Shown here: positions 1 through 64,000 of the stretch, in pieces
Numbering within the stretch: position 1 is the first letter of the stretch
Layout: every line of letters starts with the position of its first letter
Assembly: GCA_903862645.1 (NCBI GenBank)
Contig: CAIOZF010000085.1
Span: 1 to 64,000, forward strand
Length of the DNA stretch: 64,000 bases
DNA from: an uncultured Gammaproteobacteria bacterium
GTDB taxonomy: Bacteria; Pseudomonadota; Gammaproteobacteria; Pseudomonadales; Pseudohongiellaceae
Direction of reading: 5' to 3'
Notes under the pieces: model-generated
What the model saw: only the letters and a program-made list of their open reading frames with translations
What the model was told of the DNA's origin: nothing
The model's database searches: none
Made by a program: the position numbers and the translations under genes

Positions 1-482
1 ATGCCGCCAAGACTGCCGCCGATCACCGCCGCCCATTGTGGAATGCCGAGCCGGTGCATCAGGCGCAACTGGCTGTTGACCCAGTCGCGTACCGTCACCA
101 CGGGAAAGTCGGGGCCGTAGAAAGTGCCTGTCTCCGGGTTCAGCGAGGTTGGGCCGGTGCTGCCCGCGCAGCCGCCGAGATTGTTGAGACAGACTACAAA
201 GAAGTGATTGGTATCGAAGGGTTTGCCGGGACCGATGCAGCTGTCCCACCAGCCGGGCTTGGTGTCGGCATCGCTGTGATAACCCGCCGCATGGTGATCA
301 CCGCTGAGCGCATGACAGATCAGGATCGCGTTCGATTTTGCTGCATTGAGTTTGCCATAAGTCTCCACCATCAGGTCATAGCTGGCGATCACCTTGCCAC
401 TGCGCAGTGTGAGAGGTTCATCGAAGTGCAGGCACTGCGGCGTGACGATTCCTACTGAATCTTTCGGGATGGTCTTGGGCAT
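1..482 (-). CDS. metX: Homoserine O-acyltransferase, N-terminal part (cut by window edge)
   Basis: Reading leftward from the ATG at 482, 160 codons stay open to the window edge. The protein starts [13 protein letters not shown] and carries [14 protein letters not shown] near residue 60, [13 protein letters not shown] near 100, and ends in the nucleophile elbow GGSLGG. These are hallmarks of the alpha/beta-hydrolase-fold MetX family, which acylates the homoserine hydroxyl with acetyl- or succinyl-CoA in cytoplasmic methionine synthesis; the acyl donor cannot be told from this part. The catalytic Ser is in GGSLGG, and the Asp and His lie beyond the edge. The start is one base after the DUF167 stop, so the gene is probably translationally coupled. 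The yggT-DUF167-metX order is common in gammaproteobacteria and supports the call. Confidence 0.93.
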
Positions 483-483
483 C

Positions 484-834
484 TTAGGTTCTTGTCTTCC
501 GTGCGGCTGCAGAATCCGCGGTGCGGCTGAGTTGCAAGGCGGCCGGCAACACCTGCGGGTCTGTAATCAGGACGCGCTTCTGTCTGCTGTTGTCTCCGCT
601 CATGATCTCCACTCTGTCCTGGGGTACTTTGAACTGTTTGGCTAAAAACTTGATCAGGTGTTTGTTCGCCTTGCCATCGACCGGCGGCGCCGTGATGCGA
701 ATCTTGATTCTGCCTTCAGTCACTTCCGCAAACTCATCTTGCGCCGCCTTGGGTTGCAGTCGGCAGTTCAGGATCAGGTTGCGATCCTGCCATTGATAGT
801 AAACGGAGTCATCTGCGGATTCATGGGCTGCCAA
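484..834 (-). CDS. yggU: DUF167 (YggU/UPF0235) family protein
   Basis: A 116-residue protein of the small cytoplasmic DUF167 family, whose function is unknown. The diagnostic core is visible: [10 protein letters not shown], then [18 protein letters not shown] near residues 45-60, then [18 protein letters not shown] and SRQKRV. The only suitable in-frame start is a TTG, four bases after the yggT stop. The stop is one base before the metX ATG. Spacing this tight suggests the three genes are translated from one message. The C-terminal 20 residues are low complexity and extend beyond the family core. Confidence 0.9.
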
Positions 835-837
835 TAG

Positions 838-1416
838 CTACAACCCCAGTACCACAGCAGGATTCACCCCCATCGGCAGGATCAGCATGGTGCGGATGAT
901 CTGGATGGCGAGGAACACGAAGATGGGCGACAGGTCGAGGCCGCCCATCGAAGGCAAGAAGCGTCGGAAGGGCTCCATCAACGGCTCAGTCAGTTGACGG
1001 ATCAGCACCAGCGCCGGGTGTCCGCTCAAGGGTGCAATGAAGCTGGCGATGATGGAGATCATCATGCCCCAGAAGTAGATATTCAGCACCAGTGACAGCA
1101 GGCCGATGACGGACCAGGAGACCACCAGACCGGCACCGGGAATCCCGAATCCGCTGAGCGATATCAGCAGCGTGGTAGCGATGCACTGCACCAGCAGGGC
1201 CAGCAGCAGTGAGGCGAAATCCAATCCGCGATAACCGGGGATGATGCGGCGGAACAGCCGCACGGCGGGATCTGTCACCTTCACGATGGCCTGGGTGAAC
1301 GGGTTGTAGAAATCTGCGCGGGCCACCTGCAGCAGAAAGCGCAGCATGATCGCGAGCAGGTACAACCCTCCCAGCGTATTGACGAGCAGAACACCAACGT
1401 TACCAATTGCACCCAT
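838..1416 (-). CDS. yggT: YggT family integral membrane protein
   Basis: A 192-residue hydrophobic protein with two copies of the YggT unit. Each has a pair of membrane segments with an amphipathic stretch (NPFTQAIVKVTDPAVRLFRR in the first half, IRQLTEPLMEPFRRFLPSMG in the second) followed by a GLDxS/P turn. YggT proteins sit in the inner membrane; E. coli YggT has been linked to osmotic-shock tolerance, but the molecular role is unknown. The ATG is preceded by GGAGAG about 8-10 bases upstream. It lies 65 bases downstream of proC and just before DUF167, the usual neighbourhood of the family. Confidence 0.93.
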   Translation of the reverse strand: MGAIGNVGVLLVNTLGGLYLLAIMLRFLLQVARADFYNPFTQAIVKVTDPAVRLFRRIIPGYRGLDFASLLLALLVQCIATTLLISLSGFGIPGAGLVVSWSVIGLLSLVLNIYFWGMMISIIASFIAPLSGHPALVLIRQLTEPLMEPFRRFLPSMGGLDLSPIFVFLAIQIIRTMLILPMGVNPAVVLGL

Positions 1417-1481
1417 GTGTCACTCTCTCCGTTTTTATTTCTGAGACCAAACCTGAATATTGCCGACCTATGGTTATTGCT

Positions 1482-2288
1482 TCAGCCCGCCAGTTCCACG
1501 GAGCGCTTCTGCGCAGCACTCAAGGCGCGTTCCACCAGCCCACGGAAATCTTCACTCTCGAACTGCTCCAGCGCGGCCTGCGTGGTGCCATTCGGGGAAG
1601 TCACCCGGCGGCGCAACTCATCCGGCCCGACATCACTGGTAGCGGCCAGCTTCGCAGCACCCAACGCTGTCTGTATGGTCAGCGCGCGCGCCAGTTCAGG
1701 TTCAAGACCGAGCGCAACGCCTGCCTCTTGCATGGCCTCCATCAACAGGAAGAAATACGCCGGGCCGCTGCCTGAGAGCGCGGTCACCGCATTGATGTCG
1801 TGCTCGCTGTCCAGCCAGCGGCTGATGCCCACGGCGGACAGAATCGCTTCGGCAAGCGCGGACTGCGCTGGCGAAGTGTTGGCATTGGCAAACAGCCCGG
1901 TGGCACCTTCCAGCACCAGCGCCGGCGTATTGGGCATGCAGCGCACGATAGCCTGCGTGTTGCCGAGCCACTGTTCCATGCTCTTGAGCGGAATGCCGGC
2001 GGCGATGGAGATGACCAGAGTGCCTGTTTGGAGAAGCGGACGCAGAGTCTCGCAGACCTGGCCCATCACCTGTGGTTTGACGGCAAGCAGGAGTACGTCA
2101 GCATCGACTGCGACTTCGGCCATGCTGCCAGTGCGAATGCGGCATTCAGTCTGCAGCTCGACAAGTTTGCTGGTGTCGACGTCACACGCGGCGATGTTGC
2201 CTGCGGGCACGCCCTTGGCCAGAAGTCCTCGTATCAGGCTGTTTGCCATGTTGCCCGCGCCGATGAAGGCGATCCTGTTGCTGTTCAA
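1482..2288 (-). CDS. proC: Pyrroline-5-carboxylate reductase
   Basis: Reduces pyrroline-5-carboxylate to proline with NAD(P)H in the cytoplasm. The chosen start is TTG at 2288, preceded by GGAGAG with a 5-base spacer. It gives 268 residues, the normal family length, and begins MNSNRIAFIGAGNMANSLI with the Rossmann GxGxxx motif. A longer open frame reaches 2486, but its extra 66 residues look non-coding. Other family marks are the LAVKPQ turn, VRCMPNTPA, and the C-terminal signature from TALSGSGPAYFFL through RRRVTSPNGTT. The usual upstream partner yggS is not on this side; a divergent TonB receptor begins 212 bases away. Confidence 0.95.
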   Translation of the reverse strand: MNSNRIAFIGAGNMANSLIRGLLAKGVPAGNIAACDVDTSKLVELQTECRIRTGSMAEVAVDADVLLLAVKPQVMGQVCETLRPLLQTGTLVISIAAGIPLKSMEQWLGNTQAIVRCMPNTPALVLEGATGLFANANTSPAQSALAEAILSAVGISRWLDSEHDINAVTALSGSGPAYFFLLMEAMQEAGVALGLEPELARALTIQTALGAAKLAATSDVGPDELRRRVTSPNGTTQAALEQFESEDFRGLVERALSAAQKRSVELAG

Positions 2289-2500
2289 AATGTCTCTCCA
2301 GTCGATCTGCAAGCGGCCTGCCGAACAGGTTGCTTTGTTGAATTCGGGGGCTATTCTAGCCCATGTCCACGCCAACTCACACCACGGCGGTAAGCGTCGG
2401 TTCCCGCCCCACCCCCCTGCGACATTCGGTCGCATTGTTTCCTCGACACGAATCCCTAGACTGGCCGGCATCAACTGCAACCTCACGGAAGTGAAAGATC

Positions 2501-4780
2501 ATGCTGCGCAGAAAACCTTTGAACCTTGCAATCGCCCTGATTCTGGCCGCCCTCGCAGCATCGCCGCTGCAGGCTGCAGAGGGTGACACCGTCGAAGAAA
2601 TCGTGGTGTGGGGACAGGAGACGGTGCAGCGCGCCGCGACGTCGCACCCCAGCAGTATGCTGGCGCAGCAGGATCTGGTGAGCATCAATGTGGCGACCAC
2701 CGAAGACGTGGTCAAGTTCGAGCCCAGCCTGGTGATCCGCCGCCGCTTCATCGGGGATTCCAACGGCACCATGGGCATGCGCGGCTCCAACATGTTCCAG
2801 ACTTCGCGCTCGATGGTGTTTGCCGACGGCGTGCCTTTGCACTATCTGCTGCAGACGCGCTGGAACGGTGCACCGCGCTGGACCATGGTGTCTGCCAGCG
2901 AGATCGCTCAGGTCGAGGTGCTCTACGGTCCGTTCTCGGCTGAATTCAGCGGCAACTCCATGGGCGGTGTGGTGCTGATCGAGTCGGCCATTCCGCAGAA
3001 GCGCGAGTTTCACTTCGACAGCTCGTTCTTCTCGCAGAACTTCAATGCCTACGGTTTCGATGACACCGTCAACGGCTACAAGAGCTTCTTCTCCTACGGC
3101 GACAAGATCGGCGACACCAGTCTCTACCTTTCGTACAACCGTCTGCAGAGCGAGTCCCAGCCGCAGACCTTCTATTTCGGCTCCAACACGTCGGCAGCCA
3201 GCGTCACACCTGTCAGTGGCGGCATTGTCGGCAACGACGAGTTCTCCACCTCGCGCCTGTGGTTCGGCGACACCGGCATCGTGGATACCACGACCGACAA
3301 CTACAAGCTAAAGATCGGCCAGGACTTTGGTGTGTGGGAAGCGTTGCTCAACGTGGCCTACGAAGACCGTTTCACCGGCAACAACAAACCCAACAGCTAT
3401 GTGAAGAATGCCGCAGGCGGCTCGGTCTGGAGCGGCAACGTGGTGCAGAACGGCTGGAAGGTCAATATGCCGGCCGCGCGTCTGGGCGTCAGTGATTTGC
3501 AGCGTGACAGCCTGTCCGTGGGCTTGCGCGTGCGCGGCGAAGTGGCCGAGGGCGTCATCTTCGAGAGCAATCTCAACGAATTCCAGGTGCTCAACGACGA
3601 GATGCGCGCCTCGCTGAGCAACCCCAGCGACAGCGCCTACACGCGCAATGGTCAGGTGACTGAGTTTGGCGAGACCGGCTGGCGCAGTGCCGAGGCCAAG
3701 CTGAGTTTCCAGCAATTGCCAGTCGAAGGACTGGGCCTGATCGTCGGCGCGCGTCACGATGCCTACGAGCTGAACATGGATGTCTACAATTCGGCCAATT
3801 ACGTGGCTGGCAGCTTCAACGGTTTCACCAGCCGCAGCGGTGGTCAGACGCAAGTCGAGGCGCTGTTCGCGCAGCTCAACTATGACATCAATGCACAGTG
3901 GGACATGGGCCTCGGCTTGCGCTGGGAGTCCTTCGAGAGCAGCAACGGCTATTTCTCCCGCGACGTGAAAGCGACGCCGCAATACGATCTGGTTGCCGTG
4001 CCCAAGGTCAGCGACAAGCAGGCCTCGCCGAAGTTCTCCGTCGGCTATCAGCCCACCGAAAACTGGCGCTTCGCCTATGCGCTGGGCAAGGCTTACCGCT
4101 TCCCGATTGTGGAGGAGCTGTTCAGTCAGTATTCCGCCTACAACGCCATCAGCGTTGCGAACCCCGAGCTGCGCCCCGAGGCCGGCGTGCACCAGAACTT
4201 CATGCTGGAGCGGCAGATCACCAACGGGGAAGTGCGCGTGAATCTGTTCCAGGAAACCGTCAAGGACGTCATCGAATCGCAGTCCGACACCTTGCCCGGC
4301 GGCATGACCGTGCGCACCTTCATTCCCGTCGACGAGATCGAAACGCGCGGTGTCGAATTCATCGCCAACCTCGATGAGCTGCTGGTGAGCAATCTCAAGA
4401 TGCGCTTCAACGTGGTGTTCACCGACTCTGAAATCGTGAAGAACATTGCCGACACCCGCATCGAGGGCAATGTCTATCCACGCATGCCGGAGTGGCGCGG
4501 TAATCTGCTGCTGACCTGGCACTTCAGTGAAAGATGGGACGCGGGCACCAACGTGCAATATGCCAGCGACAGCTTCGGTCGCAACGACAACGCCGACCGT
4601 CAGGACGAGGTCTACGGAGCGCAGGACGGCTATACCCGCCTCGGTCTGAAGAGCACCTACAATTTCACCAATGGCGTGGCCCTCGGCCTTGGTGTGGACA
4701 ACCTGACCGACGAGGTTTCTTATGTTGCCCATCCGTGGCCTGGACGTACTTACTATGCCAATGTGTCTTATGACTTCTAA
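2501..4780 (+). CDS. TonB-dependent outer-membrane receptor
   Basis: A 759-residue receptor. It has a signal peptide (MLRRKPLNLAIALILAALAA, cleavage near LQA-AEG), a TonB-box-like stretch VEEIVVWGQE, a plug domain to about residue 170 (MGMRGSNMF, VEVLYGPFSAEFSGNSMGG), and a 22-strand-type barrel ending in aromatic YANVSYDF. The ATG follows GGAAGTGAAA at suitable spacing. Such receptors carry scarce ligands across the outer membrane using TonB/ExbBD energy. The ligand cannot be read from sequence. The next two genes, a Cys-rich sialidase-like propeller and a TlpA-like thioredoxin, overlap this gene and each other, so the three almost certainly form one operon. A metal or metal-complex ligand would fit these partners, but that is inference. 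Confidence 0.93.
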   Translation: MLRRKPLNLAIALILAALAASPLQAAEGDTVEEIVVWGQETVQRAATSHPSSMLAQQDLVSINVATTEDVVKFEPSLVIRRRFIGDSNGTMGMRGSNMFQTSRSMVFADGVPLHYLLQTRWNGAPRWTMVSASEIAQVEVLYGPFSAEFSGNSMGGVVLIESAIPQKREFHFDSSFFSQNFNAYGFDDTVNGYKSFFSYGDKIGDTSLYLSYNRLQSESQPQTFYFGSNTSAASVTPVSGGIVGNDEFSTSRLWFGDTGIVDTTTDNYKLKIGQDFGVWEALLNVAYEDRFTGNNKPNSYVKNAAGGSVWSGNVVQNGWKVNMPAARLGVSDLQRDSLSVGLRVRGEVAEGVIFESNLNEFQVLNDEMRASLSNPSDSAYTRNGQVTEFGETGWRSAEAKLSFQQLPVEGLGLIVGARHDAYELNMDVYNSANYVAGSFNGFTSRSGGQTQVEALFAQLNYDINAQWDMGLGLRWESFESSNGYFSRDVKATPQYDLVAVPKVSDKQASPKFSVGYQPTENWRFAYALGKAYRFPIVEELFSQYSAYNAISVANPELRPEAGVHQNFMLERQITNGEVRVNLFQETVKDVIESQSDTLPGGMTVRTFIPVDEIETRGVEFIANLDELLVSNLKMRFNVVFTDSEIVKNIADTRIEGNVYPRMPEWRGNLLLTWHFSERWDAGTNVQYASDSFGRNDNADRQDEVYGAQDGYTRLGLKSTYNFTNGVALGLGVDNLTDEVSYVAHPWPGRTYYANVSYDF

Positions 4781-6020
4781 ACGTATGAAGTGGCTTTTTT
4801 CTGCCGGGATGACGGTCTTGATGACCACGCTGTTGTGGGGTGCCGATGCCGCAGCGGCGGAGAACTGCCAGTCATTGCGTGAACGCTCCGCCGGGCAACA
4901 GGTGATCAGCATCCACTGTGGCGGCGCTCCCAGCGCAACAGTGGATGCTGATGGCCGCTTGTGGGCAGCGTTCGTTCAGGACAAGCACGTTTATGTGACA
5001 CGCTCGGACGATAACGGCGTCACCTACACAACGCCGGTGCGCGTGAACAGTGAGCCGGAGGATACCGAGTACAACGGCGAGAACCGCCCGAAGATTCTCG
5101 TGGCGGAAGACGGCACCGTCCTGCTGTCGTGGACCACCAAAACCTCGCCGAATTTTACCGGCGAGATCCGCTTCACCCGCTCCACCGACGCGGGCAAGAC
5201 CTTCGAGACGCCCCGTACCATGAATGACGACGGTCTGATGACCGGCCACCGCTTCGACAGTCTGTTCCTCACCGCCTCCGGCAAACTCTATCTGACCTGG
5301 ATCGACAAGCGCGATCTGGATGCCAGCGCCGCGCGCGGCGAAACCTATCCTGGCGCCGCGATCTACTACACCGTCTCCGACGATTTGGGCGCAAGCTTCA
5401 CGCCCAACTTCCGTGTCTCTCACAACAGCTGCGAGTGTTGCCGAATTGCCATGGCTCCCTACGGTGATGACGAGGTCGCCATCCTGTGGCGCCAGATCTA
5501 CGACGAACACATTCGCGATCACGCCATCGCGGTGCTCGGTGCACAGGGCGAGGTCAGCGGGCTCACGCGTGCGACGGTCGACGACTGGTTTATCGACGCC
5601 TGCCCGCACCACGGCCCGACCATGGTGCAGGCCGAGCAGCCGGGTCAGTACCACATCAGCTGGTTCAGCGACGGCAATCTGCACAGCGGCATTCACTACG
5701 GTCGTCACGACATGGCCACCGGCACCACGGAAAACATCATTCAGGTCGATGGCACGCCGGGTGCGGGGCATCCGTATCTGGCCCGCTATGACAACACGCT
5801 CTATATGGTCTGGAAGGGCTTCGATGGCATGGCATCGCAACTGCAGCTGATGCGCTCGCAGGATGATGGCGCAACCTGGAGCACGCCGCAGACGCTGTTC
5901 AATACGGAGCGGGCCAGTGATCACCCACTACTGGTCACGGCGCCGCAAGGTGTGTTTCTGAGCTGGTCCACTGAGGAATTCGGCTATCTGTTTACGGAGA
6001 TTAGTGATGACAAGCAATAG
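4770..6020 (+). CDS. Exported sialidase-like (BNR) beta-propeller with CxCC motif
   Basis: About 416 residues from the ATG at 4770; ATG 4785 is equally possible and neither has a clear ribosome site. The n-region MTSKRMK is followed by a hydrophobic segment and an A-rich cleavage site (GADAAAA-ENC). The body has Asp-box/BNR-type repeats (SDDNGVTYTTP, STDAGKTFETP, SDDLGASFTP, SQDDGATWSTP), one per propeller blade, so it is annotated as sialidase-like. I do not see the full Arg triad of true sialidases and would not call it an enzyme. Unusual are the cluster SCECCRIAMAP (Cys 221, 223, 224), the motif DACPHHGP (Cys 278, His 280, 281) and two N-terminal cysteines. Together they suggest a metal or disulfide site served by the downstream thioredoxin. 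Confidence 0.82.
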   Translation: MTSKRMKWLFSAGMTVLMTTLLWGADAAAAENCQSLRERSAGQQVISIHCGGAPSATVDADGRLWAAFVQDKHVYVTRSDDNGVTYTTPVRVNSEPEDTEYNGENRPKILVAEDGTVLLSWTTKTSPNFTGEIRFTRSTDAGKTFETPRTMNDDGLMTGHRFDSLFLTASGKLYLTWIDKRDLDASAARGETYPGAAIYYTVSDDLGASFTPNFRVSHNSCECCRIAMAPYGDDEVAILWRQIYDEHIRDHAIAVLGAQGEVSGLTRATVDDWFIDACPHHGPTMVQAEQPGQYHISWFSDGNLHSGIHYGRHDMATGTTENIIQVDGTPGAGHPYLARYDNTLYMVWKGFDGMASQLQLMRSQDDGATWSTPQTLFNTERASDHPLLVTAPQGVFLSWSTEEFGYLFTEISDDKQ

Positions 6021-6489
6021 ACTTCTGAGCGCGGCAGCCGCGCTGTGCGTTGGGCTGCTCATGTCCACAGTGGCATTGGCCGACAGCATCCAGCCACTGG
6101 GCACCGGCACCTTTACTGAGCTCAAGGCAGGCTTCGAAGGCAAGCCTTTCGTGGTCAGTCTGTGGTCGGTCGACTGCCTACCCTGCCGCGTGGAGCTGGA
6201 ACTGCTGGGTGAACTGAAGAAACAAGATCCGGAATTTCCATTGCTGTTGATCTCCACCGATGTCATCGAGAAGCGTGAAGAAGCGGTGTACATTCTGGAA
6301 GAGTACGGCCTCGAAACCATCCCTTCGTGGATGTTCGCCGACGCCTTCATCGAGCGCCTGCGTTTCAGCATCGACCCGACCTGGCACGGCGAACTGCCGC
6401 GCAGTTATTTCTATGCGGCCGATCACAGCTTCAAGGCCCACAGCGGCATACTGACAGAGGAAAAGCTCCAGGAATTCTTTCCACATTAA
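6007..6489 (+). CDS. TlpA-like periplasmic thioredoxin-fold protein
   Basis: A 160-residue exported protein. The signal peptide runs to about VALA-DS (residue 26), followed by a thioredoxin fold with active site WSVDCLPCRVEL (Cys 57 and 60), a hydrophobic strand LLLISTD, and IPSWMF at the position of the fold's cis-Pro loop. TlpA/ResA proteins act in the periplasm as thiol reductants for cytochrome c maturation or for metal-site cysteines. The ATG at 6007 has GGAG seven bases upstream and lies inside the end of the propeller gene (14-base overlap), so translation is coupled. Given the CxCC motif in that partner, keeping its cysteines reduced or loading metal is the simplest role. This is inference from context. 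Confidence 0.88.
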   Translation: MTSNRLLSAAAALCVGLLMSTVALADSIQPLGTGTFTELKAGFEGKPFVVSLWSVDCLPCRVELELLGELKKQDPEFPLLLISTDVIEKREEAVYILEEYGLETIPSWMFADAFIERLRFSIDPTWHGELPRSYFYAADHSFKAHSGILTEEKLQEFFPH

Positions 6490-6776
6490 CAACCTCGCTC
6501 CTCTGCCCAGCCGACGCTCTGTCAGTAAAAAGTTCATAAAAATGCAATATTTCCGGTGCTTCTGAGGAAAACTTCTCAGGGTGCCGGTTGACTTATTAAT
6601 GTAGCTAAACTGTTTTTAAATAGACCGGTCCCTGTCATATTCCTCCGCTAAATTACCTCCGCTGACCAAGCAAACAATAGAAATTGGTTCGACCTGTCAA
6701 TGGTGTCGGACTACTCACAACAATGCCGCGCGTTTGGCGATTCCTTCTCGGGCTGACGCGGAAGTCGAGGTTATTC
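6490..6776. other. Non-coding spacer between two TonB operons
   Basis: 287 bases with lower GC than the flanks. It holds a short hairpin, CTGAG..CTCAG, near 6561-6579, without a T-run. A TTGACT at 6588-6593 looks like a -35 box, but no convincing -10 lies at the right distance. No coding region or known riboswitch is recognised. Confidence 0.5.
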
Positions 6777-9407
6777 ATGTTTAACAGAACAATTCCATCT
6801 GACATTGCAAAGCCCACGCTCAAAGCGGGACTGGTGCTCTGCATATCATTCGCCATGTGGTCAAACGCCATTGCGCAGCCCCAGGTTGTTGAGGATACTG
6901 AAGAGCCTGAGGAGACCGAGATCCAGGAAATTCTGGTAGAAGGTAAGCCCGTACGCGGCGCTATCACCGCGCTCGCCATTGATCAGGCGAAGTTTGGTAC
7001 CCAGATTCAACTGATCAGTGCCGACGAAATCGCCACCGGTGGCTTCACCAACTTCGGGGAACTTTCTGCGGGCCTGATTCGCGGCGCCAACATTGGTTAT
7101 TCACCTGACGAAGGCGAGTTCACAATCCGCATCGATGGCGGGACTGACCGAGACACGCTGTTGTTGCTCGACGGCGTACCGACATTCGACCGTGGTACTC
7201 CCCTGGAGAGCCTGTGGGGCGCTACAGCGATTGATCCGCGCATGATCGAGAACGTGGAGATCTTCCGCGGTGGCCAGAGTCTCTACTTCGGGGGCAACGG
7301 TGGTCTCGGCGTGGTGAACGTGCTCTACAAGAAGCCCGAGGCCGGTGAAGAAACGAACGGGGAGATAGGCGTTTACGCTGGTGCTTTCCGCACGCGTGAA
7401 ATGTACGGCAACGTCACCGTCCCACTCGGCAAGAACTCCGACCATTCTGTGATGTTCTTCGGTCGCTCCTATGAGACGGATGCACATCAATTGTTCGACC
7501 GGGAAGCATACACGGATATCGTGTATGACCTTGGTGGCATGCATGATTTCCCCTACAGCTACAACCTGCTTGGTGCCAAGTATCTGTGGGCAATCAACGA
7601 AGATACAGAGTTTCGTCTGGGCTATCAGCACTCCACCATCGAGTTTGACGACTCCTTTCCTCCCACCACGATTTACCAGCCGAACTGGACTGAGTTTCCC
7701 ATGTTCGACGCCAAGTTCACCACCGCATTCAATAGTCGCCTGACGCTGGAATCGGAAGCCTATTTCACCAATCCGCGCCTTTGGAACACGGAGCTGGATG
7801 CGCGCGTTTGCAACATCCCGCGTGTTGAGGATCTGCCGGCCAACATCCGCTCCATAGCCACCGCCAAAGGAATCAAGGCGTTCAGCACCGCAACGCAGTA
7901 CGAGACATTTGCGGCCACGATTCCCGGATTGCCTGTCGGTTGTGTAACAGACCCCTACGGCGCCAGTCAGGCCGCTGCGACCAGCGCCAAGACAGGCTAC
8001 TACGTTGATCCCACAGGCAAGCCCTACGGCACACTCGCCAACCCGTTCCCGATCGGCGCGCCGATTGGATATGTCATTCAGAGCACCGCAGGATTTGGTA
8101 ACGGACAGCCTGTAAAGGGCTTCGGTGAAGTGGATCAGGCAAAGGCCGGTTACGATGACATGGGCATCAACAATCGCCTGAAGATGGCATGGAACGACAA
8201 CGTCGAGACGATTCTGGGCGTGCAGCATATCAGCTACAAGGACGGCTCCGATGCGGCCTATGGCATGAAGTCGGACGCAGTGAATTCCACCGGCGTGTAT
8301 GGCGAACTGCGCCTTAACTCCACCGCGTTCATTGATACCAGCCTGTCGATCTCCATGCGTAATGACTTCAACGACAACTACGCGGATGAAGATGTCTGGA
8401 AGTATGGTTTCCGTCAGGAGTTGCCCGGCGGATTCTATGTGCGTTCCAACGGCGGCACTTCGTACAGTCAACCGACGCTGATCGAGGCAGGCATGGCCGG
8501 CAATCAGGTGATCAATGACTCTCTGGAAACCCAGCACGTCGAGACCTACAGCCTGGGCACAGGGGTCAACGGTGAGCTGTTCGGTGGCACCTTCAACGTG
8601 GAGGTGGGCTATTTCGACACGGTTATCGACAACATGTTCGGCTCTTCCGCAATCGAGCGCGTCTGTGCCAACTTCCCTGGTGTACTCGCGGCGGACATCA
8701 ACCCCAACATCATTGTCCCCAACTCGTTCTGTAACTACGCACTCCAAGAGGGCTTTTCCCGCTTTGATGTGGCGAACTTCAATCTGAAGCGCGAGCAGGA
8801 CATCAAGGGTTATACGCTGGATGTGGCCTTCGACTTCGAAGAGTGGCAGGCAGATTTTACCTTCACGGACATGGAGTCACTTGAGCCGAACCCGATTTAT
8901 GGCCAGAGTGCTCTGCTTGACGGTTCTGGTGCAGCGCGCAGCTTCATGGTGCCCGGCTTGGCCGGAACAGAGCAGTTCAGACAATCCGGCGAGCGTGCCG
9001 AATGGTCGGCATCACTGTTGCTCAGCTATACCCCGAACGAAGATTGGGCGTTCTCTCTAAACTCCAAATTGCAGGGACCAGAGTGGGCTTATTCCGATGC
9101 ACGTTCCAGCCGCCTGGTGGACGCCAGTGGCAATCGCACCAACCCCGACAACAACTTTGGCGACTACATGGTGTTGAACGGATCGGTACAGTATTTCATG
9201 GGTGATGACAATGAGCACCGCTTCCTGCTGCGCGCCGTGAACATTCTGGACGAGGCCTACTACGAGCGCGTGGGTGGCGGCAATCAGCGCGTCTCCAAGG
9301 CCGGTGTGCGTGGCGAGCTTGGGGTCAATAACTCCGACTACTACTACTTCTATGGCTGGAATGGCAAGCCACGCTCCTTCTGGGTGCAGTACGAATATCA
9401 ATTCTGA
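6777..9407 (+). CDS. TonB-dependent outer-membrane receptor
   Basis: The ATG at 6777 has GAGG 7-8 bases upstream and opens an 876-residue protein. It has a long signal peptide (n-region MFNRTIPSDIAKPTLK, cleavage near NAIA-QPQ), an acidic linker, the TonB-box-like EIQEILVEGK, a plug (FGTQIQLISADEI, DTLLLLDGVPTFDRGTPL, VEIFRGGQSLYFGGNGG) and a barrel ending in FWVQYEYQF. Two predicted extracellular loops each hold two Cys (VCNIPRVED..GCVTDPYG and RVCANFPG..NSFCNYAL), probably loop disulfides. The next two genes follow in the same direction with gaps of 22 and 14 bases: a PHP-domain lipoprotein and a PhoX-family protein. This implies uptake linked to extracytoplasmic phosphoester cleavage. Confidence 0.92.
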   Translation: MFNRTIPSDIAKPTLKAGLVLCISFAMWSNAIAQPQVVEDTEEPEETEIQEILVEGKPVRGAITALAIDQAKFGTQIQLISADEIATGGFTNFGELSAGLIRGANIGYSPDEGEFTIRIDGGTDRDTLLLLDGVPTFDRGTPLESLWGATAIDPRMIENVEIFRGGQSLYFGGNGGLGVVNVLYKKPEAGEETNGEIGVYAGAFRTREMYGNVTVPLGKNSDHSVMFFGRSYETDAHQLFDREAYTDIVYDLGGMHDFPYSYNLLGAKYLWAINEDTEFRLGYQHSTIEFDDSFPPTTIYQPNWTEFPMFDAKFTTAFNSRLTLESEAYFTNPRLWNTELDARVCNIPRVEDLPANIRSIATAKGIKAFSTATQYETFAATIPGLPVGCVTDPYGASQAAATSAKTGYYVDPTGKPYGTLANPFPIGAPIGYVIQSTAGFGNGQPVKGFGEVDQAKAGYDDMGINNRLKMAWNDNVETILGVQHISYKDGSDAAYGMKSDAVNSTGVYGELRLNSTAFIDTSLSISMRNDFNDNYADEDVWKYGFRQELPGGFYVRSNGGTSYSQPTLIEAGMAGNQVINDSLETQHVETYSLGTGVNGELFGGTFNVEVGYFDTVIDNMFGSSAIERVCANFPGVLAADINPNIIVPNSFCNYALQEGFSRFDVANFNLKREQDIKGYTLDVAFDFEEWQADFTFTDMESLEPNPIYGQSALLDGSGAARSFMVPGLAGTEQFRQSGERAEWSASLLLSYTPNEDWAFSLNSKLQGPEWAYSDARSSRLVDASGNRTNPDNNFGDYMVLNGSVQYFMGDDNEHRFLLRAVNILDEAYYERVGGGNQRVSKAGVRGELGVNNSDYYYFYGWNGKPRSFWVQYEYQF

Positions 9408-9429
9408 TGACGGACAGGAGAATTTCACA

Positions 9430-10806
9430 ATGCAATTGAAAGCGTTATATGTCGCTACGATTTTCGGTTTGCTGGCAAGCTGCAGCACCCTGGCTGTCGC
9501 TCAGGATCTCGGGGTGCCGACTGCCGGCCCCCTGTCTTCAGATGGATTGGCGTTTCAGGGTGAAGAGCGCTGGTGGAAAGGCAACACGCACACCCATACC
9601 TGGTGGAGTGATGGTGATGCGCCTCCCGAACTGATTGCCGACTGGTACAAGAAGCACGGCTACGAATTCCTGGTGTTCAGTGATCACAACATCATGCAAA
9701 GTGGCCAGAAGTGGTATCCAATCGATGAGCCAACCCGTCCGCTTGAGCAGGTGCAGGCCGCCTACAAGAACTATGTGGACGCTTTCGGAGATGACTGGGT
9801 GGAGGAGCGCACCGTTAATGGCAAGCGCGAAGTGAAATTGAAGACGTTGTCCGAATTTCGCTCACTGTTTGAAGTCGCTGACAATTTCATCTTCCTGGTG
9901 GGCGAGGAAATCACGGACAGTTTTCAGCGTCATCCCATTCACATGAACGGCGTGAATCTCGTGGAGCTGGTGCCCCCGCAGGGTGGCAGCAGCATTGGGG
10001 ATACGATTCAGAACAATCTGGATGCGGTGATGCGTCAAAGTGAAGAATATCGCCAGCCGATGGTGTTCCACTTGAATCATCCGAACTTTCATTACGCGGT
10101 GGCAGCCGAGGATTTCTTTCATCTGGAACACGAGACGGGTGATGGCTTCTTCGAAATCTACAATGGCCATGCCGGCGTGGATAACCACGGCGATGATCTG
10201 CACGAGAGTTCAGAGAGAATGTGGGACATCGTGCTCTCCAAGCGTCTCGGTGAGTTCGGTATGAGCATGATGTATGGCGTCGCAGTCGATGACTCACATG
10301 AGTACACACGCTGGGGCATCGGCACGACCAATCCCGGTCGCGGCTGGATCATGGTGAAATCGAAGTGGCTGACACCCAACAAGATTACCGAGGCGATCAA
10401 GCGCGGTGATTTCTACAACAGCACGGGTGTTACACTATCCCAGTTGCATGTTGGCGACGGGCTTATCGCAGTGGAGATTGAAGCAGAACCTGGGCTTGAG
10501 TATCGCGTCGAGTTTGTCGGCACGCTGAAGAGTGCCGATCTGACCGGTCGTCCAGAGCGTAGTGAGACTACCGAACACGACCATCGCGGTAACGAAGAGC
10601 ACCTGCATCAGGTGGTGACGCGCTACAGTGACGAAGTGGGCAAGATATTGAAGACTGTCAATGGCACGAGCGCGGAATACGTCGCGACCGGTGACGAGAT
10701 TTATGTCCGGGCACGCATAATTTCCTCTCGCATTCAGAACAATCCCTTTGCCGAGGGCGATGTGGAGATGGCGTGGACGCAACCGCTGCAGGTGCAGCAG
10801 AACTGA
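9430..10806 (+). CDS. PHP-domain metal-dependent phosphoesterase, predicted lipoprotein
   Basis: 458 residues from the ATG at 9430, which follows AGGAG. The N-terminus ends its hydrophobic stretch in LLASC, a fair lipobox with Cys at residue 18. A type I cleavage at AVA-QDL is the alternative. The PHP metal ligands appear in order: NTHTHTWWSDG (HxH), FSDHN, VGEEIT, HLNHPN and VDDSHE. They indicate a trinuclear metal phosphoesterase of the PHP superfamily. About 120 C-terminal residues after the catalytic part form a beta-rich extension without a recognised family. Export is unusual for PHP proteins best known from polymerases and histidinol phosphatase, but exported PHP proteins do occur beside TonB receptors. 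The substrate is unknown; a phosphodiester or phosphomonoester is inferred from the PhoX-like neighbour. Confidence 0.88.
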   Translation: MQLKALYVATIFGLLASCSTLAVAQDLGVPTAGPLSSDGLAFQGEERWWKGNTHTHTWWSDGDAPPELIADWYKKHGYEFLVFSDHNIMQSGQKWYPIDEPTRPLEQVQAAYKNYVDAFGDDWVEERTVNGKREVKLKTLSEFRSLFEVADNFIFLVGEEITDSFQRHPIHMNGVNLVELVPPQGGSSIGDTIQNNLDAVMRQSEEYRQPMVFHLNHPNFHYAVAAEDFFHLEHETGDGFFEIYNGHAGVDNHGDDLHESSERMWDIVLSKRLGEFGMSMMYGVAVDDSHEYTRWGIGTTNPGRGWIMVKSKWLTPNKITEAIKRGDFYNSTGVTLSQLHVGDGLIAVEIEAEPGLEYRVEFVGTLKSADLTGRPERSETTEHDHRGNEEHLHQVVTRYSDEVGKILKTVNGTSAEYVATGDEIYVRARIISSRIQNNPFAEGDVEMAWTQPLQVQQN

Positions 10807-10820
10807 GGGGGATTTTTACA

Positions 10821-12809
10821 GTGTCATTACAGGAGTTTCAGAAGCAAGCGGCGGCCTCGATAGCGCACGAGGAGTTGCCCGCAGCTATCGCGGGCGAGGC
10901 CCGCTCCCACAAAACCTCGACACTGCATGATGCGTTGCCGTCTGGTTTCGAGCAGCTCATCGCCCCAGGTTTGACTCGACGCCGTTTCCTTTCCGGGTTC
11001 GGCGGTGTCGTCGGTGCCGCTGCACTGGGCTCGTTCATCGGCATGGCGCCGCTGCAGCGTCTCCACGGCAGCACGCGCAGCTCGCTCCTCGGGTTCATTC
11101 AGGTGACCGCGAGTACTGCCGATGTTTTCGTGGTGCCACAAGGTTACAGTGCCAAGCCTCTTCTTTCACGCGGCGATTCCCTGTTTACAGACGCTCCGGA
11201 CTTTGATGCCAGTGGCAGGCAGGATTCCGCTGCACAGGCGTTGCAGTTTGGGGACTGTACCGATGGCATGAGCCTTTTTACCATCGATGAGAATCGTGCG
11301 GTACTGGCGGTCAACAACGAATTCGTGGATATCAAGAATTTCTACCCGCACGGGGGTAGCGCCATCACGGACGATGATGTTCTGAAATCCCAATATGCAC
11401 ACGGGCTGTCTATCTTTGAAATCCGTCGCGGTGACGACGGGTTCTGGAGCGTGGACAGGACATCTTCGCTGAATCGCCGCATTCACATGCGCACGCCGAT
11501 CGAATTCAGTGGTCCCGCCGCCGGACACCCGCTGCTGCGCACCCGCGCCGATCCAGACGGGCGTGTAGTAATGGGAACGCTGGGTAATTGCGCCAATGGC
11601 AAGACGCCCTGGGGCACCTATCTGACCTGCGAGGAAAATTTTCAGGATTACTTCGCTACCAGCGCAGACGTGCAGTTCAACGCGACCCAACAGCGCTATG
11701 GTTTGAAGCATCGTGATGATGGAGGCGACTGGTATCGCCATGATGAGCGCTTCGATATGGCGGAGCACCCGCATGAGCCAAACCGCTTCGGCTGGGTGGT
11801 AGAAGTGAACCCGCTCGATCCCCAAGACACTCCGAGGAAGCGTACCGCGCTTGGTCGTCTGGCGCATGAGAATGCGGCCATCGTGGTGGCTGAGGACGGT
11901 CGTGTGGTCGTATACATGGGTGATGATGCCCGTGGCGAACATATCTACCGGTTCGTTTCCGAGGGCCGCTTCAATCCGAATGATCCTGCGGCGAATCGTG
12001 ACCTGCTGGATACCGGGACGCTCAGCGTGGCCCGCTTCGACGCTGTGTCCGGAGAGTTGCAGGGACAGGGTCACTGGATTGCGCTTGTGCATGGCCAAAA
12101 CGGGCTCACTCTGGAGAACGGTTTTGCCGATCAGGCCGAGATACTGATCAACCTGCGTGTAGCTGCCAGCATCGCCGGCGGTACCACCATGGACCGACCG
12201 GAATGGATCGTGGTGCACCCGCACAACAACAGCGTGTTCTGTACCCTGACCAACAATTACAATCGTGGTGTGCTGGAGAATCAACCTGTCGATGCCGCCA
12301 ATCCGCGGGCAGAGAATCACTACGGGCACATCGTGCGCTGGACCGCGGCGCAGGGTGATCATCTGGCCGAGCAATTCGACTGGGATCTGTTCCTGATTGC
12401 TGGCAATCCTGCCGTGCATCCGGGAACTGATTATGCAGGCAGCGCCGCCATCAACGAAGACAACATGTTCAACAGTCCTGACGGCATGTCTTTCGATGCG
12501 GATGGTCGGCTGTGGATTCAGACCGATGGGGACTACAGCAACAAGGGTGACTTCGCAGGCATGGGCAACAATCAGATGCTGTGCGCCGATCCGATCACTG
12601 GCGAGGTGCGCAGATTCGCAACGGGACCCAATGGCTGTGAATTAACGGGGATCACCTTTGCTACAGACTATCGAACGCTGTTTGTCGGCGTTCAGCACCC
12701 TGGGGCGGCTGACACCGAATCCCATTTTCCTGCCGGAGGTGACAGCCAGCCACGTTCGACGATCATGATGATTCGTCGTGATGACGGCGGCGTGATCGGC
12801 GCAGCGTGA
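10821..12809 (+). CDS. PhoX-family (DUF839) Tat-exported phosphatase-like protein
   Basis: The GTG at 10821 has GAGGGGG about 9 bases upstream and gives 662 residues. A twin-arginine signal TRRRFLSGFGGVVGAAALG lies at residues 52-70, so the n-region is unusually long. The body matches the PhoX/DUF839 family: DGMSLF, LAVNNEF, the metal-centre motif TPWGTYLTCEEN with Cys near 270, RLAHENAAIVV, and SPDGMSFDADGRLWIQTDG. PhoX enzymes are periplasmic or secreted Ca/Fe-dependent alkaline phosphatases releasing phosphate from organic esters. Activity here is inferred from family and operon (TonB receptor, PHP protein). Odd: residues 23-30 (IAGEARSH) are encoded by a REP palindrome lying inside the gene before the Tat motif. 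A start after the REP would also keep the Tat signal, but no in-frame ATG or GTG lies there. Confidence 0.87.
   Translation: MSLQEFQKQAAASIAHEELPAAIAGEARSHKTSTLHDALPSGFEQLIAPGLTRRRFLSGFGGVVGAAALGSFIGMAPLQRLHGSTRSSLLGFIQVTASTADVFVVPQGYSAKPLLSRGDSLFTDAPDFDASGRQDSAAQALQFGDCTDGMSLFTIDENRAVLAVNNEFVDIKNFYPHGGSAITDDDVLKSQYAHGLSIFEIRRGDDGFWSVDRTSSLNRRIHMRTPIEFSGPAAGHPLLRTRADPDGRVVMGTLGNCANGKTPWGTYLTCEENFQDYFATSADVQFNATQQRYGLKHRDDGGDWYRHDERFDMAEHPHEPNRFGWVVEVNPLDPQDTPRKRTALGRLAHENAAIVVAEDGRVVVYMGDDARGEHIYRFVSEGRFNPNDPAANRDLLDTGTLSVARFDAVSGELQGQGHWIALVHGQNGLTLENGFADQAEILINLRVAASIAGGTTMDRPEWIVVHPHNNSVFCTLTNNYNRGVLENQPVDAANPRAENHYGHIVRWTAAQGDHLAEQFDWDLFLIAGNPAVHPGTDYAGSAAINEDNMFNSPDGMSFDADGRLWIQTDGDYSNKGDFAGMGNNQMLCADPITGEVRRFATGPNGCELTGITFATDYRTLFVGVQHPGAADTESHFPAGGDSQPRSTIMMIRRDDGGVIGAA
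10887..10910 (+). repeat. REP-like palindrome (family A) inside the PhoX gene
   Basis: ATCGCGGGCGAGGCCCGCTC and the following CCAC match Pseudomonas-type REP units. Arms GCGGGC (10890-10895) and GCCCGC (10899-10904) flank a 3-base loop. It lies in frame as codons 23-30 of the GTG-started PhoX-family gene, upstream of the Tat motif. Confidence 0.75.
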
Positions 12810-12837
12810 CTCCCGATTCACGGTTACTCACAGAAGG

Positions 12838-13085
12838 ACGCCTGCCGAATACAAGGCGTTCAAGTCTCTGGCAAAACCGACCGACAATCTGCGCGACCAC
12901 ATGAACGATCTGGATTTATCATCACCATGCTGCGTGAGGCAGCACCCACCGAAATAGCCCGCAGCAAAGACGCGCAGGGCTACACCGAGAATCGCAGCCC
13001 TGCGGCCAAAGGTGGCGCCGAGGCCGGCCGTGCGCGACAAGACCTCGAGTTGACATCACGCGAAAGAGTAAAGAGTAACACCTGA
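12838..13085 (+). pseudogene. Remnant of a DinD/Bro-type (phage antirepressor-like) protein, frameshifted
   Basis: Two frames join to give the conserved C-terminal part of the DinD family. Frame one reads TPAEYKAFKSLAKPTDNLRD and continues HMNDLDL. After a shift near 12916-12920 the next frame reads IITMLREAAPTEIARSKDAQ followed by GYTENRSPAAKGG, and stops at TGA 13083-13085. In intact DinD-like proteins these blocks are continuous (xxEYKxFKxLxxxNLRDHMTDLELIFTMLGE). No start, N-terminal domain or ribosome site is present, so this is an old truncated and frameshifted fragment. It sits directly before a second broken gene, so this spot has lost DNA. The match is from memory of the family and needs a search. 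Confidence 0.7.
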
Positions 13086-13192
13086 ATAACCAAGCCGACG
13101 GAAGAGGCACGACCTCGCCGATGTGCTGTTGTGCCCACAGTGGAGTACTATCTGTCGGATTCGGGGTGCACAGAGCGGATGTGAGGTGAAGG

Positions 13193-13428
13193 ATGTCGCA
13201 AGTTCCCAAACAAGTCGCAGTCCTCAACCTCTCCTATTTCGGTACCGAGTTCGGCGTCGCCATCGCTATACAGTCGGTGCTGGTCTGCTAACGGCCATCA
13301 CAATCTCTCCATGGCCGGATCTGGTGGTTGGCGCCGGCATCTTCTTCATGAATCTCGCTGCGGCACGAGAGGTTTACGAGGCCGCGCGCGAAGAACATGC
13401 GCTGAGCGGGCAGGAGGACGAGTCATGA
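13193..13428 (+). pseudogene. Internally deleted CDF-type cation transporter remnant
   Basis: An ATG at 13193 opens MSQVPKQVAVLNLSYFGTEF and then GVAIAIQSV, which resembles the N-terminus and first membrane helix of a cation diffusion facilitator subgroup (family pattern AxLNLxYFGVEFxVAxAIxSVSLFADS). It stops after 32 codons. In another frame the text resumes with the family's C-terminal end, GAGLLTAITISPWPDLVVGA and REVYEAAREEH, ending at 13428. The middle, about two thirds of a roughly 200-residue protein including the metal-binding DxxxD and HxxxD helices, is missing. The junction is near 13235-13245. The TGA overlaps the ATG of the next gene (ATGA), preserving the old operon coupling. Confidence 0.72.
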
Positions 13429-13628
13429 GTGCATCATTGCTGCTGTGGGGAGTGGCATTCAGCTCCATCGGCATGGGCTACTTCATCTACGGCAAGAAGC
13501 AAAACGCCACCGTGCCGCTGGTGTGCGGTATCGCACTGATGGTGATTCCCTACTTCATCCCCAGTGTAATGGTGCTGTTGCTGCTCTGTACGGTGCTCGT
13601 TGCAGTGCCATACTTCATTCGGTTGTGA
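13425..13628 (+). CDS. Small two-helix membrane protein
   Basis: 67 residues from the ATG at 13425, with AGGAGG about 8 bases upstream inside the preceding remnant. Two to three hydrophobic segments (LLLWGVAFSSIGMGYFIYG, a central VPLVCGIALMVIPYFI, and VMVLLLLCTVLVAVPYFI) are separated by short polar turns, GKKQNAT being the clearest. The pattern SIGMGYFIYGKKQ resembles small proteobacterial membrane proteins of unknown function. It is intact although its upstream partner, the CDF-type transporter, is broken. Its role is unknown; the former partnership suggests metal or ion homeostasis, which is inference only. Confidence 0.72.
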   Translation: MSASLLLWGVAFSSIGMGYFIYGKKQNATVPLVCGIALMVIPYFIPSVMVLLLLCTVLVAVPYFIRL

Positions 13629-13896
13629 GCCGTCTGCAAGAGTCATGTTGACGCCCCTCACTGCCGCTGATTCTGGCACCGTTGCCAAGCTCGCCGAGAT
13701 ACCGCAATGCCGGATTCAGCGGATGCAAGGAAGCGGTGGTCGCTATCGGGCAGGGGATCGTGATGGACGATTTTGTGATGGCAAAGCACCTGTAATGTTG
13801 GCATTGTTGTGCTCGTCGAACTCACTGAAACGGCACTAGCCTGTCGCAACGCGACTCGGTGCCAATGATCACAGGAATACCACCAGGACACGCCCC

Positions 13897-14724
13897 ATGC
13901 TTGAATCGATCCGGCAACAAACCTTGGATGTGCTGACCACACTCATCGCTCACCTTCCCAATGTACTCGGTGCCCTGTTGCTGGTGCTGGCAGGTTGGTT
14001 GCTGGCGCGCTTCCTGCGCATGGTCATCACTCGGCTGATCCACGCGCTCAACCATTTGCTGGACCGCCAGTTCCACGGTTCGACCCTGCACTTCTTTCGC
14101 ATCTCCAGTGCCACAGAGAAACTGCTGGGTTTTCTGACCTTCTGGACCACCATCCTCCTGTTTATCACCGTGGCGGTGCGGGTAGTGGGATTCTCGGCGG
14201 CCGCAGCCTGGCTGGACCGGCTCGTGGTATATCTGCCAGCTCTGGTGTCGGGCGGGTTGATCGTCATCGTCGCGTACATTCTTGGCACCGTTGCCAGACA
14301 TCTGGTGAGCCACGCCTCTGCCACCGCTGACATCGCCCAGGCGGCGCTGTTCGGGCAGATCGCCCAGGCCGCGTTCATGACCATTGGCGTGGTAATCGGC
14401 CTCGGGCAAGTGGGAGTGGATGTCAGCTTCCTGATCATCCTGTTTGCCATCGTGCTCGGGACGTTGCTGGCAGGATTCTCTTTGGCCTTCGGGCTCGGCG
14501 CCAGGCCGCTGGTGGAGAATCTGATTGCGGTGCGGCATCTGCGGCAGTCGGTGCGCCCTGGCCAGCTGATTGTCATCGGCGAGGATCGCGGGCGAGTGCT
14601 GGAGTTCACCACCACCGGGCTAGTGCTGGAGACCCCGGAGGGACGACGCATTATCCCCGCCGCCCTCTGCATGCAGCAATCCTTCAGTGTGATTACCCGG
14701 GAGCAATCGGATGAAACACTTTAA
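13897..14724 (+). CDS. MscS-like small-conductance channel protein
   Basis: 275 residues with about five membrane segments (residues 20-40, 75-95, 105-130, 155-175 and 180-205). A Gly/Ala-rich pore-lining helix (LGTLLAGFSLAFGLGA) precedes a short beta-domain (VRPGQLIVIGEDRGRVLEFT, ending TPEGRRIIPAAL). It lacks the large C-terminal vestibule of E. coli MscS and resembles the 'conserved TM helix' relatives of MscS. Such proteins are inner-membrane channels, often tension-gated. It overlaps the next gene by 14 bases, and that gene overlaps a full MgtE, so the three are co-translated. A role in ion or Mg2+-linked osmotic balance is inferred from this context. Confidence 0.85.
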   Translation: MLESIRQQTLDVLTTLIAHLPNVLGALLLVLAGWLLARFLRMVITRLIHALNHLLDRQFHGSTLHFFRISSATEKLLGFLTFWTTILLFITVAVRVVGFSAAAAWLDRLVVYLPALVSGGLIVIVAYILGTVARHLVSHASATADIAQAALFGQIAQAAFMTIGVVIGLGQVGVDVSFLIILFAIVLGTLLAGFSLAFGLGARPLVENLIAVRHLRQSVRPGQLIVIGEDRGRVLEFTTTGLVLETPEGRRIIPAALCMQQSFSVITREQSDETL

Positions 14725-15604
14725 TTCCCTGAGCCTTTATTTCCTTGCCGGCAAACCGCACGCCGCCGCCCAAGTGCTGCAGGCACTGGAAGTGGAACAG
14801 GCAGCCCAGTACCTGCAGGAGGTTCCCGTGCGTATTCTGGGGCCGGTGCTGGATGAAATGGAGACCTGGCCGGCCGCACGCATCCTCGATCTGCTGACGC
14901 TGGAACAGAACGCGGCCATTTTCGTGCAACTCGGCTACCGGAGCGTCGCCTCGCTATTGCGCCTGCAGCAAGCGCCTCGCCGGGCAGCACTTCTGGAGGT
15001 GTTGCCTGCGCAGTTGGCAAAGCCTCTGTCAAAGTCACTGGCTTATCAGGAGACCACTGTAGGTGCCTGGATGGACATGGCAACGCCGCATTTTTATGCC
15101 GATCTAAGTGCAGGCGACTGCCTTGTGTTGTTGCGGAAAATCCCCCACTCCTTCGGCTCCAGCCTGACAGTCATCAGTCACAACCACCGTGTACTGGGAG
15201 TCGTGCCGCTGGATGCCCTGCTGATCAGCCCCGAGGCGCGCACACTGGGGCAGCTGATGGACGTGCAGCTGGAACCACTCCCGGCGGAGCTGAGTCTCGA
15301 AGTCGCCAGGAATCTCCCCGACTGGCACGGTCACAGCAACCTGCCGGTGCGCAGTCTCAACGGCACTTTTCTCGGCACGCTCAGCCACACGGCATTGCAC
15401 ATGGCACTGGACAGCAACAAGGTATCGCTCAACCCTTCGCTCGACGACTCCGTGCTCGCGCATCTGGTGCGCGCCATGGCGACCACCATGGCTGGGATGC
15501 TGCCTCTGTCATCGAGTGCGAGTGATCGCTGGCAGCCAGCGGCCGAGCAGGCAGGTCGCAGACAGGAGGCTCGTCACAGAGAGGAGGCTCGCCATGGAGA
15601 CTAA
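14711..15604 (+). CDS. Stand-alone MgtE N-domain/CBS-like protein
   Basis: 297 residues. Residues 1-120 form alpha-helical repeats like the MgtE N-terminal superhelix (LAGKPHAAAQVLQALEVEQA, PAARILDLLTLEQNAAIFVQ). Residues 120-250 look like a degenerate CBS pair (VGAWMDMATPHFYADLSAGD, LPVRSLNGTFLGTLS). There are no membrane helices. In MgtE these cytosolic domains bind Mg2+ and close the channel. Here they form a separate protein between an MscS-like channel and a full MgtE, so a regulatory partner for one or both is the natural guess. The charged C-terminal tail is encoded by an 18-base tandem repeat (QEARHR/EEARHG) that also carries the ribosome site of the next gene. Confidence 0.8.
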   Translation: MKHFNSLSLYFLAGKPHAAAQVLQALEVEQAAQYLQEVPVRILGPVLDEMETWPAARILDLLTLEQNAAIFVQLGYRSVASLLRLQQAPRRAALLEVLPAQLAKPLSKSLAYQETTVGAWMDMATPHFYADLSAGDCLVLLRKIPHSFGSSLTVISHNHRVLGVVPLDALLISPEARTLGQLMDVQLEPLPAELSLEVARNLPDWHGHSNLPVRSLNGTFLGTLSHTALHMALDSNKVSLNPSLDDSVLAHLVRAMATTMAGMLPLSSSASDRWQPAAEQAGRRQEARHREEARHGD

Positions 15605-16949
15605 ACTTTCCCCGCAGGATGACCTGGATTCCCCGACCAACCCGCTGCGAGGCGCAAGCGCCGTCGATACTGCATTGACGCGCAAGTTCCTCCTCGATTT
15701 TCCCCGTGATGCGGCTCTGAAGATCGAGGCCATGGACCTCGGCGAAGCGTCTGCGGTCCTGGCCTTGCAGCCGGTGTACGCGCTACTGACGATGTGGAAG
15801 TATCTGCTGCCGAGCGTCGCCGCCGACCTTCTCACAGCACTGCCCGAGGCGCACATCCGTCAGCTCATGGCGGAATTGCGGCCACAGGATACGGTGCGCA
15901 TGCTCGGACAGCTGGAGGAGGAGCGGCGTCACCAACTGCTTGGGATCATCGATGAGGCGGTACGCAGGGAATTGAGCGAACTGCTCAGCTACCCCGAGAA
16001 CAGCGCCGGGCGCTTGATGGATACCCGTGCCTCGCTCTTCCGGTGCGAGATGACGGTGGCCGAGACGCTCAATGTCCTGCGCCGGGCCAGATTGCGTACT
16101 GCTCGTGGTGTGTTTCTGGTCGACGCCGAGGGGCGCCTCACTGCCAAGATTCCATTGCACGACATCGCCGTGGCGGAGCCACACGTGCGCCTCGCAGAGC
16201 TGGCTCAACCCGTGCAGGCAATGGTGTCCAGCACCGCCGAAAAGGACGAGATTTCCGAGCTGTTCGAAAAGCATCAGCTGCTCGATCTGCCGGTGGTAGA
16301 CATTGATCAGCGTCTGCTGGGCATCATCAATCACAACAGCCTGGTACAGGTATCGCAGGAAGACATGTCGTCCGACGTCCTGGCGATGGTGGGCGCGAGC
16401 CGCGACGAGCGCGCCCTCTCGGGCCCGCTGTTCGCAGTCCGCAAGCGCATGCCGTGGCTGCAGATTAACCTGCTGACTGCTTTCCTCGCCGCCTCGGTGG
16501 TGGGTCTGTTCGAAGACACCATAGCCAGTTTCACCGCGCTGGCAGTCTTGCTGCCGGTGGTGGCGGGGCAGTCCGGGAATGCTGGCGCCCAGGCGCTGGC
16601 CGTAACCATGCGTGGATTGGCGCTGCGGGAAATCACCATCCGCCACTGGTTCCGTGTTATGTATAAGGAAGTGCGAGTGGGTTTCGTCAACGGCCTGGGT
16701 ATCGCCATCACTTGCGGACTCGGGGTGTTTCTGTGGAGCCAGTCGTTCGGACTGGTACTCGTTATCAGCACGGCCATGGTGGTAGCGATGGTTGCAGCAG
16801 GCTTTGCCGGGGCGGTGGTGCCAATCGTACTGGTGCGCATGGGGCAGGACCCGGCTCAGGCATCGTCCATTATTCTGACCACGGTCACCGATGTGGTCGG
16901 GTTCTTTGCTTTTCTTGGGATCGCTACGGCGATGTCTAGCCTGCTTTAG
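15594..16949 (+). CDS. mgtE: MgtE-type magnesium transporter
   Basis: 451 residues from the ATG at 15594, with GAGGAGG upstream and an 11-base overlap with the preceding gene. The order is an N-terminal helical domain (residues 1-125), a CBS pair (about 130-265; GRLMDTRASLFRCEMTVAET, LPVVDIDQRLLGIINHNSL) and a five-helix membrane domain with the signature LLPVVAGQSGNAGAQALAVT near 325-345. MgtE is an inner-membrane Mg2+ channel gated by intracellular Mg2+. The length matches the family. The paralogous soluble N/CBS protein immediately upstream is the unusual part of this operon. Confidence 0.95.
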   Translation: METKLSPQDDLDSPTNPLRGASAVDTALTRKFLLDFPRDAALKIEAMDLGEASAVLALQPVYALLTMWKYLLPSVAADLLTALPEAHIRQLMAELRPQDTVRMLGQLEEERRHQLLGIIDEAVRRELSELLSYPENSAGRLMDTRASLFRCEMTVAETLNVLRRARLRTARGVFLVDAEGRLTAKIPLHDIAVAEPHVRLAELAQPVQAMVSSTAEKDEISELFEKHQLLDLPVVDIDQRLLGIINHNSLVQVSQEDMSSDVLAMVGASRDERALSGPLFAVRKRMPWLQINLLTAFLAASVVGLFEDTIASFTALAVLLPVVAGQSGNAGAQALAVTMRGLALREITIRHWFRVMYKEVRVGFVNGLGIAITCGLGVFLWSQSFGLVLVISTAMVVAMVAAGFAGAVVPIVLVRMGQDPAQASSIILTTVTDVVGFFAFLGIATAMSSLL

Positions 16950-17005
16950 CACCAGGTCATTCCGCAGATTCGTACTGCAGTGTCGGACGGCGACGGGGAG
17001 TTGTC

Positions 17006-18481
17006 ATGAAATGTATTCATTCTGAGTGGCTGTGCTTTACGGCTGGGATCGTTCTAATGGTTGGTGCGGAGCCATTGCTGGCGCAGTCGGACGTGGCCGT
17101 AGGGGATGCGCTTACCGAGGCGCGCAGCCTGGATGGTCAATACATCAGCTGGCGCGAACACATCATCGATGACGCCGCGATCGCGGGCTTTGCGCTCAGT
17201 GGCAGTGACGGGCTGGTGATGGGCGATATCGACAGGGATGGTGTCGAGGACATCGTTTCGGTGCACGAATCCGACTCCAGCTACGACTCCTCCGAGTATG
17301 ACCCCGACTTCACTCCTGCGCCCGAGGGCACGGTGCGCATTGCCTTCGGAGCGGCCGCTCCGCTGCAGTGGCAGAACGTCACCCTGGCCGAGGGGGTAGA
17401 GGTCCCTGCGCCAGAGGACGTGGACATTGCGGACGTCAACGGTGACGGTTTCCTCGATGTGATTGTGGCGGCGGAGCTGTCGCATCTGTTGTATCTGCAG
17501 AACCCTGGCACGGCGGTCCGCAGCACAGTCTGGCCGCGGCTGATCCTGCCCATGACGGAAGGACGCGGCTCTTTCATTCGCGTCTTCTTCGCCGACTTCG
17601 ATGGCGATGGCGTGCCGGAGGCGGCGGCTCCGAACAAGGGGGCGCAGCGCCCCGGCCCGGCGGACTTCGCTGTCTCCACACCGGTGTCGGTATATAAGGT
17701 GGCGGGTGACCCTCTCAACGGCGCCAGCTGGAGCGAGACCATCCTGGGGCATTACAGCGTGCCCCAGAATGCCGAGCCAGTGGATCTGGATAGCGATGGC
17801 GATGCGGACATCGTGGTAGGCACGCGGGGCGAACAACGCCTCGTGTTCTTCGAGAATATCGGGGCGGGTACGCTGCAGTTCCGCGAGCACGCCATCGGCA
17901 TCAACGGCTCGCGTGCTGCTGGATTCAATCTGGAATACACCGATCTTAACGGCGATGGCCGCCTGGACATCATCGGTGCTACACCCGACGGCATCTCCTG
18001 GCTGGCACAGCCGCCTCTGCGCATCGATGACGCGTGGAATGCCCATCGCATCGGGACCTTTGCGCCGGATACCGTTACCGGCATGGAGATCGCGGATATC
18101 AACGGCGATGGTCTCACAGACGTGTTGGTGGGCAGTTACAGCAGTGGCGACCGCGAGGAGGACGACGGCACAGTGGGTATCAATGATGAGCTGGGGCGCC
18201 TCGGCTGGTTCGAAAATCCCGGCCTGACAGGGACGCTCGTCACTCCGGAGGTCGCCGCGCAGTGGCCACGACATGACATTTCGCGCCGCAAGCGAGGCAT
18301 GTTCGACAAGTTCATCGCACGGGACATGGATGGCGACGGTGACATGGATTTCGTTGGCACCCGTGGCAACAGCTATCCCTACGATGGAGTGTTCTGGCTG
18401 GAGCAGGTGCGTTCGGCGGCGCCACAGCCGGCATTTCAGCGCGCAAGGGCAATAGACAGCCCGGAGATGCCGCTGCCGTGA
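17006..18481 (+). CDS. Secreted FG-GAP/VCBS repeat beta-propeller protein
   Basis: 491 residues with a signal peptide ending near LLA-QSD (residue 27). There are seven Ca2+-binding FG-GAP-type loops (DIDRDGVEDIV, DVNGDGFLDVI, DFDGDGVPE, DSDGDADIV, DLNGDGRLDII, DINGDGLTDVL, DMDGDGDMDFV), matching a seven-bladed propeller. GGGGAG precedes the ATG by 5-6 bases. No catalytic domain is visible, so a binding or scaffold role outside the inner membrane is likely. It stands alone between mgtE and the PBP1B gene. A shorter lipoprotein of the same kind lies at 52088. Confidence 0.85.
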   Translation: MKCIHSEWLCFTAGIVLMVGAEPLLAQSDVAVGDALTEARSLDGQYISWREHIIDDAAIAGFALSGSDGLVMGDIDRDGVEDIVSVHESDSSYDSSEYDPDFTPAPEGTVRIAFGAAAPLQWQNVTLAEGVEVPAPEDVDIADVNGDGFLDVIVAAELSHLLYLQNPGTAVRSTVWPRLILPMTEGRGSFIRVFFADFDGDGVPEAAAPNKGAQRPGPADFAVSTPVSVYKVAGDPLNGASWSETILGHYSVPQNAEPVDLDSDGDADIVVGTRGEQRLVFFENIGAGTLQFREHAIGINGSRAAGFNLEYTDLNGDGRLDIIGATPDGISWLAQPPLRIDDAWNAHRIGTFAPDTVTGMEIADINGDGLTDVLVGSYSSGDREEDDGTVGINDELGRLGWFENPGLTGTLVTPEVAAQWPRHDISRRKRGMFDKFIARDMDGDGDMDFVGTRGNSYPYDGVFWLEQVRSAAPQPAFQRARAIDSPEMPLP

Positions 18482-18613
18482 TGGCATCGGGCTGTGCACA
18501 CAATCTTCAGTCTCTCCGGTTGTGCGTTGATTGTTCCCCTAATGCCATGATTGCTGCCTGCTCAATGACTTTCATTAGTCTGCCCTCGGTCCGCGATGGC
18601 ATAATGCAGCCCC

Positions 18614-20935
18614 ATGACTACCTCCAATCACAAATCCTCCACTCCCAAGACTGGCAAGCAGCAACGCTGGTGGCCGAAATACCTGCTGCGCTTCATGCTG
18701 CTGGGCAGCGTTGTCGTTGCTCTCTGGTGTGTGTGGATCGACTACGAGATCCGCCGTGATTTCAGCGCGCTGCAATGGGCGCTGCCGGCTCGCATCTATG
18801 CCCGTCCGGTTGAGCTCTATGTTGGTGCTCACCAGAGCGCGGCGGATTTCACCGATTACCTGAAGCGCCTCGGCTATATCCAGACTACCCGCGTGACCGA
18901 GCCAGGACAGTTCAATCCCGGCGGTTCCCGCATCGTGTTGCAGACCCGTGGTTTCCAGTTCTGGGATGGCGCGGAGCCAAGCATTGCTGTGGAAGTCGGC
19001 TTCGAGGGCCAGCGCGTGAGCCTGTTGCGCGCGATCCAGGGTGGCGCCGATGTGCCACTGGTGCGTCTGGAACCGGTAGAGATTGCCCAGATCAATCCCG
19101 GCAGCGGCGAAGACCGCCTGCCCATCGACAAGGCCGAGATTCCCCAGGGGCTCGTTAATGCCGTGATCGCAGTGGAGGACCAGCGCTTCTACAGCCATTA
19201 CGGCGTTGACCCCGTCGGCATCGCTCGCGCCTTTGTCGCCAACATTCGTGCTGGCGAGATCGTGCAGGGCGGTAGCACCCTGACTCAGCAACTGGTCAAG
19301 AATCTGTACCTGGATCGTGCGCAGACCCTGCGCCGCAAGATCGAGGAAGCGCTGATGGCGCTGGCTCTGGAGATCCATTTCAGCAAGGAAGATATCCTCT
19401 ACGCCTACCTCAATGAGGTGTTCCTCGGGCAGGACGGCAACCGCGCCATCCACGGCTTCGCGCTCGCATCCCAGCACTACTTCGGGCGCCCATTGCAACA
19501 GCTCGACCTGGACGAACTGGCCCTGTTGGCGGGACTGCCGCGAGGACCTTCACTTTACAATCCGCAGCGCAACCCGGAGCGTGCCACCGAGCGGCGCAAC
19601 GTCGTGCTCACGCGCATGGCTACCCAAGGCTATATCTCGGCCGAACAGTTGGAAGAGGCGCGCGCTGCTACATTGCAGGTCAGTGCCCGCCCGACCAGTC
19701 GTGGTGGTGGTTATCCCGTGTTCATGGATATGGTGCGCAGTGACCTCGCTCGCGATTACGACGCCGATGCCCTGCGCAACGAGGGCCTGCGCATCTTCAC
19801 CACGCTTGACGTCAACATGCAGGTGTCCGTGGAGTCCATGCTCGACAAGTCCGTCGCGGCGGTGGAGAGGCCGACGAAAGGAGAGCCAGCCCCGCTGGAG
19901 GCCGCCGTGGTGATTACCGATGCCACTACCGGCGACGTGCGTGCGCTGGCCGGCAGCCGACAGTCCGGCTACACCGGATTCAATCGCGCGCTGCTCGCCG
20001 ACCGCCCGATTGGCTCGCTGGTGAAACCGGCGGTGTATCTGGCGGCACTGGAGTCCGGCAATTTCAACCTGGCCTCGGTGCTGGCGGACGACCCTATCAG
20101 TATGAAGCTCGATAACGGCGACTTGTGGGAGCCAAAGAATTACGAGAACACGACCTCCGGCGACGTCTACTTCCACGATGCGCTGGAGCGTTCACTGAAC
20201 CTGGCCACGGTGGATCTGGGCATGAAGGTTGGCGTTGACCGTGTTGCTTACATGCTGAGCCGTCTCGGTCATACCGATCGCATCGAACCCTACCCCTCGG
20301 TACTGCTGGGGGCGGTCAATATGACGCCAGTGGAAGTGGCGCAGATCTATCAGACATTGGCCAGCGGCGGATTCCGCTCGCCGTTGCGTGCCGTGGAGGC
20401 TGTCACCACCGGTGACGGTGAGCCGCTGGAGCGCTATGGCATGGAGACGGATCAGGTGGCCGATCCCGCCTCCGTGTTCCTGCTGGAATACGCAATGCAG
20501 GGTGTGTTCGAGCGCGGCACGGCCAAGACGGCGGCGTCGAGGCTCGACAACCAGCTGCCTCTGGCGGGCAAGACGGGCACCACCAATGATTCGCGCGACA
20601 GCTGGTTTGCTGGCTATGGCGACGATCTCGTGGGGGTGGTCTGGCTCGGGCACGACGACAACCGCGAAACCGGACTCACTGGCGCCACCGGTGCGCTGCG
20701 GGTGTGGACCGATATCATGACCGAGCTGGACATTCAGCCGCGCCAGTCGCTACCCCCTGCCGATATCGAGTGGCGCAGCGTCGCCCTGCTCCCCGTGCGG
20801 GTAGTCGAGGCCCGCAACTGCCTGGATACGCGCCAGTTGCCGTTCCGTGCAGGAGCGCTCCCGGACGAAGCTGTGAATTGTGAGAATAATGGTTCCCTGA
20901 TGGAGCGCGTCTTTGACCGCTTCCGAGGCTGGTAG
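18614..20935 (+). CDS. mrcB: Penicillin-binding protein 1B (bifunctional class A PBP)
   Basis: 773 residues. There is a short basic cytoplasmic tail and one membrane anchor (about 24-45), then a UB2H-like region (residues 60-150), a GT51 glycosyltransferase (AVEDQRFYSHYGVD with catalytic Glu near 187, GGSTLTQQLVKNL, RKIEEALMALALE) and a transpeptidase with GSLVKP (Ser near 467) and KTGTTNDSRD (near 653). It polymerises and cross-links peptidoglycan in the periplasm; the UB2H domain in E. coli binds the lipoprotein activator LpoB. The ribosome site is weak. The TPR lipoprotein gene starts 3 bases after the stop. Confidence 0.95.
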   Translation: MTTSNHKSSTPKTGKQQRWWPKYLLRFMLLGSVVVALWCVWIDYEIRRDFSALQWALPARIYARPVELYVGAHQSAADFTDYLKRLGYIQTTRVTEPGQFNPGGSRIVLQTRGFQFWDGAEPSIAVEVGFEGQRVSLLRAIQGGADVPLVRLEPVEIAQINPGSGEDRLPIDKAEIPQGLVNAVIAVEDQRFYSHYGVDPVGIARAFVANIRAGEIVQGGSTLTQQLVKNLYLDRAQTLRRKIEEALMALALEIHFSKEDILYAYLNEVFLGQDGNRAIHGFALASQHYFGRPLQQLDLDELALLAGLPRGPSLYNPQRNPERATERRNVVLTRMATQGYISAEQLEEARAATLQVSARPTSRGGGYPVFMDMVRSDLARDYDADALRNEGLRIFTTLDVNMQVSVESMLDKSVAAVERPTKGEPAPLEAAVVITDATTGDVRALAGSRQSGYTGFNRALLADRPIGSLVKPAVYLAALESGNFNLASVLADDPISMKLDNGDLWEPKNYENTTSGDVYFHDALERSLNLATVDLGMKVGVDRVAYMLSRLGHTDRIEPYPSVLLGAVNMTPVEVAQIYQTLASGGFRSPLRAVEAVTTGDGEPLERYGMETDQVADPASVFLLEYAMQGVFERGTAKTAASRLDNQLPLAGKTGTTNDSRDSWFAGYGDDLVGVVWLGHDDNRETGLTGATGALRVWTDIMTELDIQPRQSLPPADIEWRSVALLPVRVVEARNCLDTRQLPFRAGALPDEAVNCENNGSLMERVFDRFRGW

Positions 20936-20937
20936 TA

Positions 20938-21486
20938 ATGATGAAGGGTGTGATGAAGGGTGTGTCGAGGAGTGCATTGCTGGTTCTGGCTCTTGGTCTG
21001 CTCAGTGCCTGTACGGGCAACATGGGGCGTGGTATTCCCGCCCCCGTGGAAACCCGTGGCGAGGTGGTGCGCACTCCGGCACCGGTCGCCGTAGAGCCCC
21101 CTCCAGTGACCCGACCTATCGAGCCCATCGTGGAGAGCCCCGTGCGTCCGGTAGAGATAATTCCTCCCGCAGGCCAGGGCATTCCTGGCCCAGTGAGGCC
21201 TTCGGCGCCAGCCTCGCCGGTCTCGACGCTGATGGCTTCTGTAGACGCTGCCGTCGCGGCAGGTGAACTGGAACAGGCCGCCGCACTGTGCGAGCGGGCG
21301 TTGCGTATCAGCCCTCGTGATGGCTCCGTGTGGTATCGCCTGGCGAGCATTCGTTTTCAGCAGCGGCGCTACGCCGACGCAGACGGCTTCGCGCGCCGGG
21401 CACTGAGCTTTGCCGGGGCGGACCGAGGGCTGGTGCAGGCCACCGACAATCTGCTGGCCCGGATTGCGCTGGAGCAGCGGCGCTGA
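20938..21486 (+). CDS. TPR-containing lipoprotein downstream of PBP1B
   Basis: 182 residues with a lipoprotein signal (LGLLSAC, lipidated Cys near residue 25), a Pro/Val-rich linker (about 30-100) and one to two TPR-like helix pairs (AGELEQAAALCERALRISPR and RLASIRFQQRRYADADGFA). GAGG lies 9 bases before the ATG. Its position 3 bases after mrcB, the long disordered linker and a C-terminal helical domain suggest an outer-membrane-anchored factor that reaches PBP1B, as LpoA/LpoB do in E. coli. That role is inferred from context and architecture; there is no recognisable LpoB domain. Confidence 0.82.
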   Translation: MMKGVMKGVSRSALLVLALGLLSACTGNMGRGIPAPVETRGEVVRTPAPVAVEPPPVTRPIEPIVESPVRPVEIIPPAGQGIPGPVRPSAPASPVSTLMASVDAAVAAGELEQAAALCERALRISPRDGSVWYRLASIRFQQRRYADADGFARRALSFAGADRGLVQATDNLLARIALEQRR

Positions 21487-21536
21487 CGGTGTGATGGGGG
21501 TGTGCGCAGCCTCATGCTTCAGAGTCCTGTGCTTCC

Positions 21537-23765
21537 TCAGTAAGTGTCTTCCAGATAGCGTCCCGCCGTCTTCAGCCCGGCGACGCTCAAGTTCAACGGT
21601 GCCAGAATTTCATCCATGGCCAGCGCAACGCAGGCGGCCATCCCGCGCCCGCCGCACACCAGGATCTGCCCACCCTTGCCGATCAACGCTCGTACCTGTT
21701 CCGCATCGCTTCGCAACTTGTCCTGCACATAAACGCGCTCGGCGCTGCGGGAAAACGCCGCCTGCAAACTGGTGAGGCGTTTGTCCCGCAGATACGCGCG
21801 AAGATCCCGCTCATACAGATAGTCTGACTGCGGATTGCGTCCTCCCCAGTAAAGGTACATCGGGTGCTGGTCCTTGTTGTGGCGTATGAAGCCTGCCAGC
21901 GGGGCGATGCCCGTTCCGGCGCCGATCAGGATTACCGGTTCCCTGCCGCGGGCGGGGCGGAACAGCGGATTCTGCTGGATAAAGGCCGCCATGGTCTGAC
22001 CGGGTTGCAGTCCGCACAGGAAGCTTGAGCAGATTCCGTGCTCCTGGCGGCGGACGCAGATCTCCAGGACTCCATCCTTGGCCGCCGAGGCCAGCGAGTA
22101 GAAGCGCGGAATATCACTGCCAGGGGCCAGGATGCCGACCAGATCTCCGGCCTCGAAGTATGGCAGGCCGGGCCCGCCCAGCAGACGCCAACAACGCCCT
22201 ATTACCCCAGCAGGCTGAGTGGCCCGAAAGCGCAGGATGCTGGTCGGCGCTGCGACCTCGACCCCAAAATCTTCACGCTCACTCAGCACCAGCGTCGTCG
22301 TGCGGCGGCGCAGCGGCGTGTGGCGCAGCGTCAGCGGCGCGCCGATAGCATTGCCGACAGCCGTCGCCCAGCGCTCGAAGGCCTGCGCCGATTGGCGATC
22401 CACCAGTTCAGTGTCCAGCAGTTGGGGCCAGCCGCGTTGCTGCAGCGCCTGAGTGACTACGTTGGCGAACGCGCAGAAATTCGGGAACTGACGATCACCG
22501 AATCCCAAGACAGCCCAAGGCAACTGCGAAGAATCCGGGACTTTTGCCAGTTTGCTGAGAAATTTCTTGGCTGACGCAGGTGCATCGCCATCGCCATAGG
22601 TGGCGGCCAGGATGAACAGTCTCTCGGCCTTGCGGTAGCGCTTCTCCAGACCATTCATCGGCGCCGTGTGGACACGCAATCCAGCGGCGGTCAGTCCTTC
22701 ATGCAGCGTCTTGGCAAACCCCCAGGTGGTGTTGGTCTCCGAGCCGACGAGAATCACCGTATCCGCACTTTGGGCGGCAGTGTTGTCTGCCAGCTTCGGC
22801 ATGGCGCGGCGGCGTTGCCACCAGATCATCATGCCGGTTACAGACAGGACCGGGGCCGTGAGCGCGGCGGCACCGAGAATCAGCCCCACCCACCAGAAGG
22901 CCTCGCCGGTATGCAGTTCAAAGATGAAGGTCTGCAGACTGGCCGGGGTTCCGTAGTCTGCCCACGTCAGCAGTTCACCAGTCTCCTGGTCGACATAACC
23001 GGAACCCTGGTGGGTGCGCAGGGAGTAAACGTCATTGGGGTCTTCGGGGAAGGGGAACACCAGTTGGTGCAAGTCGCGCAGGTCAACCGCCTGCAATGCG
23101 CTCAGGGATCCAACGGGGGCTGGCGTGCCGCCGGAGACTTGCTCAGGAAACTCTGCCTCGACCTCTTCAGCCTCGGTGACCAGTTCGAAGCGAATCGCCG
23201 ACATCCACACGCCAGTGAGTGCCGAAAGCAGCAGGCCGAGGACGGCAAAACGAGCCAGAGAAGTATGCAGGCGCTGTCTGCCGTTACCACGAATGGTGCC
23301 GAAAAAGTGCCGCCAGCCGCCGGCCCTGGAGGCAAGCAGGAAGGCTCCGGAGACGCACAGCAGTGCCATCAGAACGGCAAGCACACCGGCGCCGGCCCGA
23401 CCGGCATCCTCCAGCAGGAAGGAGCGGTGCAGGTCCTTTATCCAGGCTAAGATAGGCGAAGGTTCGTAGGCGGAGATACGGGTGCCGGTGAGCGGATCCA
23501 CGAGGTCAGCCGCAGGATTGCCGTCCTGGCTGAAGTAAACCAGCACTGCCCCCGAGGGCAGTCGTTCGATCTGTTCGGTCGCAGGGTAAATGCTGAGCAC
23601 GCGCTCGGCCACCTCGGCGACACTGGTCACTCCGGACGGCGGGACAGTAGCCACGGCACGTTCCAGCGCCGGGCTCAGTGACAGAATCGCGCCGCTAAGG
23701 GTCAGGACGATCAAGAACAGCGCTGCGAACAGGCCGGGCACAGAATGCAGACGAAGGAGCATCAC
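21537..23765 (-). CDS. PepSY membrane domain fused to flavodoxin and FNR-type reductase
   Basis: 742 residues. The first 335 form a PepSY-associated membrane region with four hydrophobic segments and haem-ligand-like His (KDLHRSF, LHTSLARF, LHTGEAFWW). Residues 336-475 are flavodoxin-like (ILVGSETNTTWGFAKTLHEG, AATYGDGDAPASA) and residues 490-742 are an FNR/sulfite-reductase-type FAD/NADP module (PRFYSLASA, GICSSFL, ILIGAGTGIAPLAGF, CGGRGMA). It should pass electrons from cytosolic NAD(P)H through FAD and FMN to the membrane and periplasm. It is the last gene of a PepSY-DUF2271-reductase operon. Such reductases are often linked to periplasmic flavoproteins or ferric-siderophore reduction; no ApbE is in the window. 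Confidence 0.9.
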   Translation of the reverse strand: MMLLRLHSVPGLFAALFLIVLTLSGAILSLSPALERAVATVPPSGVTSVAEVAERVLSIYPATEQIERLPSGAVLVYFSQDGNPAADLVDPLTGTRISAYEPSPILAWIKDLHRSFLLEDAGRAGAGVLAVLMALLCVSGAFLLASRAGGWRHFFGTIRGNGRQRLHTSLARFAVLGLLLSALTGVWMSAIRFELVTEAEEVEAEFPEQVSGGTPAPVGSLSALQAVDLRDLHQLVFPFPEDPNDVYSLRTHQGSGYVDQETGELLTWADYGTPASLQTFIFELHTGEAFWWVGLILGAAALTAPVLSVTGMMIWWQRRRAMPKLADNTAAQSADTVILVGSETNTTWGFAKTLHEGLTAAGLRVHTAPMNGLEKRYRKAERLFILAATYGDGDAPASAKKFLSKLAKVPDSSQLPWAVLGFGDRQFPNFCAFANVVTQALQQRGWPQLLDTELVDRQSAQAFERWATAVGNAIGAPLTLRHTPLRRRTTTLVLSEREDFGVEVAAPTSILRFRATQPAGVIGRCWRLLGGPGLPYFEAGDLVGILAPGSDIPRFYSLASAAKDGVLEICVRRQEHGICSSFLCGLQPGQTMAAFIQQNPLFRPARGREPVILIGAGTGIAPLAGFIRHNKDQHPMYLYWGGRNPQSDYLYERDLRAYLRDKRLTSLQAAFSRSAERVYVQDKLRSDAEQVRALIGKGGQILVCGGRGMAACVALAMDEILAPLNLSVAGLKTAGRYLEDTY

Positions 23766-23795
23766 CGTCCTCCCTGAGGGTGTTGACTGGTGACT

Positions 23796-24266
23796 TTACA
23801 GCGTAATGGTGAGTGTTTTTACATAACCCTTGCCGACGACTGCCGTTCCTGAACCTGTGGTGCTCAGAGGGGCTTCGGCATCGACACGGTTCTCGCGCTG
23901 GTCCTCGACGGCGCTGTCTAGGCGCACCAGGTAGCCGGCATCAATGAGGGCGTCGTCGATATCGACCTTGAAGGTCAATTTGTCGCCACTGCTGACGCTG
24001 GCACCCGTCAAGCCGTCATACTCGGCGCTCTTGTTGCCGCCACCGCGAGTCCAGTCGAGCAGGTGCTTGTAGTATTTGCTCTTGCCGCCCGCGACATGGA
24101 GAGTGCGCTGATACTGGCCCGCTGCATCAGTCACGTAGATCGCCAGATAGGCGCCATCTCCGCGATAGGCGTTCAGCTCCGCAGTGATGGTGACTTCGCG
24201 AGCCTGCGCGAGCGCAGGAAGTGTGATGGCAGTCAGCAGGCCGAGCGTGGCGAGGATTTTCTTCAT
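23796..24266 (-). CDS. Exported DUF2271 protein
   Basis: 156 residues with a clear signal peptide (MKKILATLGLLTAITLPALA, cleavage near AQA-REV) and a beta-rich DUF2271 domain (ITAELNAYRGDGAYLAIYVT, WTRGGGNKSAEYDGLTGAS, KLTFKVDIDDALIDAGYLVR). The ATG has GGAG 7 bases upstream. The family is periplasmic and of unknown biochemical function. It recurs beside PepSY-type reductases and ApbE flavin transferases, so a role as a periplasmic partner in extracytosolic flavin redox is plausible by context. No cysteine or haem motif is seen. Confidence 0.87.
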   Translation of the reverse strand: MKKILATLGLLTAITLPALAQAREVTITAELNAYRGDGAYLAIYVTDAAGQYQRTLHVAGGKSKYYKHLLDWTRGGGNKSAEYDGLTGASVSSGDKLTFKVDIDDALIDAGYLVRLDSAVEDQRENRVDAEAPLSTTGSGTAVVGKGYVKTLTITL

Positions 24267-24330
24267 GGTTCTTCTCCATTAACGTTTCTGGCACTGTCAT
24301 TGATCGATCGGAATTTGGTGGTGAGGGCGT

Positions 24331-24702
24331 TCAGTGCGGACGGCGTTCCTCCCGGTGCTCGCGTTCGCGGCGCTCGTGCTCTGCGTCTTCGAGTTCCAGT
24401 TCCCTCAGCTCAAACGCAGCCGGTGAATATGTCGCCTCCACTTGCCTGCCTTGCTCATCCACGCCCCTGACCTTGTAGCAGCCGTCATCCACGCGAATGC
24501 GATACACGGTCCAGCCGCGCGCCTCCAGTTGTTGCTTGAGGAGCTCTCGGGGTTGCCACTGGGCGATGGGGTCATTGCAGTCGTCGTCGGCGAGAACACG
24601 ATCCGTGCTCAGTGTGATTCCGAGCGCCGCCACAAGGATCGCTAGCAGCCTGGCGAATGGCTGCATGGCGAATTTCCGCATAGAGTTTTTCAAAGACTTC
24701 AT
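24331..24702 (-). CDS. Small exported PepSY-like protein
   Basis: 123 residues from the ATG at 24702, which has AGGAG 8 bases upstream; an in-frame start 21 codons further up has no such site. The signal peptide is long (MKSLKNSMRKFAMQPFARL, cleavage near VLA-DDD). It is followed by one PepSY-like unit (LKQQLEARGWTVYRIRVDDG, CYKVRGVDEQGRQVEATYSP) and a strongly charged Glu/Arg/His tail. Two Cys (CNDP and GCYKV) could form a disulfide. It is the first gene of the operon with DUF2271 and the PepSY reductase. Single PepSY proteins are thought to bind or modulate partners in the periplasm; the exact role is unknown. Confidence 0.82.
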   Translation of the reverse strand: MKSLKNSMRKFAMQPFARLLAILVAALGITLSTDRVLADDDCNDPIAQWQPRELLKQQLEARGWTVYRIRVDDGCYKVRGVDEQGRQVEATYSPAAFELRELELEDAEHERREREHREERRPH

Positions 24703-25015
24703 GATGGCGCTCCTGTCAGAGGTGGCGCGGAGTTCTCGGAGTTCGAAGAATTCACCGTAGCACAAGGACCTTAAATTAAGCTGAAGTCGCTGTCTGGACT
24801 AACTAAAAATCCGCCTGTTGATGAAACAAAAAAGAGGCAAGTTGAGCCCGATTTTAAAAATTTACGAAGGTCGATCTCAAGCCACAATTTACCCCATTAG
24901 ATTCAATTCGTTTAGGCAGTGAAAGGATCCCCGATGCGTGTGCGCCATAGCACTGTATTCTTCAGCCCACTTAGCGCCTATGGGTCAGCTGAACAGCGTG
25001 GGAAGCGAAGCAGTC
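24703..25015. other. Non-coding upstream region of the PepSY operon
   Basis: 313 bases, AT-rich between about 24770 and 24920 in contrast to the flanks. It holds the palindrome CTTAAATTAAG at 24770-24780, about 70 bases before the PepSY start, which could be an operator for that leftward operon. The open frame 24938-25171 overlaps the end of the DUF1853 gene on the other strand and does not look coding. Confidence 0.5.
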
Positions 25016-25963
25016 TCAGTAGTGAGGCCGTGGATTCGGCCAGTGCGCCGGGACGATAAAGAACCGCTCAGTTTCTATCCAGAGATTGGCCTGTGCGTCA
25101 TGATTGACAAGGGCAAACAGGCGCGGCGTTCCGGTAGTCTCAATCGCCTCGATGGCATTCAGGGTGTCTGATCTCGCGCTCAGGTCCGGGGCCCCAGTCT
25201 GGACCCAAGGCCCCAACCAATGAGGTTTCTGCAGATGCACCCAATGGCAGGCGTCCAGGCACCTTGCCTGTTCCAGATAGAGCCAGCGACCGCGTTCATG
25301 ATTGGCGGGCACTTGCGGCGGCAGACTGACTTTCTCATCGAGTGGATAGAACAGATAGCCAGGCATGAAGATGCGCGTTATCACCGGCTGGTCGATGCCG
25401 CGTTCCCGGAGCGCCTCCGTAGTCTCCGTGAGCAGCGTGCGCTGACTTTGTTGTTCCAGCAGGTTTCGCGTCTTCAGGTCGAGCCGATCGATGGCATTGG
25501 GGCCGTGCCAGAAAGTTTTTCCCGATTCCTGCTGTTGTGCCTCCAACTGTATGCCCAGATAAAATTTGACGGCCACCTCGTGATGTTCGATCTCGTGCGT
25601 GCGCGGGTTCCGCACTACAAAGTCAAGTTCTCCCAACGTGCGCTGTGCGCCGCGAATCTGCAGGTTTCTGGCGAGCACCTCATAGCCCAGTATGTCAGTC
25701 AGCAGGCAGTTGTAGAGTTCCTCGAAGTACAGCCCGAGGCGCGGCTTCGGGATAGCCGTCAGCACAGTGGGCCCGCTTTCGGGATGAGCATCCCAGTGGT
25801 GCAGCGTTGTCAGCAGGTTGTCGGGCAGGTAGCTGAATGGAGAGAAGGAGAGGGCGGACTCAAGCAGCTGCGGCGCGTAGCACATCCACGCCAGATGACG
25901 CACGGCGGGGGTGCGAAACTGCAGCAGCAATTCGTTAGCCATAGGTGTGGTCAGTCGCGTCAT
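25016..25963 (-). CDS. DUF1853 family protein, possible PD-(D/E)XK nuclease fold
   Basis: 315 residues matching DUF1853: TPAVRHLAWMCYAPQLL near the start, RLGLYFEELYNCLL around 75, LGELDFVVRN around 110, HHEVAVKFYLG around 128, and FLMPGYLF-like FMPGYLFYP. The Glu (81/82), Asp114, Glu129 and Lys133 pattern resembles the metal site of PD-(D/E)XK nucleases, to which I believe the family has been linked. The E-x3-K spacing is not canonical. Function is unknown. The protein is cytosolic, with no signal peptide. A purine-rich GGAGGGGGAG lies too far (about 23 bases) from the chosen ATG to decide the start. Confidence 0.83.
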   Translation of the reverse strand: MTRLTTPMANELLLQFRTPAVRHLAWMCYAPQLLESALSFSPFSYLPDNLLTTLHHWDAHPESGPTVLTAIPKPRLGLYFEELYNCLLTDILGYEVLARNLQIRGAQRTLGELDFVVRNPRTHEIEHHEVAVKFYLGIQLEAQQQESGKTFWHGPNAIDRLDLKTRNLLEQQSQRTLLTETTEALRERGIDQPVITRIFMPGYLFYPLDEKVSLPPQVPANHERGRWLYLEQARCLDACHWVHLQKPHWLGPWVQTGAPDLSARSDTLNAIEAIETTGTPRLFALVNHDAQANLWIETERFFIVPAHWPNPRPHY

Positions 25964-26015
25964 TATTTTTTTAACGAAAACTGCAGCTCCCCCTCCTGCA
26001 CTAGATCGACATTCT

Positions 26016-26114
26016 TCAGGCGACCCAGCTGCCCGAATCGCCGAAGGTGGTGTAGTGGACGCGCAGGTCGTCAGAAGTTTGAAAGTAGCGGTCCTGCCGT
26101 TCTGCCGCTCGCAT
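26016..26114 (-). pseudogene. Possible fragment of an alpha/beta-hydrolase start
   Basis: A 32-codon frame reads MRAAERQDRYFQTSDDLRVH and then YTTFGDSG before a stop. RYFxTSDxLRxHYxxxG is the usual opening of alpha/beta-hydrolase (epoxide hydrolase/lipase-like) proteins. The remaining 250 or so residues are absent. It may be a leftover of a deleted gene between DUF5916 and DUF1853, or chance. There is no ribosome site. Confidence 0.3.
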
Positions 26115-26143
26115 GAATGAGCGGCAGCGGCGGATAAAGCAAC

Positions 26144-28426
26144 TTACGGCTGAAACATGTACGAGAACTTCACGAAGATCTGATCGCCGTCGCGCTTGAG
26201 GTCATTGGTCACGACCACTTCGCGCTCGTCTTCCACTTCGATTATGTCGAAGTTGCTCTGGTTCGTGTTGTATCCAACATACAGAGCTGACCAGGGGTTG
26301 ATCACGTAGCGCAGCAGGATGTCAAAGTTCAGATTCTCGTCGTCGACCAGACGAGTGTTGGGGCCGGCATCAGTCTTTTCATACTGGGTGATGAAGCGCA
26401 ATGACATCTCCCGCGTGAATTGGTAATTCCAGCTGCTGCGGAAGATCTCGTTGCTGAAGACCTTGCCACGACTGCTGTCAAGCTCGGTGGTGACGAAGGA
26501 ATTGTCTACGCGCAGTCTCTCGATCGGGCGCCACAGCAGGCTCACGTCGAAGCGCTGAGTGTCTGCCACGAAAGGCATCGTGCCGCGCTTGGGCACCAGG
26601 TTGAGCGCCGATCCATTGCGATAGGAGACATCGAAGGTCAGGCTCGACAGGGTGGTATTGCGGTAGCGCGCATTGACGCTGTCGTAACTGTAACCCTGGG
26701 GACGCGCTAGTCCGGGGAAGTCAATCGGTCGCAGTACCTCGGTGATGTCCTGCGCGCCCAACGTAATTCGGCTGGTAGCGAAGGCCCAGTTGATACTGGG
26801 AGACACTTCGGAATAGACCTTGATCCCGTCCTTGTCGTCCTGGTACACGAACATTACACCGGGAGCCCAGTTGTTCAGGTTGGAGTTCTCCGGGTATATC
26901 TGATAGTCGGACCGCCAGTGAATACCGGAGATGTCGGACTTGAAGAAGCGGTTTTGGAAGCCCAGCTGCGCGCGGAAATCGGCGTCGGTATCGATCATGT
27001 GGAAGTGAGTGTTGATGCCGCGGCCAACGCGGTCGATGCGGACATTACGCTGCATGCCGCTGAGCTCGGCGCCGCCGAAAGTGGGCTCGGTGTTCGAGTC
27101 GATGAACTCCAGGTTGGTCACCCAGTTCTCATTGAAGCGGAACTTGCCGTCCACGCTCAATACGCGGTTGTACCCGTCTACCAGCTCACGATCGGTGAAC
27201 AGCATGCCGATACGGTCCTGACCCTGCAGGTCACGGTAAGCGCGAAACACGCCGATGGTCGCTTTCTCGCCATTTAATGGATCGGTAGCGGCACGGTTCA
27301 GGCCAGGAGCTTCGTCATTCATCAGAATGGTGCCCAGGCCCCATTGTCCCGAGCGACCAGTCAGACGCATTCCGCCTTCGGGATCGACGATGCGGCGAGT
27401 GAACAACAGGATGGAGTCTGTGGCGAAGAAGTCGGCGTTCTCAACGAAGAACGGACGGCGCTCCGGATACTGTACCTCGAAGCGCTCGTTGACGGTGACC
27501 TGCGGCTCGTCCGACTCTACCTGCGAGAAGTCCGGGTTCAGCGTCAGGTCCAGCACCCAGGCGTCGTTGAAGACGAACTTGGCATCGACACCAACGTCAT
27601 ATTCTTTGTCGCTCTGCATGAGCGGACCGCCGGGAGCGCGCGGATTGATTGCCTCGACATCGCGGGCGAACATGAACGGGATGATCTGGGTATTGCTGCC
27701 GGGAGACACATTGCGGATACCGGTCAGCAGCGCAGTCTGGTTGAGACGGCCATCGACGGAGTTGGAGTAAGGTGGCCAGAAGCTCTCCTCGCTCAAACGC
27801 GGGATCTGCCGGCTGGCCTGCACGCGCCAAACCTGATCGGTGGCATCGGGGAAACGCAGACCACGCAGCGGCACCGCGATACGCACGATGTAGCCCTGGT
27901 CATTCACTTCGCCTTCGCTATCCCACACGGCTTCCCAGGTGGTGTCGAAACCAGCGCGGTTCGAAAAGCCCTCGGTCCAGCGCGCATCCCACTGCACACC
28001 CAGCGGCGTGACGCGGAAAGTATAGGCGGTACGCTGATCGTTGAAGGTGTCGATAGTCAGCTCAACCGTATCGTCGCCGCTGATGTTCTCGCGGGAGGCC
28101 AGGTTGGCGCGAATCTGCGATGGGTCGGTGTCGAAGGCGAGGAAAACGGCATAAAGGGAGCGTTCATCATAGCCAATGTAAACCTCAGTACGCTGGGAGG
28201 CGGGGGCACCATCGGTCGGATCGCGTTGGATAAAGTTGTCCATCTTGGACATCTGCCGGGCGAGGGTTGTCGTTGGCGTCATGCCTGCGAAGTCGCTGAG
28301 CTCCGGTGCCTGGCTGATCTGGGGAATTGAAATCGTGGGTGAAGCGTCTGCCGCGAACGACGCGGCAGGCATCGCCAAGGCCATTACGCCTAGGAGCAGG
28401 CCTGGCATGAATCGGATAAAGCGCAT
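26144..28426 (-). CDS. DUF5916/CBM9-like outer-membrane protein
   Basis: 760 residues with a signal peptide (MRFIRFMPGLLLGVMALAM, cleavage near SFA-ADA). An N-terminal CBM9-like beta domain (RTEVYIGYDERSLYAVFLAF, DDTVELTIDTFNDQRTAY, residues 70-200) precedes the DUF5916 region with the family blocks NPDFSQVESDEPQVTVNERF and PERRPFFVENADFF near 300-335. A C-terminal beta-barrel follows with alternating hydrophobic strands, ending KFSYMFQP. The ATG has GGAGAG 5 bases upstream. The family is common in TonB-rich bacteria and is thought to sit in the outer membrane; its ligand is unknown. A run of eight G lies about 37 bases upstream of the start. Confidence 0.88.
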   Translation of the reverse strand: MRFIRFMPGLLLGVMALAMPAASFAADASPTISIPQISQAPELSDFAGMTPTTTLARQMSKMDNFIQRDPTDGAPASQRTEVYIGYDERSLYAVFLAFDTDPSQIRANLASRENISGDDTVELTIDTFNDQRTAYTFRVTPLGVQWDARWTEGFSNRAGFDTTWEAVWDSEGEVNDQGYIVRIAVPLRGLRFPDATDQVWRVQASRQIPRLSEESFWPPYSNSVDGRLNQTALLTGIRNVSPGSNTQIIPFMFARDVEAINPRAPGGPLMQSDKEYDVGVDAKFVFNDAWVLDLTLNPDFSQVESDEPQVTVNERFEVQYPERRPFFVENADFFATDSILLFTRRIVDPEGGMRLTGRSGQWGLGTILMNDEAPGLNRAATDPLNGEKATIGVFRAYRDLQGQDRIGMLFTDRELVDGYNRVLSVDGKFRFNENWVTNLEFIDSNTEPTFGGAELSGMQRNVRIDRVGRGINTHFHMIDTDADFRAQLGFQNRFFKSDISGIHWRSDYQIYPENSNLNNWAPGVMFVYQDDKDGIKVYSEVSPSINWAFATSRITLGAQDITEVLRPIDFPGLARPQGYSYDSVNARYRNTTLSSLTFDVSYRNGSALNLVPKRGTMPFVADTQRFDVSLLWRPIERLRVDNSFVTTELDSSRGKVFSNEIFRSSWNYQFTREMSLRFITQYEKTDAGPNTRLVDDENLNFDILLRYVINPWSALYVGYNTNQSNFDIIEVEDEREVVVTNDLKRDGDQIFVKFSYMFQP

Positions 28427-28523
28427 CTTAACTCTCCGCCGGGTTTGGTTATTGTTGTCTCCGGGGGGGGCCGGTTACCCCCTTTGGGACTGCGGCGCAA
28501 GTTAGCACGAAACAGGGGTTCAA

Positions 28524-29258
28524 TCAGTTATTTTTTGTCACGGGGAAATTTGGGGTCAGAGTAAAAATACAGTGTTTACACTTCTTTTTGGGGCCGCGTC
28601 TTTTATGGCTAAGACAGTGTCCCGTCACTGCTTCCATTTCAAACCTGAAATGGTTCGCGCCCAGCAGGCCTGTGTGAATGGATCTGCGAATATCGGAAAG
28701 CAACGAGCCATCGATGTGTGATTCAAAAAGGTTTTGATAGTTGGCTATGCGTTCTCCTTCCGTCGTCCCTAATTGCAGATAGAGTTCATGTGGTGTGTGG
28801 AGTTTTGTGCGGACCCCTAATCCATTTGCCTGATAACTGGACCATTTATATTCAGCCGGCTCTCTCGCCATGCTCGCCCTTACCGGATTGAGTTCAATAT
28901 AGCGCTGACAATTCAGGAGATAAGTAGGCGCTTCAATCAAGCTAGAGTGGTAGCGCCCTTCCCAAAGCGTGCCGGAGCGACCATATTTTTGGTTGAAGTA
29001 GCGCACGTAGAATCGGCCCAAGTACTGCATCATCTTTGCGGTGGCGTTCGGCGCTTTCGGTGTAACTAGGAGATGGACGTGATTGGTCATGAAGACCCAC
29101 GCGTGAATCATGACGTTGTAGCGACTGGCGCCCTCGTGTAACCAGTGGGCGTAGGCGGCAAAGTCTGCGTTGGTGACAAAGCAGAGTTGTCGGTTATTCC
29201 CGCGTTGCACAATATGTTGTGGGATGTCCGGTGGGCACAGTCGTAAATTTCTTGGCAT
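28524..29258 (-). CDS. REP-associated tyrosine transposase (RAYT, Y1/IS200-like)
   Basis: 244 residues from the second ATG (29258), which is 9 bases after AAGG; an ATG three codons earlier lacks spacing. The family order is intact: PDIPQHIVQRGNNRQLCF, the HUH metal motif TNHVHLLVTP, FYVRYFNQKYGRSGTLWEGR, and the tyrosine motif RYIELNPVRASM with SSYQ. RAYTs are single-domain transposases that cut and join single-stranded palindromic (REP) DNA. The gene lies between inverted copies of a 26-base repeat, and the left copy is translated as part of the last codons (FTLTPNF). The same repeat recurs as a solo palindrome after ahpF, its likely substrate. Confidence 0.93.
   Translation of the reverse strand: MPRNLRLCPPDIPQHIVQRGNNRQLCFVTNADFAAYAHWLHEGASRYNVMIHAWVFMTNHVHLLVTPKAPNATAKMMQYLGRFYVRYFNQKYGRSGTLWEGRYHSSLIEAPTYLLNCQRYIELNPVRASMAREPAEYKWSSYQANGLGVRTKLHTPHELYLQLGTTEGERIANYQNLFESHIDGSLLSDIRRSIHTGLLGANHFRFEMEAVTGHCLSHKRRGPKKKCKHCIFTLTPNFPVTKNN
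28552..28577 (+). repeat. Family B repeat, left end of the RAYT element
   Basis: Begins GGGGTCAGAGTAAAAATACA. It is an exact 26-base inverted match to 29338-29363 and lies inside the 3' end of the RAYT gene. The same core forms the palindrome at 48582-48636. Confidence 0.9.
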
Positions 29259-29337
29259 GTAGTTCATCCTTGAACTTAATGTAGAGATTGTTGATTTCGC
29301 TCATGATGAGTTTAGGCGGTTTTCAGGAAAAGACCAA

Positions 29338-29363
29338 AAACACTGTATTTTTACTCTGACCCC
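29338..29363 (-). repeat. Family B repeat, right end of the RAYT element
   Basis: The inverted copy of 28552-28577, ending TATTTTTACTCTGACCCC on the plus strand. With the left copy it brackets an 812-base unit holding only the RAYT gene and about 80 bases of its upstream DNA. Confidence 0.9.
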
Positions 29364-29385
29364 ATTTTTTATTTCCTGGAAAGAA

Positions 29386-29415
29386 AAAGGCCGAAGCGCT
29401 TCCGCTTCGGCCTTT
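29386..29415 (-). terminator. Intrinsic terminator of the cytochrome b operon
   Basis: A perfect 13-bp stem AAAGGCCGAAGCG with a CTTC tetraloop and its complement, 25 bases after the stop of the unknown gene ending at 29441. On the leftward transcript the stem is followed by UUCUUU. The flank is less U-rich on the rightward side, so termination is probably mainly leftward. Confidence 0.85.
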
Positions 29416-29440
29416 CGTTCGAACTATAGACATGCTGGAA

Positions 29441-29842
29441 TCAGTTCCCGACCTTATCCCACTTCGGAGCAGGCTCCGGAGCCACCGACAGCGGGCGGAA
29501 CGCTTCGCTGTAGAGGAAAAAGTCCGTGAGTACAGCGCGCAGGTGGATAGAGGCGTTTAGGTTGTCAATCACTTCCGAGCCAATCTTCTTCTGCGCCAGC
29601 ACAAAGCCGACTGCAGCACCGGCTTTCTTGAGGTCGTCGAGGATGACCTGTTCGAAATCATTCTGAGTGTTCGCCAACGCCTGGCTGACATTCTTCATGG
29701 CCTGCAGCATATTTTCCAGCGTCGGGCGCGGGTGTGGCCCCATGCCCGATTCATCTTGAGGCGGACGGCCCTGCGCTGCATACGCAAGCAGGAACTCGTA
29801 ACCGGACTCTACTACTTCAATTTCTTCTTCCAGATTAATCAC
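29441..29842 (-). CDS. Unknown soluble protein coupled to cytochrome b
   Basis: About 133 residues from the GTG at 29842 (MINLEEEIEVVESGYEFLLA), with GGAG 11 bases upstream, 8 bases after the cytochrome b stop. An earlier GTG at 29866 would overlap that gene but has no ribosome site. The sequence is mostly helical and acidic, with no signal peptide, Cys or membrane segment (ENMLQAMKNVSQALANTQND, ASIHLRAVLTDFFLYSEAFR). I do not recognise a family. Operon position and the terminator right after it suggest an accessory or assembly factor for the cytochrome b. Confidence 0.7.
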   Translation of the reverse strand: MINLEEEIEVVESGYEFLLAYAAQGRPPQDESGMGPHPRPTLENMLQAMKNVSQALANTQNDFEQVILDDLKKAGAAVGFVLAQKKIGSEVIDNLNASIHLRAVLTDFFLYSEAFRPLSVAPEPAPKWDKVGN

Positions 29843-29850
29843 GGTAATGC

Positions 29851-30603
29851 TTACTCCGGCTTCCACTTGTTACTGTCGTGGTTGGCTTTCATTTCTGCTT
29901 CGGAGATCCAGCCAGTCACCATGGAGCGGGTATAGAAACGCTTCTCGGGACGCACGGCGAAGTAGATATGGATAGCTGTAAAGGCGACCAGGCCCAGAGT
30001 CGCGGTGCCGTGCAGCAGGAAGAATATCCCCAGCGTGCTTTCATCGGAAACGCTTGGACGATCCCACCATATGGTGTTGATTTGCAGGAACAGGACGACG
30101 CCGGTCGCTATAACGGCCAGAACCAGGAAGGTCATGGCCCAGTGCATACCCTTTTGCTCGAAGGAGTATTTGCCGGGTTTGATGTTTTCATCGAAGGGTT
30201 CTTTGAAGTCACTTGGCCCAAGGATCATGGACTTGAAGTCCTGCCAGAACATGGCGCGAATGATGTGGAATACACAGACGAAGGTCAGCACCAGGCCGGC
30301 GATCCAGTGGATGTTCAACCAGGAGATGCGCAAGCCGAGGATTGGCGATATTCCAGTTGCGATCAGCACCAGCACGCTGCCGGCCATGGTCCAATGGAAC
30401 GCTCTGTCGATGGCATCGTGACGGTTGATGCGCTTGCCCTCAGCGGAAGGCATTGCCTTCTTCTTGGCGAGAGCTGCCATGAAGATCGCATGTGCGGCCA
30501 GCAGAATAAGTGACACAACGGCCACTACCCAAAGCAGATCCCAGGACACGCCCAGAATAACTTCCTCGCCCCATACGTCGTATCTATAACGAATAATTTC
30601 CAC
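29851..30603 (-). CDS. Cytochrome b (formate-dehydrogenase-gamma/b561-like)
   Basis: 250 residues with five or so membrane helices. Candidate haem-ligand His occur in FHWTMAGSVLVLIATGI, INIHW-like WLNIHWIAGL, CVFHIIRAMFW, GMHWAMTFLVLAVIATGVVL and FTAIHIYFAV, matching the di-haem cytochrome b/b6 domain of formate dehydrogenase gamma and related subunits. Such subunits anchor periplasmic dehydrogenases and pass electrons to quinone. No catalytic or iron-sulfur subunit lies next to it; only the small unknown gene follows. The start is GTG at 30603 with GAGGG/AAGG upstream. Its electron partner must be encoded elsewhere, or it works alone. Confidence 0.88.
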   Translation of the reverse strand: MEIIRYRYDVWGEEVILGVSWDLLWVVAVVSLILLAAHAIFMAALAKKKAMPSAEGKRINRHDAIDRAFHWTMAGSVLVLIATGISPILGLRISWLNIHWIAGLVLTFVCVFHIIRAMFWQDFKSMILGPSDFKEPFDENIKPGKYSFEQKGMHWAMTFLVLAVIATGVVLFLQINTIWWDRPSVSDESTLGIFFLLHGTATLGLVAFTAIHIYFAVRPEKRFYTRSMVTGWISEAEMKANHDSNKWKPE

Positions 30604-31292
30604 AATCCTTACCCTCTGTGTTTGTCTATTGTTATTTTACAAACCGAAGCCTGCTGCTCAACTCGATTTGCACGTTGCACAGTGCGGTCGAGTGGGCAAG
30701 AGGCCTCTGTTTGTTATGCCTGCCTGCGAATGGCGTTTTTACAAGATTTTCCACGAGGAAGTCTTGAGTTTGTTGTAATTCGTTGGTGCCGTTTCCCGGG
30801 CTGCAGCCAATCCGGTCTGCATAAGCGCCCGGGACAGGCTGGCAAGGTTAATCCACATAGGGTGTTTTATCAAGCTAAAAACCGGGCACGGATTGCCTTG
30901 CAATTCGGGCATTTGGTGGCTTTCATGGCTTTCCCGGACGCGGCGGAACGGGGTTCCAAATGCCCTCCGGCAACTCGGGTTTGCGGGCTTGACTTCTCCA
31001 ATCTCGGTGGTATCTTGTCCGCCTCCCGTTGGATTCCAGTCCCCGCTTTCGCGTGCCCACAACATTTATGATGGGATTTTACAGAGCGCGATAAGCATGC
31101 CGTGGCCAGGTTTCAGAGGATAGGATTAACGGGCTGGATAGTTCGCCATTAGCCGCATGAGATCACATTTAATTTTTCATCAGATGTCGCCCACGAGGCT
31201 TACCGCAACTCGTGACGGCCTTGCTGACTGTGATGAAATCGTAGACGATGCGGAAAGTACATGACACTCGAACAGATGAGACCTGACATTTT
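30604..31292. other. Long spacer between cytochrome b and gltB
   Basis: 689 bases with divergent genes on both sides, so it should carry both promoters. Open frames on either strand (for example plus 30622-31071 and minus 30739-31065) have no ribosome sites and no family resemblance. No RNA gene, REP unit or clear operator is recognised. The length is unusual for this compact window. Confidence 0.5.
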
Positions 31293-34200
31293 ATGAACAG
31301 CAAAGCCCACCTTCCGTTGAAATTTGGCTACCCCGAGAAAAGCGGTCTGTACGACCCGGGTAATGAGAAGGATTCCTGTGGCGTGGGCTTCGTGGCCGAC
31401 ATCAAGGGACGCCCCAGTCACCAGATCATGCTGGATGCGTATCATCTGAATTCACGCATGGATCACCGTGGTGGTTGTGGTTTCGAAGCCAATACGGGTG
31501 ACGGCGCCGGTATCCTCATGGCGTTGCCACACGCATTCTTTGCTCAGATTGCCAAGCAGGATCTCGGCATCACTCTGCCGGAGCCCGGCAAGTACGCAGT
31601 GGGTAATATTTTCCTTCCGCAGATCGCTGCCGAACGTGCCAAGTGCGTGAGCGTCATCAACAGCTTTATTGCCGAAGAAGGACAAGCACTGCTCGGTTGG
31701 AGAGACGTGCCAGTTGATCCAGTTGGTGCTGATGTCGGCCCTGCCGCCAGAATCGCACAGCCACACATTGCACAGCTATTCGTGGGTGCCGCGGCTGGTG
31801 TGAGCCGGGAAGATTTCGAACGTCGTCTATACGTGATTCGCAAGCGCTTTACCCACAAGCTGCGCGGTGATTCCAGTCTGTCCGAAGCCAAGATGCTGTA
31901 TGCATGCAGCCTGTCCACCAAGGTGATTGTTTACAAGGGCATGTTGACACCGGGCCAGTTGTTCCCCTTTTACAAAGACCTGACCAATACCGATTGCGCG
32001 ACGCACATGGCGATGGTGCATTCACGCTTCAGTACTAACACTTTTCCTTCGTGGGATCGTGCTCAGCCAAATCGCTTCATGAGCCACAACGGCGAGATCA
32101 ATACTTTGCGCGGCAACGTCAACCAGATGGTGGCGCGTGAAGGCACTGTAAAGAGCGAACTGTTCGGCAAGAACATGCACGAGCTGTTCCCTGTGATCGA
32201 AGCCGACTGTTCCGACTCCGGTTCTTTTGACTCCGTGCTGGAGTTCATGCTGCTGTCCGGTCGTACGTTGCAGGAAGCCGTCATGATGATGATTCCGGAA
32301 GCCTGGCAATCTGACGTCAACATGCCGAGCAGCAAGAAAGATTTCTACGAATATCACTCAGCTCTGATGGAGCCGTGGGATGGACCGGCGTCTATCGTGT
32401 TCTCCGATGGTCACTACATTGGCGCCGTGCTCGATCGTAACGGTCTGCGTCCCAGCCGCTATTACGTCACGCACGATGACAGGGTAATCATGGCTTCGGA
32501 AGTGGGCGTGCTCAACGTCGATCCGGAGAACGTCAAGCTCAAGGGGCGTCTGCAGCCGGGCCGTATGTTTCTGCTCGATTTTGAACAGGGTCGTCTGATC
32601 CCTGACGAAGAGCTGAAACAAGATATCGCCAGTCGTCGTCCCTATAGCCAGTGGTTGGCCAATCAAAAAGTGACACTGGCGGACATCTCCAGCGAGACAG
32701 CGGCGCATTCCCTGGATGCGGCAGATGTACTGCAGCGCATGCAGGCTTTCGGTTACACCACCGAGACCATGCAGTTCATGCTGCTGCCGATGGTATCCGA
32801 GGGACGAGATCCGCTCGGCTCCATGGGCAACGACTCAGCGCTCGCTTGTCTGTCCGACAAATCGCGCATGATCTATGACTACTTCAAGCAATTGTTTGCA
32901 CAGATCACCAACCCGCCGATCGACTCGATCCGCGAAGAAGTGGTGATGTCGCTGCAGTGTTTCATCGGGCCGGAAGGCAACCTGCTGGAGACTACGGAAG
33001 CACAGGCGCACCGACTCAGTTTGGAACTGCCGATTCTTTCCAACAAGGATCTGAGCAATCTGCGCGACATGAATTTCCGTGGCATGCGCTCGCGTGTCAT
33101 CGACATCACCTATGACAAGAGTGAGGCCAATGGTTTCCTGAGGGCGCTGGATCGCATCTGTGCAGAAGCAGAGTCAGCGATTGCCGAAGGTTTTGCTTTC
33201 ATTATTCTGTCTGACCGCAAGATCAGCGCGCAGCGTATTCCGCTGAGTGCACTGGTTGCATGTGGCGCCGTGCATCACCATCTGGTGGGCTGTCACAAGC
33301 GTAGCCTGATCGGTCTGATCGTTGAAACTGGCGAGGCCCGAGAAGTGCATCACCACTGTCTGCTGACCGGTTACGGTGCAGACGCGATCAACCCCTACCT
33401 GGCGTTTGAAGCACTCTGGCAGGCACGCAATGATGGCTTGCTCGGCACCTCCTTCGGCACCGAGGAAAGCTTGGTCTATGCCTACAATAAAGCGGTTGGC
33501 AAGGGCATGCTGAAAGTCATGGCCAAGATGGGCATCTCGACGCTGCAATCCTACAAGGGTGCGCAGATATTCGAAGCCGTTGGTCTGGCCAGCGAGATTA
33601 TCAATCGTTGTTTCGTGGGTACCGCGAGCCGCGTGCAGGGCGTCAATTTCGCCACGCTGATCGAAGAGACCGAACGCCGTCACCGCGTGGGCTACCCCGA
33701 GTTGGACATCAATCGTCTGCCGGTGTTGACCAACCCCGGTGACTTCCACTGGCGTAGTGGTGGCGACGGCCACATGTGGGATCCGACCAGCATCGCCAAC
33801 CTGCAGGTTGCTGCGCGCAATAACAGCACGGAAGCCTATGCGTCATTTGCGAAGTACACCAATGAACAGACTACCCGCGCCTGTACGCTGCGCGGCCTGC
33901 TGAAATTCAAAATGGGGATCAATGCGCCAGTCTCCATCGACGAAGTCGAACCTGCCAGCGCAATCGTCAAACGTTTCGCCACCGGTGCGATGAGTCTTGG
34001 CTCCATCTCCAGTGAGACGCATGAGACGCTGGCCATCGCCATGAATCGTATGGGTGGCAAGTCCAACACCGGTGAGGGCGGTGAAGATCCGATTCGTTTC
34101 ATCCCGATGGCGAACGGCGATTCCAAGCGCTCCGCGATCAAGCAGGTGGCATCAGGCCGGTTCGGTGTGACCATCTGGTATCTGACCAATGCCGACGAAC

Positions 34201-35870
34201 TGCAGATCAAAATTGCCCAGGGCGCCAAGCCCGGCGAGGGCGGCGAGCTGCCCGGTGGCAAGGTCGATGAATACATTGCGAAGATCCGTCACTCCACGCC
34301 AGGTGTGGGGCTGATCAGCCCGCCGCCGCACCACGATATCTATTCTATCGAGGACATCGCGCAGCTGATTCACGACCTCAAGAATGCCAACCGTGAGGCC
34401 CGCATCAGTGTGAAGCTTGTGTCAGAAATCGGCGTGGGCACTGTTGCTGCCGGTGTGACTAAGGCGAAGACCGATCACCTCGTGATCGCGGGCCACGATG
34501 GCGGCACCGGCGCATCACCGCTGACCTCCATCAAGCACGCAGGTCTGCCATGGGAGCTCGGTCTGGCGGAAACCCATCAGACGCTGGTGATGAATAATCT
34601 GCGTTCACGAGTCGTGTTGCAGACCGACGGTCAGCTCAAGACTGGCCGCGACGTGGCGATTGCTGCGCTGCTGGGTGCCGAGGAATTCGGTTTCGCTACT
34701 GCACCGCTGGTAACGCTGGGCTGCATCATGATGCGCAAGTGTCACCTGAACACCTGCCCCGTCGGCATCGCGACCCAGGACCCGGAGCTGCGCAAGAAAT
34801 TCAAAGGCAAGCCCGAGCACGTCGTGAACTATCTGTTCATGGTCGCCGAAGAAATGCGTCAGATAATGGCAGCACTGGGCGTGCGTAAAGTGACCGACAT
34901 GATCGGTCGCGTCGACATGCTGGAAACCGACACTGCGATCACGCACTGGAAGGCCAAGGGCCTCGACCTGAGCGCCATGCTGGCTCCGGCCCGCATCATT
35001 TACGAAGGCACGCAGGTGTACCAAACCATTGCGCAGGATCACGGGCTCGACAAGGCGCTGGACAACCAGATCATCAAGATGGCCCGCAATGCGCTGGAGA
35101 CTGGAGAAAAGGTCAACATAGAACTGCCGGTGATCAACACCAACCGTGTGGTCGGTACCATGCTGTCGAACGAAGTGGCCAAGCGCTTCAAGGAAGAGAT
35201 GCTTCCCGAGGACACCATCAACATCAAGCTCAAGGGTTCTGCTGGACAGAGTCTGGGCGCGTGGCTGGCCAAGGGCATCACGATCACCGTTGAGGGCGAC
35301 GCCAACGACTACGTGGGTAAGGGCTTGTCCGGCGGCAAGATCGTGTTGTATCCCCCGAAGAACAGCACCTTCAAAGCTGAAGAGAACATCATCGCCGGTA
35401 ACGTTAACCTGTATGGAGCTACCGCTGGCGAAGCCTATATCCGTGGCATCGTGGCCGAGCGTTTCGCAGTACGTAACAGCGGCGCGACGGCAGTCGTCGA
35501 GGGCATTGGCGATCACGGTTGCGAATACATGACTGGTGGCCGCGTGGTGATCCTCGGCAAGACCGGCCGCAACTTCGGCGCCGGCATGAGCGGCGGTGTC
35601 GCTTATGTGTGGGATCGCGACGGCGATCTGCACAAACAGTGCAATGCCGAGACGTATGCACTGGAAGCGGTGAGTAACGAGACGGATATTGGCGAGCTGA
35701 AGACGCTCATCAGTCGTCACCTGGAGTACACCGGCTCGACGGTTGCCAAGGCGATCCTGGACCACTGGGAAGCGTCGCTGGCGCAGTTCCTCAAGGTCAT
35801 GCCGACAGATTACAAACGCGTCCTCGCCGAGCGCGCGCTGAGAAAGGAAAAGCAGGCTCTCGCCGTCTGA
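31293..35870 (+). CDS. gltB: Glutamate synthase (NADPH) large chain
   Basis: 1525 residues, the normal length. Residue 29 is the Cys of SCGVGFVADI, which becomes the N-terminal nucleophile of the glutaminase domain after removal of a 28-residue propeptide. Next come the central domain, the FMN-binding synthase domain (GGKSNTGEGGEDPIRF, GHDGGTGASPLTSIKHAG) and the 3Fe-4S cysteines in MRKCHLNTCPVGIATQDP. The C-terminal GXGXG beta-helix is rich in Gly (VNLYGATAGEAYIRG, GAGMSGGVAYVWD). It makes two glutamates from glutamine and 2-oxoglutarate in the cytoplasm. gltD follows after 69 bases. No strong ribosome site precedes the ATG. Confidence 0.97.
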   Translation: MNSKAHLPLKFGYPEKSGLYDPGNEKDSCGVGFVADIKGRPSHQIMLDAYHLNSRMDHRGGCGFEANTGDGAGILMALPHAFFAQIAKQDLGITLPEPGKYAVGNIFLPQIAAERAKCVSVINSFIAEEGQALLGWRDVPVDPVGADVGPAARIAQPHIAQLFVGAAAGVSREDFERRLYVIRKRFTHKLRGDSSLSEAKMLYACSLSTKVIVYKGMLTPGQLFPFYKDLTNTDCATHMAMVHSRFSTNTFPSWDRAQPNRFMSHNGEINTLRGNVNQMVAREGTVKSELFGKNMHELFPVIEADCSDSGSFDSVLEFMLLSGRTLQEAVMMMIPEAWQSDVNMPSSKKDFYEYHSALMEPWDGPASIVFSDGHYIGAVLDRNGLRPSRYYVTHDDRVIMASEVGVLNVDPENVKLKGRLQPGRMFLLDFEQGRLIPDEELKQDIASRRPYSQWLANQKVTLADISSETAAHSLDAADVLQRMQAFGYTTETMQFMLLPMVSEGRDPLGSMGNDSALACLSDKSRMIYDYFKQLFAQITNPPIDSIREEVVMSLQCFIGPEGNLLETTEAQAHRLSLELPILSNKDLSNLRDMNFRGMRSRVIDITYDKSEANGFLRALDRICAEAESAIAEGFAFIILSDRKISAQRIPLSALVACGAVHHHLVGCHKRSLIGLIVETGEAREVHHHCLLTGYGADAINPYLAFEALWQARNDGLLGTSFGTEESLVYAYNKAVGKGMLKVMAKMGISTLQSYKGAQIFEAVGLASEIINRCFVGTASRVQGVNFATLIEETERRHRVGYPELDINRLPVLTNPGDFHWRSGGDGHMWDPTSIANLQVAARNNSTEAYASFAKYTNEQTTRACTLRGLLKFKMGINAPVSIDEVEPASAIVKRFATGAMSLGSISSETHETLAIAMNRMGGKSNTGEGGEDPIRFIPMANGDSKRSAIKQVASGRFGVTIWYLTNADELQIKIAQGAKPGEGGELPGGKVDEYIAKIRHSTPGVGLISPPPHHDIYSIEDIAQLIHDLKNANREARISVKLVSEIGVGTVAAGVTKAKTDHLVIAGHDGGTGASPLTSIKHAGLPWELGLAETHQTLVMNNLRSRVVLQTDGQLKTGRDVAIAALLGAEEFGFATAPLVTLGCIMMRKCHLNTCPVGIATQDPELRKKFKGKPEHVVNYLFMVAEEMRQIMAALGVRKVTDMIGRVDMLETDTAITHWKAKGLDLSAMLAPARIIYEGTQVYQTIAQDHGLDKALDNQIIKMARNALETGEKVNIELPVINTNRVVGTMLSNEVAKRFKEEMLPEDTINIKLKGSAGQSLGAWLAKGITITVEGDANDYVGKGLSGGKIVLYPPKNSTFKAEENIIAGNVNLYGATAGEAYIRGIVAERFAVRNSGATAVVEGIGDHGCEYMTGGRVVILGKTGRNFGAGMSGGVAYVWDRDGDLHKQCNAETYALEAVSNETDIGELKTLISRHLEYTGSTVAKAILDHWEASLAQFLKVMPTDYKRVLAERALRKEKQALAV

Positions 35871-35939
35871 GAACCGTTCCGTTCGCGAGATGCTGATCTT
35901 GCGGGATTCTAGAAAAAATTTGATTAATTGGATTTAGAG

Positions 35940-37376
35940 ATGGGCAAACCAACTGGCTTCAAAGAATTTCCACGCCGTGCAGAACCTTACCGTCCTGCCG
36001 GAGAGCGCTTGCTGGACTACAAAGAGATTTTCACGCCGCACGACGACAAACACCTGCAGACGCAGGGTGCCCGCTGCATGGATTGTGGCGTGCCGTTCTG
36101 TCAGTCCGATGCGGGCTGTCCGGTATACAACCTGATTCCGGAGTGGAATGATCTGGTTTATCGTGGCCGCTGGCGCGAGGCGCTGGATCGTCTGCACCAG
36201 ACCAACAATTTCCCAGAGTTTACAGGTCGCGTGTGCCCGGCGCCGTGCGAGGGGTCATGTGTGCTCGGCATCAATGAGCCAGCCGTCACCATCAAGAACA
36301 TCGAGAACGCCATCATCGACAAGGGCTTCGAGAATGGCTGGGTGGTTGCCAATCCACCCTTGTTCCGTACCGGCAGGAAAGTCGCTGTCGTGGGCTCCGG
36401 CCCCGCTGGACTGGCAGCCGCTGCGCAGCTGAATCAGGCGGGTCATGAGGTGACTGTGTACGAGCGTGCGGACCGCATTGGCGGCCTGCTCATGTACGGC
36501 ATCCCCAACATGAAACTGGAAAAAGACGTGGTCGGTCGTCGCGTCAGACTGCTGGAGCAGGAAGGCGTGAAATTCGTGGTCAACGCCGACGTTGGCGGCC
36601 AGGGCCCTAACGCGATTGCTGTGGACAAACTGCTGAGCGCAGTCGACGCACTTTGTCTGGCCACGGGTGCCACCGCTGCCCGCGATCTGAAGATTCCCAA
36701 GCGCGAAGGCGACGGCGTCTATTTCGCGATGAAGTTCCTGACCGCGAACACACAGAGCTTGCTGGATTCCAACCTGGCTGATGGCAACTACATCACTGCC
36801 AAGGACAAGCACGTCATCGTCATCGGTGGCGGTGATACCGGGACCGACTGTATCGGCACGTCTCTGCGCCACGGATGCAAATCGCTGGTGAATTTCGAGA
36901 TCATGCCGCGCCCGCCCGTCGAGCGTGCCGACGATAATCCCTGGCCGCTGTGGCCAAAGATCTACCGTGAGGATTACGGTCACTTGGAAGCGCAGCACAA
37001 GTACGGTACCGATCCGCGCACCTACTCGATTTCCGGCAAAGAGTTTGTCCGTGATCAGAATGGCAAGCTGCTGGGTATCAACACCGTGAACGTCGACAGC
37101 AAGTTCCAAGAAATCCCCGGCACGGTGAAATTCTGGGAGGCTGATCTGATTCTGTTGTCCATGGGCTTCCTTGGGCCAGAGGGTTACATTGCCCAGCCGT
37201 TGGGTCTGGAGCTTGATCCACGCTCCAACTACAAAGCGGCCTACAAGTCTTTTATCACCAGCAACCCGAAAGTGTTTGCGGCTGGTGACTGCCGTCGCGG
37301 TCAATCGCTGGTGGTGCGTGCGATTGATGAAGGGCGTCTGGTAGCTGAGGAGATCAACAAGTTCCTGGCCCGCTAA
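35940..37376 (+). CDS. gltD: Glutamate synthase small chain
   Basis: 478 residues from the ATG at 35940 ([20 protein letters not shown], the usual family start) with GGA 7 bases upstream; a TTG four codons earlier is less likely. N-terminal iron-sulfur cysteines are [16 protein letters not shown] and CPAPCEGSC. Two Rossmann folds follow: FAD at [17 protein letters not shown] and NADPH at [14 protein letters not shown]. GltD feeds NADPH electrons to GltB through FAD and 4Fe-4S clusters. A family A palindrome pair follows the stop at once and may act on the 3' end of the message. Confidence 0.97.
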
Positions 37377-37380
37377 GAGC

Positions 37381-37491
37381 GTGTGGGAGCGAGCCTGCTC
37401 GCGATTGATGCCTGGCGTAACCAGTCACGGATCAGCCGCTGGCAAGTCAGTCGCGAGCTGGCTTTTATGCCCTTTGGGTACGCTCCCACAC
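37381..37491. repeat. Imperfect inverted REP pair (family A) after gltD
   Basis: Left unit GTGTGGGAGCGAGCCTGCTC plus GCGATT (37381-37406); right unit from GTCGCGAGCTGGC (37450) to CGCTCCCACAC (37481-37491) in inverted orientation. The right unit carries about 18 extra bases between its two halves, so it is degenerate. The spacer of about 44 bases is unrelated. This is a REPIN-like arrangement filling the gap between gltD and the ABC genes. Confidence 0.75.
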
Positions 37492-37503
37492 TAGGAACAG
37501 CCA

Positions 37504-38450
<947 letters not shown>

Positions 38451-38454
<4 letters not shown>

Positions 38455-40052
38455 AAATGATCTGGCTAATCGCCGCGCGTGAATACGCGGAAAATGTCAA
38501 AACCAAGGGCTTCTGGATCGGCATTCTGTTGTTTCCGATGATTCTGATCGCCGTATTTTTCTTTCAGAGCATGCTGGCGGAGTCCGCTCCAACGCGACAC
38601 TACATTCTCATTGATCAGTCAGGCCAGTACGCGCCTGCAGTGGAATCCGCCATCCGTCAGGAACACCAGCGCCGCATCCTGCAGGAGTTCGTTGCTTATG
38701 TGATCGAGCACCGCAAGGAGGCCAATCCGGAGCAAACAGTTGCCAGTGCCGACGCGCAGATTAATCAGCTGATTGATGACGTGGATGCCGGTGAAGTGGC
38801 AGCCATGGATCAGTGGCTCGACAATGGTGGGCTCAATTTTGCATTGACGCTGGCGACGCCCTATCTGCGTGAAGACGCACCGCCTTTCGTTGCGCCGCGT
38901 GAACAGTTCATCCAGGCACCTCTGCCAGAAGGCGTGAATGCCAGCGCAGCACCCGAGGAGATTATCGAGCAGATACGCCCCTGGCTCAGTGGCCAACGGC
39001 AGTTGCGTGTCGAATCCTCCAACGGTTCTGACGAGGAGAGCGGCGATCTGTTTGCGTTGATTCTGATTCCAGCGCAGGTCAACAACAGCATCCTGCGTCC
39101 CTCCGCTGTACCGCTGGCCATGAATCAGAGTGGCGCCGGGATCCAGTACTGGGCGCGCAATCTCACGGATGTGCGTCTGCCCAATGCCATCGAGCGCAGT
39201 ATCAACACCACCATTCGCAACAATGAATTTGCAGCACGCGGTGTGGATGCGGGCATCGTCAGAGAGGTGCAGCGTACCAGGTTGCCGGTCAGTCGTCTGG
39301 ACCCATCTGCCGAACAGGGGCAGGAGGCGGTGGGCGTCGCTGATCAGTTTCGGCAGTGGGCGCCGGTTGGCTTTGTTTATCTGATTTTCGTGTCGCTGAT
39401 GCAGAGTGTGCAGTACCTGCTCAGCAATACCATCGAGGAAAAATCCAACCGCATAATCGAAGTGCTGCTCGCCTCCGTCACGCCGCTGGAGCTGATGATG
39501 GGTAAGCTGCTGGGTATCGGCCTGAGCGGCATCACCACGATCATCGCCTGGCTGCTGTCGTTTTTGGCATTCATCCTGTTTTATCCAGGCAATCAGGCTG
39601 AGGTGCTCGGGCAGTTCCTCGACGTGCTGCTGTCCTCCGATCTGATTCCTTACTTCGTGTTCTATTATCTGGCAGGCTACGCGCTGTATTCCGGCATCTT
39701 CCTGGCCATTGGCAGTTTGTGCAACACACTCAAGGAAGCCCAGAGCCTGATGATGCCGATGATCATGATTCTAATGTTGCCACTGGCCACCATGACCTAC
39801 ATCGCCCAGGACCCGAATGGGCCTGTGGCGCGCATCATGTCGTGGATTCCGCTGTTTACGCCGTTCACGATGATGAATCGCGCCGCAGCTGATCCGCCAC
39901 TGCTGGATGTGATTGGCACGACCGTGGTGCTGCTGCTGAGTATCGCATTGGTGCTGTGGCTATCCGGCAAAATTTTCCGGCAGGGTGTGCTGCGGACGGG
40001 GCAGCCGCCGCGTCTGGTGGAAATCGCACGTATGCTGCGCCATCGTCACTAG
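38451..40052 (+). CDS. ABC-2 type permease (NatB-like)
   Basis: 533 residues. One N-terminal membrane helix (residues 20-42, FWIGILLFPMILIAVFFF) precedes a large extracytoplasmic domain (about 45-305). Five to six further helices follow, with the family motif SNTIEEKSNRIIEVLLASVT and then PLELMMGKLLGIGL near 325-350. This is the ABC-2/NatB layout, in which the domain between the first and second helices lies in the periplasm. The ATG overlaps the ATPase stop by 4 bases, so the two are made together. The substrate is not predictable. Confidence 0.9.
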
Positions 40053-40130
40053 AGATAAGCCCCTGCAGCGCATTGGCTAAGTGCGCAGGCTGTGGCATGC
40101 TCGTCGTCACTCAACAAGAGAGTTAAAACC

Positions 40131-41183
40131 ATGCGGTCAGTGCTCGAAAATCGAACGTTCCTTGCCCTGCTGGCGACGATCACGATTTTGTTCGCTATTT
40201 TACTGCGGCCGTTCTGGAGTGCCATCTTCTGGGCGGTGGTCGTCACGGTGTTGTTCGCTCCCCTGCAGGCGCAGGTGCAGGCGCGCATGGGTGATCGCCA
40301 CAGCAGCAGTGCGCTGCTGACCCTGCTGATAGGGTCGGTGATTGTGATTCTTCCGGTACTGGCGCTGTTGTCAGCATTCGTTGCGGAAGGGGTGAGCTTT
40401 TATGCCCGTATCGAATCTCGTGAGATCGATCCGGCACTGTTTATTGACCAGGTCGTGGGCGCCATTCCTTTCCTCCCCGAGTTGATGGATCGCATTGGCA
40501 TCGACACCGGTAGCATTCGTGATTATGTGTCCAACTCCGCGGTCGCCATCAGTGAGTTCATCGCTCAACAGGCGCTGAGCATCGGTCGCAATACCGTCAG
40601 CTTCACCGTCAAGCTGGCGCTGATGTTGTATCTCACCTTCTTCCTTCTGCGCGATGGCGACAGGCTGGTCGGCATGATGAAGGATGCCGTGCCGCTGAGT
40701 GAGAATCGCAAGTTGTTGCTGTTCAAAAAATTCGTTGAGGTGACCCGTGCCACGGTGAAGGGCAACCTTCTGGTAGCGATGGTGCAGGGCGCACTGGGCG
40801 GTTTGATCTTCTGGGCGCTGGGGATTCCCGCTCCCGTTTTGTGGTCGGTGGTAATGGCGTTCCTGTCATTGATTCCTGCTGTCGGCGCCGCGCTGGTCTG
40901 GGTGCCTGTCGCCATCTATCTGTATGCCACCGGTGCGTGGGTGGAGGCGTCGGTCCTGGTTGCCTTTGGCGCAATCATCATCGGTCTTGCAGATAACATC
41001 CTGCGTCCGATGTTGGTGGGGCGCGATACCAAGTTGCCTGACTACATCGTGTTGTTCTCGACGATGGGCGGGCTGTCGCTGCTGGGTGTGAACGGGTTCG
41101 TAATCGGTCCGCTGATCGCTGCAGTATTCCTGGCCTTCTGGAATATTTTCATCAACGATATCTCCCCGGAAACCGAAGGCTGA
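40131..41183 (+). CDS. AI-2E family transporter (YdiK/PerM-like)
   Basis: 350 residues from the ATG at 40131, with AAGAGAG upstream; a frame open to 40092 has no better start. Seven to eight membrane segments occur with the family pattern: ILLRPFWSAIFWAVVVTVLF at the start, LALMLYLTFFLLRDGDRL near 165, GNLLVAMVQGALGGLIFWAL near 205, LIPAVGAALVWVPVAIYL near 255, and SLLGVNGFVIGPLIAAVFLA near 320. The family is named after TqsA, proposed to move autoinducer-2, but members also act as Na+/H+ antiporters, so the substrate is open. There is no operon partner. Confidence 0.9.
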   Translation: MRSVLENRTFLALLATITILFAILLRPFWSAIFWAVVVTVLFAPLQAQVQARMGDRHSSSALLTLLIGSVIVILPVLALLSAFVAEGVSFYARIESREIDPALFIDQVVGAIPFLPELMDRIGIDTGSIRDYVSNSAVAISEFIAQQALSIGRNTVSFTVKLALMLYLTFFLLRDGDRLVGMMKDAVPLSENRKLLLFKKFVEVTRATVKGNLLVAMVQGALGGLIFWALGIPAPVLWSVVMAFLSLIPAVGAALVWVPVAIYLYATGAWVEASVLVAFGAIIIGLADNILRPMLVGRDTKLPDYIVLFSTMGGLSLLGVNGFVIGPLIAAVFLAFWNIFINDISPETEG

Positions 41184-41449
41184 CACCATGCCGGCCGCTG
41201 ACTTGCAGCAGCCTCACGGGCATGGTCTGCTTCCTTAACGCAGGATTGATCTCCGAGCCGGATTTCGGCGTTATGAGTCCGTTGGTGCTGCGTACCGCCG
41301 ACACTCTGCGGCCGTGGTGCCAGATCAGTTACTTTCTGCAATTTCCCTCGTGAAGGTCCCCTTGGGCGCTGCTTCACAGACTTGAAGCGCACCGGAGCGG
41401 CTGCTATTGTCGCGCCTGACACAACATTTCCCTGAAAGAGGCACTTTCC

Positions 41450-42139
41450 TTGTTTGGCACTCTCGGATATCTGTACCAGCAGAGGAAGGCGGCCCGTTAT
41501 GGCGTTACCCTGACTGGGCTGGGCGACATCACGGTGGTTTCCCGCCTCATCATGGAAGAGAACGCGCGCATCGAATCAGCTGTGGTGAGGCTGCCTGAGC
41601 CAGGCACTCCTCTGCACATCGGCGCGTTCAGCTATATACGCTCCGGCAGTCGGGTGCTGTATCTGAAGGAAGTGGGGCGCTTCTGCTCCATCGGTCGCAA
41701 CGTCGTGCTGGGGGAGACGCCGCGCAATCATCCGTTGTCCTGGGTGTCTACCAGTATGGCGGTCAGTCATCAGTACGTGGCAGAGCACACCCATGTTGTC
41801 ATTGGTCACGATGTCTGGATTGGCCACGACGCGGTCATCATGGCGGGGGTCACCATCGGCACTGGCGCCGTCGTCGCGCGCAATGCGATTGTGACGAAGG
41901 ATGTGCAGCCCTATCAGATCGTCGGTGGCAACCCGGCGCGCCCACTGCGCTATCGCTTCGATGAGGCCCAGCGTAAGGCGTTGCTGAACAGCGAGTGGTG
42001 GAATCTGGATTATGCGGTGCTGCGAGGGCAGCCCTTTCACGATGTGGATGCCTTGGTCGAAGCGACGCGGGCTGATCTCAAGAAGGCCAGTTACCGCCAG
42101 ATCGAGATCCGTAATCGCCGCGTGACGCTGCTGCGCTAG
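41450..42139 (+). CDS. Hexapeptide-repeat (LbH) acyltransferase, CatB/Vat-like
   Basis: 229 residues from a TTG at 41450, with GAGG about 9 bases upstream. A left-handed beta-helix of hexapeptide turns is visible (VGRFCSIGRNVVLGE, VVIGHDVWIGHDAVIMAGVT, IGTGAVVARNAIVTKDV). The catalytic-His region is ETPRNHPLSW, and the end IVGGNPARPLRYRF is shared with CatB/Vat xenobiotic acetyltransferases and with polysaccharide O-acetyltransferases. The acceptor cannot be decided. The 266 bases upstream hold nothing recognisable. Confidence 0.88.
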   Translation: MFGTLGYLYQQRKAARYGVTLTGLGDITVVSRLIMEENARIESAVVRLPEPGTPLHIGAFSYIRSGSRVLYLKEVGRFCSIGRNVVLGETPRNHPLSWVSTSMAVSHQYVAEHTHVVIGHDVWIGHDAVIMAGVTIGTGAVVARNAIVTKDVQPYQIVGGNPARPLRYRFDEAQRKALLNSEWWNLDYAVLRGQPFHDVDALVEATRADLKKASYRQIEIRNRRVTLLR

Positions 42140-42152
42140 AAAAATTCGTGGC

Positions 42153-42461
42153 TCAGTCCGGCTGCCACATGACATAACCCTCGGCAGCTTTTGCCTTTTG
42201 CAGCATCTCCAGCAAAGGCATCGCGCGTCTGTTTATCGCCACTGGCGGTTCATTGTCGGACTCGTCATCATGCGCATCTTCAGGCACGGCCCGCATGTGC
42301 TGCAATGCGCCTTCAAGTGTTTGCAGCGCCGTGTGTAGATCATCTCCACTCACGGCACCCTGGGTGTTACCGCTCAAACCGGCCAGGCGCAGCAGCGGCA
42401 GTGCGACATCGCCCATCATGATGAATTGCCCAGCGATGTTGCTTTTGAACCGGATCAGCAT
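42153..42461 (-). CDS. DUF1840 family protein
   Basis: 102 residues. MLIRFKSNIAGQFIMMGDVA followed by LPLLRLAG is the DUF1840 signature, and the C-terminal half has the typical RRAMPLLEMLQKAKAAEGYV helix. The central segment is acidic and probably disordered. It is a small cytosolic protein of unknown function, convergent with the acyltransferase gene (13 bases between stops). Confidence 0.85.
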   Translation of the reverse strand: MLIRFKSNIAGQFIMMGDVALPLLRLAGLSGNTQGAVSGDDLHTALQTLEGALQHMRAVPEDAHDDESDNEPPVAINRRAMPLLEMLQKAKAAEGYVMWQPD

Positions 42462-42506
42462 GCTGAAAGTCTCGGGCGCTTATGACAGGACCCTGATGAA
42501 AAAACT

Positions 42507-42550
42507 GTGAGAGCGCGCTCGCAATCGTTCTCTTGCAAGCAGGCTCCCAC
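42507..42550. repeat. Degenerate REP pair (family A)
   Basis: GTGAGAGCGCGCTCGCAATC (left, from 42507) and TTGCAAGCAGGCTCCCAC (42533-42550) are diverged inverted family A units with a 5-base gap. They lie between the 3' end of the large TonB receptor gene and the 5' end of DUF1840. Confidence 0.65.
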
Positions 42551-42557
42551 GACTATC

Positions 42558-45500
42558 TTAAAGTTGCATCAGGACCCTTGCATACAGACGACGACCACGG
42601 CCATCGAACACGCCCGAATCGTAGTTGATTCCGCCTGCTTCCCGATAAGGGATGTCAGCGTTGAACGCATCCAGCGCCCCGACCGTGAAGATCGAGGTGC
42701 CAAGGCGGTCGTTTGCCCACTGATGTGAATAGTTGTATTGGATATCCCAACTCTGGAAGCTCTCGATCTGCTTGGTCATCACAGCACGTACTTGATCGTT
42801 CGCTGTCGCATAGGTGTTTTCGTACGCCATGTCACGGTATGAGCCGATCATGCGCGTGATCACCGAAACGCCGTGCCCATCGCGCATCCACGCCAGACTG
42901 ACATTGCCTTTGTTGTCAGGCAATGAGCGCACAAGGTTGCCGTCACCGGTGGACCCAGCGGCATCGAAATTACCGGTTTCCAGCAAGCCCAGTTCCAGTC
43001 CTGGAACATCGCTCAGCGTGTACTGACGGACGTGGGTGTAGTCTATTCCCAGACGCAAGCGGCCGAGGTCGGTTTCCCAGTTGTACCCGATCTTTAGGTC
43101 GATGCCATCTGCTATGATGGTGCCGGCGTTGATCGTGCTCAGCTTGGTGGTGGTCAGAGCGCCGGTGTTTACGCCGAACGTACGCACCACCCCTTCGATC
43201 TGGTAAGCCGCCGGGTTCACGACGCAGTCCAGACGCGAGCCTGCCGTGACATTGCGAAATCCAGTGACACCCCCAACGACACCTTGTTTCGCGGGGTCAT
43301 TGCCATACTGTGCCGCCAGAGCAGTGGGGTTACAGGGAGTGTACTGAGCCATGGCGGCCCAGGGGCCGCTGCGTGTCGAGGGAATCGTGCCGTTGAGCAC
43401 GTAGTTGGCCGGGTTGGCTGCCGCCTGCTGGAATAGCGCAATTTCCTTCGAAATAGCGGAGATGCCGGGCTGGGGCAGTACCTTGTCCGTCAGCTCGAAG
43501 CGCCAGACATCGGCGTTCAGGCTCAAGCCTTCCAGTGCGCCTGTGGGCGTCCATATGAAGCCCGTACTGAAGGTGTCGGCGTACTCATTACCAACGTCTG
43601 GTGCCGGGCCGCCCAGAGTGTAGGTGAAGTTAGGCAACGCGTAGTCGTTGGTAGGCGGCAGCATACCGGCACGGACAGCCTGGTTTCGCAGTGGATCGCG
43701 GAAGGTGTTGCTGGAGGATTCCAGACCTTCCTCCACGACCGCGATGTTAGGCGCACGGAAAGACTGCGAGAAAGAGCCACGGACCAGCAAGGTCTCAACA
43801 GGGCGCCAGCTCATCGCTATCTTCGGTGTCAGGTCGGCGCCGATATTGCCACCGTAATCCTCGTAGCGAACAGCGATCTGTGTCTCAACATTCTTGATGA
43901 ACGGTAGGGCCAACTCACCGAATACAGCTTTAACATCGCGCTCGTTTTCGTACGTGAATGCGCAGTATGAACACTCGAAGTTGTTGCTGACATAGTGCGT
44001 TGTGTTCGGCGCTCCATTGGCCCCCCAGTTCAGGATGGCGTTGGGGATGCCCGGCACGTTGAGGTAAGGCGCGCGCGATTTGTTGCTCTGCTCGCGGTAC
44101 TGCGCACCGGCTGCAAACTGTGCCATGCCGCCGGCCAGTTCCATCAGTTCACCGGACACAACGGCATCGAGAACGGCAAGCTTATTGCGCTTGTCGACCC
44201 TGCGCACAGTCGGGTTCATCCATTCCATCAGCGCCTCGTTGTTGGCCAAGCCTGGATTGGTCATGGAGGTCAGGAAGGGGTTGTAGAACATGCAGCCGCC
44301 CTGCCCTTGGTTGTTGCTGGTCAGACCCAGCGACAGGCTCTCGCGGGTAGTGAACACAAAGCCTGGAAAGAATGTCTGCGTGTAGGCGTTGGTGTAGGAG
44401 TTGCCGCTGACACTCCAGATATTGAGTGCGCGAGAGCCCAGTGGCCCTGGTGCGTCCCGGAAATTGAAATCCGTTCTGCCGTTAGGTGTACAGCCCTGGC
44501 CGCCAAGGCCGTTCGCCGCGAGTTCGGCACGATCACGCTGGAAAGTCTGGTAGTTCTGCTCGAAGCTCGTGCCACTCCAGGAGTAGCTGACGTCATAGTT
44601 GAATTCCCGATCATTGAAGGCGGTAAATTCGCCACGCATACCAGCCTGGGCGCCCAATGTCTGGGTCTCGGTCATGTTGGCATTACCGCCCATGCGCGGG
44701 GTATTGCCGCGTTGCACCGCTGCGTAGAAAGGCACGTTCAGCCCGCCATTGGCCAGCGCGTTAGGTGCATTCGGGATGCTGGTCGGTCGTGTCAGGCCGG
44801 CGGCGCTTGCAAAGTAGCCCAGCTCCGCTGTCTGCCCAATCGCGTAGCCGGCAGGAATGGGTACATGCGATCCGGGGGCTGCGAGGAAGACGGTCGGTCC
44901 ACGAGAGCCATTGGCGCCGGAGTCCGCACGCTCGATACTGGTGTCCGAATACTGGAAGAAGGAATAGAACTCGTGATCCTCATTGAAGCTGTGGTTGAAC
45001 GCGCCTGCAAAGCTGTCGCGCTCCGTGCCCACGGTCATGTAATTCCACTCTTCGGTGAATTCACGGCAGTTGCCAGAATTGGCTCCCCGTTGCTCGGTGC
45101 GGGTACCGGTGAAGAATGAGCGTCCGTCAGCCCCCTTGAGCTGGGAACACAGCGGATCTGTCAGAACCTGTGTTGTCGGTCCGCCCTCAGCGATGTTCTG
45201 GGCCGTCAAAGTGTTATTGAGATAGGCGGGGTTGATGCGCGATCCGAAGGCGGTGTTGTTCATGGTGGCCGAGACATTGCCGGCGATACCCCCGACGACG
45301 CCGGTGTACTCGACGTTTTCATCATAGAAGCTGCCGTATTCGACTTGAACGGGATCCCGTTCGAATTTCTCGCCGGAGATCACGAAGTGGGTGTCCCCGC
45401 TGTCGCTGGCCCAGCCCCAGATGGCGCTGCCGGTTCGGTCCTGAGCGGATTTATAGGCGTCCAGTGCCTGCAAATCACCGTAGACCTCCAGTCCTTCAAA

Positions 45501-46034
45501 CTGGGTTCTCATGATCACGTTGACCACTCCGGCGACCGCGTCAGAGCCGTAAAGCGCAGAGCCGCCATCCGTCAACACTTCAACGCGCTCCACCATCACC
45601 AGCGGAATTGAGTTGATATCCACGAATTCGCCACCGCTGCGGGTAGTCGTGCCAGCAGACACCTGCCGTTTGCCATTGATCAGCGTCAGCGTGGAGTTCT
45701 CTCCCAGATTGCGCAGGTTGACGTTGGCAGTGCCGGATAGGCCCGAACCTTCGCCGGAGCCTTCGTTGGTGAATGATCCTGAGTTGATCTCGAGATTCTT
45801 GATGACGTCCCAGATCTGGGCGGCACCCTGCGCCTCAATCGAGGTTCTGTCCACAGTGGTTACTGGTGAAGGTGCATCGAACGGCGTGCCACGGATATAG
45901 GAACCGGTGACAAGCACTTCTTCAACTTCGGGTTCATCCTGCGCGGCGTTCTGAGCGGCGGCAGAAAGAGACATGCTGGCGAGAATTATTGCGGATGTAA
46001 TGGCCTTGCGTCTTCTTGGAATGTTTCCACCCAT
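42558..46034 (-). CDS. Large TonB-dependent receptor
   Basis: 1158 residues from the ATG at 46034 (MGGNIPRRRKAITSAIILAS), with GGGGGAG 5 bases upstream; a frame open to 46130 has no such site. The signal peptide cleaves near SAAA-QNA. The TonB box is EVEEVLVTGSYIRG. The plug has NVNLRNLGENSTLTLINGKR and VLTDGGSALYGSDAVAGVVN. A very long barrel ends LYARVLMQL. Extracellular loops are enlarged and hold Cys pairs, including a FECSYCAF CxxC. This subtype (SALYGSDAVAGVVN) is abundant in TonB-rich bacteria that use complex organic matter. The ligand is unknown. It is transcribed away from ahpCF; whether they share regulation is open. Confidence 0.92.
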   Translation of the reverse strand: MGGNIPRRRKAITSAIILASMSLSAAAQNAAQDEPEVEEVLVTGSYIRGTPFDAPSPVTTVDRTSIEAQGAAQIWDVIKNLEINSGSFTNEGSGEGSGLSGTANVNLRNLGENSTLTLINGKRQVSAGTTTRSGGEFVDINSIPLVMVERVEVLTDGGSALYGSDAVAGVVNVIMRTQFEGLEVYGDLQALDAYKSAQDRTGSAIWGWASDSGDTHFVISGEKFERDPVQVEYGSFYDENVEYTGVVGGIAGNVSATMNNTAFGSRINPAYLNNTLTAQNIAEGGPTTQVLTDPLCSQLKGADGRSFFTGTRTEQRGANSGNCREFTEEWNYMTVGTERDSFAGAFNHSFNEDHEFYSFFQYSDTSIERADSGANGSRGPTVFLAAPGSHVPIPAGYAIGQTAELGYFASAAGLTRPTSIPNAPNALANGGLNVPFYAAVQRGNTPRMGGNANMTETQTLGAQAGMRGEFTAFNDREFNYDVSYSWSGTSFEQNYQTFQRDRAELAANGLGGQGCTPNGRTDFNFRDAPGPLGSRALNIWSVSGNSYTNAYTQTFFPGFVFTTRESLSLGLTSNNQGQGGCMFYNPFLTSMTNPGLANNEALMEWMNPTVRRVDKRNKLAVLDAVVSGELMELAGGMAQFAAGAQYREQSNKSRAPYLNVPGIPNAILNWGANGAPNTTHYVSNNFECSYCAFTYENERDVKAVFGELALPFIKNVETQIAVRYEDYGGNIGADLTPKIAMSWRPVETLLVRGSFSQSFRAPNIAVVEEGLESSSNTFRDPLRNQAVRAGMLPPTNDYALPNFTYTLGGPAPDVGNEYADTFSTGFIWTPTGALEGLSLNADVWRFELTDKVLPQPGISAISKEIALFQQAAANPANYVLNGTIPSTRSGPWAAMAQYTPCNPTALAAQYGNDPAKQGVVGGVTGFRNVTAGSRLDCVVNPAAYQIEGVVRTFGVNTGALTTTKLSTINAGTIIADGIDLKIGYNWETDLGRLRLGIDYTHVRQYTLSDVPGLELGLLETGNFDAAGSTGDGNLVRSLPDNKGNVSLAWMRDGHGVSVITRMIGSYRDMAYENTYATANDQVRAVMTKQIESFQSWDIQYNYSHQWANDRLGTSIFTVGALDAFNADIPYREAGGINYDSGVFDGRGRRLYARVLMQL

Positions 46035-46386
46035 GTTGACTCCCCCGTTTTTATAATTTTGGGACTTATGTTTAACTTCAGCTTCAGCTTCAGCACTCAG
46101 TACAGCGGGAAATCCCTTTCGTATCTCCATTTTCGTGAGCCTTGCTCGATATTAGTATAGGCTCGTAAAAATGCTGCGCGCAATCACTTTCGGGTTGGCC
46201 CTCTTTTCACGATGATCCGAGCGGCCGGCGCGCGAATTAGGTCTTTTAGATAGCTAAAAACTATCGTTATATAAAAAACAATCAATTTTAAAATTTATGC
46301 AGTTATCGCTTAGGATAGGTCGCGTCAACTAAAAACGCCGGCGCTCACCGCCGGCCAAACCGGCGAATTTACTCAGGAGTATTGCA
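46035..46386. other. Divergent promoter region, TonB receptor / ahpC
   Basis: 352 bases, AT-rich in the 46240-46320 part. It holds an OxyR-type site (46250-46264). TAGGAT at 46311-46316 is a possible -10 for ahpC but lacks a good -35, as expected for an activator-dependent promoter. The receptor side has a run of CTTCAG repeats (46078-46096) just upstream of its start. Confidence 0.6.
46250..46264 (+). promoter_or_regulatory. OxyR-type half site upstream of ahpC
   Basis: ATAGCTAAAAACTAT fits the OxyR motif ATAGntnnnanCTAT at every fixed position. A second motif expected 7 bases on is only partly present. It lies about 122 bases before the ahpC start, a normal OxyR position. Confidence 0.65.
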
Positions 46387-46950
46387 ATGTCTCTCATTAA
46401 TACCGTTATCAAACCATTCAAAGCCACTGCCTTTCACAACGGCGCCTTCGTGGAAGTGACCGACAAGACTCTGCTTGGCAAGTGGTCTATCGTGTTTTTC
46501 TATCCTGCAGACTTTACTTTCGTCTGCCCGACGGAGCTTGGTGATCTTGCTGACAACTACGACGAGTTCAAGAAGCGCGGCGTGGAAATCTACAGCGTGT
46601 CCACTGATACGCAATTCACGCACAAGGCATGGCACGACACTTCTGCCACCATTGGCAAGATCCAATATCCGATGGTTGGTGACCCCACTGGTGTCATCAG
46701 TCGCAACTTCGAGGTGATGATCGAATCCGAAGGTATGGCTGAGCGTGGGACCTTTGTGATCGACCCCGAAGGCCGTGTCCAGATTGTCGAGATCACGGCA
46801 GGTGGTATCGGCCGCGATGCTCAGGAACTGCTGCGCAAGGTGAAGGCTGCTCAGTATGTTGCCTCTCATCCTGGCGAAGTCTGCCCAGCCAAGTGGAAAG
46901 AAGGCGAAGCCACACTGGCGCCGTCGCTTGATCTGGTCGGAAAAATCTAA
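46387..46950 (+). CDS. ahpC: Alkyl hydroperoxide reductase, peroxiredoxin subunit
   Basis: 187 residues, the standard 2-Cys peroxiredoxin length. Peroxidatic Cys47 is in [10 protein letters not shown] and resolving Cys166 in GEVCPAKW; the start [16 protein letters not shown] is typical. It reduces H2O2 and organic peroxides in the cytoplasm and is recharged by AhpF, encoded 75 bases downstream. AGGAG lies about 8 bases upstream. A perfect OxyR-type half site in the upstream region suggests peroxide induction. A family A palindrome lies between the two genes. Confidence 0.97.
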
Positions 46951-46958
46951 ACAGTATC

Positions 46959-46988
46959 CTGTGAGAGCGAGCCTGCTCGCTCTCACAG
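46959..46988. repeat. Perfect family A palindrome between ahpC and ahpF
   Basis: 14-base arms CTGTGAGAGCGAGC and GCTCGCTCTCACAG around a 2-base CT loop. It starts 8 bases after the ahpC stop. Such a hairpin can stabilise the upstream message or lower read-through, giving more AhpC than AhpF. Confidence 0.85.
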
Positions 46989-47025
46989 TTCCAAAATGTA
47001 ATTATCGTTCGAGGACGCAGAAGTC

Positions 47026-48579
47026 ATGTTAGACGCCACCATGAAAAGTCAGCTGAAAACCTATCTTGAAAGAGTGACGCAGTCTTTCGAGATTGTTGCC
47101 TCTCTCGACGACAGTGAGAAGGCGCGTGAGCTGTGGTCGTTGCTGCAGGACATCGTGGCGCTGACCGACAAGATTACACTACGCAGCAATGGCACTGATG
47201 CACGGGTGCCTTCCTTCGCGCTGAATCGTCTCCAGGGTGGCCTGAGTCTGAGTTTTGCCGGCATCCCGATGGGCCACGAATTCACCTCGCTGATCCTCGC
47301 TCTGCTGCAGGTTGGTGGTCATCCACCCAAGGTCACCGACGACGTGGCGAATCAGATTCGCGGCATCGAGGGCGACTATTTGTTTGAGACATATTTTTCG
47401 CTCTCCTGTCAAAACTGCCCTGATGTCGTGCAGGCCCTGAACGTGATGGCCGTGCTGAATCCCAACATTCGTCACGTGGCCATCGATGGCGCTCTTTTTC
47501 AGGACGAGGTGGAACAACGTCAGGTAATGTCCGTGCCTTCGGTGTATTTGAACGGTCAGCTATTTGCATCTGGACGTATGGGAGTCGAGGAGGTTCTTGC
47601 GAAAATCGACACCGGGGCAGCCGCGCGTGATGCACAAAAGATCAGTGCCCGCGAACCATTCGATGTGCTGGTGGTGGGCGGCGGACCAGCCGGTGCGGCC
47701 GGTGCGATCTATGCTGCCCGCAAGGGCATTCGCACAGGCGTCGCAGCAGAGCGCTTCGGTGGGCAGGTGCTGGACACCATGGGTATCGAGAATCTGATTT
47801 CTGTTGCGGAGACCGAAGGGCCGAAGCTGGCTCGTGCGCTGGAAGAAAACGTGCGCGATTACAAGGTAGATATAATGAATCTGCAGCGCGCCTCCGCGCT
47901 GGTGCCGGCGGGCGAAGTGGGCGGTCTGCATGAAATTCGTTTCGACAGTGGAGCGACATTGAAGGCGAAGACAGTGATCGTTGCCACCGGTGCGCGCTGG
48001 CGTGAACTGAATGTGCCGGGTGAGACGGAGTATCGTAATCGCGGTGTCGCCTATTGCCCGCACTGCGATGGCCCCTTGTTCAAGGGCAAGCGCGTCGCCG
48101 TGATTGGCGGTGGCAACTCCGGCGTGGAAGCGGCTATCGACCTTGCTGGCATCGTGGGTCATGTGACGCTGCTGGAATTTGCCGACAAACTGCGTGCGGA
48201 CGCCGTGCTACAGCGCAAACTGTTCAGCCTGCCGAACGTCACCGTAATCGTGAGCGCGCAGACCAGCGAGGTGGTGGGTGATGGTCAGAAGGTGACAGGG
48301 CTCGCTTACAAGGATCGCGTCAGTGGCGAGCCGAAGGTTGTCGCGCTCGATGGTGTGTTTGTCCAGATAGGTCTGCTGCCTAACAGCGACTGGCTCAAGG
48401 GCACCATTGACCTGTCCCCGACAGGCGAGATCGTCACCGACGCTCGTGGCCAGACCAACGTGCCCGGCGTGTTTGCCGCCGGTGACGTGACGACCGTGCC
48501 CTACAAGCAGATCGTTATCGCCATGGGCGACGGCGCCAGGGCGTCGCTGAGCGCGTTTGATCACCTGATTCGCCACTGA
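47026..48579 (+). CDS. ahpF: Alkyl hydroperoxide reductase subunit F
   Basis: 517 residues. The N-terminal double-thioredoxin domain has a redox pair in SCQNCPD (Cys128/131). A thioredoxin-reductase-like part follows: FAD motif [20 protein letters not shown], the active-site YCPHCDGPL near 340, NAD(P) motif [19 protein letters not shown], and the final FAD motif GVFAAGDVT. It passes NADH electrons to AhpC. GAGGACG precedes the ATG. A family B palindrome begins 2 bases after the stop and can serve as a terminator. Confidence 0.97.
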
Positions 48580-48581
48580 AT

Positions 48582-48636
48582 AAATTTGGGGTCAGAGTAA
48601 AAATACAGGCTGTATTTTTACTCTGACCCCAAATTT
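48582..48636. repeat. Solo family B palindrome after ahpF
   Basis: 27-base perfect arms (starting AAATTTGGGGTCAGAGTAAA) around one G. The core equals the repeats that flank the RAYT gene near 28.5 and 29.3 kb, so it looks like a non-autonomous substrate of that enzyme. A partial CCCCCAAATTTCC follows directly. Confidence 0.92.
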
Positions 48637-48656
48637 CCCTCTGCCCCCAAATTTCC

Positions 48657-48679
48657 ATCGCGGGCAGGCCCGCTTCCAC
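48657..48679 (+). repeat. Single REP unit (family A)
   Basis: ATCGCGGGCAGGCCCGCTTC followed by CAC, a single palindromic unit, 20 bases after the family B palindrome and about 65 bases before the PepSY gene. Confidence 0.7.
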
Positions 48680-48742
48680 GGTGATTGCCGCAGGCCATTC
48701 TGCGGGCTATCCTTCCCCGCCCTGAGTTCGCCGAGCCCGCCC

Positions 48743-49375
48743 GTGATCATTCGTCGTTACCACCGCCTTGTCGGCATCATCATGCTGACCCCCCTGCTCG
48801 CGTGGACGCTGACCGGGCTGTTCTTTCTGATTCAGCCAGGCTACGGCGCGGCGTATGAGATGTTGCAGCCGCGTACTTATCCCCTCAGCGGCACGCTCAA
48901 CAGCCTTGTCGTATTGCCTGCGGACAGCCGTTGGGGCGAGTTTCGCTATTTGCGGACCGTGCTCGGCGACCACCTGCTGGTGCGTGGCGAGGAGGGCTGG
49001 GAGCATCTGCATGCCGACACGCTGGAGCCCTGGCCGCAGCCCGACGCGCAGAAGCAGTTGCAGCTGGTGGCTGATGCCGTAGCGCTCAATCCTGAGCGTT
49101 ACGGACACGTGTTGAGGCATGAAGAGGGTGCGATGGTCACGTCCACCGGCGTGCGCATCACGCTGGACTGGAATACGCTCGGCCTGCGTCAATCTGGTAA
49201 CGATACGCGCTGGATTGACCAACTCTATCAGCTGCATTATCTGCAATGGACGGGCGTGCGCTGGCTGGACCAAATACTCGGTGTGGCAGGTTTGTTTTTA
49301 CTGGCGGTGATGACTGTCACTGGCTTTCGCCTGAGCTTCAGGGGGCGACGTGAGAGCGAGCCCGCTCGCGATTGA
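48743..49375 (+). CDS. Small PepSY-type membrane protein
   Basis: 210 residues from a GTG at 48743. It has an N-terminal membrane helix (RLVGIIMLTPLLAWTLTGLF), a periplasmic PepSY-like region (about 40-165) and a C-terminal helix (WLDQILGVAGLFLLAVMTVT followed by GFRLSFRG). The pattern of a conserved His (RYHRLVG), and LHYLQWTGVRWLD before the last helix, matches short PepSY_TM proteins linked to iron or redox functions. No reductase is adjacent. Odd: the last residues, RESEPARD, and the stop codon come from a REP palindrome that starts inside the gene, so the original C-terminus was probably different. Confidence 0.82.
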   Translation: MIIRRYHRLVGIIMLTPLLAWTLTGLFFLIQPGYGAAYEMLQPRTYPLSGTLNSLVVLPADSRWGEFRYLRTVLGDHLLVRGEEGWEHLHADTLEPWPQPDAQKQLQLVADAVALNPERYGHVLRHEEGAMVTSTGVRITLDWNTLGLRQSGNDTRWIDQLYQLHYLQWTGVRWLDQILGVAGLFLLAVMTVTGFRLSFRGRRESEPARD

Positions 49376-49412
49376 TAGCTGTATCCACAGTTAATCGCGA
49401 GCAGGCTCCCAC
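49350..49412. repeat. Inverted REP pair (family A, REPIN-like)
   Basis: Left unit GTGAGAGCGAGCCCGCTCGC plus GATT (49350-49373); inverted right unit AATCGCGAGCAGGCTCCCAC (49393-49412); 19-base spacer. The left unit overlaps the last codons and stop of the PepSY gene. The right unit ends 14 bases before the end of the convergent PQQ dehydrogenase gene, so the pair may act as a shared terminator. Confidence 0.82.
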
Positions 49413-49425
49413 AGTTGACCTCAGG

Positions 49426-51099
49426 TCAGTCGCGCAGCGCGAAGGTCGACATCGCGTGGCCGGAGACGACGGTGATGTATTGCACGCCGTCCACCATGAA
49501 GGTGATCGGGGCCATGACGATCTGGCCGCCGAGGCTGGCCTTCCATAGCAGTTCGCCAGTGCGCGCATCCAGAGCATGGAAATGCCCTTCGCGACCGCCG
49601 GTGAACAGCAGGTCGCTGGCCGTGGTCAGCATGCCGCTGTCACTTACATCGAACTGTTCGTACTTCCACTTCGCTTCGCCCGTTTGCGGGTCCATCGCCA
49701 TCAGTGCCGCATGGCCTACTTCGTCGGTCCAGGTGTTGATCGGGTTGGTGCGTCCGATGCCGACGCCCGGAGCACCTTGGGCCGGGGTCAGCACGGTGAA
49801 ACCGCCACCAAGAAACGCACGGCCGGGTTCATACTCCTGCTCCTCGGCGCGGTAGATGGTGGCGTAGTCTTCCCAGGCGCTGAAGTAGAACAGGCCGGTG
49901 CGCGGGCTGTAAGACGGCGGATACCAGTTGGTCGCGCCCTGATTGCCCGGCCACGTCGGCATGCCTTCGGGCTGCGGCGTGGCGAAAGGTCGGCCATTCT
50001 CGTCCAGTCCACTGGACCAGTTCACTTTCACGTAGTTCTTGCCGAGCAGATACTTGCCAGTAACGCGATCGAGCACGTAGAAGTAACCGTTGCGGTTGGC
50101 CCACAACATCAGTTTGGATGGCGTGCCATTCCAGTCCATGTCAACCAGCAGGGGCACCTGCACGGCGTCGTAATCGTAGCCATCGTTCGGCGTGAACTGG
50201 AAGTGCCATTTCAGCTCGCCAGTATCGGCATCGAGAGCGATTACGGAGTCGGAGTAGAGGTTGTCACCGGGACGCTGCGCGGCGTTCCAGTCCGGGCCAG
50301 GGTTGCCCACGCCCCAGTAGGTCAGGTTCAACTCGGGATCGAAGGAGCCGGTAATCCAGATGGGTGCGCCGCCGTGTTCCCAGTCGTCGCCGTCCCAACT
50401 GTCGTGGCCGGGCTCGCCCGGGCCGGGGATGGTGTAGAACTTCCAGGCCTCTTCGCCAGTTTCGGCGTCATACGCGACCACGAAGCCGCGAATGCCGTAT
50501 TCGCCACCGCCGACACCTACGATGACCTTATCCTTGACGATCAGCGGCGCCATGGTGATGGAGTAGGCGAAGTTCACGTCGCCCACCTTGACCTTCCACA
50601 GCGGCTTGCCATTGATGCGGTCGAGGGCGATGAGGTGGGCGTCCTGAGTGCCCATGTACACCTTGTCGCCCAGCACCGCGACACCGCGGTTATTGGCGCC
50701 GCAGCAGACGCGCGCGTTCTCGGCATTGGTGTGACGATACATCCAGAATACTCGGCCGGTAACCGCGTCCACTGCCATCACATCGTTGGGACGCTGGGTG
50801 ATGTACATGATGCCGTCGATCACAATCGGGTTGGTCTGCCATGCGCCGAACACCTGATTCTGCAGTGTCCACTTCACTTCAAGATCGTCGATGTTGCGCG
50901 GGGTTATCTGATCCAGTTCGCTATAGCGCTGGCTGGCATAACCGCCGTTATAGGTCAGCCAGTTCTGCGGCTCCTCGGCGGCGTTGAGGATGCGATCGTA
51001 AGTAATTTCCTGTGCCTGATTTTGCGCCAGTGTCGCCGATGCAGAGATCAGGCCGCCAAGGCTGAGCAAGACAATCAAAAAGTGATTCAGCGTTTTCAT
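49426..51099 (-). CDS. PQQ-dependent alcohol dehydrogenase with lanthanide-type Asp pair
   Basis: 557 residues: signal peptide (cleavage near TLA-QNQ), then an eight-bladed quinoprotein propeller with tryptophan-docking repeats. Visible are the vicinal disulfide RVCCGANN (Cys132/133), metal ligands Glu200 (GVGGGEYGIRG) and Asn266 (VGNPGPDWN), and catalytic Asp309 in NDGYDYDAV. Asp311, two residues on, is the extra Asp of XoxF/ExaF/PedH-type lanthanide enzymes; Ca2+ enzymes have Ala, Ser or Thr there. It oxidises an alcohol in the periplasm and passes electrons to a cytochrome c, here encoded just upstream with a 4-base overlap. No haem domain is fused, unlike quinohaemoproteins. PQQ synthesis genes are not in the window. 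Confidence 0.92.
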   Translation of the reverse strand: MKTLNHFLIVLLSLGGLISASATLAQNQAQEITYDRILNAAEEPQNWLTYNGGYASQRYSELDQITPRNIDDLEVKWTLQNQVFGAWQTNPIVIDGIMYITQRPNDVMAVDAVTGRVFWMYRHTNAENARVCCGANNRGVAVLGDKVYMGTQDAHLIALDRINGKPLWKVKVGDVNFAYSITMAPLIVKDKVIVGVGGGEYGIRGFVVAYDAETGEEAWKFYTIPGPGEPGHDSWDGDDWEHGGAPIWITGSFDPELNLTYWGVGNPGPDWNAAQRPGDNLYSDSVIALDADTGELKWHFQFTPNDGYDYDAVQVPLLVDMDWNGTPSKLMLWANRNGYFYVLDRVTGKYLLGKNYVKVNWSSGLDENGRPFATPQPEGMPTWPGNQGATNWYPPSYSPRTGLFYFSAWEDYATIYRAEEQEYEPGRAFLGGGFTVLTPAQGAPGVGIGRTNPINTWTDEVGHAALMAMDPQTGEAKWKYEQFDVSDSGMLTTASDLLFTGGREGHFHALDARTGELLWKASLGGQIVMAPITFMVDGVQYITVVSGHAMSTFALRD

Positions 51100-51902
51100 T
51101 GCATGCCTCGCAGTGTCAGCAGGTAGCCGACCAGATCAGCGACTTCATCGCCGGACAGGGTAGTGGGTTGGTGGACGGGTTCGCTGCTGAGTTCATAACT
51201 GACGAGATCTGCCTTGACGAAGGAGCGCAACTGCTCGTTGGCGTCGATTAACTGCACGGTGTAAGTGTCCTCGTTCAGGCGTCTGCCGAACACGGTCTCC
51301 TCGCGCCGCGTGACGATACGGACCGCCCGGTTGATCGGCAGCAGCGTGGCGGCTGGAGCGACCATGCTGTTCTGCAGGATCGCCGGCGTACGCAGAACGC
51401 CGATGTCACTCAGGTCTGGTGCCGTGCGCGGGCCTTTGCCATTGACCCGGTGGCAGCTGGCGCACTCACCCTTACCTTCAAATAGGGCCTTGCCCCGTGT
51501 TGCATCGCCGATACTGATGGCCACGCCCGAGGGGTCGAAACCCGCGCGGATGTAAGCGATCACCCCGTTCAACTCTTCCGGGCGCAGGGTAAAGGCGGGC
51601 ATTCTGCCCCCTGCGGCACCCCCGGAGATGACCCCTGCCAGATCATCATCGGTCCGTGCCGTGCGGAACTGGCCCAGACGCAGATTGATGCCATCCACGG
51701 TCTCGCCCTGCGGCCCGTGACAGAGGGCGCATTGCTGCACGTAGACGCGCGATCCGGCCTGAATGGCCTCGCTGGTGTACTGGTGATCGGACTCCTGCGC
51801 GACGCTCTGGCCGCCCGTTGCCAGCAGCAACAGACAGGAAAGACGCCAAAGACGCGGAGATAATAGGGACTGTAAGCGGTGTTTCTGGGGGGGATAGGTC
51901 AC
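51096..51902 (-). CDS. Di-haem c-type cytochrome, partner of the PQQ dehydrogenase
   Basis: 268 residues from a GTG at 51902. The signal peptide is MTYPPQKHRLQSLLSPRLWR plus a hydrophobic core, cleaving near SVA-QES. Two haem sites occur: CALCH near residue 58 and CASCH near 147. Met ligand candidates are GGRMPAF after the first haem and the NSMVAP stretch after the second. Domain one is the usual cytochrome c of alcohol dehydrogenase partners. The region 180-240 has a PQQ-dehydrogenase-associated style (VFGRRLNEDTYTVQLIDANE). The stop overlaps the dehydrogenase ATG (ATGA), so the two are made together and probably form the electron path to the oxidase. Codons 4-6 lie in a run of seven C, prone to slippage. 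Confidence 0.88.
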   Translation of the reverse strand: MTYPPQKHRLQSLLSPRLWRLSCLLLLATGGQSVAQESDHQYTSEAIQAGSRVYVQQCALCHGPQGETVDGINLRLGQFRTARTDDDLAGVISGGAAGGRMPAFTLRPEELNGVIAYIRAGFDPSGVAISIGDATRGKALFEGKGECASCHRVNGKGPRTAPDLSDIGVLRTPAILQNSMVAPAATLLPINRAVRIVTRREETVFGRRLNEDTYTVQLIDANEQLRSFVKADLVSYELSSEPVHQPTTLSGDEVADLVGYLLTLRGMQ

Positions 51903-51970
51903 GATAGGCAGCCTGTAGTGGTTTTTGTTATTTTCTGTTGCGCGAGGATAATCCCAATTTTTCCGATGGT

Positions 51971-51995
51971 CTATCGATAACTCGCCTATCGATAG
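51971..51995. promoter_or_regulatory. Paired CTATCGATA palindromes in a divergent promoter
   Basis: CTATCGATAA (51971-51980) and the perfect palindrome CTATCGATAG (51986-51995) lie 15 bases apart, between the cytochrome c/PQQ dehydrogenase operon and the FG-GAP lipoprotein gene. A repeated palindrome in a divergent promoter suggests an operator. The regulator is unknown. Confidence 0.5.
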
Positions 51996-52087
51996 GAGCT
52001 TCTATGCCGGTAGAATGGTGTACGAACAGTCAGCCGCAGAGTTGACTTTTATTGAGGGTTCCATCGGGAACTCCATCTGGATTTTGT

Positions 52088-53314
52088 ATGTTGACCAACA
52101 CCGCCGCCGTTACACGTTTTCACGCCCCTGCCTTCCTGCTGTCCTGCTTACTGCTTAGTGCCTGCCAGTCTGGGGACGTGCCGCGCTTCCACAGGCAGGT
52201 GCTGGACGAGTCCTTCGCGGGCGGCTACGGCGTTGAGATCGCCGACATCGACGGTGACGGGCTGGAGGACATTGTCAGTCTTGCCACCACGCCCGCGCAG
52301 TTCGTCTGGTATCACAACCCCAACTGGCGAAAATACGTCATCACTAACGAGTCTGCCGGCAACATCGCCACCGCGCCCCATGATATTGATGGCGACGGTG
52401 ATGTCGATCTCGTGCTCGCCAGTGCCTTTAACCTGGGCGCCTCCACCGAGGGTGGGCTGGTGCACTGGCTGGAGAATCCCGGCAATCCCACCGCGAATCA
52501 GAACTGGTCTCGCCATTTGATTGATCAGATTCCTACTTCGCACCGGGTGCGTTGGGCAGACGTCAACGGGGATGGGAAGAAGGAGCTGATCAATCTGCCG
52601 ATCATCGGGATCGGGGCTGTCGCGCCGGACTATGCGGTGGGCGCGCAACTGACCGCTTACTCCGTGCCCGCCGACCCGCACACCAGTCCCTGGGGCAAGG
52701 TCGTCATCAACGATACTTTGGAGGTTGCGCATGGACTGGGCGTCTTCGATTGGGATGCAGATGGGCGCGATGACCTATTGACCGCCAGCTTTGGCGGTGT
52801 TGAGTTGATCCAACTGGCCTCCCATGGTCGCTTCGTGGAGCAGACCACTGTCGGCAGTGGCAAGGAAGGTTTCCACCCGGAGCGAGGCAGCAGCGAGGTC
52901 GGCGTCGGGGTTTTGAGAGATTACGGGCGCTTCGTCGCCAGCATTGAGCCTTGGCACGGCAACGAGGTGGTGGTCTATCGCCCGAATGCCACTGGCCAAA
53001 TGCCCTGGTTACGCCAGACGATCGATACAGCGCTGGTGGGCGGGCACGCGCTGGCAGTGGCCGATCTCAACAACGATTGCAATGACGAGATCATTGCCGG
53101 TCACCGCTCCAGTCCCTACGGGCTGTATGTCTATCGCTACGTCCCTGGCAGCGGACGGGAGCAGCCGCAGTGGCTGCGCAGCACGCTGGATGCCGGGGGG
53201 ATTGGTGTCGCAGGGCTGGCTGTCGCCGACTTCAACAATGATGGCTTCGAGGACATCGTGGCGGTAGGCAGTGCCACCGCCAACGTCATCCTGTTTGAGA
53301 ATCAGGGCCGCTGA
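52088..53314 (+). CDS. FG-GAP repeat lipoprotein
   Basis: 408 residues from the ATG at 52088. The signal ends in LLLSAC with the lipidated Cys near residue 26. Six FG-GAP/VCBS-type Ca2+ loops are seen (DIDGDGLEDIV, DIDGDGDVDLV, DVNGDGKKELI, DWDADGRDDLL, DLNNDCNDEII, DFNNDGFEDIV), so it is a beta-propeller anchored to the outer membrane. One loop has Cys in place of Gly, which may weaken Ca2+ binding. No catalytic motif is visible. It is divergent from the PQQ dehydrogenase operon and shares its promoter region, and it resembles the secreted FG-GAP protein at 17006. Confidence 0.83.
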   Translation: MLTNTAAVTRFHAPAFLLSCLLLSACQSGDVPRFHRQVLDESFAGGYGVEIADIDGDGLEDIVSLATTPAQFVWYHNPNWRKYVITNESAGNIATAPHDIDGDGDVDLVLASAFNLGASTEGGLVHWLENPGNPTANQNWSRHLIDQIPTSHRVRWADVNGDGKKELINLPIIGIGAVAPDYAVGAQLTAYSVPADPHTSPWGKVVINDTLEVAHGLGVFDWDADGRDDLLTASFGGVELIQLASHGRFVEQTTVGSGKEGFHPERGSSEVGVGVLRDYGRFVASIEPWHGNEVVVYRPNATGQMPWLRQTIDTALVGGHALAVADLNNDCNDEIIAGHRSSPYGLYVYRYVPGSGREQPQWLRSTLDAGGIGVAGLAVADFNNDGFEDIVAVGSATANVILFENQGR

Positions 53315-53326
53315 CGGTGCAGTTGC

Positions 53327-54679
53327 TTACTCAGTCGGGCCCTTGGGCGGCACCAGGTTGCCAGCGATCCACACCTGATTCACCGATTTGGTGTTGTTGA
53401 TGTCCTCCAGCGGGTTGCGGTCCAGTACGACCACATCCGCCCACTTGCCTTCTTCCAGCGTGCCCTGATAATTCAGGCCCAGACAGTCTGCTGCCACAGA
53501 AGTAGCGGACTGCAGCACCTGCATCGGTGTCATGCCGGCCTCCACCATCATGCTCATCTCCAGGTGCTCGAAGTAGCCCTGAAAGCGCGTCACCGGTCCG
53601 CTGTCGGTGCCCATCGCAATCTTTACCCCTGCATCGGACAACAGTTTCAAATTGGTGATAGCCCTCGGCAGCGCGACATTCTTGTAGTGCTGTGCATTGG
53701 CATTTTCACGCATGGCCTGCTGGCGCTGGGGCTCACGCAGGGTGCTGATCACCGCCGGGTCCACCTCGTTGAGGAAGAATGGATCGCTGAAGAAAGCCGG
53801 CTCACTCTCGTAGACGAAAGTGGAGACCTCCCGTGTCAGTGTGGGGCTGTAACAGACATTGGCGCCCTTCATGGCGGCGATGAAGTCCTGATCCACCTCG
53901 GCATCGCGCACGCTGTGGGCGATGAAATCCGCTCCGGCTGCCAGTGTCGCCTTGGCATCGGCCAGAGTGTAGGTATGGACAGCTAGCGGGATGCCCAGCG
54001 TCTCGGCCTGATCCGCGATCGCCTGATAGATCTCCGGAGCCATCTTGCTGCTGCGGCCGAGGTTGTCATCAACGCGGATCTTAAGGAAGTTTGGGTTCTG
54101 CTCCGCGATGCCGTTGACATGGCGCAGGGCGTCGCTCACCGTGGTGGCGGCGATCACTGGACCGGCCACCATCAGGCGCGCATAGTTGATGAACACCGGG
54201 TCCTGTTCATTGCGAATGGCGAACGCTTCATATTCGTCATCGCCGAGGCTGTTGACCGTGGTGACACCGTAGCGGGCATACAGGCGCAGCTGGCGTCCCA
54301 GATTCTCGACATCGTACTGATCCGTTTCCAGCCCGTTCACACCGCCGACGTGGCCGTGGGCATTGATCAGCCCAGGGATGATTGTCTTGCCGCTGACGTC
54401 GATCTGTTCTGCGCCTTCCGGGATGGTCACGGACGCCGCAGGCCCGACGGCGACGATGTGGCCAGCAGTGCTGACGATGACGCCATTCTCGATCACGGCA
54501 GCGCCGGTGCCATCAATGATGCGAGCGCCGACGAAGGCCACGGTGCCTTCTCCCGCGCTGGCGCTGGCACTCAGGCAGGCGATCGACAGGGCCAGCAGGG
54601 TTCTGGCGGCGTTGTTATTCTTCTTGGTGTTCCTGTTTTGGGTGTTCTTTTGCATGGCAGCGAATGGCGTGTAGAACAT
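53327..54679 (-). CDS. Exported amidohydrolase (imidazolonepropionase/prolidase-like)
   Basis: 450 residues; the ATG at 54679 follows GGAG with 7 bases. A long basic n-region precedes a signal peptide (LLALSIACLSASASA-GEG). Amidohydrolase metal ligands are visible: HxH in LINAHGHVGG, a Lys in FLKIRVDD that could be carboxylated, His in LAVHTYTL and IAHSVRD, and Asp in MGTDSGPV. The N- and C-terminal strands (ARIIDGTGAAVIENGVI, WADVVVLDRNPL) form the usual composite beta-sandwich. Exported members hydrolyse cyclic amides, dipeptides or carbamates; the substrate is not predictable. It is convergent with the FG-GAP gene and divergent from DUF4920. Confidence 0.9.
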   Translation of the reverse strand: MFYTPFAAMQKNTQNRNTKKNNNAARTLLALSIACLSASASAGEGTVAFVGARIIDGTGAAVIENGVIVSTAGHIVAVGPAASVTIPEGAEQIDVSGKTIIPGLINAHGHVGGVNGLETDQYDVENLGRQLRLYARYGVTTVNSLGDDEYEAFAIRNEQDPVFINYARLMVAGPVIAATTVSDALRHVNGIAEQNPNFLKIRVDDNLGRSSKMAPEIYQAIADQAETLGIPLAVHTYTLADAKATLAAGADFIAHSVRDAEVDQDFIAAMKGANVCYSPTLTREVSTFVYESEPAFFSDPFFLNEVDPAVISTLREPQRQQAMRENANAQHYKNVALPRAITNLKLLSDAGVKIAMGTDSGPVTRFQGYFEHLEMSMMVEAGMTPMQVLQSATSVAADCLGLNYQGTLEEGKWADVVVLDRNPLEDINNTKSVNQVWIAGNLVPPKGPTE

Positions 54680-54798
54680 CGGGTCTCTCCGGACTTCTTG
54701 AGTGGGGCGTTAATAGCGCAGATCGCCTGCCGAATTGACAGGCGAACGGGAGATGTAGGTTAATGCTTTCAGCGAATAAAACAATCGAGGAGATCATC

Positions 54799-55308
54799 AT
54801 GATTCAGATCAAGCAAGCGAGGCGTCTGGCGCTGGGCTCACTGCTGCTGACAGCATCGTTCTTTATGCCCGTTTCTGCTTACGCCGATGCGGCCTTTGTG
54901 GCCGATGAGAGTTTCGGTGCGCCGATGCCGGTGGCGGGTGCCGCGCAACCGTTGCAGGCCGCGATTGCCGGGCTGCAGACGGGCACTGCGCCCGAGGTCA
55001 AAGTGGCGGGACAGATTACCGAGGTCTGTCAGGCCGAGGGCTGCTGGATGATTCTGGTCGATGGCGATCAGCATGCCCGCATTACTTTCAAGGACTATGG
55101 TTTCTTCGTGCCCACCGAGACGAGCATGCAGCGTGCTGTGGTCTACGGGGTGCTGGAAGCTTCGGAGTTGAGCGCCGACGATGCGGCACACTTCGCCGAG
55201 GATGCCGGTTATAAAGTAAAGGCCGAGCAACTGCGTGCCGCCGGCACACCTGTGCGTGAGTACTCGCTGGTAGCCAGTGCCGTGGAGATCGAGAACCGCG
55301 CCAACTGA
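54799..55308 (+). CDS. Exported DUF4920 protein
   Basis: 169 residues from the ATG at 54799, with GAGGAG 6-8 bases upstream. The signal peptide runs to about AYA-DAA (residue 30). The DUF4920 core has AGQITEVCQAEGCWMILVDG with a conserved C-x4-C, then ARITFKDYGFFVPTE and AVVYGVLEASELS. Function is unknown. An OB-like beta fold and the paired Cys suggest a periplasmic metal or disulfide role, which is inference. It is followed after 20 bases by an MscS-type channel gene in the same direction. Confidence 0.87.
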   Translation: MIQIKQARRLALGSLLLTASFFMPVSAYADAAFVADESFGAPMPVAGAAQPLQAAIAGLQTGTAPEVKVAGQITEVCQAEGCWMILVDGDQHARITFKDYGFFVPTETSMQRAVVYGVLEASELSADDAAHFAEDAGYKVKAEQLRAAGTPVREYSLVASAVEIENRAN

Positions 55309-55328
55309 ACCGGACCGCCTGAATCAAA

Positions 55329-56153
55329 ATGGATAATATGAAAATTACTTCCGATGCTCTGCTGGGCCTGATCTCTGCCTACGGCCCGAAACTGCTGGCT
55401 GCATTGTTGACCCTGTTCGTCGGGTTGTGGGCAGCCAACATCCTTGTCGACTTCATCAAGAAGTTGCTGACCCGCAGTAAAGTCGATCCGTCACTGCAGA
55501 CTTTTCTGAGCAGCCTGTTCGGCATCCTCTTCAAGATCATGGTGTACATCACGGCGCTAGGGGTCCTTGGCGTAGCGATGACGTCTTTCGTTGCCATCCT
55601 GGCCTCGGCGGGACTCGCCATCGGTCTGGCCCTGTCCGGCACACTGCAGAATTTTGCCGGCGGAGTGATGATCCTGTTCTTCAAGACCTTCAAGGTAGGC
55701 GACGTCATCGAGGCGCAGGGCTATACAGGGACTGTGCAGGAAATCCAGATTTTTGTGACTGTGCTGACCACCGTCGACAACAAGACCATCATCGTTCCCA
55801 ACGGCCCGCTTGCCACCGGGACTTTGATCAATTACTCCACACAGCCCATCCGCAGAGTCGACTGGACATTCGCGATATCCTATGGCGATGATGTCGATCA
55901 AGCCTATGCGGTGCTGAAACAATTGATCGTTGAGGATCAGCGTATTCTCGCCGATCCCGAGCCGCTGTACGCCGTCGGCGGACTGACGGAGAGCGCAGTC
56001 AATATCGTGCTGCGTGTCTGGGTCACTGCTGCAGACTATGCGCCGGTTTTCTTTCGCATGAACGAGCAGGTCTACAAACGGTTTGCGCTTGAAGGGCTGA
56101 CGATTCCTCACCCCCAGCGTCTGGTAGTGCTTCAAGGTAGTGCGTCAAAGTAG
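55329..56153 (+). CDS. MscS-type mechanosensitive channel
   Basis: 274 residues, like E. coli MscS (286). There are three N-terminal membrane helices (residues 14-38, 60-85 and 88-118). The third has the Gly/Ala pore pattern ASAGLAIGLALSGTLQNFAG and then GVMILFFKTFKVGDVIE. The beta domain follows (YTGTVQEIQIFVTVLTTVDN, TIIVPNGPLATGTLINYS) and then the alpha/beta vestibule (VDWTFAISYGDDVDQA). It releases solutes on osmotic downshock. Unlike the gene at 13897 it is a complete, standard MscS. Short near-repeats of GTAGTGCTTCAA run across the stop codon (56127-56165). Confidence 0.94.
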   Translation: MDNMKITSDALLGLISAYGPKLLAALLTLFVGLWAANILVDFIKKLLTRSKVDPSLQTFLSSLFGILFKIMVYITALGVLGVAMTSFVAILASAGLAIGLALSGTLQNFAGGVMILFFKTFKVGDVIEAQGYTGTVQEIQIFVTVLTTVDNKTIIVPNGPLATGTLINYSTQPIRRVDWTFAISYGDDVDQAYAVLKQLIVEDQRILADPEPLYAVGGLTESAVNIVLRVWVTAADYAPVFFRMNEQVYKRFALEGLTIPHPQRLVVLQGSASK

Positions 56154-56386
56154 TGCTTCAAACTAGTACCGCAATAGGAAATTCAGCAGGAGCAATAGGG
56201 CACGGTTCCTGCTGGCCCGGGGGGAAATAAAAGCCGACGCGCACGCCGAGCTCGAACTTGATGGCCATAGACTGGTTCTTGAGGGGCTAGTTTCAGCCTG
56301 GCCTGATTGAGGTGCTTGCGGGACTGTGCTTATATGACGATGCGCGCTGCCCCCCGCCGCGCCTATGTCCACCACAGGGGTTCCCC

Positions 56387-57523
56387 TTGATACTCTTCAG
56401 CGCCCAGGTCATCGCCATCATGTCAGTGCTTATGCTGGCCTTCGGCTATTTGCGCAGCGAACCCCATGATGTCAGCGCCCGCCTGTTTTTCGTGATCGCC
56501 CTCGGCATCGTCTGCTATCTGATCAATGGCATGTCGATGGCCCACGTGGAGCCCGCGCTGCGCATTGATGTCAGCGGCTGGGGCGCGGTTCTGAACCTGG
56601 GGACCAACGCCATTCCAGGCCTCTTCATGCTTTACTGCCATCGCGTCTTTCAGGATGGTCGGCGAGCGCCATGGCCCCTGGTCGCCCTGCTGTGGCTGGA
56701 GCTGTTGCTCGATCACCTCAACTTCCGCTCTTACAGACCGTCGCCGTTTCTCTCCGTGCAAGCGGACAGCTCACTGGTGCAGTTTCTGCTTGGCCCCATT
56801 CCGGACTTCATTCAGATTTCTTTTGCCGTGCTCGCGCTGTACTGGACCGCGCGTGGCTGGAGCAGCGACCTGGTGGAGAGCAGGCGTTTGCTGCGCTGGC
56901 TGGTCGTGACGGTGCAGGGAGGGCTGATTCTGCTGGTAGTGTTCCTGGAAAATTATCTGCTGAGCGCCGCCTCGGCGAGTTACGGGCAAGTGCAGAAGAT
57001 GATCGTGTATGTAATCTCCGCATCGTCGGTATTGACTCTCCTGATGCTGATGAAATTCGATTACGTCGCAGTGGGCAAGGTGATTCGCAAGGTCACGCCT
57101 TTTGTGCCGACTGAACACGCGGAAGATGCGATGCAGTCCGAGGTCAAGCGCTTCAATAAGGTGTTCAAGGAAGGGCGGGTCTATCGCGAACACGGGCTGA
57201 CTATCGCCAATCTGGCGAAGAAGGTAGACCTGCCCGAATACCGGCTGCGGGCACTCATCAACAAGCATCTGGGTTATCGAAATTTCAACGCTCTTCTGCA
57301 TGAATACCGCATCGAGGATGCGAGCCAGATGCTCGCCGATCGCAGCCAGCGCCATCTGCCAGTGCTCACTATCGCGCTGACCGTGGGCTATCAGTCGATC
57401 ACGCCTTTCAACAACGCCTTTCGGCAGATGAAGGGCGTGACACCTACCGAGTTCCGCAAGCGGGCGCTGCAGGAATCCGCTCTTGGACAGGCGCCCGCGC
57501 AGGCAACACCGCAACGTCAGTGA
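56387..57523 (+). CDS. AraC-family regulator with membrane-spanning N-terminus
   Basis: About 378 residues from a TTG at 56387, preceded by AGGGG at 6 bases; an ATG at 56312 would add 25 unlikely residues. Residues 1-215 form six to seven membrane helices (VIAIMSVLMLAFGYLRSE, LFFVIALGIVCYLINGMS, MIVYVISASSVLTLLMLM). The C-terminus is an AraC DNA-binding domain (LTIANLAKKVDLPEYRLRAL, NFNALLHEYRIEDASQML, FNNAFRQMKGVTPTEFRKRA). Such membrane-bound AraC regulators sense a signal at the membrane and act on nearby genes. The target is unknown; the gene is convergent with the LysR gene (16 bases between stops). Confidence 0.87.
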   Translation: MILFSAQVIAIMSVLMLAFGYLRSEPHDVSARLFFVIALGIVCYLINGMSMAHVEPALRIDVSGWGAVLNLGTNAIPGLFMLYCHRVFQDGRRAPWPLVALLWLELLLDHLNFRSYRPSPFLSVQADSSLVQFLLGPIPDFIQISFAVLALYWTARGWSSDLVESRRLLRWLVVTVQGGLILLVVFLENYLLSAASASYGQVQKMIVYVISASSVLTLLMLMKFDYVAVGKVIRKVTPFVPTEHAEDAMQSEVKRFNKVFKEGRVYREHGLTIANLAKKVDLPEYRLRALINKHLGYRNFNALLHEYRIEDASQMLADRSQRHLPVLTIALTVGYQSITPFNNAFRQMKGVTPTEFRKRALQESALGQAPAQATPQRQ

Positions 57524-57539
57524 TGGCAGCGGGTCCGCG

Positions 57540-58439
57540 TTATCTCGATGCACTGAGGCAGGCTGTCAGCATGCTCGCCAGCGTGCGCGTCGCGGGGCCC
57601 GCTCCTTCCTTGGAGGAAAGCATCAGGTAAAGCTGTATGATACGCTCCGTGCCTTCGGCCAGCGGCAATCTTCGCAATCTGCCCTCGCGCAGATCCTCCG
57701 CCACCCAGTCCTCCGGCAGAAACGCAAAGGCCAGTCCCGATCGCAGGATCTTCAGGCTGCTGGCGAAATGACTCACGGTCCAGCGTTGTTCCGAGCCGAG
57801 CCAGCCAGCGTCCTGTTCGCGACGCTGCCCGGAGTCGCGCAGAACGATCTGGCGCCAGGACTTCAGCTCCCAGTCGGTGATGCATTCCTGCTCGGACCGT
57901 TGCAAGAGTGGATGGTCGGGATGCGCCACCGCAATCATCCGTGCCTGCCTGACAGGCGTTCCCGCGAAACCCACGGGCACCTTGCCACCGATCACGATGT
58001 CAGCCTTCTTCTCCAACAGCGCCTCTTCGGTGCCGGAGAGCGAGGTCTCCAGAATGCGGATGCGGGTGAAGGGGTACTGCGCGGAGAACTGGTCCAGCGC
58101 CGGGATGATCGCGTGCAGATCCAGCAGATTGTCCAGCGCCAGTGTGACCTCGCTCTCGATTCCCGCGCTCAGCATCTGCGCGAATTCCTCCGTCTCCTCC
58201 GCGTGCTGCAGCAACTGCGAGGCACGCCGGTACAGGGCTTTGCCCTCCTCCGTCAGCACTGCCCGCCGTCCTTCCAGTTGCAGCAGCGGCTGCGGCAACT
58301 GCTCGTTCAAACGTGCGATGGCGTAACTGATGCTGGACTGGCTTTTGTTCAGTTGTTCCGCCGCCATCGCGAACGAACCCACGTCTACCACGGCCTTGAA
58401 GGTGGCCCATTGCTCCAGCGATACCTTCGGCGTCTTCAT
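57540..58439 (-). CDS. LysR-family transcriptional regulator
   Basis: 299 residues. An N-terminal winged helix-turn-helix (EQWATFKAVVDVGSFAMAAE, LNKSQSSISYAIARLNEQL) is followed by a two-lobed periplasmic-binding-type effector domain (residues 95-299; LDNLLDLHAIIPALDQFSAQ, GIPLLP-like AFAFLPEDWVAEDL). It is divergent from an azoreductase-pirin pair, the usual position of LysR regulators of quinone or azo stress genes, and a palindrome with T-N11-A spacing lies between them. It probably controls the divergent genes in response to an electrophile. Confidence 0.92.
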   Translation of the reverse strand: MKTPKVSLEQWATFKAVVDVGSFAMAAEQLNKSQSSISYAIARLNEQLPQPLLQLEGRRAVLTEEGKALYRRASQLLQHAEETEEFAQMLSAGIESEVTLALDNLLDLHAIIPALDQFSAQYPFTRIRILETSLSGTEEALLEKKADIVIGGKVPVGFAGTPVRQARMIAVAHPDHPLLQRSEQECITDWELKSWRQIVLRDSGQRREQDAGWLGSEQRWTVSHFASSLKILRSGLAFAFLPEDWVAEDLREGRLRRLPLAEGTERIIQLYLMLSSKEGAGPATRTLASMLTACLSASR

Positions 58440-58465
58440 CCCGTTGTCCTATTTTTCCCAGATAC

Positions 58466-58480
58466 ATCTAAATATTAGAT
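58466..58480. promoter_or_regulatory. Candidate LysR box
   Basis: ATCTAAATATTAGAT is a perfect 15-base palindrome with the T-N11-A layout of LysR boxes. It lies 27 bases upstream of the LysR start and 87 bases before the azoreductase start. Confidence 0.6.
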
Positions 58481-58566
58481 TTTATTGAGCTGATAATCCC
58501 ATAAATTGATCGGATATCAAGGTTTATGATGCGCCATCTGTCTAACAATCTCACAGGAGCAACACG

Positions 58567-59220
58567 ATGAGCATCATCAAACCAGCCGTTAAAATATTGC
58601 AGTTGAAATCCAGTATCTTTGATAGCCCCACCGCGCAGGGAGTCTCCAGCCAGCTCAGTAGTGAGCTGATTGAGGGGCTGGCAAAGGACCTGCGGGCGGT
58701 AAACGCGAGCGTGCTAGTGACAACACGCGATTTCTCTACCGCGCCGGTTCCCTACCTCGACGCAGTGTGGCTGCAGGCGCTCTTCACTCCCGCCGTCGAC
58801 CGCACGCAGGAGCAGAGTGACAAGGTGGTCTACTCTGATGGCCTCATCGCAGAACTGCAGGCTGCAGACGTCGTGGTGATCGGCGTGCCGATGTACAACT
58901 TCGCCATCCCGGCGATGCTGAAATCCTGGACCGATCACGTCGCCCGTGCTGGTGTCACTTTCAAATACACTGACAAGGGTGCAGTGGGATTGCTCGGCGG
59001 CAAGAAGGTGTATCTTGTCGTGTCGACAGGAGGCAAGCATGCGGAGGGAGTGACCGACTTCATTCGCCCGTATCTGCGCACCTTCCTGGGCTTCATCGGA
59101 CTGACCGACATCGATATCATAGTGGCCGACGGCCTCAACATGGGCGAAGTGCCCCGTGCCGAGGGCCTGCAGCAGGCAAGGGAACAGATCCGCCAGGTGC
59201 TGGTCAGCGCCGCGCCCTAA
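58567..59220 (+). CDS. azoR: FMN-dependent NAD(P)H azoreductase/quinone reductase
   Basis: 217 residues of the flavodoxin-like AzoR/AcpD family: ILQLKSSIFDSPTAQGVSSQ (phosphate loop), VVVIGVPMYNFAIPAMLKSW and then TDHVARAGVTFKYT, the strongest family mark, and FIRPYLRTFLGFIGLTDID. It reduces azo compounds and quinones with two electrons in the cytoplasm. AGGAG lies 9 bases upstream. The gene is divergent from a LysR regulator and followed after 32 bases by a pirin gene; this trio is common in proteobacteria as an electrophile response. Confidence 0.93.
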   Translation: MSIIKPAVKILQLKSSIFDSPTAQGVSSQLSSELIEGLAKDLRAVNASVLVTTRDFSTAPVPYLDAVWLQALFTPAVDRTQEQSDKVVYSDGLIAELQAADVVVIGVPMYNFAIPAMLKSWTDHVARAGVTFKYTDKGAVGLLGGKKVYLVVSTGGKHAEGVTDFIRPYLRTFLGFIGLTDIDIIVADGLNMGEVPRAEGLQQAREQIRQVLVSAAP

Positions 59221-59252
59221 GGCGAGTTCATCATTCAAACAGGAGAAGCAGC

Positions 59253-60104
59253 ATGAGTGCGAGCAAGAACATCAGACGAGTGGAAGAGATGCTGGTAGCA
59301 ACACCGACCTCGGATGGCGACGGAGTGCGCCTGATGCGCGTGTTCGGCGGCGGCGATCTGTCGCGCTTCGATCCCTTCCTGATGCTGGACGAATTCGGTT
59401 CCGAAGAAGCCAATGACTATATCGGTGGCTTTCCCTCGCATCCGCATCGGGGCTTCGAGACAGTGACTTACATGCTGGATGGCCACATGCAGCACAAGGA
59501 TCATATGGGCAACGTGGGCGAGTTGAAGAATGGCGACGTGCAGTGGATGACGGCCGGTTCGGGTGTCATTCACTCCGAAATGCCGCAGCAGAAGCACGGG
59601 CGCATGCGCGGATTCCAGCTGTGGCTGAACCTTGCCGCGAAAGACAAGATGCAGCCTGCGTCCTACAGCGACGTTCCGGCCTCGGCGATTCCCGTCTACC
59701 CACGAGAAGGTGGCAGCATCAAGGCAATCGCGGGAGCATTGCCGGGGCTGCAGGGGCACATCAGCAGGCCTGTCACAGAACCGACCTATCTCGATATCGT
59801 GGTTGAGAATGGTAAGTATTCGGAAAGCTTCGCGGTGCCTGATGGCCACACGGCGCTGGTCTATGTTTACGAAGGCCGTGCAGAGGTCGGCGGGACAGTT
59901 GTCGGGAAATCGCGGCTGGTGCGTCTGAGCAAGCAAGGCACAGTGGAGATCACCGCCACTGGCCCGGCAAGATTGCTGCTCATCGCAGGCAAACCGATCG
60001 GTGAGCCGATTGTGCAGTATGGCCCCTTCGTGATGAACACCCGCGAGCAGATCGATCAGGCGCTGAATGATTATCGCAATGGCACGTTGACGCGGCGTGG
60101 ATAG
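59253..60104 (+). CDS. Pirin-family bicupin protein
   Basis: 283 residues. The N-terminal cupin has the pirin metal site FPSHPHRGFETVTYMLDGHM with HKDHMGN and then MTAGSGVIHSEMP. A C-terminal cupin (about 165-283) follows. Pirins bind Fe and some have quercetinase activity. AGGAG is about 9 bases before the ATG. It lies 32 bases after azoR, so it is probably in one message under LysR control. Whether it acts on flavonoid-like quinones or has a regulatory role is open. Confidence 0.92.
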   Translation: MSASKNIRRVEEMLVATPTSDGDGVRLMRVFGGGDLSRFDPFLMLDEFGSEEANDYIGGFPSHPHRGFETVTYMLDGHMQHKDHMGNVGELKNGDVQWMTAGSGVIHSEMPQQKHGRMRGFQLWLNLAAKDKMQPASYSDVPASAIPVYPREGGSIKAIAGALPGLQGHISRPVTEPTYLDIVVENGKYSESFAVPDGHTALVYVYEGRAEVGGTVVGKSRLVRLSKQGTVEITATGPARLLLIAGKPIGEPIVQYGPFVMNTREQIDQALNDYRNGTLTRRG

Positions 60105-60116
60105 CCGCGTCGGCAC

Positions 60117-61049
60117 TTAAAGCCCGGCCTTCTTGATCGAGTAGTTCAACCGTGGAAAGTGCACAGCGACTTTGCCGGCGCGCTCATCCTCGCGGGCGAG
60201 CACTACCTCGACGTCATTGCAATACACCAGCCGGCCTTGCACGGGGTCTATGCCATAGTCCGTGGGGGCGACGACGATGGTGTCGCCCGGTTCTAGATCC
60301 GGGAGCGCCGAACCCTCTCCATCCAGCTTTATCTTCGTATCTTTGGCGATGGCGAGAGCCTCGGTGCTGCTGATCTCAGTGCTGTTGCCATGCCCCAGCG
60401 CCTTAACGCCGGCCATCCAGCGCCTGACGTTCGGATAGTCCTTGAACAGCTCACCCGCCAAAGGCTTGGTCGCCACGAACCATAACGGATGGTAAACAGA
60501 GAAGTCAGCGATGGTGGGCGAGTTGCCAAACAGATACGTGCTGCCGATGGCGAGTTCCCTCTCCAGCTTGCCCAGCCAGAGGATGAAGTTGTTACGAGCA
60601 TCGTGCGCTGACACGCGCGGCATCGGGGCGTCCTTGCGCATCGCGACGCGGTCGGCGACAAAGGCCTGCATCTCGGCCTCGCGCCCGGCAAACGTCTGTG
60701 CCAGCACCTCCGGAGTGAATGCCAGCGGCACAGCAGAATTGAACAGCAGAGAATCCGCCCACGCGGCGATGGCCGGGGCGCTCATCGCTGCATGTGCCGG
60801 ATACAGATCCGGCATCGGCGCCAGGGCGTTGAGCTTGCGGGCGATCAAGGCGGTATCACAGATGATATTGGCCCCCATCTGCAAAATCGGCGTCTTGCGA
60901 TAGCCACCTGTCAATGCCACCACGTCGGGCTTGGGCATGATGCGCGGGATAATGACTGACTTCCAGGCGAGTTGCTTGGCGCCGAGAATGGTGCGGATCT
61001 TTTCGGCAAAGGGGGACATTGGATAATGGTGCAGGATGATGTCAGTCAT
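60117..61049 (-). CDS. Glutathione S-transferase-like protein with extra C-terminal domain
   Basis: 310 residues, about 90 longer than a usual GST. Residues 1-80 are a thioredoxin-fold GST N-domain (HHYPMSPFAEKIRTILGAKQ, TPILQMGANIICDTALIARK). Residues 90-225 are the all-helical domain (YLFGNSPTIADFSVYHPLWF). After about 235 comes a beta-rich tail (LEPGDTIVVAPTDYGIDPVQ, GRLVYCNDVEVVLARED). The Ser in SPFAEK is the likely catalytic residue. The MBL-fold gene ends 5 bases before this start, so they are one operon; an MBL hydrolase beside a GST recalls glyoxalase or detoxification pairs. Confidence 0.87.
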   Translation of the reverse strand: MTDIILHHYPMSPFAEKIRTILGAKQLAWKSVIIPRIMPKPDVVALTGGYRKTPILQMGANIICDTALIARKLNALAPMPDLYPAHAAMSAPAIAAWADSLLFNSAVPLAFTPEVLAQTFAGREAEMQAFVADRVAMRKDAPMPRVSAHDARNNFILWLGKLERELAIGSTYLFGNSPTIADFSVYHPLWFVATKPLAGELFKDYPNVRRWMAGVKALGHGNSTEISSTEALAIAKDTKIKLDGEGSALPDLEPGDTIVVAPTDYGIDPVQGRLVYCNDVEVVLAREDERAGKVAVHFPRLNYSIKKAGL

Positions 61050-61054
61050 AGGAG

Positions 61055-61939
61055 TTACTCGCCGCCCAGTTCAGTGTAGACCGCGCGCAGGAAGCGCTCG
61101 GGGTCGCCCATTCTGTCGTCATAGGCGCCGGTCGGATCGGCGGCGGCGACTTGTTCATAGGTCATGCCGCTTGCAACCAACGGTCTGACTTTCTCTGTCA
61201 CATCCAGGATCATGTCGCGGAAGGCCATGACGTCCTCGCGGGTGGAGAGGACCCCGTGGCCTGGGATGATGATCGTGTCGGGGCCGGACATCCCGATTAC
61301 CATTGCCAGTGCCTCGATGGTGCCTTGCAGCGTGCCGCCATTGGCCAGATCGATGAACGGGTAACCAACGGTGCGAAAGAAGTCGCCGGTGTGGAGAACA
61401 TTGGAGGTCGTGAAATAGATCAGGCTGTCACCGTCGGTGTGCGCCGGTGGCATGGGAATGGCCATCACTTCCTCGCCGTTGAGGTGAATGGTGATGTCGT
61501 CCGCGAAGGTCAGCACCGGCAGTGCAATCTCCGGCTGGGTGGCGCTCATGCGCACACGCACCTCGTCGCGGGCGAGGATGACAATGCCCTGTTTCCCCAG
61601 GTTCTCATTGCCGCCGGTGTGGTCGCCGTGCATGTGGGTATTGATCAGGAAGCGGATTTCCCCGTCGTTCAGCGCACGGATAGCGGCCAGAATCTTGTCA
61701 GTGAGCGGAGCGAACTGGTCATCAATCATCACTACGCCGTCATCCCCCACCGAGAGGCCGATGTTGCCGCCGGCGCCTTCGAGGTAGTGGACAGTGCCTC
61801 TGACCTCATGTGGGATGATCTGGACGGTGCTGTAGTCGGTCTGGGCGCTGACGACACTGCACAAACCTGCGCCAGCCAGCAAGAGGGCAGCTTTGAGCGT
61901 ATTGGAACCGGACTTTCGTGCTGAGGCTGAGTGGCGCAT
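61055..61939 (-). CDS. Exported MBL-fold metallo-hydrolase
   Basis: 294 residues. A signal peptide (about 1-32, cleavage near VSA-QTD) precedes a metallo-beta-lactamase fold with NTHMHGDHTGG near 105, AHTDGDSL, HTGDFFRTVG near 185 and IPGHG near 225, the complete two-metal ligand set. AGGAG is 6 bases before the ATG. Exported proteins of this group include quinoprotein-relay (SoxH-like) and lactonase or lactamase-like enzymes. The substrate cannot be told. The GST-like gene follows after 5 bases. Confidence 0.9.
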   Translation of the reverse strand: MRHSASARKSGSNTLKAALLLAGAGLCSVVSAQTDYSTVQIIPHEVRGTVHYLEGAGGNIGLSVGDDGVVMIDDQFAPLTDKILAAIRALNDGEIRFLINTHMHGDHTGGNENLGKQGIVILARDEVRVRMSATQPEIALPVLTFADDITIHLNGEEVMAIPMPPAHTDGDSLIYFTTSNVLHTGDFFRTVGYPFIDLANGGTLQGTIEALAMVIGMSGPDTIIIPGHGVLSTREDVMAFRDMILDVTEKVRPLVASGMTYEQVAAADPTGAYDDRMGDPERFLRAVYTELGGE

Positions 61940-62199
61940 GGGAATCTCCTGTTGGGCGGATTGGAATGGCGTATTATTACTTCACAGAGGATAAGAGCCG
62001 ATTGCTCACCTGTCTATTTCTCAGAAGTGTCAATATCGAAAGCTTTAATGCTAACAGCAAGATAATGTGCCACATTTACTGCGCTCTGTAGTAATCCCTT
62101 CTGAGCAATAGGTGTTCTCCTTATTTTTGGCCGTTGCGTCCGGCCGGCAATCAGTTCACCCCTTTTCAGTGCGCGCACAAATGGCGAGGAGCCAGTGTC

Positions 62200-63861
62200 A
62201 TGGCCAAAAAACGTTCTCTGGTAGTTTCAGTAGCGATCCTCCTGACTGTGCTGGTGTCTGGTGCTGTGTTCTACACGCAGTTCCTCCCCGGTCTTTCGAT
62301 TGCCCGCAACGAGCCTCCTGCCATGGAGGTCAGCATTGCCCAATGGCTGCTGCGCAATAGTGTTCCGGAGGAGGCACGCAGTGCCTTGAGCCCTTTGGGT
62401 TCAGTGCCTGATCCTGCCGACGTGGCGGCAGGAGAGATCGTGTATCTGGAGAAATGCGAGAGCTGCCATGCCTACGATGGCAGTGGCAGGATGGAGATCA
62501 GTGCGGGGCTGTTCCCCAGACCTCCGGCATTACGGGATGCCGTGAAGATGCGCACTGACGGCGAGATTTTCTACCACATCCGCAATGGCATCCGAAACAC
62601 CGGGATGCCCGCCTGGGATATGCCAGATGACGAGCTGTGGCAGCTGGTGGCCTATATCCGCGAATTGCCGGAAACTGCGATTCTGGCGGCCACTCCTGGC
62701 GAAAATACCCGGATAGGCCCGGTGCCGGGCGCGCACTACGTCGGCTCCGCGTCCTGTCAGGATTGTCACAAGGAAGTGTATGAACGCTGGAGCAAATCCC
62801 TGATGGCCAATGTCGTTCGCGATCCACGCGAGCACCCGGACGCCATCATTCCCGATCTGTCTGTGCCTAATCCCCTGCTGACCTTCACAGTTGATGACAT
62901 CGCGCTGGTCTACGGGAGCAAATGGAAGCAGCGGTATTTCACCAAAATCGGTGATGACTACTACCCACAGCCCGCGCAATGGGATGTCATCAATGCGCAA
63001 TGGCGTCCCTACAACGTTGCCGTCGGCACTGATTGGTGGACCGAGCATTACCCGACGGACAATTTCAGCCGTCCCACCGGTGCATTGTGTGACGGCTGTC
63101 ATTCCGTGAACTACAACATCGCCGACAAAACCGTGACGGAATGGAACGTGGGCTGCGAGAAATGCCACGGCCCGGGCAGCGAGCATGTGCGCGAGTCGAG
63201 TCGCACCTCCATCCTCAACCCTGCACGCATGGACTATGTGCAGGCCAACGACGTCTGCATCCAGTGCCATGTTCAGGGTCAACCGCTGAATAACCCGATT
63301 GCGGGCACCTATTACGATTGGCCGGTGGGGTTTCATGTCGGCCTGGAATTGAGCGACTTCTGGAAGATGGAAGAGCACACCCCCGGCGAGCAGACCTTCA
63401 CCCACTACGCCGAGGGCACCGGACACAAGAACCGCATGCAGGGCAATGATTATGTGCAGAGTCAGATGTATACCCACGGCGTGACCTGCTTTAGCTGTCA
63501 CGAGGCACACGGCAGTGATTACGACGCCAGTCTGCGCAAACCGGTCAATGAGGTATGCACCAGCTGTCACAGCCCGGACTCGCCGAGCGGGCCGCGCGCA
63601 CCGAGCATTGCCGAGCATACCCATCACCTGCCGGACAGCGCAGGCAGCCAGTGCGTGTCCTGCCATATGCCCAAAATCGAGCAGACGATTGCCAACGTCA
63701 ACGTCAGCAGCCACACGTTTGTGTTCGCCACTCCTGCGCAAACCGACGCGCTCGGCATTCCGAACGCGTGCAATGTCTGCCACACCGACAAAGACACGGC
63801 GTGGACCAGTGCAGCACTCAAGACCTGGACGGAGCGCTCCCCCTGGAGAATGGAGCAGTGA
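62200..63861 (+). CDS. Nine-haem c-type cytochrome: monohaem domain fused to octahaem domain
   Basis: 553 residues from the ATG at 62200, with AGGAG 9 bases upstream; the frame is open 22 codons further without a site. A membrane anchor or signal (residues 6-28) is followed by a class I cytochrome c domain with CESCH at 86 and Met candidates in NTGMPAWDMPDD. Eight more CxxCH motifs begin near residues 186, 297, 319, 353, 430, 453, 485 and 524, in an order like octahaem cytochromes of the c554/HAO-related group (CFSCHEAHG, CVSCHMPK, CNVCHTDKD). Such proteins sit in the periplasm and carry electrons to or from N, S or metal compounds. The fused monohaem domain could be a built-in exit. No CxxCK site is present. 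Confidence 0.9.
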   Translation: MAKKRSLVVSVAILLTVLVSGAVFYTQFLPGLSIARNEPPAMEVSIAQWLLRNSVPEEARSALSPLGSVPDPADVAAGEIVYLEKCESCHAYDGSGRMEISAGLFPRPPALRDAVKMRTDGEIFYHIRNGIRNTGMPAWDMPDDELWQLVAYIRELPETAILAATPGENTRIGPVPGAHYVGSASCQDCHKEVYERWSKSLMANVVRDPREHPDAIIPDLSVPNPLLTFTVDDIALVYGSKWKQRYFTKIGDDYYPQPAQWDVINAQWRPYNVAVGTDWWTEHYPTDNFSRPTGALCDGCHSVNYNIADKTVTEWNVGCEKCHGPGSEHVRESSRTSILNPARMDYVQANDVCIQCHVQGQPLNNPIAGTYYDWPVGFHVGLELSDFWKMEEHTPGEQTFTHYAEGTGHKNRMQGNDYVQSQMYTHGVTCFSCHEAHGSDYDASLRKPVNEVCTSCHSPDSPSGPRAPSIAEHTHHLPDSAGSQCVSCHMPKIEQTIANVNVSSHTFVFATPAQTDALGIPNACNVCHTDKDTAWTSAALKTWTERSPWRMEQ

Positions 63862-63969
63862 TGAGGTTTCTGCGGAGCACTATTGTGGGCGCGGAACGTG
63901 ACACTGAACTGCGCCTTGGGCTATTGTTCGCGTTCTGACCTCGAATAATAATAGTCTCGGAGATTCACA

Positions 63970-64000
63970 ATGCGGCACAGGTTTTTATCCCTTCTCTTTT
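63970..64000 (+). CDS. Start of an exported protein, cut by the window edge
   Basis: An ATG at 63970, with GGAG 7 bases upstream, opens MRHRFLSLLF, which looks like the start of a signal peptide. Nothing more can be said. It follows the nine-haem cytochrome after 108 bases in the same direction, so it may belong with it. Confidence 0.55.
   Translation, partial: MRHRFLSLLF

Follow-up and report, generated by a model that had tools for sequence, protein, structure and literature searches.

Candidate gene-less dimers of TIRYT element ends in a gammaproteobacterial genome: the perfect palindrome behind ahpF

REPINs, the repeats of RAYT groups 2 and 3, are extragenic, gene-less pairs of two inverted short ends that are tied to a Y1 enzyme and occur in hundreds of copies. 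A related arrangement, the TIRYT or TIRtron, is described in the available text of Di Nocera 2013 (PMC3733652) as a RAYT-like transposase flanked by long GGGGWSAS TIRs, with TIR repeats that are moderately abundant elsewhere in the genome, many of them as dimers or clusters, with self-complementary tracts in some TIRs, and with the highest TIR counts in S. maltophilia. The enzymes have been surveyed from another angle by Quentin 2018 (PMC6006769), whose accessible text gives TnpAY1 subclass 2.1 the motifs NHVH, W[EQ] and YIELNP and a median length of 238 aa, and assigns to it 291 of the 292 sequences of RAYT group 1 (in the group scheme of Bertels 2017). As far as that text goes, subclass 2.1 occurs in 14.9% of strains (Table 1), no REP-like sequences lie near its genes and no REP-like substrate was identified for it; the 'double foot' REPs of subclass 2.4 could, by its account, be a product of central deletion in a pair of inverted REPs.

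The window, that is, the whole stretch of 64,000 nucleotides analysed here, holds both a Y1 transposase gene with long TIRs and, directly behind ahpF, a perfect palindrome whose arms repeat the ends of that element. We think it rather likely, from the comparisons set out below, that a TIRYT element gave rise to the palindrome as a non-autonomous TIR dimer, that the enzyme moves such dimers with the help of guide pairing, and that template switching homogenizes them. The features concerned are these:

28524-29267, minus strand: Y1/HUH transposase (TIRYT, RAYT group 1), 247 aa, motifs NHVH, WE, YIELNP
28546-28577, plus strand: left TIR of the transposase element; its first 27 nt equal the palindrome arm
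29338-29364, minus strand: right TIR of the transposase element
46387-46950, plus strand: ahpC (AhpC-TSA), by Pfam
47026-48579, plus strand: ahpF, the gene upstream of the palindrome, by Pfam
48582-48608 and 48610-48636, no strand: arms of the TIR dimer (perfect palindrome), loop at 48609, computed
48584-48587, plus strand: ATTT flank directly 5' of GGGG, proposed cleavage/target side (putative role)
48588-48600, plus strand: 13-nt segment GGGGTCAGAGTAA separating flank and guide; GGGGTCAG fits the TIRYT consensus GGGGWSAS
48601-48604, plus strand: AAAT, proposed internal guide complementary to 48584-48587 (putative role)
48631-48634 and 48614-48617, minus strand: mirror pair of flank and guide, respectively (putative role)
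48637-48654, no strand: micro-duplication of the right foot, CCCTCTGCCCCCAAATTT, which copies the palindrome foot partially and in degenerate form
48657-48679, no strand: half of an unrelated REP family (ATCGCGGGCAGGCCCGCTTCCAC) near the palindrome

The palindrome, at 48582-48636, consists of two 27-nt arms of sequence AAATTTGGGGTCAGAGTAAAAATACAG that are 100% complementary around a 1-nt loop, and it begins 2 nt after the end of ahpF, at the coordinates given in the original prediction. Its region folds as RNA at -49.3 kcal/mol, compared with a shuffle mean of -23.5 (z -7.7; 0 of 200 shuffles equal). The claim that its core equals the repeats flanking a RAYT gene also holds: in the Y1 transposase element (28546-29364), about 19 kb away, the left end, 28546-28572, is identical to the arm at 27 of 27 positions, and the right end, 29343-29363 on the minus strand, matches it across the 21-nt core, with a differing flank. 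Since the transposase reading frame continues across the left TIR of its own element (28524-28577), the repeat encodes the last residues of the protein. A known RNA family was rejected as an identity for the palindrome: the five Rfam matches all fall far below their gathering scores and concern miRNA and snoRNA models, which can pick up perfect hairpins.

The enzyme carries the marks of the TIRYT group. Its Y1_Tnp (HUH/Tyr) domain is recognized by PF01797 at E 4.8e-13 and 49.7 bits, above the cut-off of 23, and it contains the subclass 2.1 motifs NHVH, W[EQ] and YIELNP, a pattern matched in 7 of the 10 loci searched, the window included, with no match in L295-L297. The length of 247 aa fits the C-terminally extended HTH type, with Pfam reporting Y1_Tnp alone; shared motifs and a long protein make up the likeness to subclass 2.1, with its median of 238 aa, as the PMC6006769 text presents it. 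Long GGGGWSAS TIRs stand on both sides of the gene, at 28546-28577 and 29338-29364, and TIR repeats, dimers among them, recur elsewhere in the genome, as in the TIRYT/TIRtron of the available PMC3733652 text. Among broader models, the NCBIfam REP-associated tyrosine transposase (NF047646) scored 63.3 bits, under its cut-off of 80, and the NCBIfam IS200 equivalog 23.4 bits, under its cut-off of 55; a sequence search of solved structures gave 0 matches at E 0.001, and the phage records gave only one, a 33% partial match. Judging by motifs and ends, the enzyme appears better named a TIRYT (RAYT group 1, TnpAY1 subclass 2.1). In contrast to the survey of subclass 2.1, as far as its text goes, a dispersed palindromic family here matches the gene's own ends.

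The palindrome, in turn, appears to be a TIR dimer and neither a GTAG REP nor a REPIN, an identity that we rejected on the grounds that the arm carries no GTAG-type tetranucleotide and no GC-rich REP hairpin. It does consist of two inverted end copies as one unit, and it resembles REPINs in being an inverted end pair without a gene, but differs from them in its GGGGTCAG-end arms, in having no GTAG-tagged REP hairpin and in its number, about 20 copies. With an enzyme that has the motifs and TIRs of a TIRYT, and with a repeat other than a GTAG REP, the REPIN is an analogy only. The original prediction of a non-autonomous, REPIN- or MITE-like substrate accordingly survives in its MITE-like part, a derivative that is multicopy, sits at gene 3' ends and is present or absent among relatives, but the name REPIN has to be given up.

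Several observations concern other enzymes of this kind. A second Y1 transposase family is present in the related genomes G005, G004 and G008 (L183, L184 and L185, respectively), with other TIRs (CGCGCGGGTCAGACCC); in the distant Bacillus relatives L059 and L061, the ends are themselves palindromic (GGGGGTCAGACCCCC), a different end design; and 4 of 14 fetched plasmid TIRYT genes (L388, L390, L392 and L393) adjoin annotated toxin-antitoxin genes of the HipA, death-on-curing and PemK/MazF types.

The genome-wide count of the core that had been proposed earlier gave 40 matches to the 21-mer TTGGGGTCAGAGTAAAAATAC (at most 3 mismatches) in the 3.1-Mb draft and 0 for the reversed-pattern control; with these counts and the z of -7.7 for the fold, a chance origin of the palindrome is rejected. 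Most of the places are head-to-head pairs of 21-nt arms lying 0-12 nt apart. In the genome of the window (G000), 18 dimers are readable, including a fold-back contig end (C6), and the other matches comprise the transposase element and single arms truncated by the end of a contig (C158, C123); C120 likewise ends in a palindrome foot. Contigs C6, C123, C153, C158, C210 and C120 of this genome all end in or adjoining a palindrome, C6 by folding back, and with contigs ending at palindromes, draft genomes probably undercount the true copies. The C6 end itself (L034, with a 44-nt symmetric flank) is probably an assembly artefact whose site is represented by L130. Across 14 genomes of the genus, the arm GGGGTCAGAGTAAAAATACAG (at most 2 mismatches) has 40 matches in G000, 53 in G005, 30 in G004 and 19 in G008, and 0 or 1 in each of the remaining ten. 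From G000, G004, G005 and G008, we read 63 dimers, L034 counted among them, at 38 distinct sites, 17 of which are common to at least two genomes; L034 was dropped from the arm and flank counts given below for 62 dimers and 37 sites. Going by these copies, the ahpF hairpin appears to belong to a set of about twenty gene-less, near-identical copies of the TIRYT element ends in its genome.

The distribution of the palindromes follows that of the enzyme in part. Within the genus, enzymes at 67-100% identity occur in G000, G005 and G008, with 19-53 arm matches there, and in G001, G002, G010, G011 and G013, the best enzyme is 44-49% identical, arm matches number 0-1 and the genomes' own TIRs are different. 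G002 and G010 have 28 and 39 matches, respectively, to the dimer pattern GGGGTCAGAG (duplicated feet count twice). Of the 35 dimers recorded for them (from fetched stretches, one entered twice), nearly all bear arms of the own TIR, ..TAACTTGA or ..TAATTTGA, with exceptions that include L387:6029 and L382:5239; matching own arms in diverged relatives hold for these two genomes. Among 137 genomes of the family, GGGGTCAGAG dimers and the enzyme (E 1e-20) occur together in 25, dimers only in 15, the enzyme only in 26 and neither in 71, a co-occurrence above chance (Fisher p 1.7e-4) that is also seen outside the window's own genus (17, 12, 25 and 69, in the same order; p 0.003).

Palindromes in many unrelated genomes lacking the RAYT had been named in advance as the finding that would break the link between enzyme and substrate. 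The co-occurrence speaks for the link, but G004 and G059 keep dimers without a close enzyme: G004 has 15 dimers, a best enzyme of 32% identity and an orthologous locus without the transposase element, and G059 shows no enzyme at E 1e-20 but has five GGGGTCAGAG dimers, of which the one read (L283) has exact arms. A dimer with the window arms, identical or with one change, is also found in G073 (no enzyme at 1e-20), G060 (32%) and G079 (39%). The enzymes at 61-63% identity (L293-L297) have TIRs of the form ..TAAATATCCAG or ..TAAATATACAG, and the TAAATATCCAG arm was seen in dimers of G056 (no enzyme at 1e-20) and G057 (31%) only; the arm reading left out the dimers of G105 and G130, which have 61-63% enzymes, and the single dimer read in G092 has the window arm, one base off that genome's own TIR. 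Palindromes without a close enzyme may reflect loss of the enzyme after the spread of the dimers, transfer, or another enzyme acting in trans.

Comparison of orthologous sites bears on whether the dimers move. Behind ahpF, the palindrome is present only in G000 and absent from all 12 other genomes of the genus in which the site can be read (G009 gave no match, the G008 contig ends ~60 nt behind the gene, and the G001 sequence is masked over a stretch further downstream), where G004 and contig C27 of G005 read CACTGAAGAAATTGCC and G006 reads CACTGAATAATTGGGAG, as compared with CACTGAATAAATTTGGGG in G000. G005 has two ahpF 3' regions, 92-94% similar, on contigs C27 (L199) and C3 (L316), which would point to a strain mixture or a duplication. 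In one exact filled/empty pair, G005 reads CTTCTGAAATTT[GGGG..CCCCAAATTT]CTCTATC and G004 reads CTTCTGAAATTTCTCTATC; in another (site 5), G005 reads TCAGGAAATTT[GGGG..CCCCAAATTTCTGACCCCAAATTT]CAAAATC, with an added foot copy, and G004 reads TCAGGAAATTTCAAAATC. Both pairs have one AAATTT in G004 and AAATTT-GGGG..CCCC-AAATTT in G005, as would be expected of insertion 3' of an AAATTT kept in the left flank, or of precise excision. For IS608, the available text of PMC5934647 describes insertion 3' of a TTAC target that is retained in the left flank, and these two filled sites resemble such insertion, 3' of a retained left flank and without target duplication. At site 5, G000 and G008 are without GAAATTTC, so that the G004 state could be an excision scar. 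The third exact pair, site 6 (G005 C12:22359, inside a REP hairpin), has no AAATTT in its G004 counterpart, so that GAAATTT would have arrived with the insert; as G008 has a full REPIN here and, in G000, the DNA behind this gene runs into a palindrome foot at a contig end, either state could be older. Insertion 3' of a fixed left-flank target thus fits two of the three exact pairs and does not fit one. At one G010 site, the counterpart is also without the flank, in the sole comparison of G002 with G010 (L383 with L365), which lies in a diverged neighbourhood. At L150:2903, compared with G004, half a palindrome has been lost. A further candidate empty site, L140:936 against contig C3 of G005, was rejected, a deletion between REP halves having removed it.

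A segment of ~6.3 kb between two G005 palindromes (L150:2903-9165) is missing from contig C156 of G008 (L322), which joins the outer flanks via a REP-like sequence; the deletion is possibly linked to the palindromes or to the REP.

The same sites allow the dimers to be weighed as relics of internal deletion, each a full TIRYT element that lost its gene and has been immobile since. The equality of dimer arms with element ends, the variable loops and the single ancestral place of the transposase element in three genomes would all accord with such an origin. Against it stand the 38 dimer sites in four genomes, compared with full elements with these arms at one place only, such that every site would need an independent full insertion followed by collapse, and the small filled/empty differences just described; we regard immobile relics as improbable and continue with dimers that would move as such.

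Placement relative to genes is strongly biased. Of the 38 sites, 32 could be classified, with 19 between convergent genes, 12 between tandem genes, 0 between divergent genes and one (L046) inside a called ORF, the calls being a length heuristic and not gene models and the other six sites having too short a flank or neighbour. All 31 intergenic sites, in four genomes, have the nearest stop codon within 38 nt, which bears out the expected clustering at gene 3' ends, and a few feet overlap the end of a called ORF, by up to 19 nt. Among 61 control gaps of at least 60 bp, 10 are convergent, 33 tandem and 18 divergent (Fisher 2.9e-5 for the convergent class and 4.6e-4 for the divergent class). Together with the very stable fold, this placement could be read as the signature of a host regulatory hairpin, either a terminator or a 3' mRNA stabilizer, that is under selection and resembles the transposase ends only secondarily. 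However, the scan for terminator-like sites (a stem followed by a T run) at the ahpF palindrome gave none for the plus strand, which is that of ahpF, and three for the minus strand. On this count, we rejected an intrinsic terminator of ahpF or ahpCF, and the suggestion in the original prediction that the palindrome can serve as a terminator for a stress operon is not supported. Moreover, there is no such hairpin behind ahpF in the 12 other genomes, the arm sequence is conserved beyond what the structure demands, with two consensus arms in 54 of 62 dimers, and avoidance of promoters and genes would give the same placement. A host hairpin thus seems to us very improbable as the explanation; protection of the mRNA 3' end by the palindrome is possible.

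The palindromes often lie within or close to members of a different REP/REPIN family that is abundant (GTGGGAGCGGGCCTGCCCGCGAT), as at L140:860-1010, L132, L131, L139, L142 and positions 48657-48679 of the window, and the two hairpin families thus nest within common intergenic gaps.

Many TIR ends show complementarity between the bases that adjoin GGGG on its outer side and a stretch beginning 13 nt inward. Examples are ATCAAA-GGGGTCAGAGTAA-TTTGAT, AAGT-GGGGTCAGAGTAA-ACTT (Shewanella, L055), ATCAA-GGGGTCAGGTTCC-TTGAT (G001) and, in the window palindrome and the left TIR, ATTT-GGGGTCAGAGTAA-AAAT. The G011 dimer L279 shows a double change, ACCAAA with CTTGGT, and the G002 dimer L365, with flank ACCAAA and guide TTTGAT, is a counter-example. 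The 34 loci examined for ends yielded 48 ends, 43 of them distinct (no GGGGTCAG end lay in range at the nine loci L306-L314, and one each at L303 and L305). For the 43 distinct ends, 132 of 172 pairs match at offset 13, compared with a permutation mean of 70 (0 of 2000 as high), and for 30 distinct arms, 96 of 120, compared with 48.3; offset 13 is the sole strong peak, with a weak excess at 12, 18 and 19 in the former set and at 18 in the latter. When ends are collapsed into 26 flank/guide types, 63 of 104 pairs match, as against 38.1 (0 of 10000 as high), with 12 types pairing in three or four of four positions and 14 in two or fewer. In 14 ends from other taxa, namely, plasmids (Iodobacter, Rhodospirillum, Pseudomonas, Skermanella and Sporomusa) and distant genomes, 36 of 56 pairs match at offset 13, as against 21.6 (0 of 5000 as high, to three decimals); the next best is 26 of 56 at offset 14, and offsets 9, 11, 12 and 14 exceed the permutation at p 0.02-0.03. 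The sequences are related and the permutation ignores kinship, so that all these p-values are too optimistic.

The analyses of types and of other taxa used a stricter range, with 44 ends, at least two of which were wrongly assigned inside genes; the plasmid sample took 14 of 25 records, 8 of those 14 plasmid loci and 2 of the 6 distant genome loci having no GGGGWSAS end in range, and the six distant loci were inspected before the pairing rule was formed. Poor pairing, at two of four or fewer, is found at the right end in the window (flank AAAT, two of four paired), at one end each in G005 and G008, at both ends of L110 and L300, at the left end of L054, in most types of the TAAATATCCAG group and likewise in the distant loci L057, L058 and L061. 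The 4 nt outside GGGG, then, tend to pair with the 4 nt lying 13 nt inward, and about half of the end types fit poorly; the fixed offset and its recurrence in new taxa support the rule.

In the literature searched (mostly open-access text, without figures; Bertels 2017 lies outside it), fixed-offset flank:guide pairing in TIRYT ends was not found. The text of PMC3733652, as far as available, contains neither such pairing nor empty sites of TIR dimers nor arm homogenization, all of which are indicated here; two things appear to be new, both of them computational, namely, the flank:guide rule and the signs of hairpin homogenization. The pairing recalls IS608, in which a short guide inside the element is complementary to the bases at the edge of cleavage (PMC5934647 and PMC8266576, in their available text, the latter assigning the GTAG of group 3 REPs a role in the choice of the cleavage site similar to that of the IS200/IS605 guides). 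As these texts have it, however, the IS608 guide lies 5' of a separate hairpin, whereas here flank and guide would together form a stem around the 13-nt GGGGTCAG loop. We would infer that the flank:guide pairing selects the target. More speculatively, TIRYT ends might carry their own address, with the guide of 4-6 nt located 13 nt inside the GGGGTCAG end choosing the site of cutting and joining in single-stranded DNA; palindromes of ~45-55 nt would then be minimal gene-less transposons, programmed by a guide that diverges together with the flank and homogenized by replication. Part of this reading, which as a whole we entertain only tentatively, is that guide and flank change together between families, as in ATCAAA..TTTGAT, ACCAAA..TTGGT, AAGT..ACTT and ATTT..AAAT.

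In most dimers, the two arms are alike, and the left and right flanks covary. Of the 62 dimers, 54 have two consensus arms, one (L176) has the same substitution in both arms and seven have changes in one arm. Set against each other at positions -1 to -7 over 37 sites (without L034), the two flanks agree in 218 of 259 cells, compared with 178.6 under permutation (0 of 10000 as high); L040, at a contig end, has too short a flank and was left out of this count of the 38 sites. The covariation is significant singly at -1 to -5 and at -7, at -6 it is not, and a signal at -12 (p 0.001) perhaps stems from foot copies. Such partial copies of the foot lie in tandem nearby in 25 of 62 dimers (31 of 119 feet), as against 0 of 118 for a control segment, and at the shared site L134/L170 they differ between the genomes, so that foot copies come and go, which slippage, or repeated insertion with hairpin deletion, would explain. 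At L134/L170, the one-base loop also differs, being G in one genome and C in the other when both are read in the same orientation.

Template switching between inverted repeats, according to the available text of PMC8604942, homogenizes the arms and inverts the spacer, and in the present case it would work on the dispersed derivative of a bacterial transposon and on its target flanks. The covariation of the flanks could also come from the choice of target, namely, from pre-existing AT-rich palindromes or REP hairpins into which the dimers went, and it is true that AAATTT is itself palindromic and that several copies lie inside or beside the REP/REPIN family. However, some paired flanks are not palindromic (TAGATTT/AAATCTA and GGATAATT/AATTATCC), loops flip at shared sites and flanks change at the same site; we consider target choice unlikely, although still a serious contender, as the source of the covariation, and template switching would be the cause of the homogenization.

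The scenario that we favour can thus be put as follows. The palindrome would consist of both ends of the TIRYT element that lies at 28.5-29.4 kb, joined head to head with almost nothing between them, and the TIRYT, an HUH/tyrosine single-strand transposase, would recognize each end as a small stem-loop, its stem formed by the 4-6 nt outside GGGG and the internal guide 13 nt inward. The enzyme would cut and join at the edge of the flank, so that full elements and gene-less dimers alike could be copied or moved in single-stranded DNA. Copies would persist mainly just behind genes, where they are least harmful, and replication through the hairpin would correct arm against arm and flip or copy neighbouring bases by template switching, which would keep the arms perfect and make the flanks complementary.

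If this scenario is correct, it would give RAYT group 1, a large group of Y1 transposases, its substrate and a gene-less mobile form, and the rule of a guide located 13 nt inside GGGGTCAG would predict cleavage flanks from sequence alone. It would also explain the accumulation, behind genes, of perfect hairpins, which can break assemblies and may affect the 3' ends of mRNAs.
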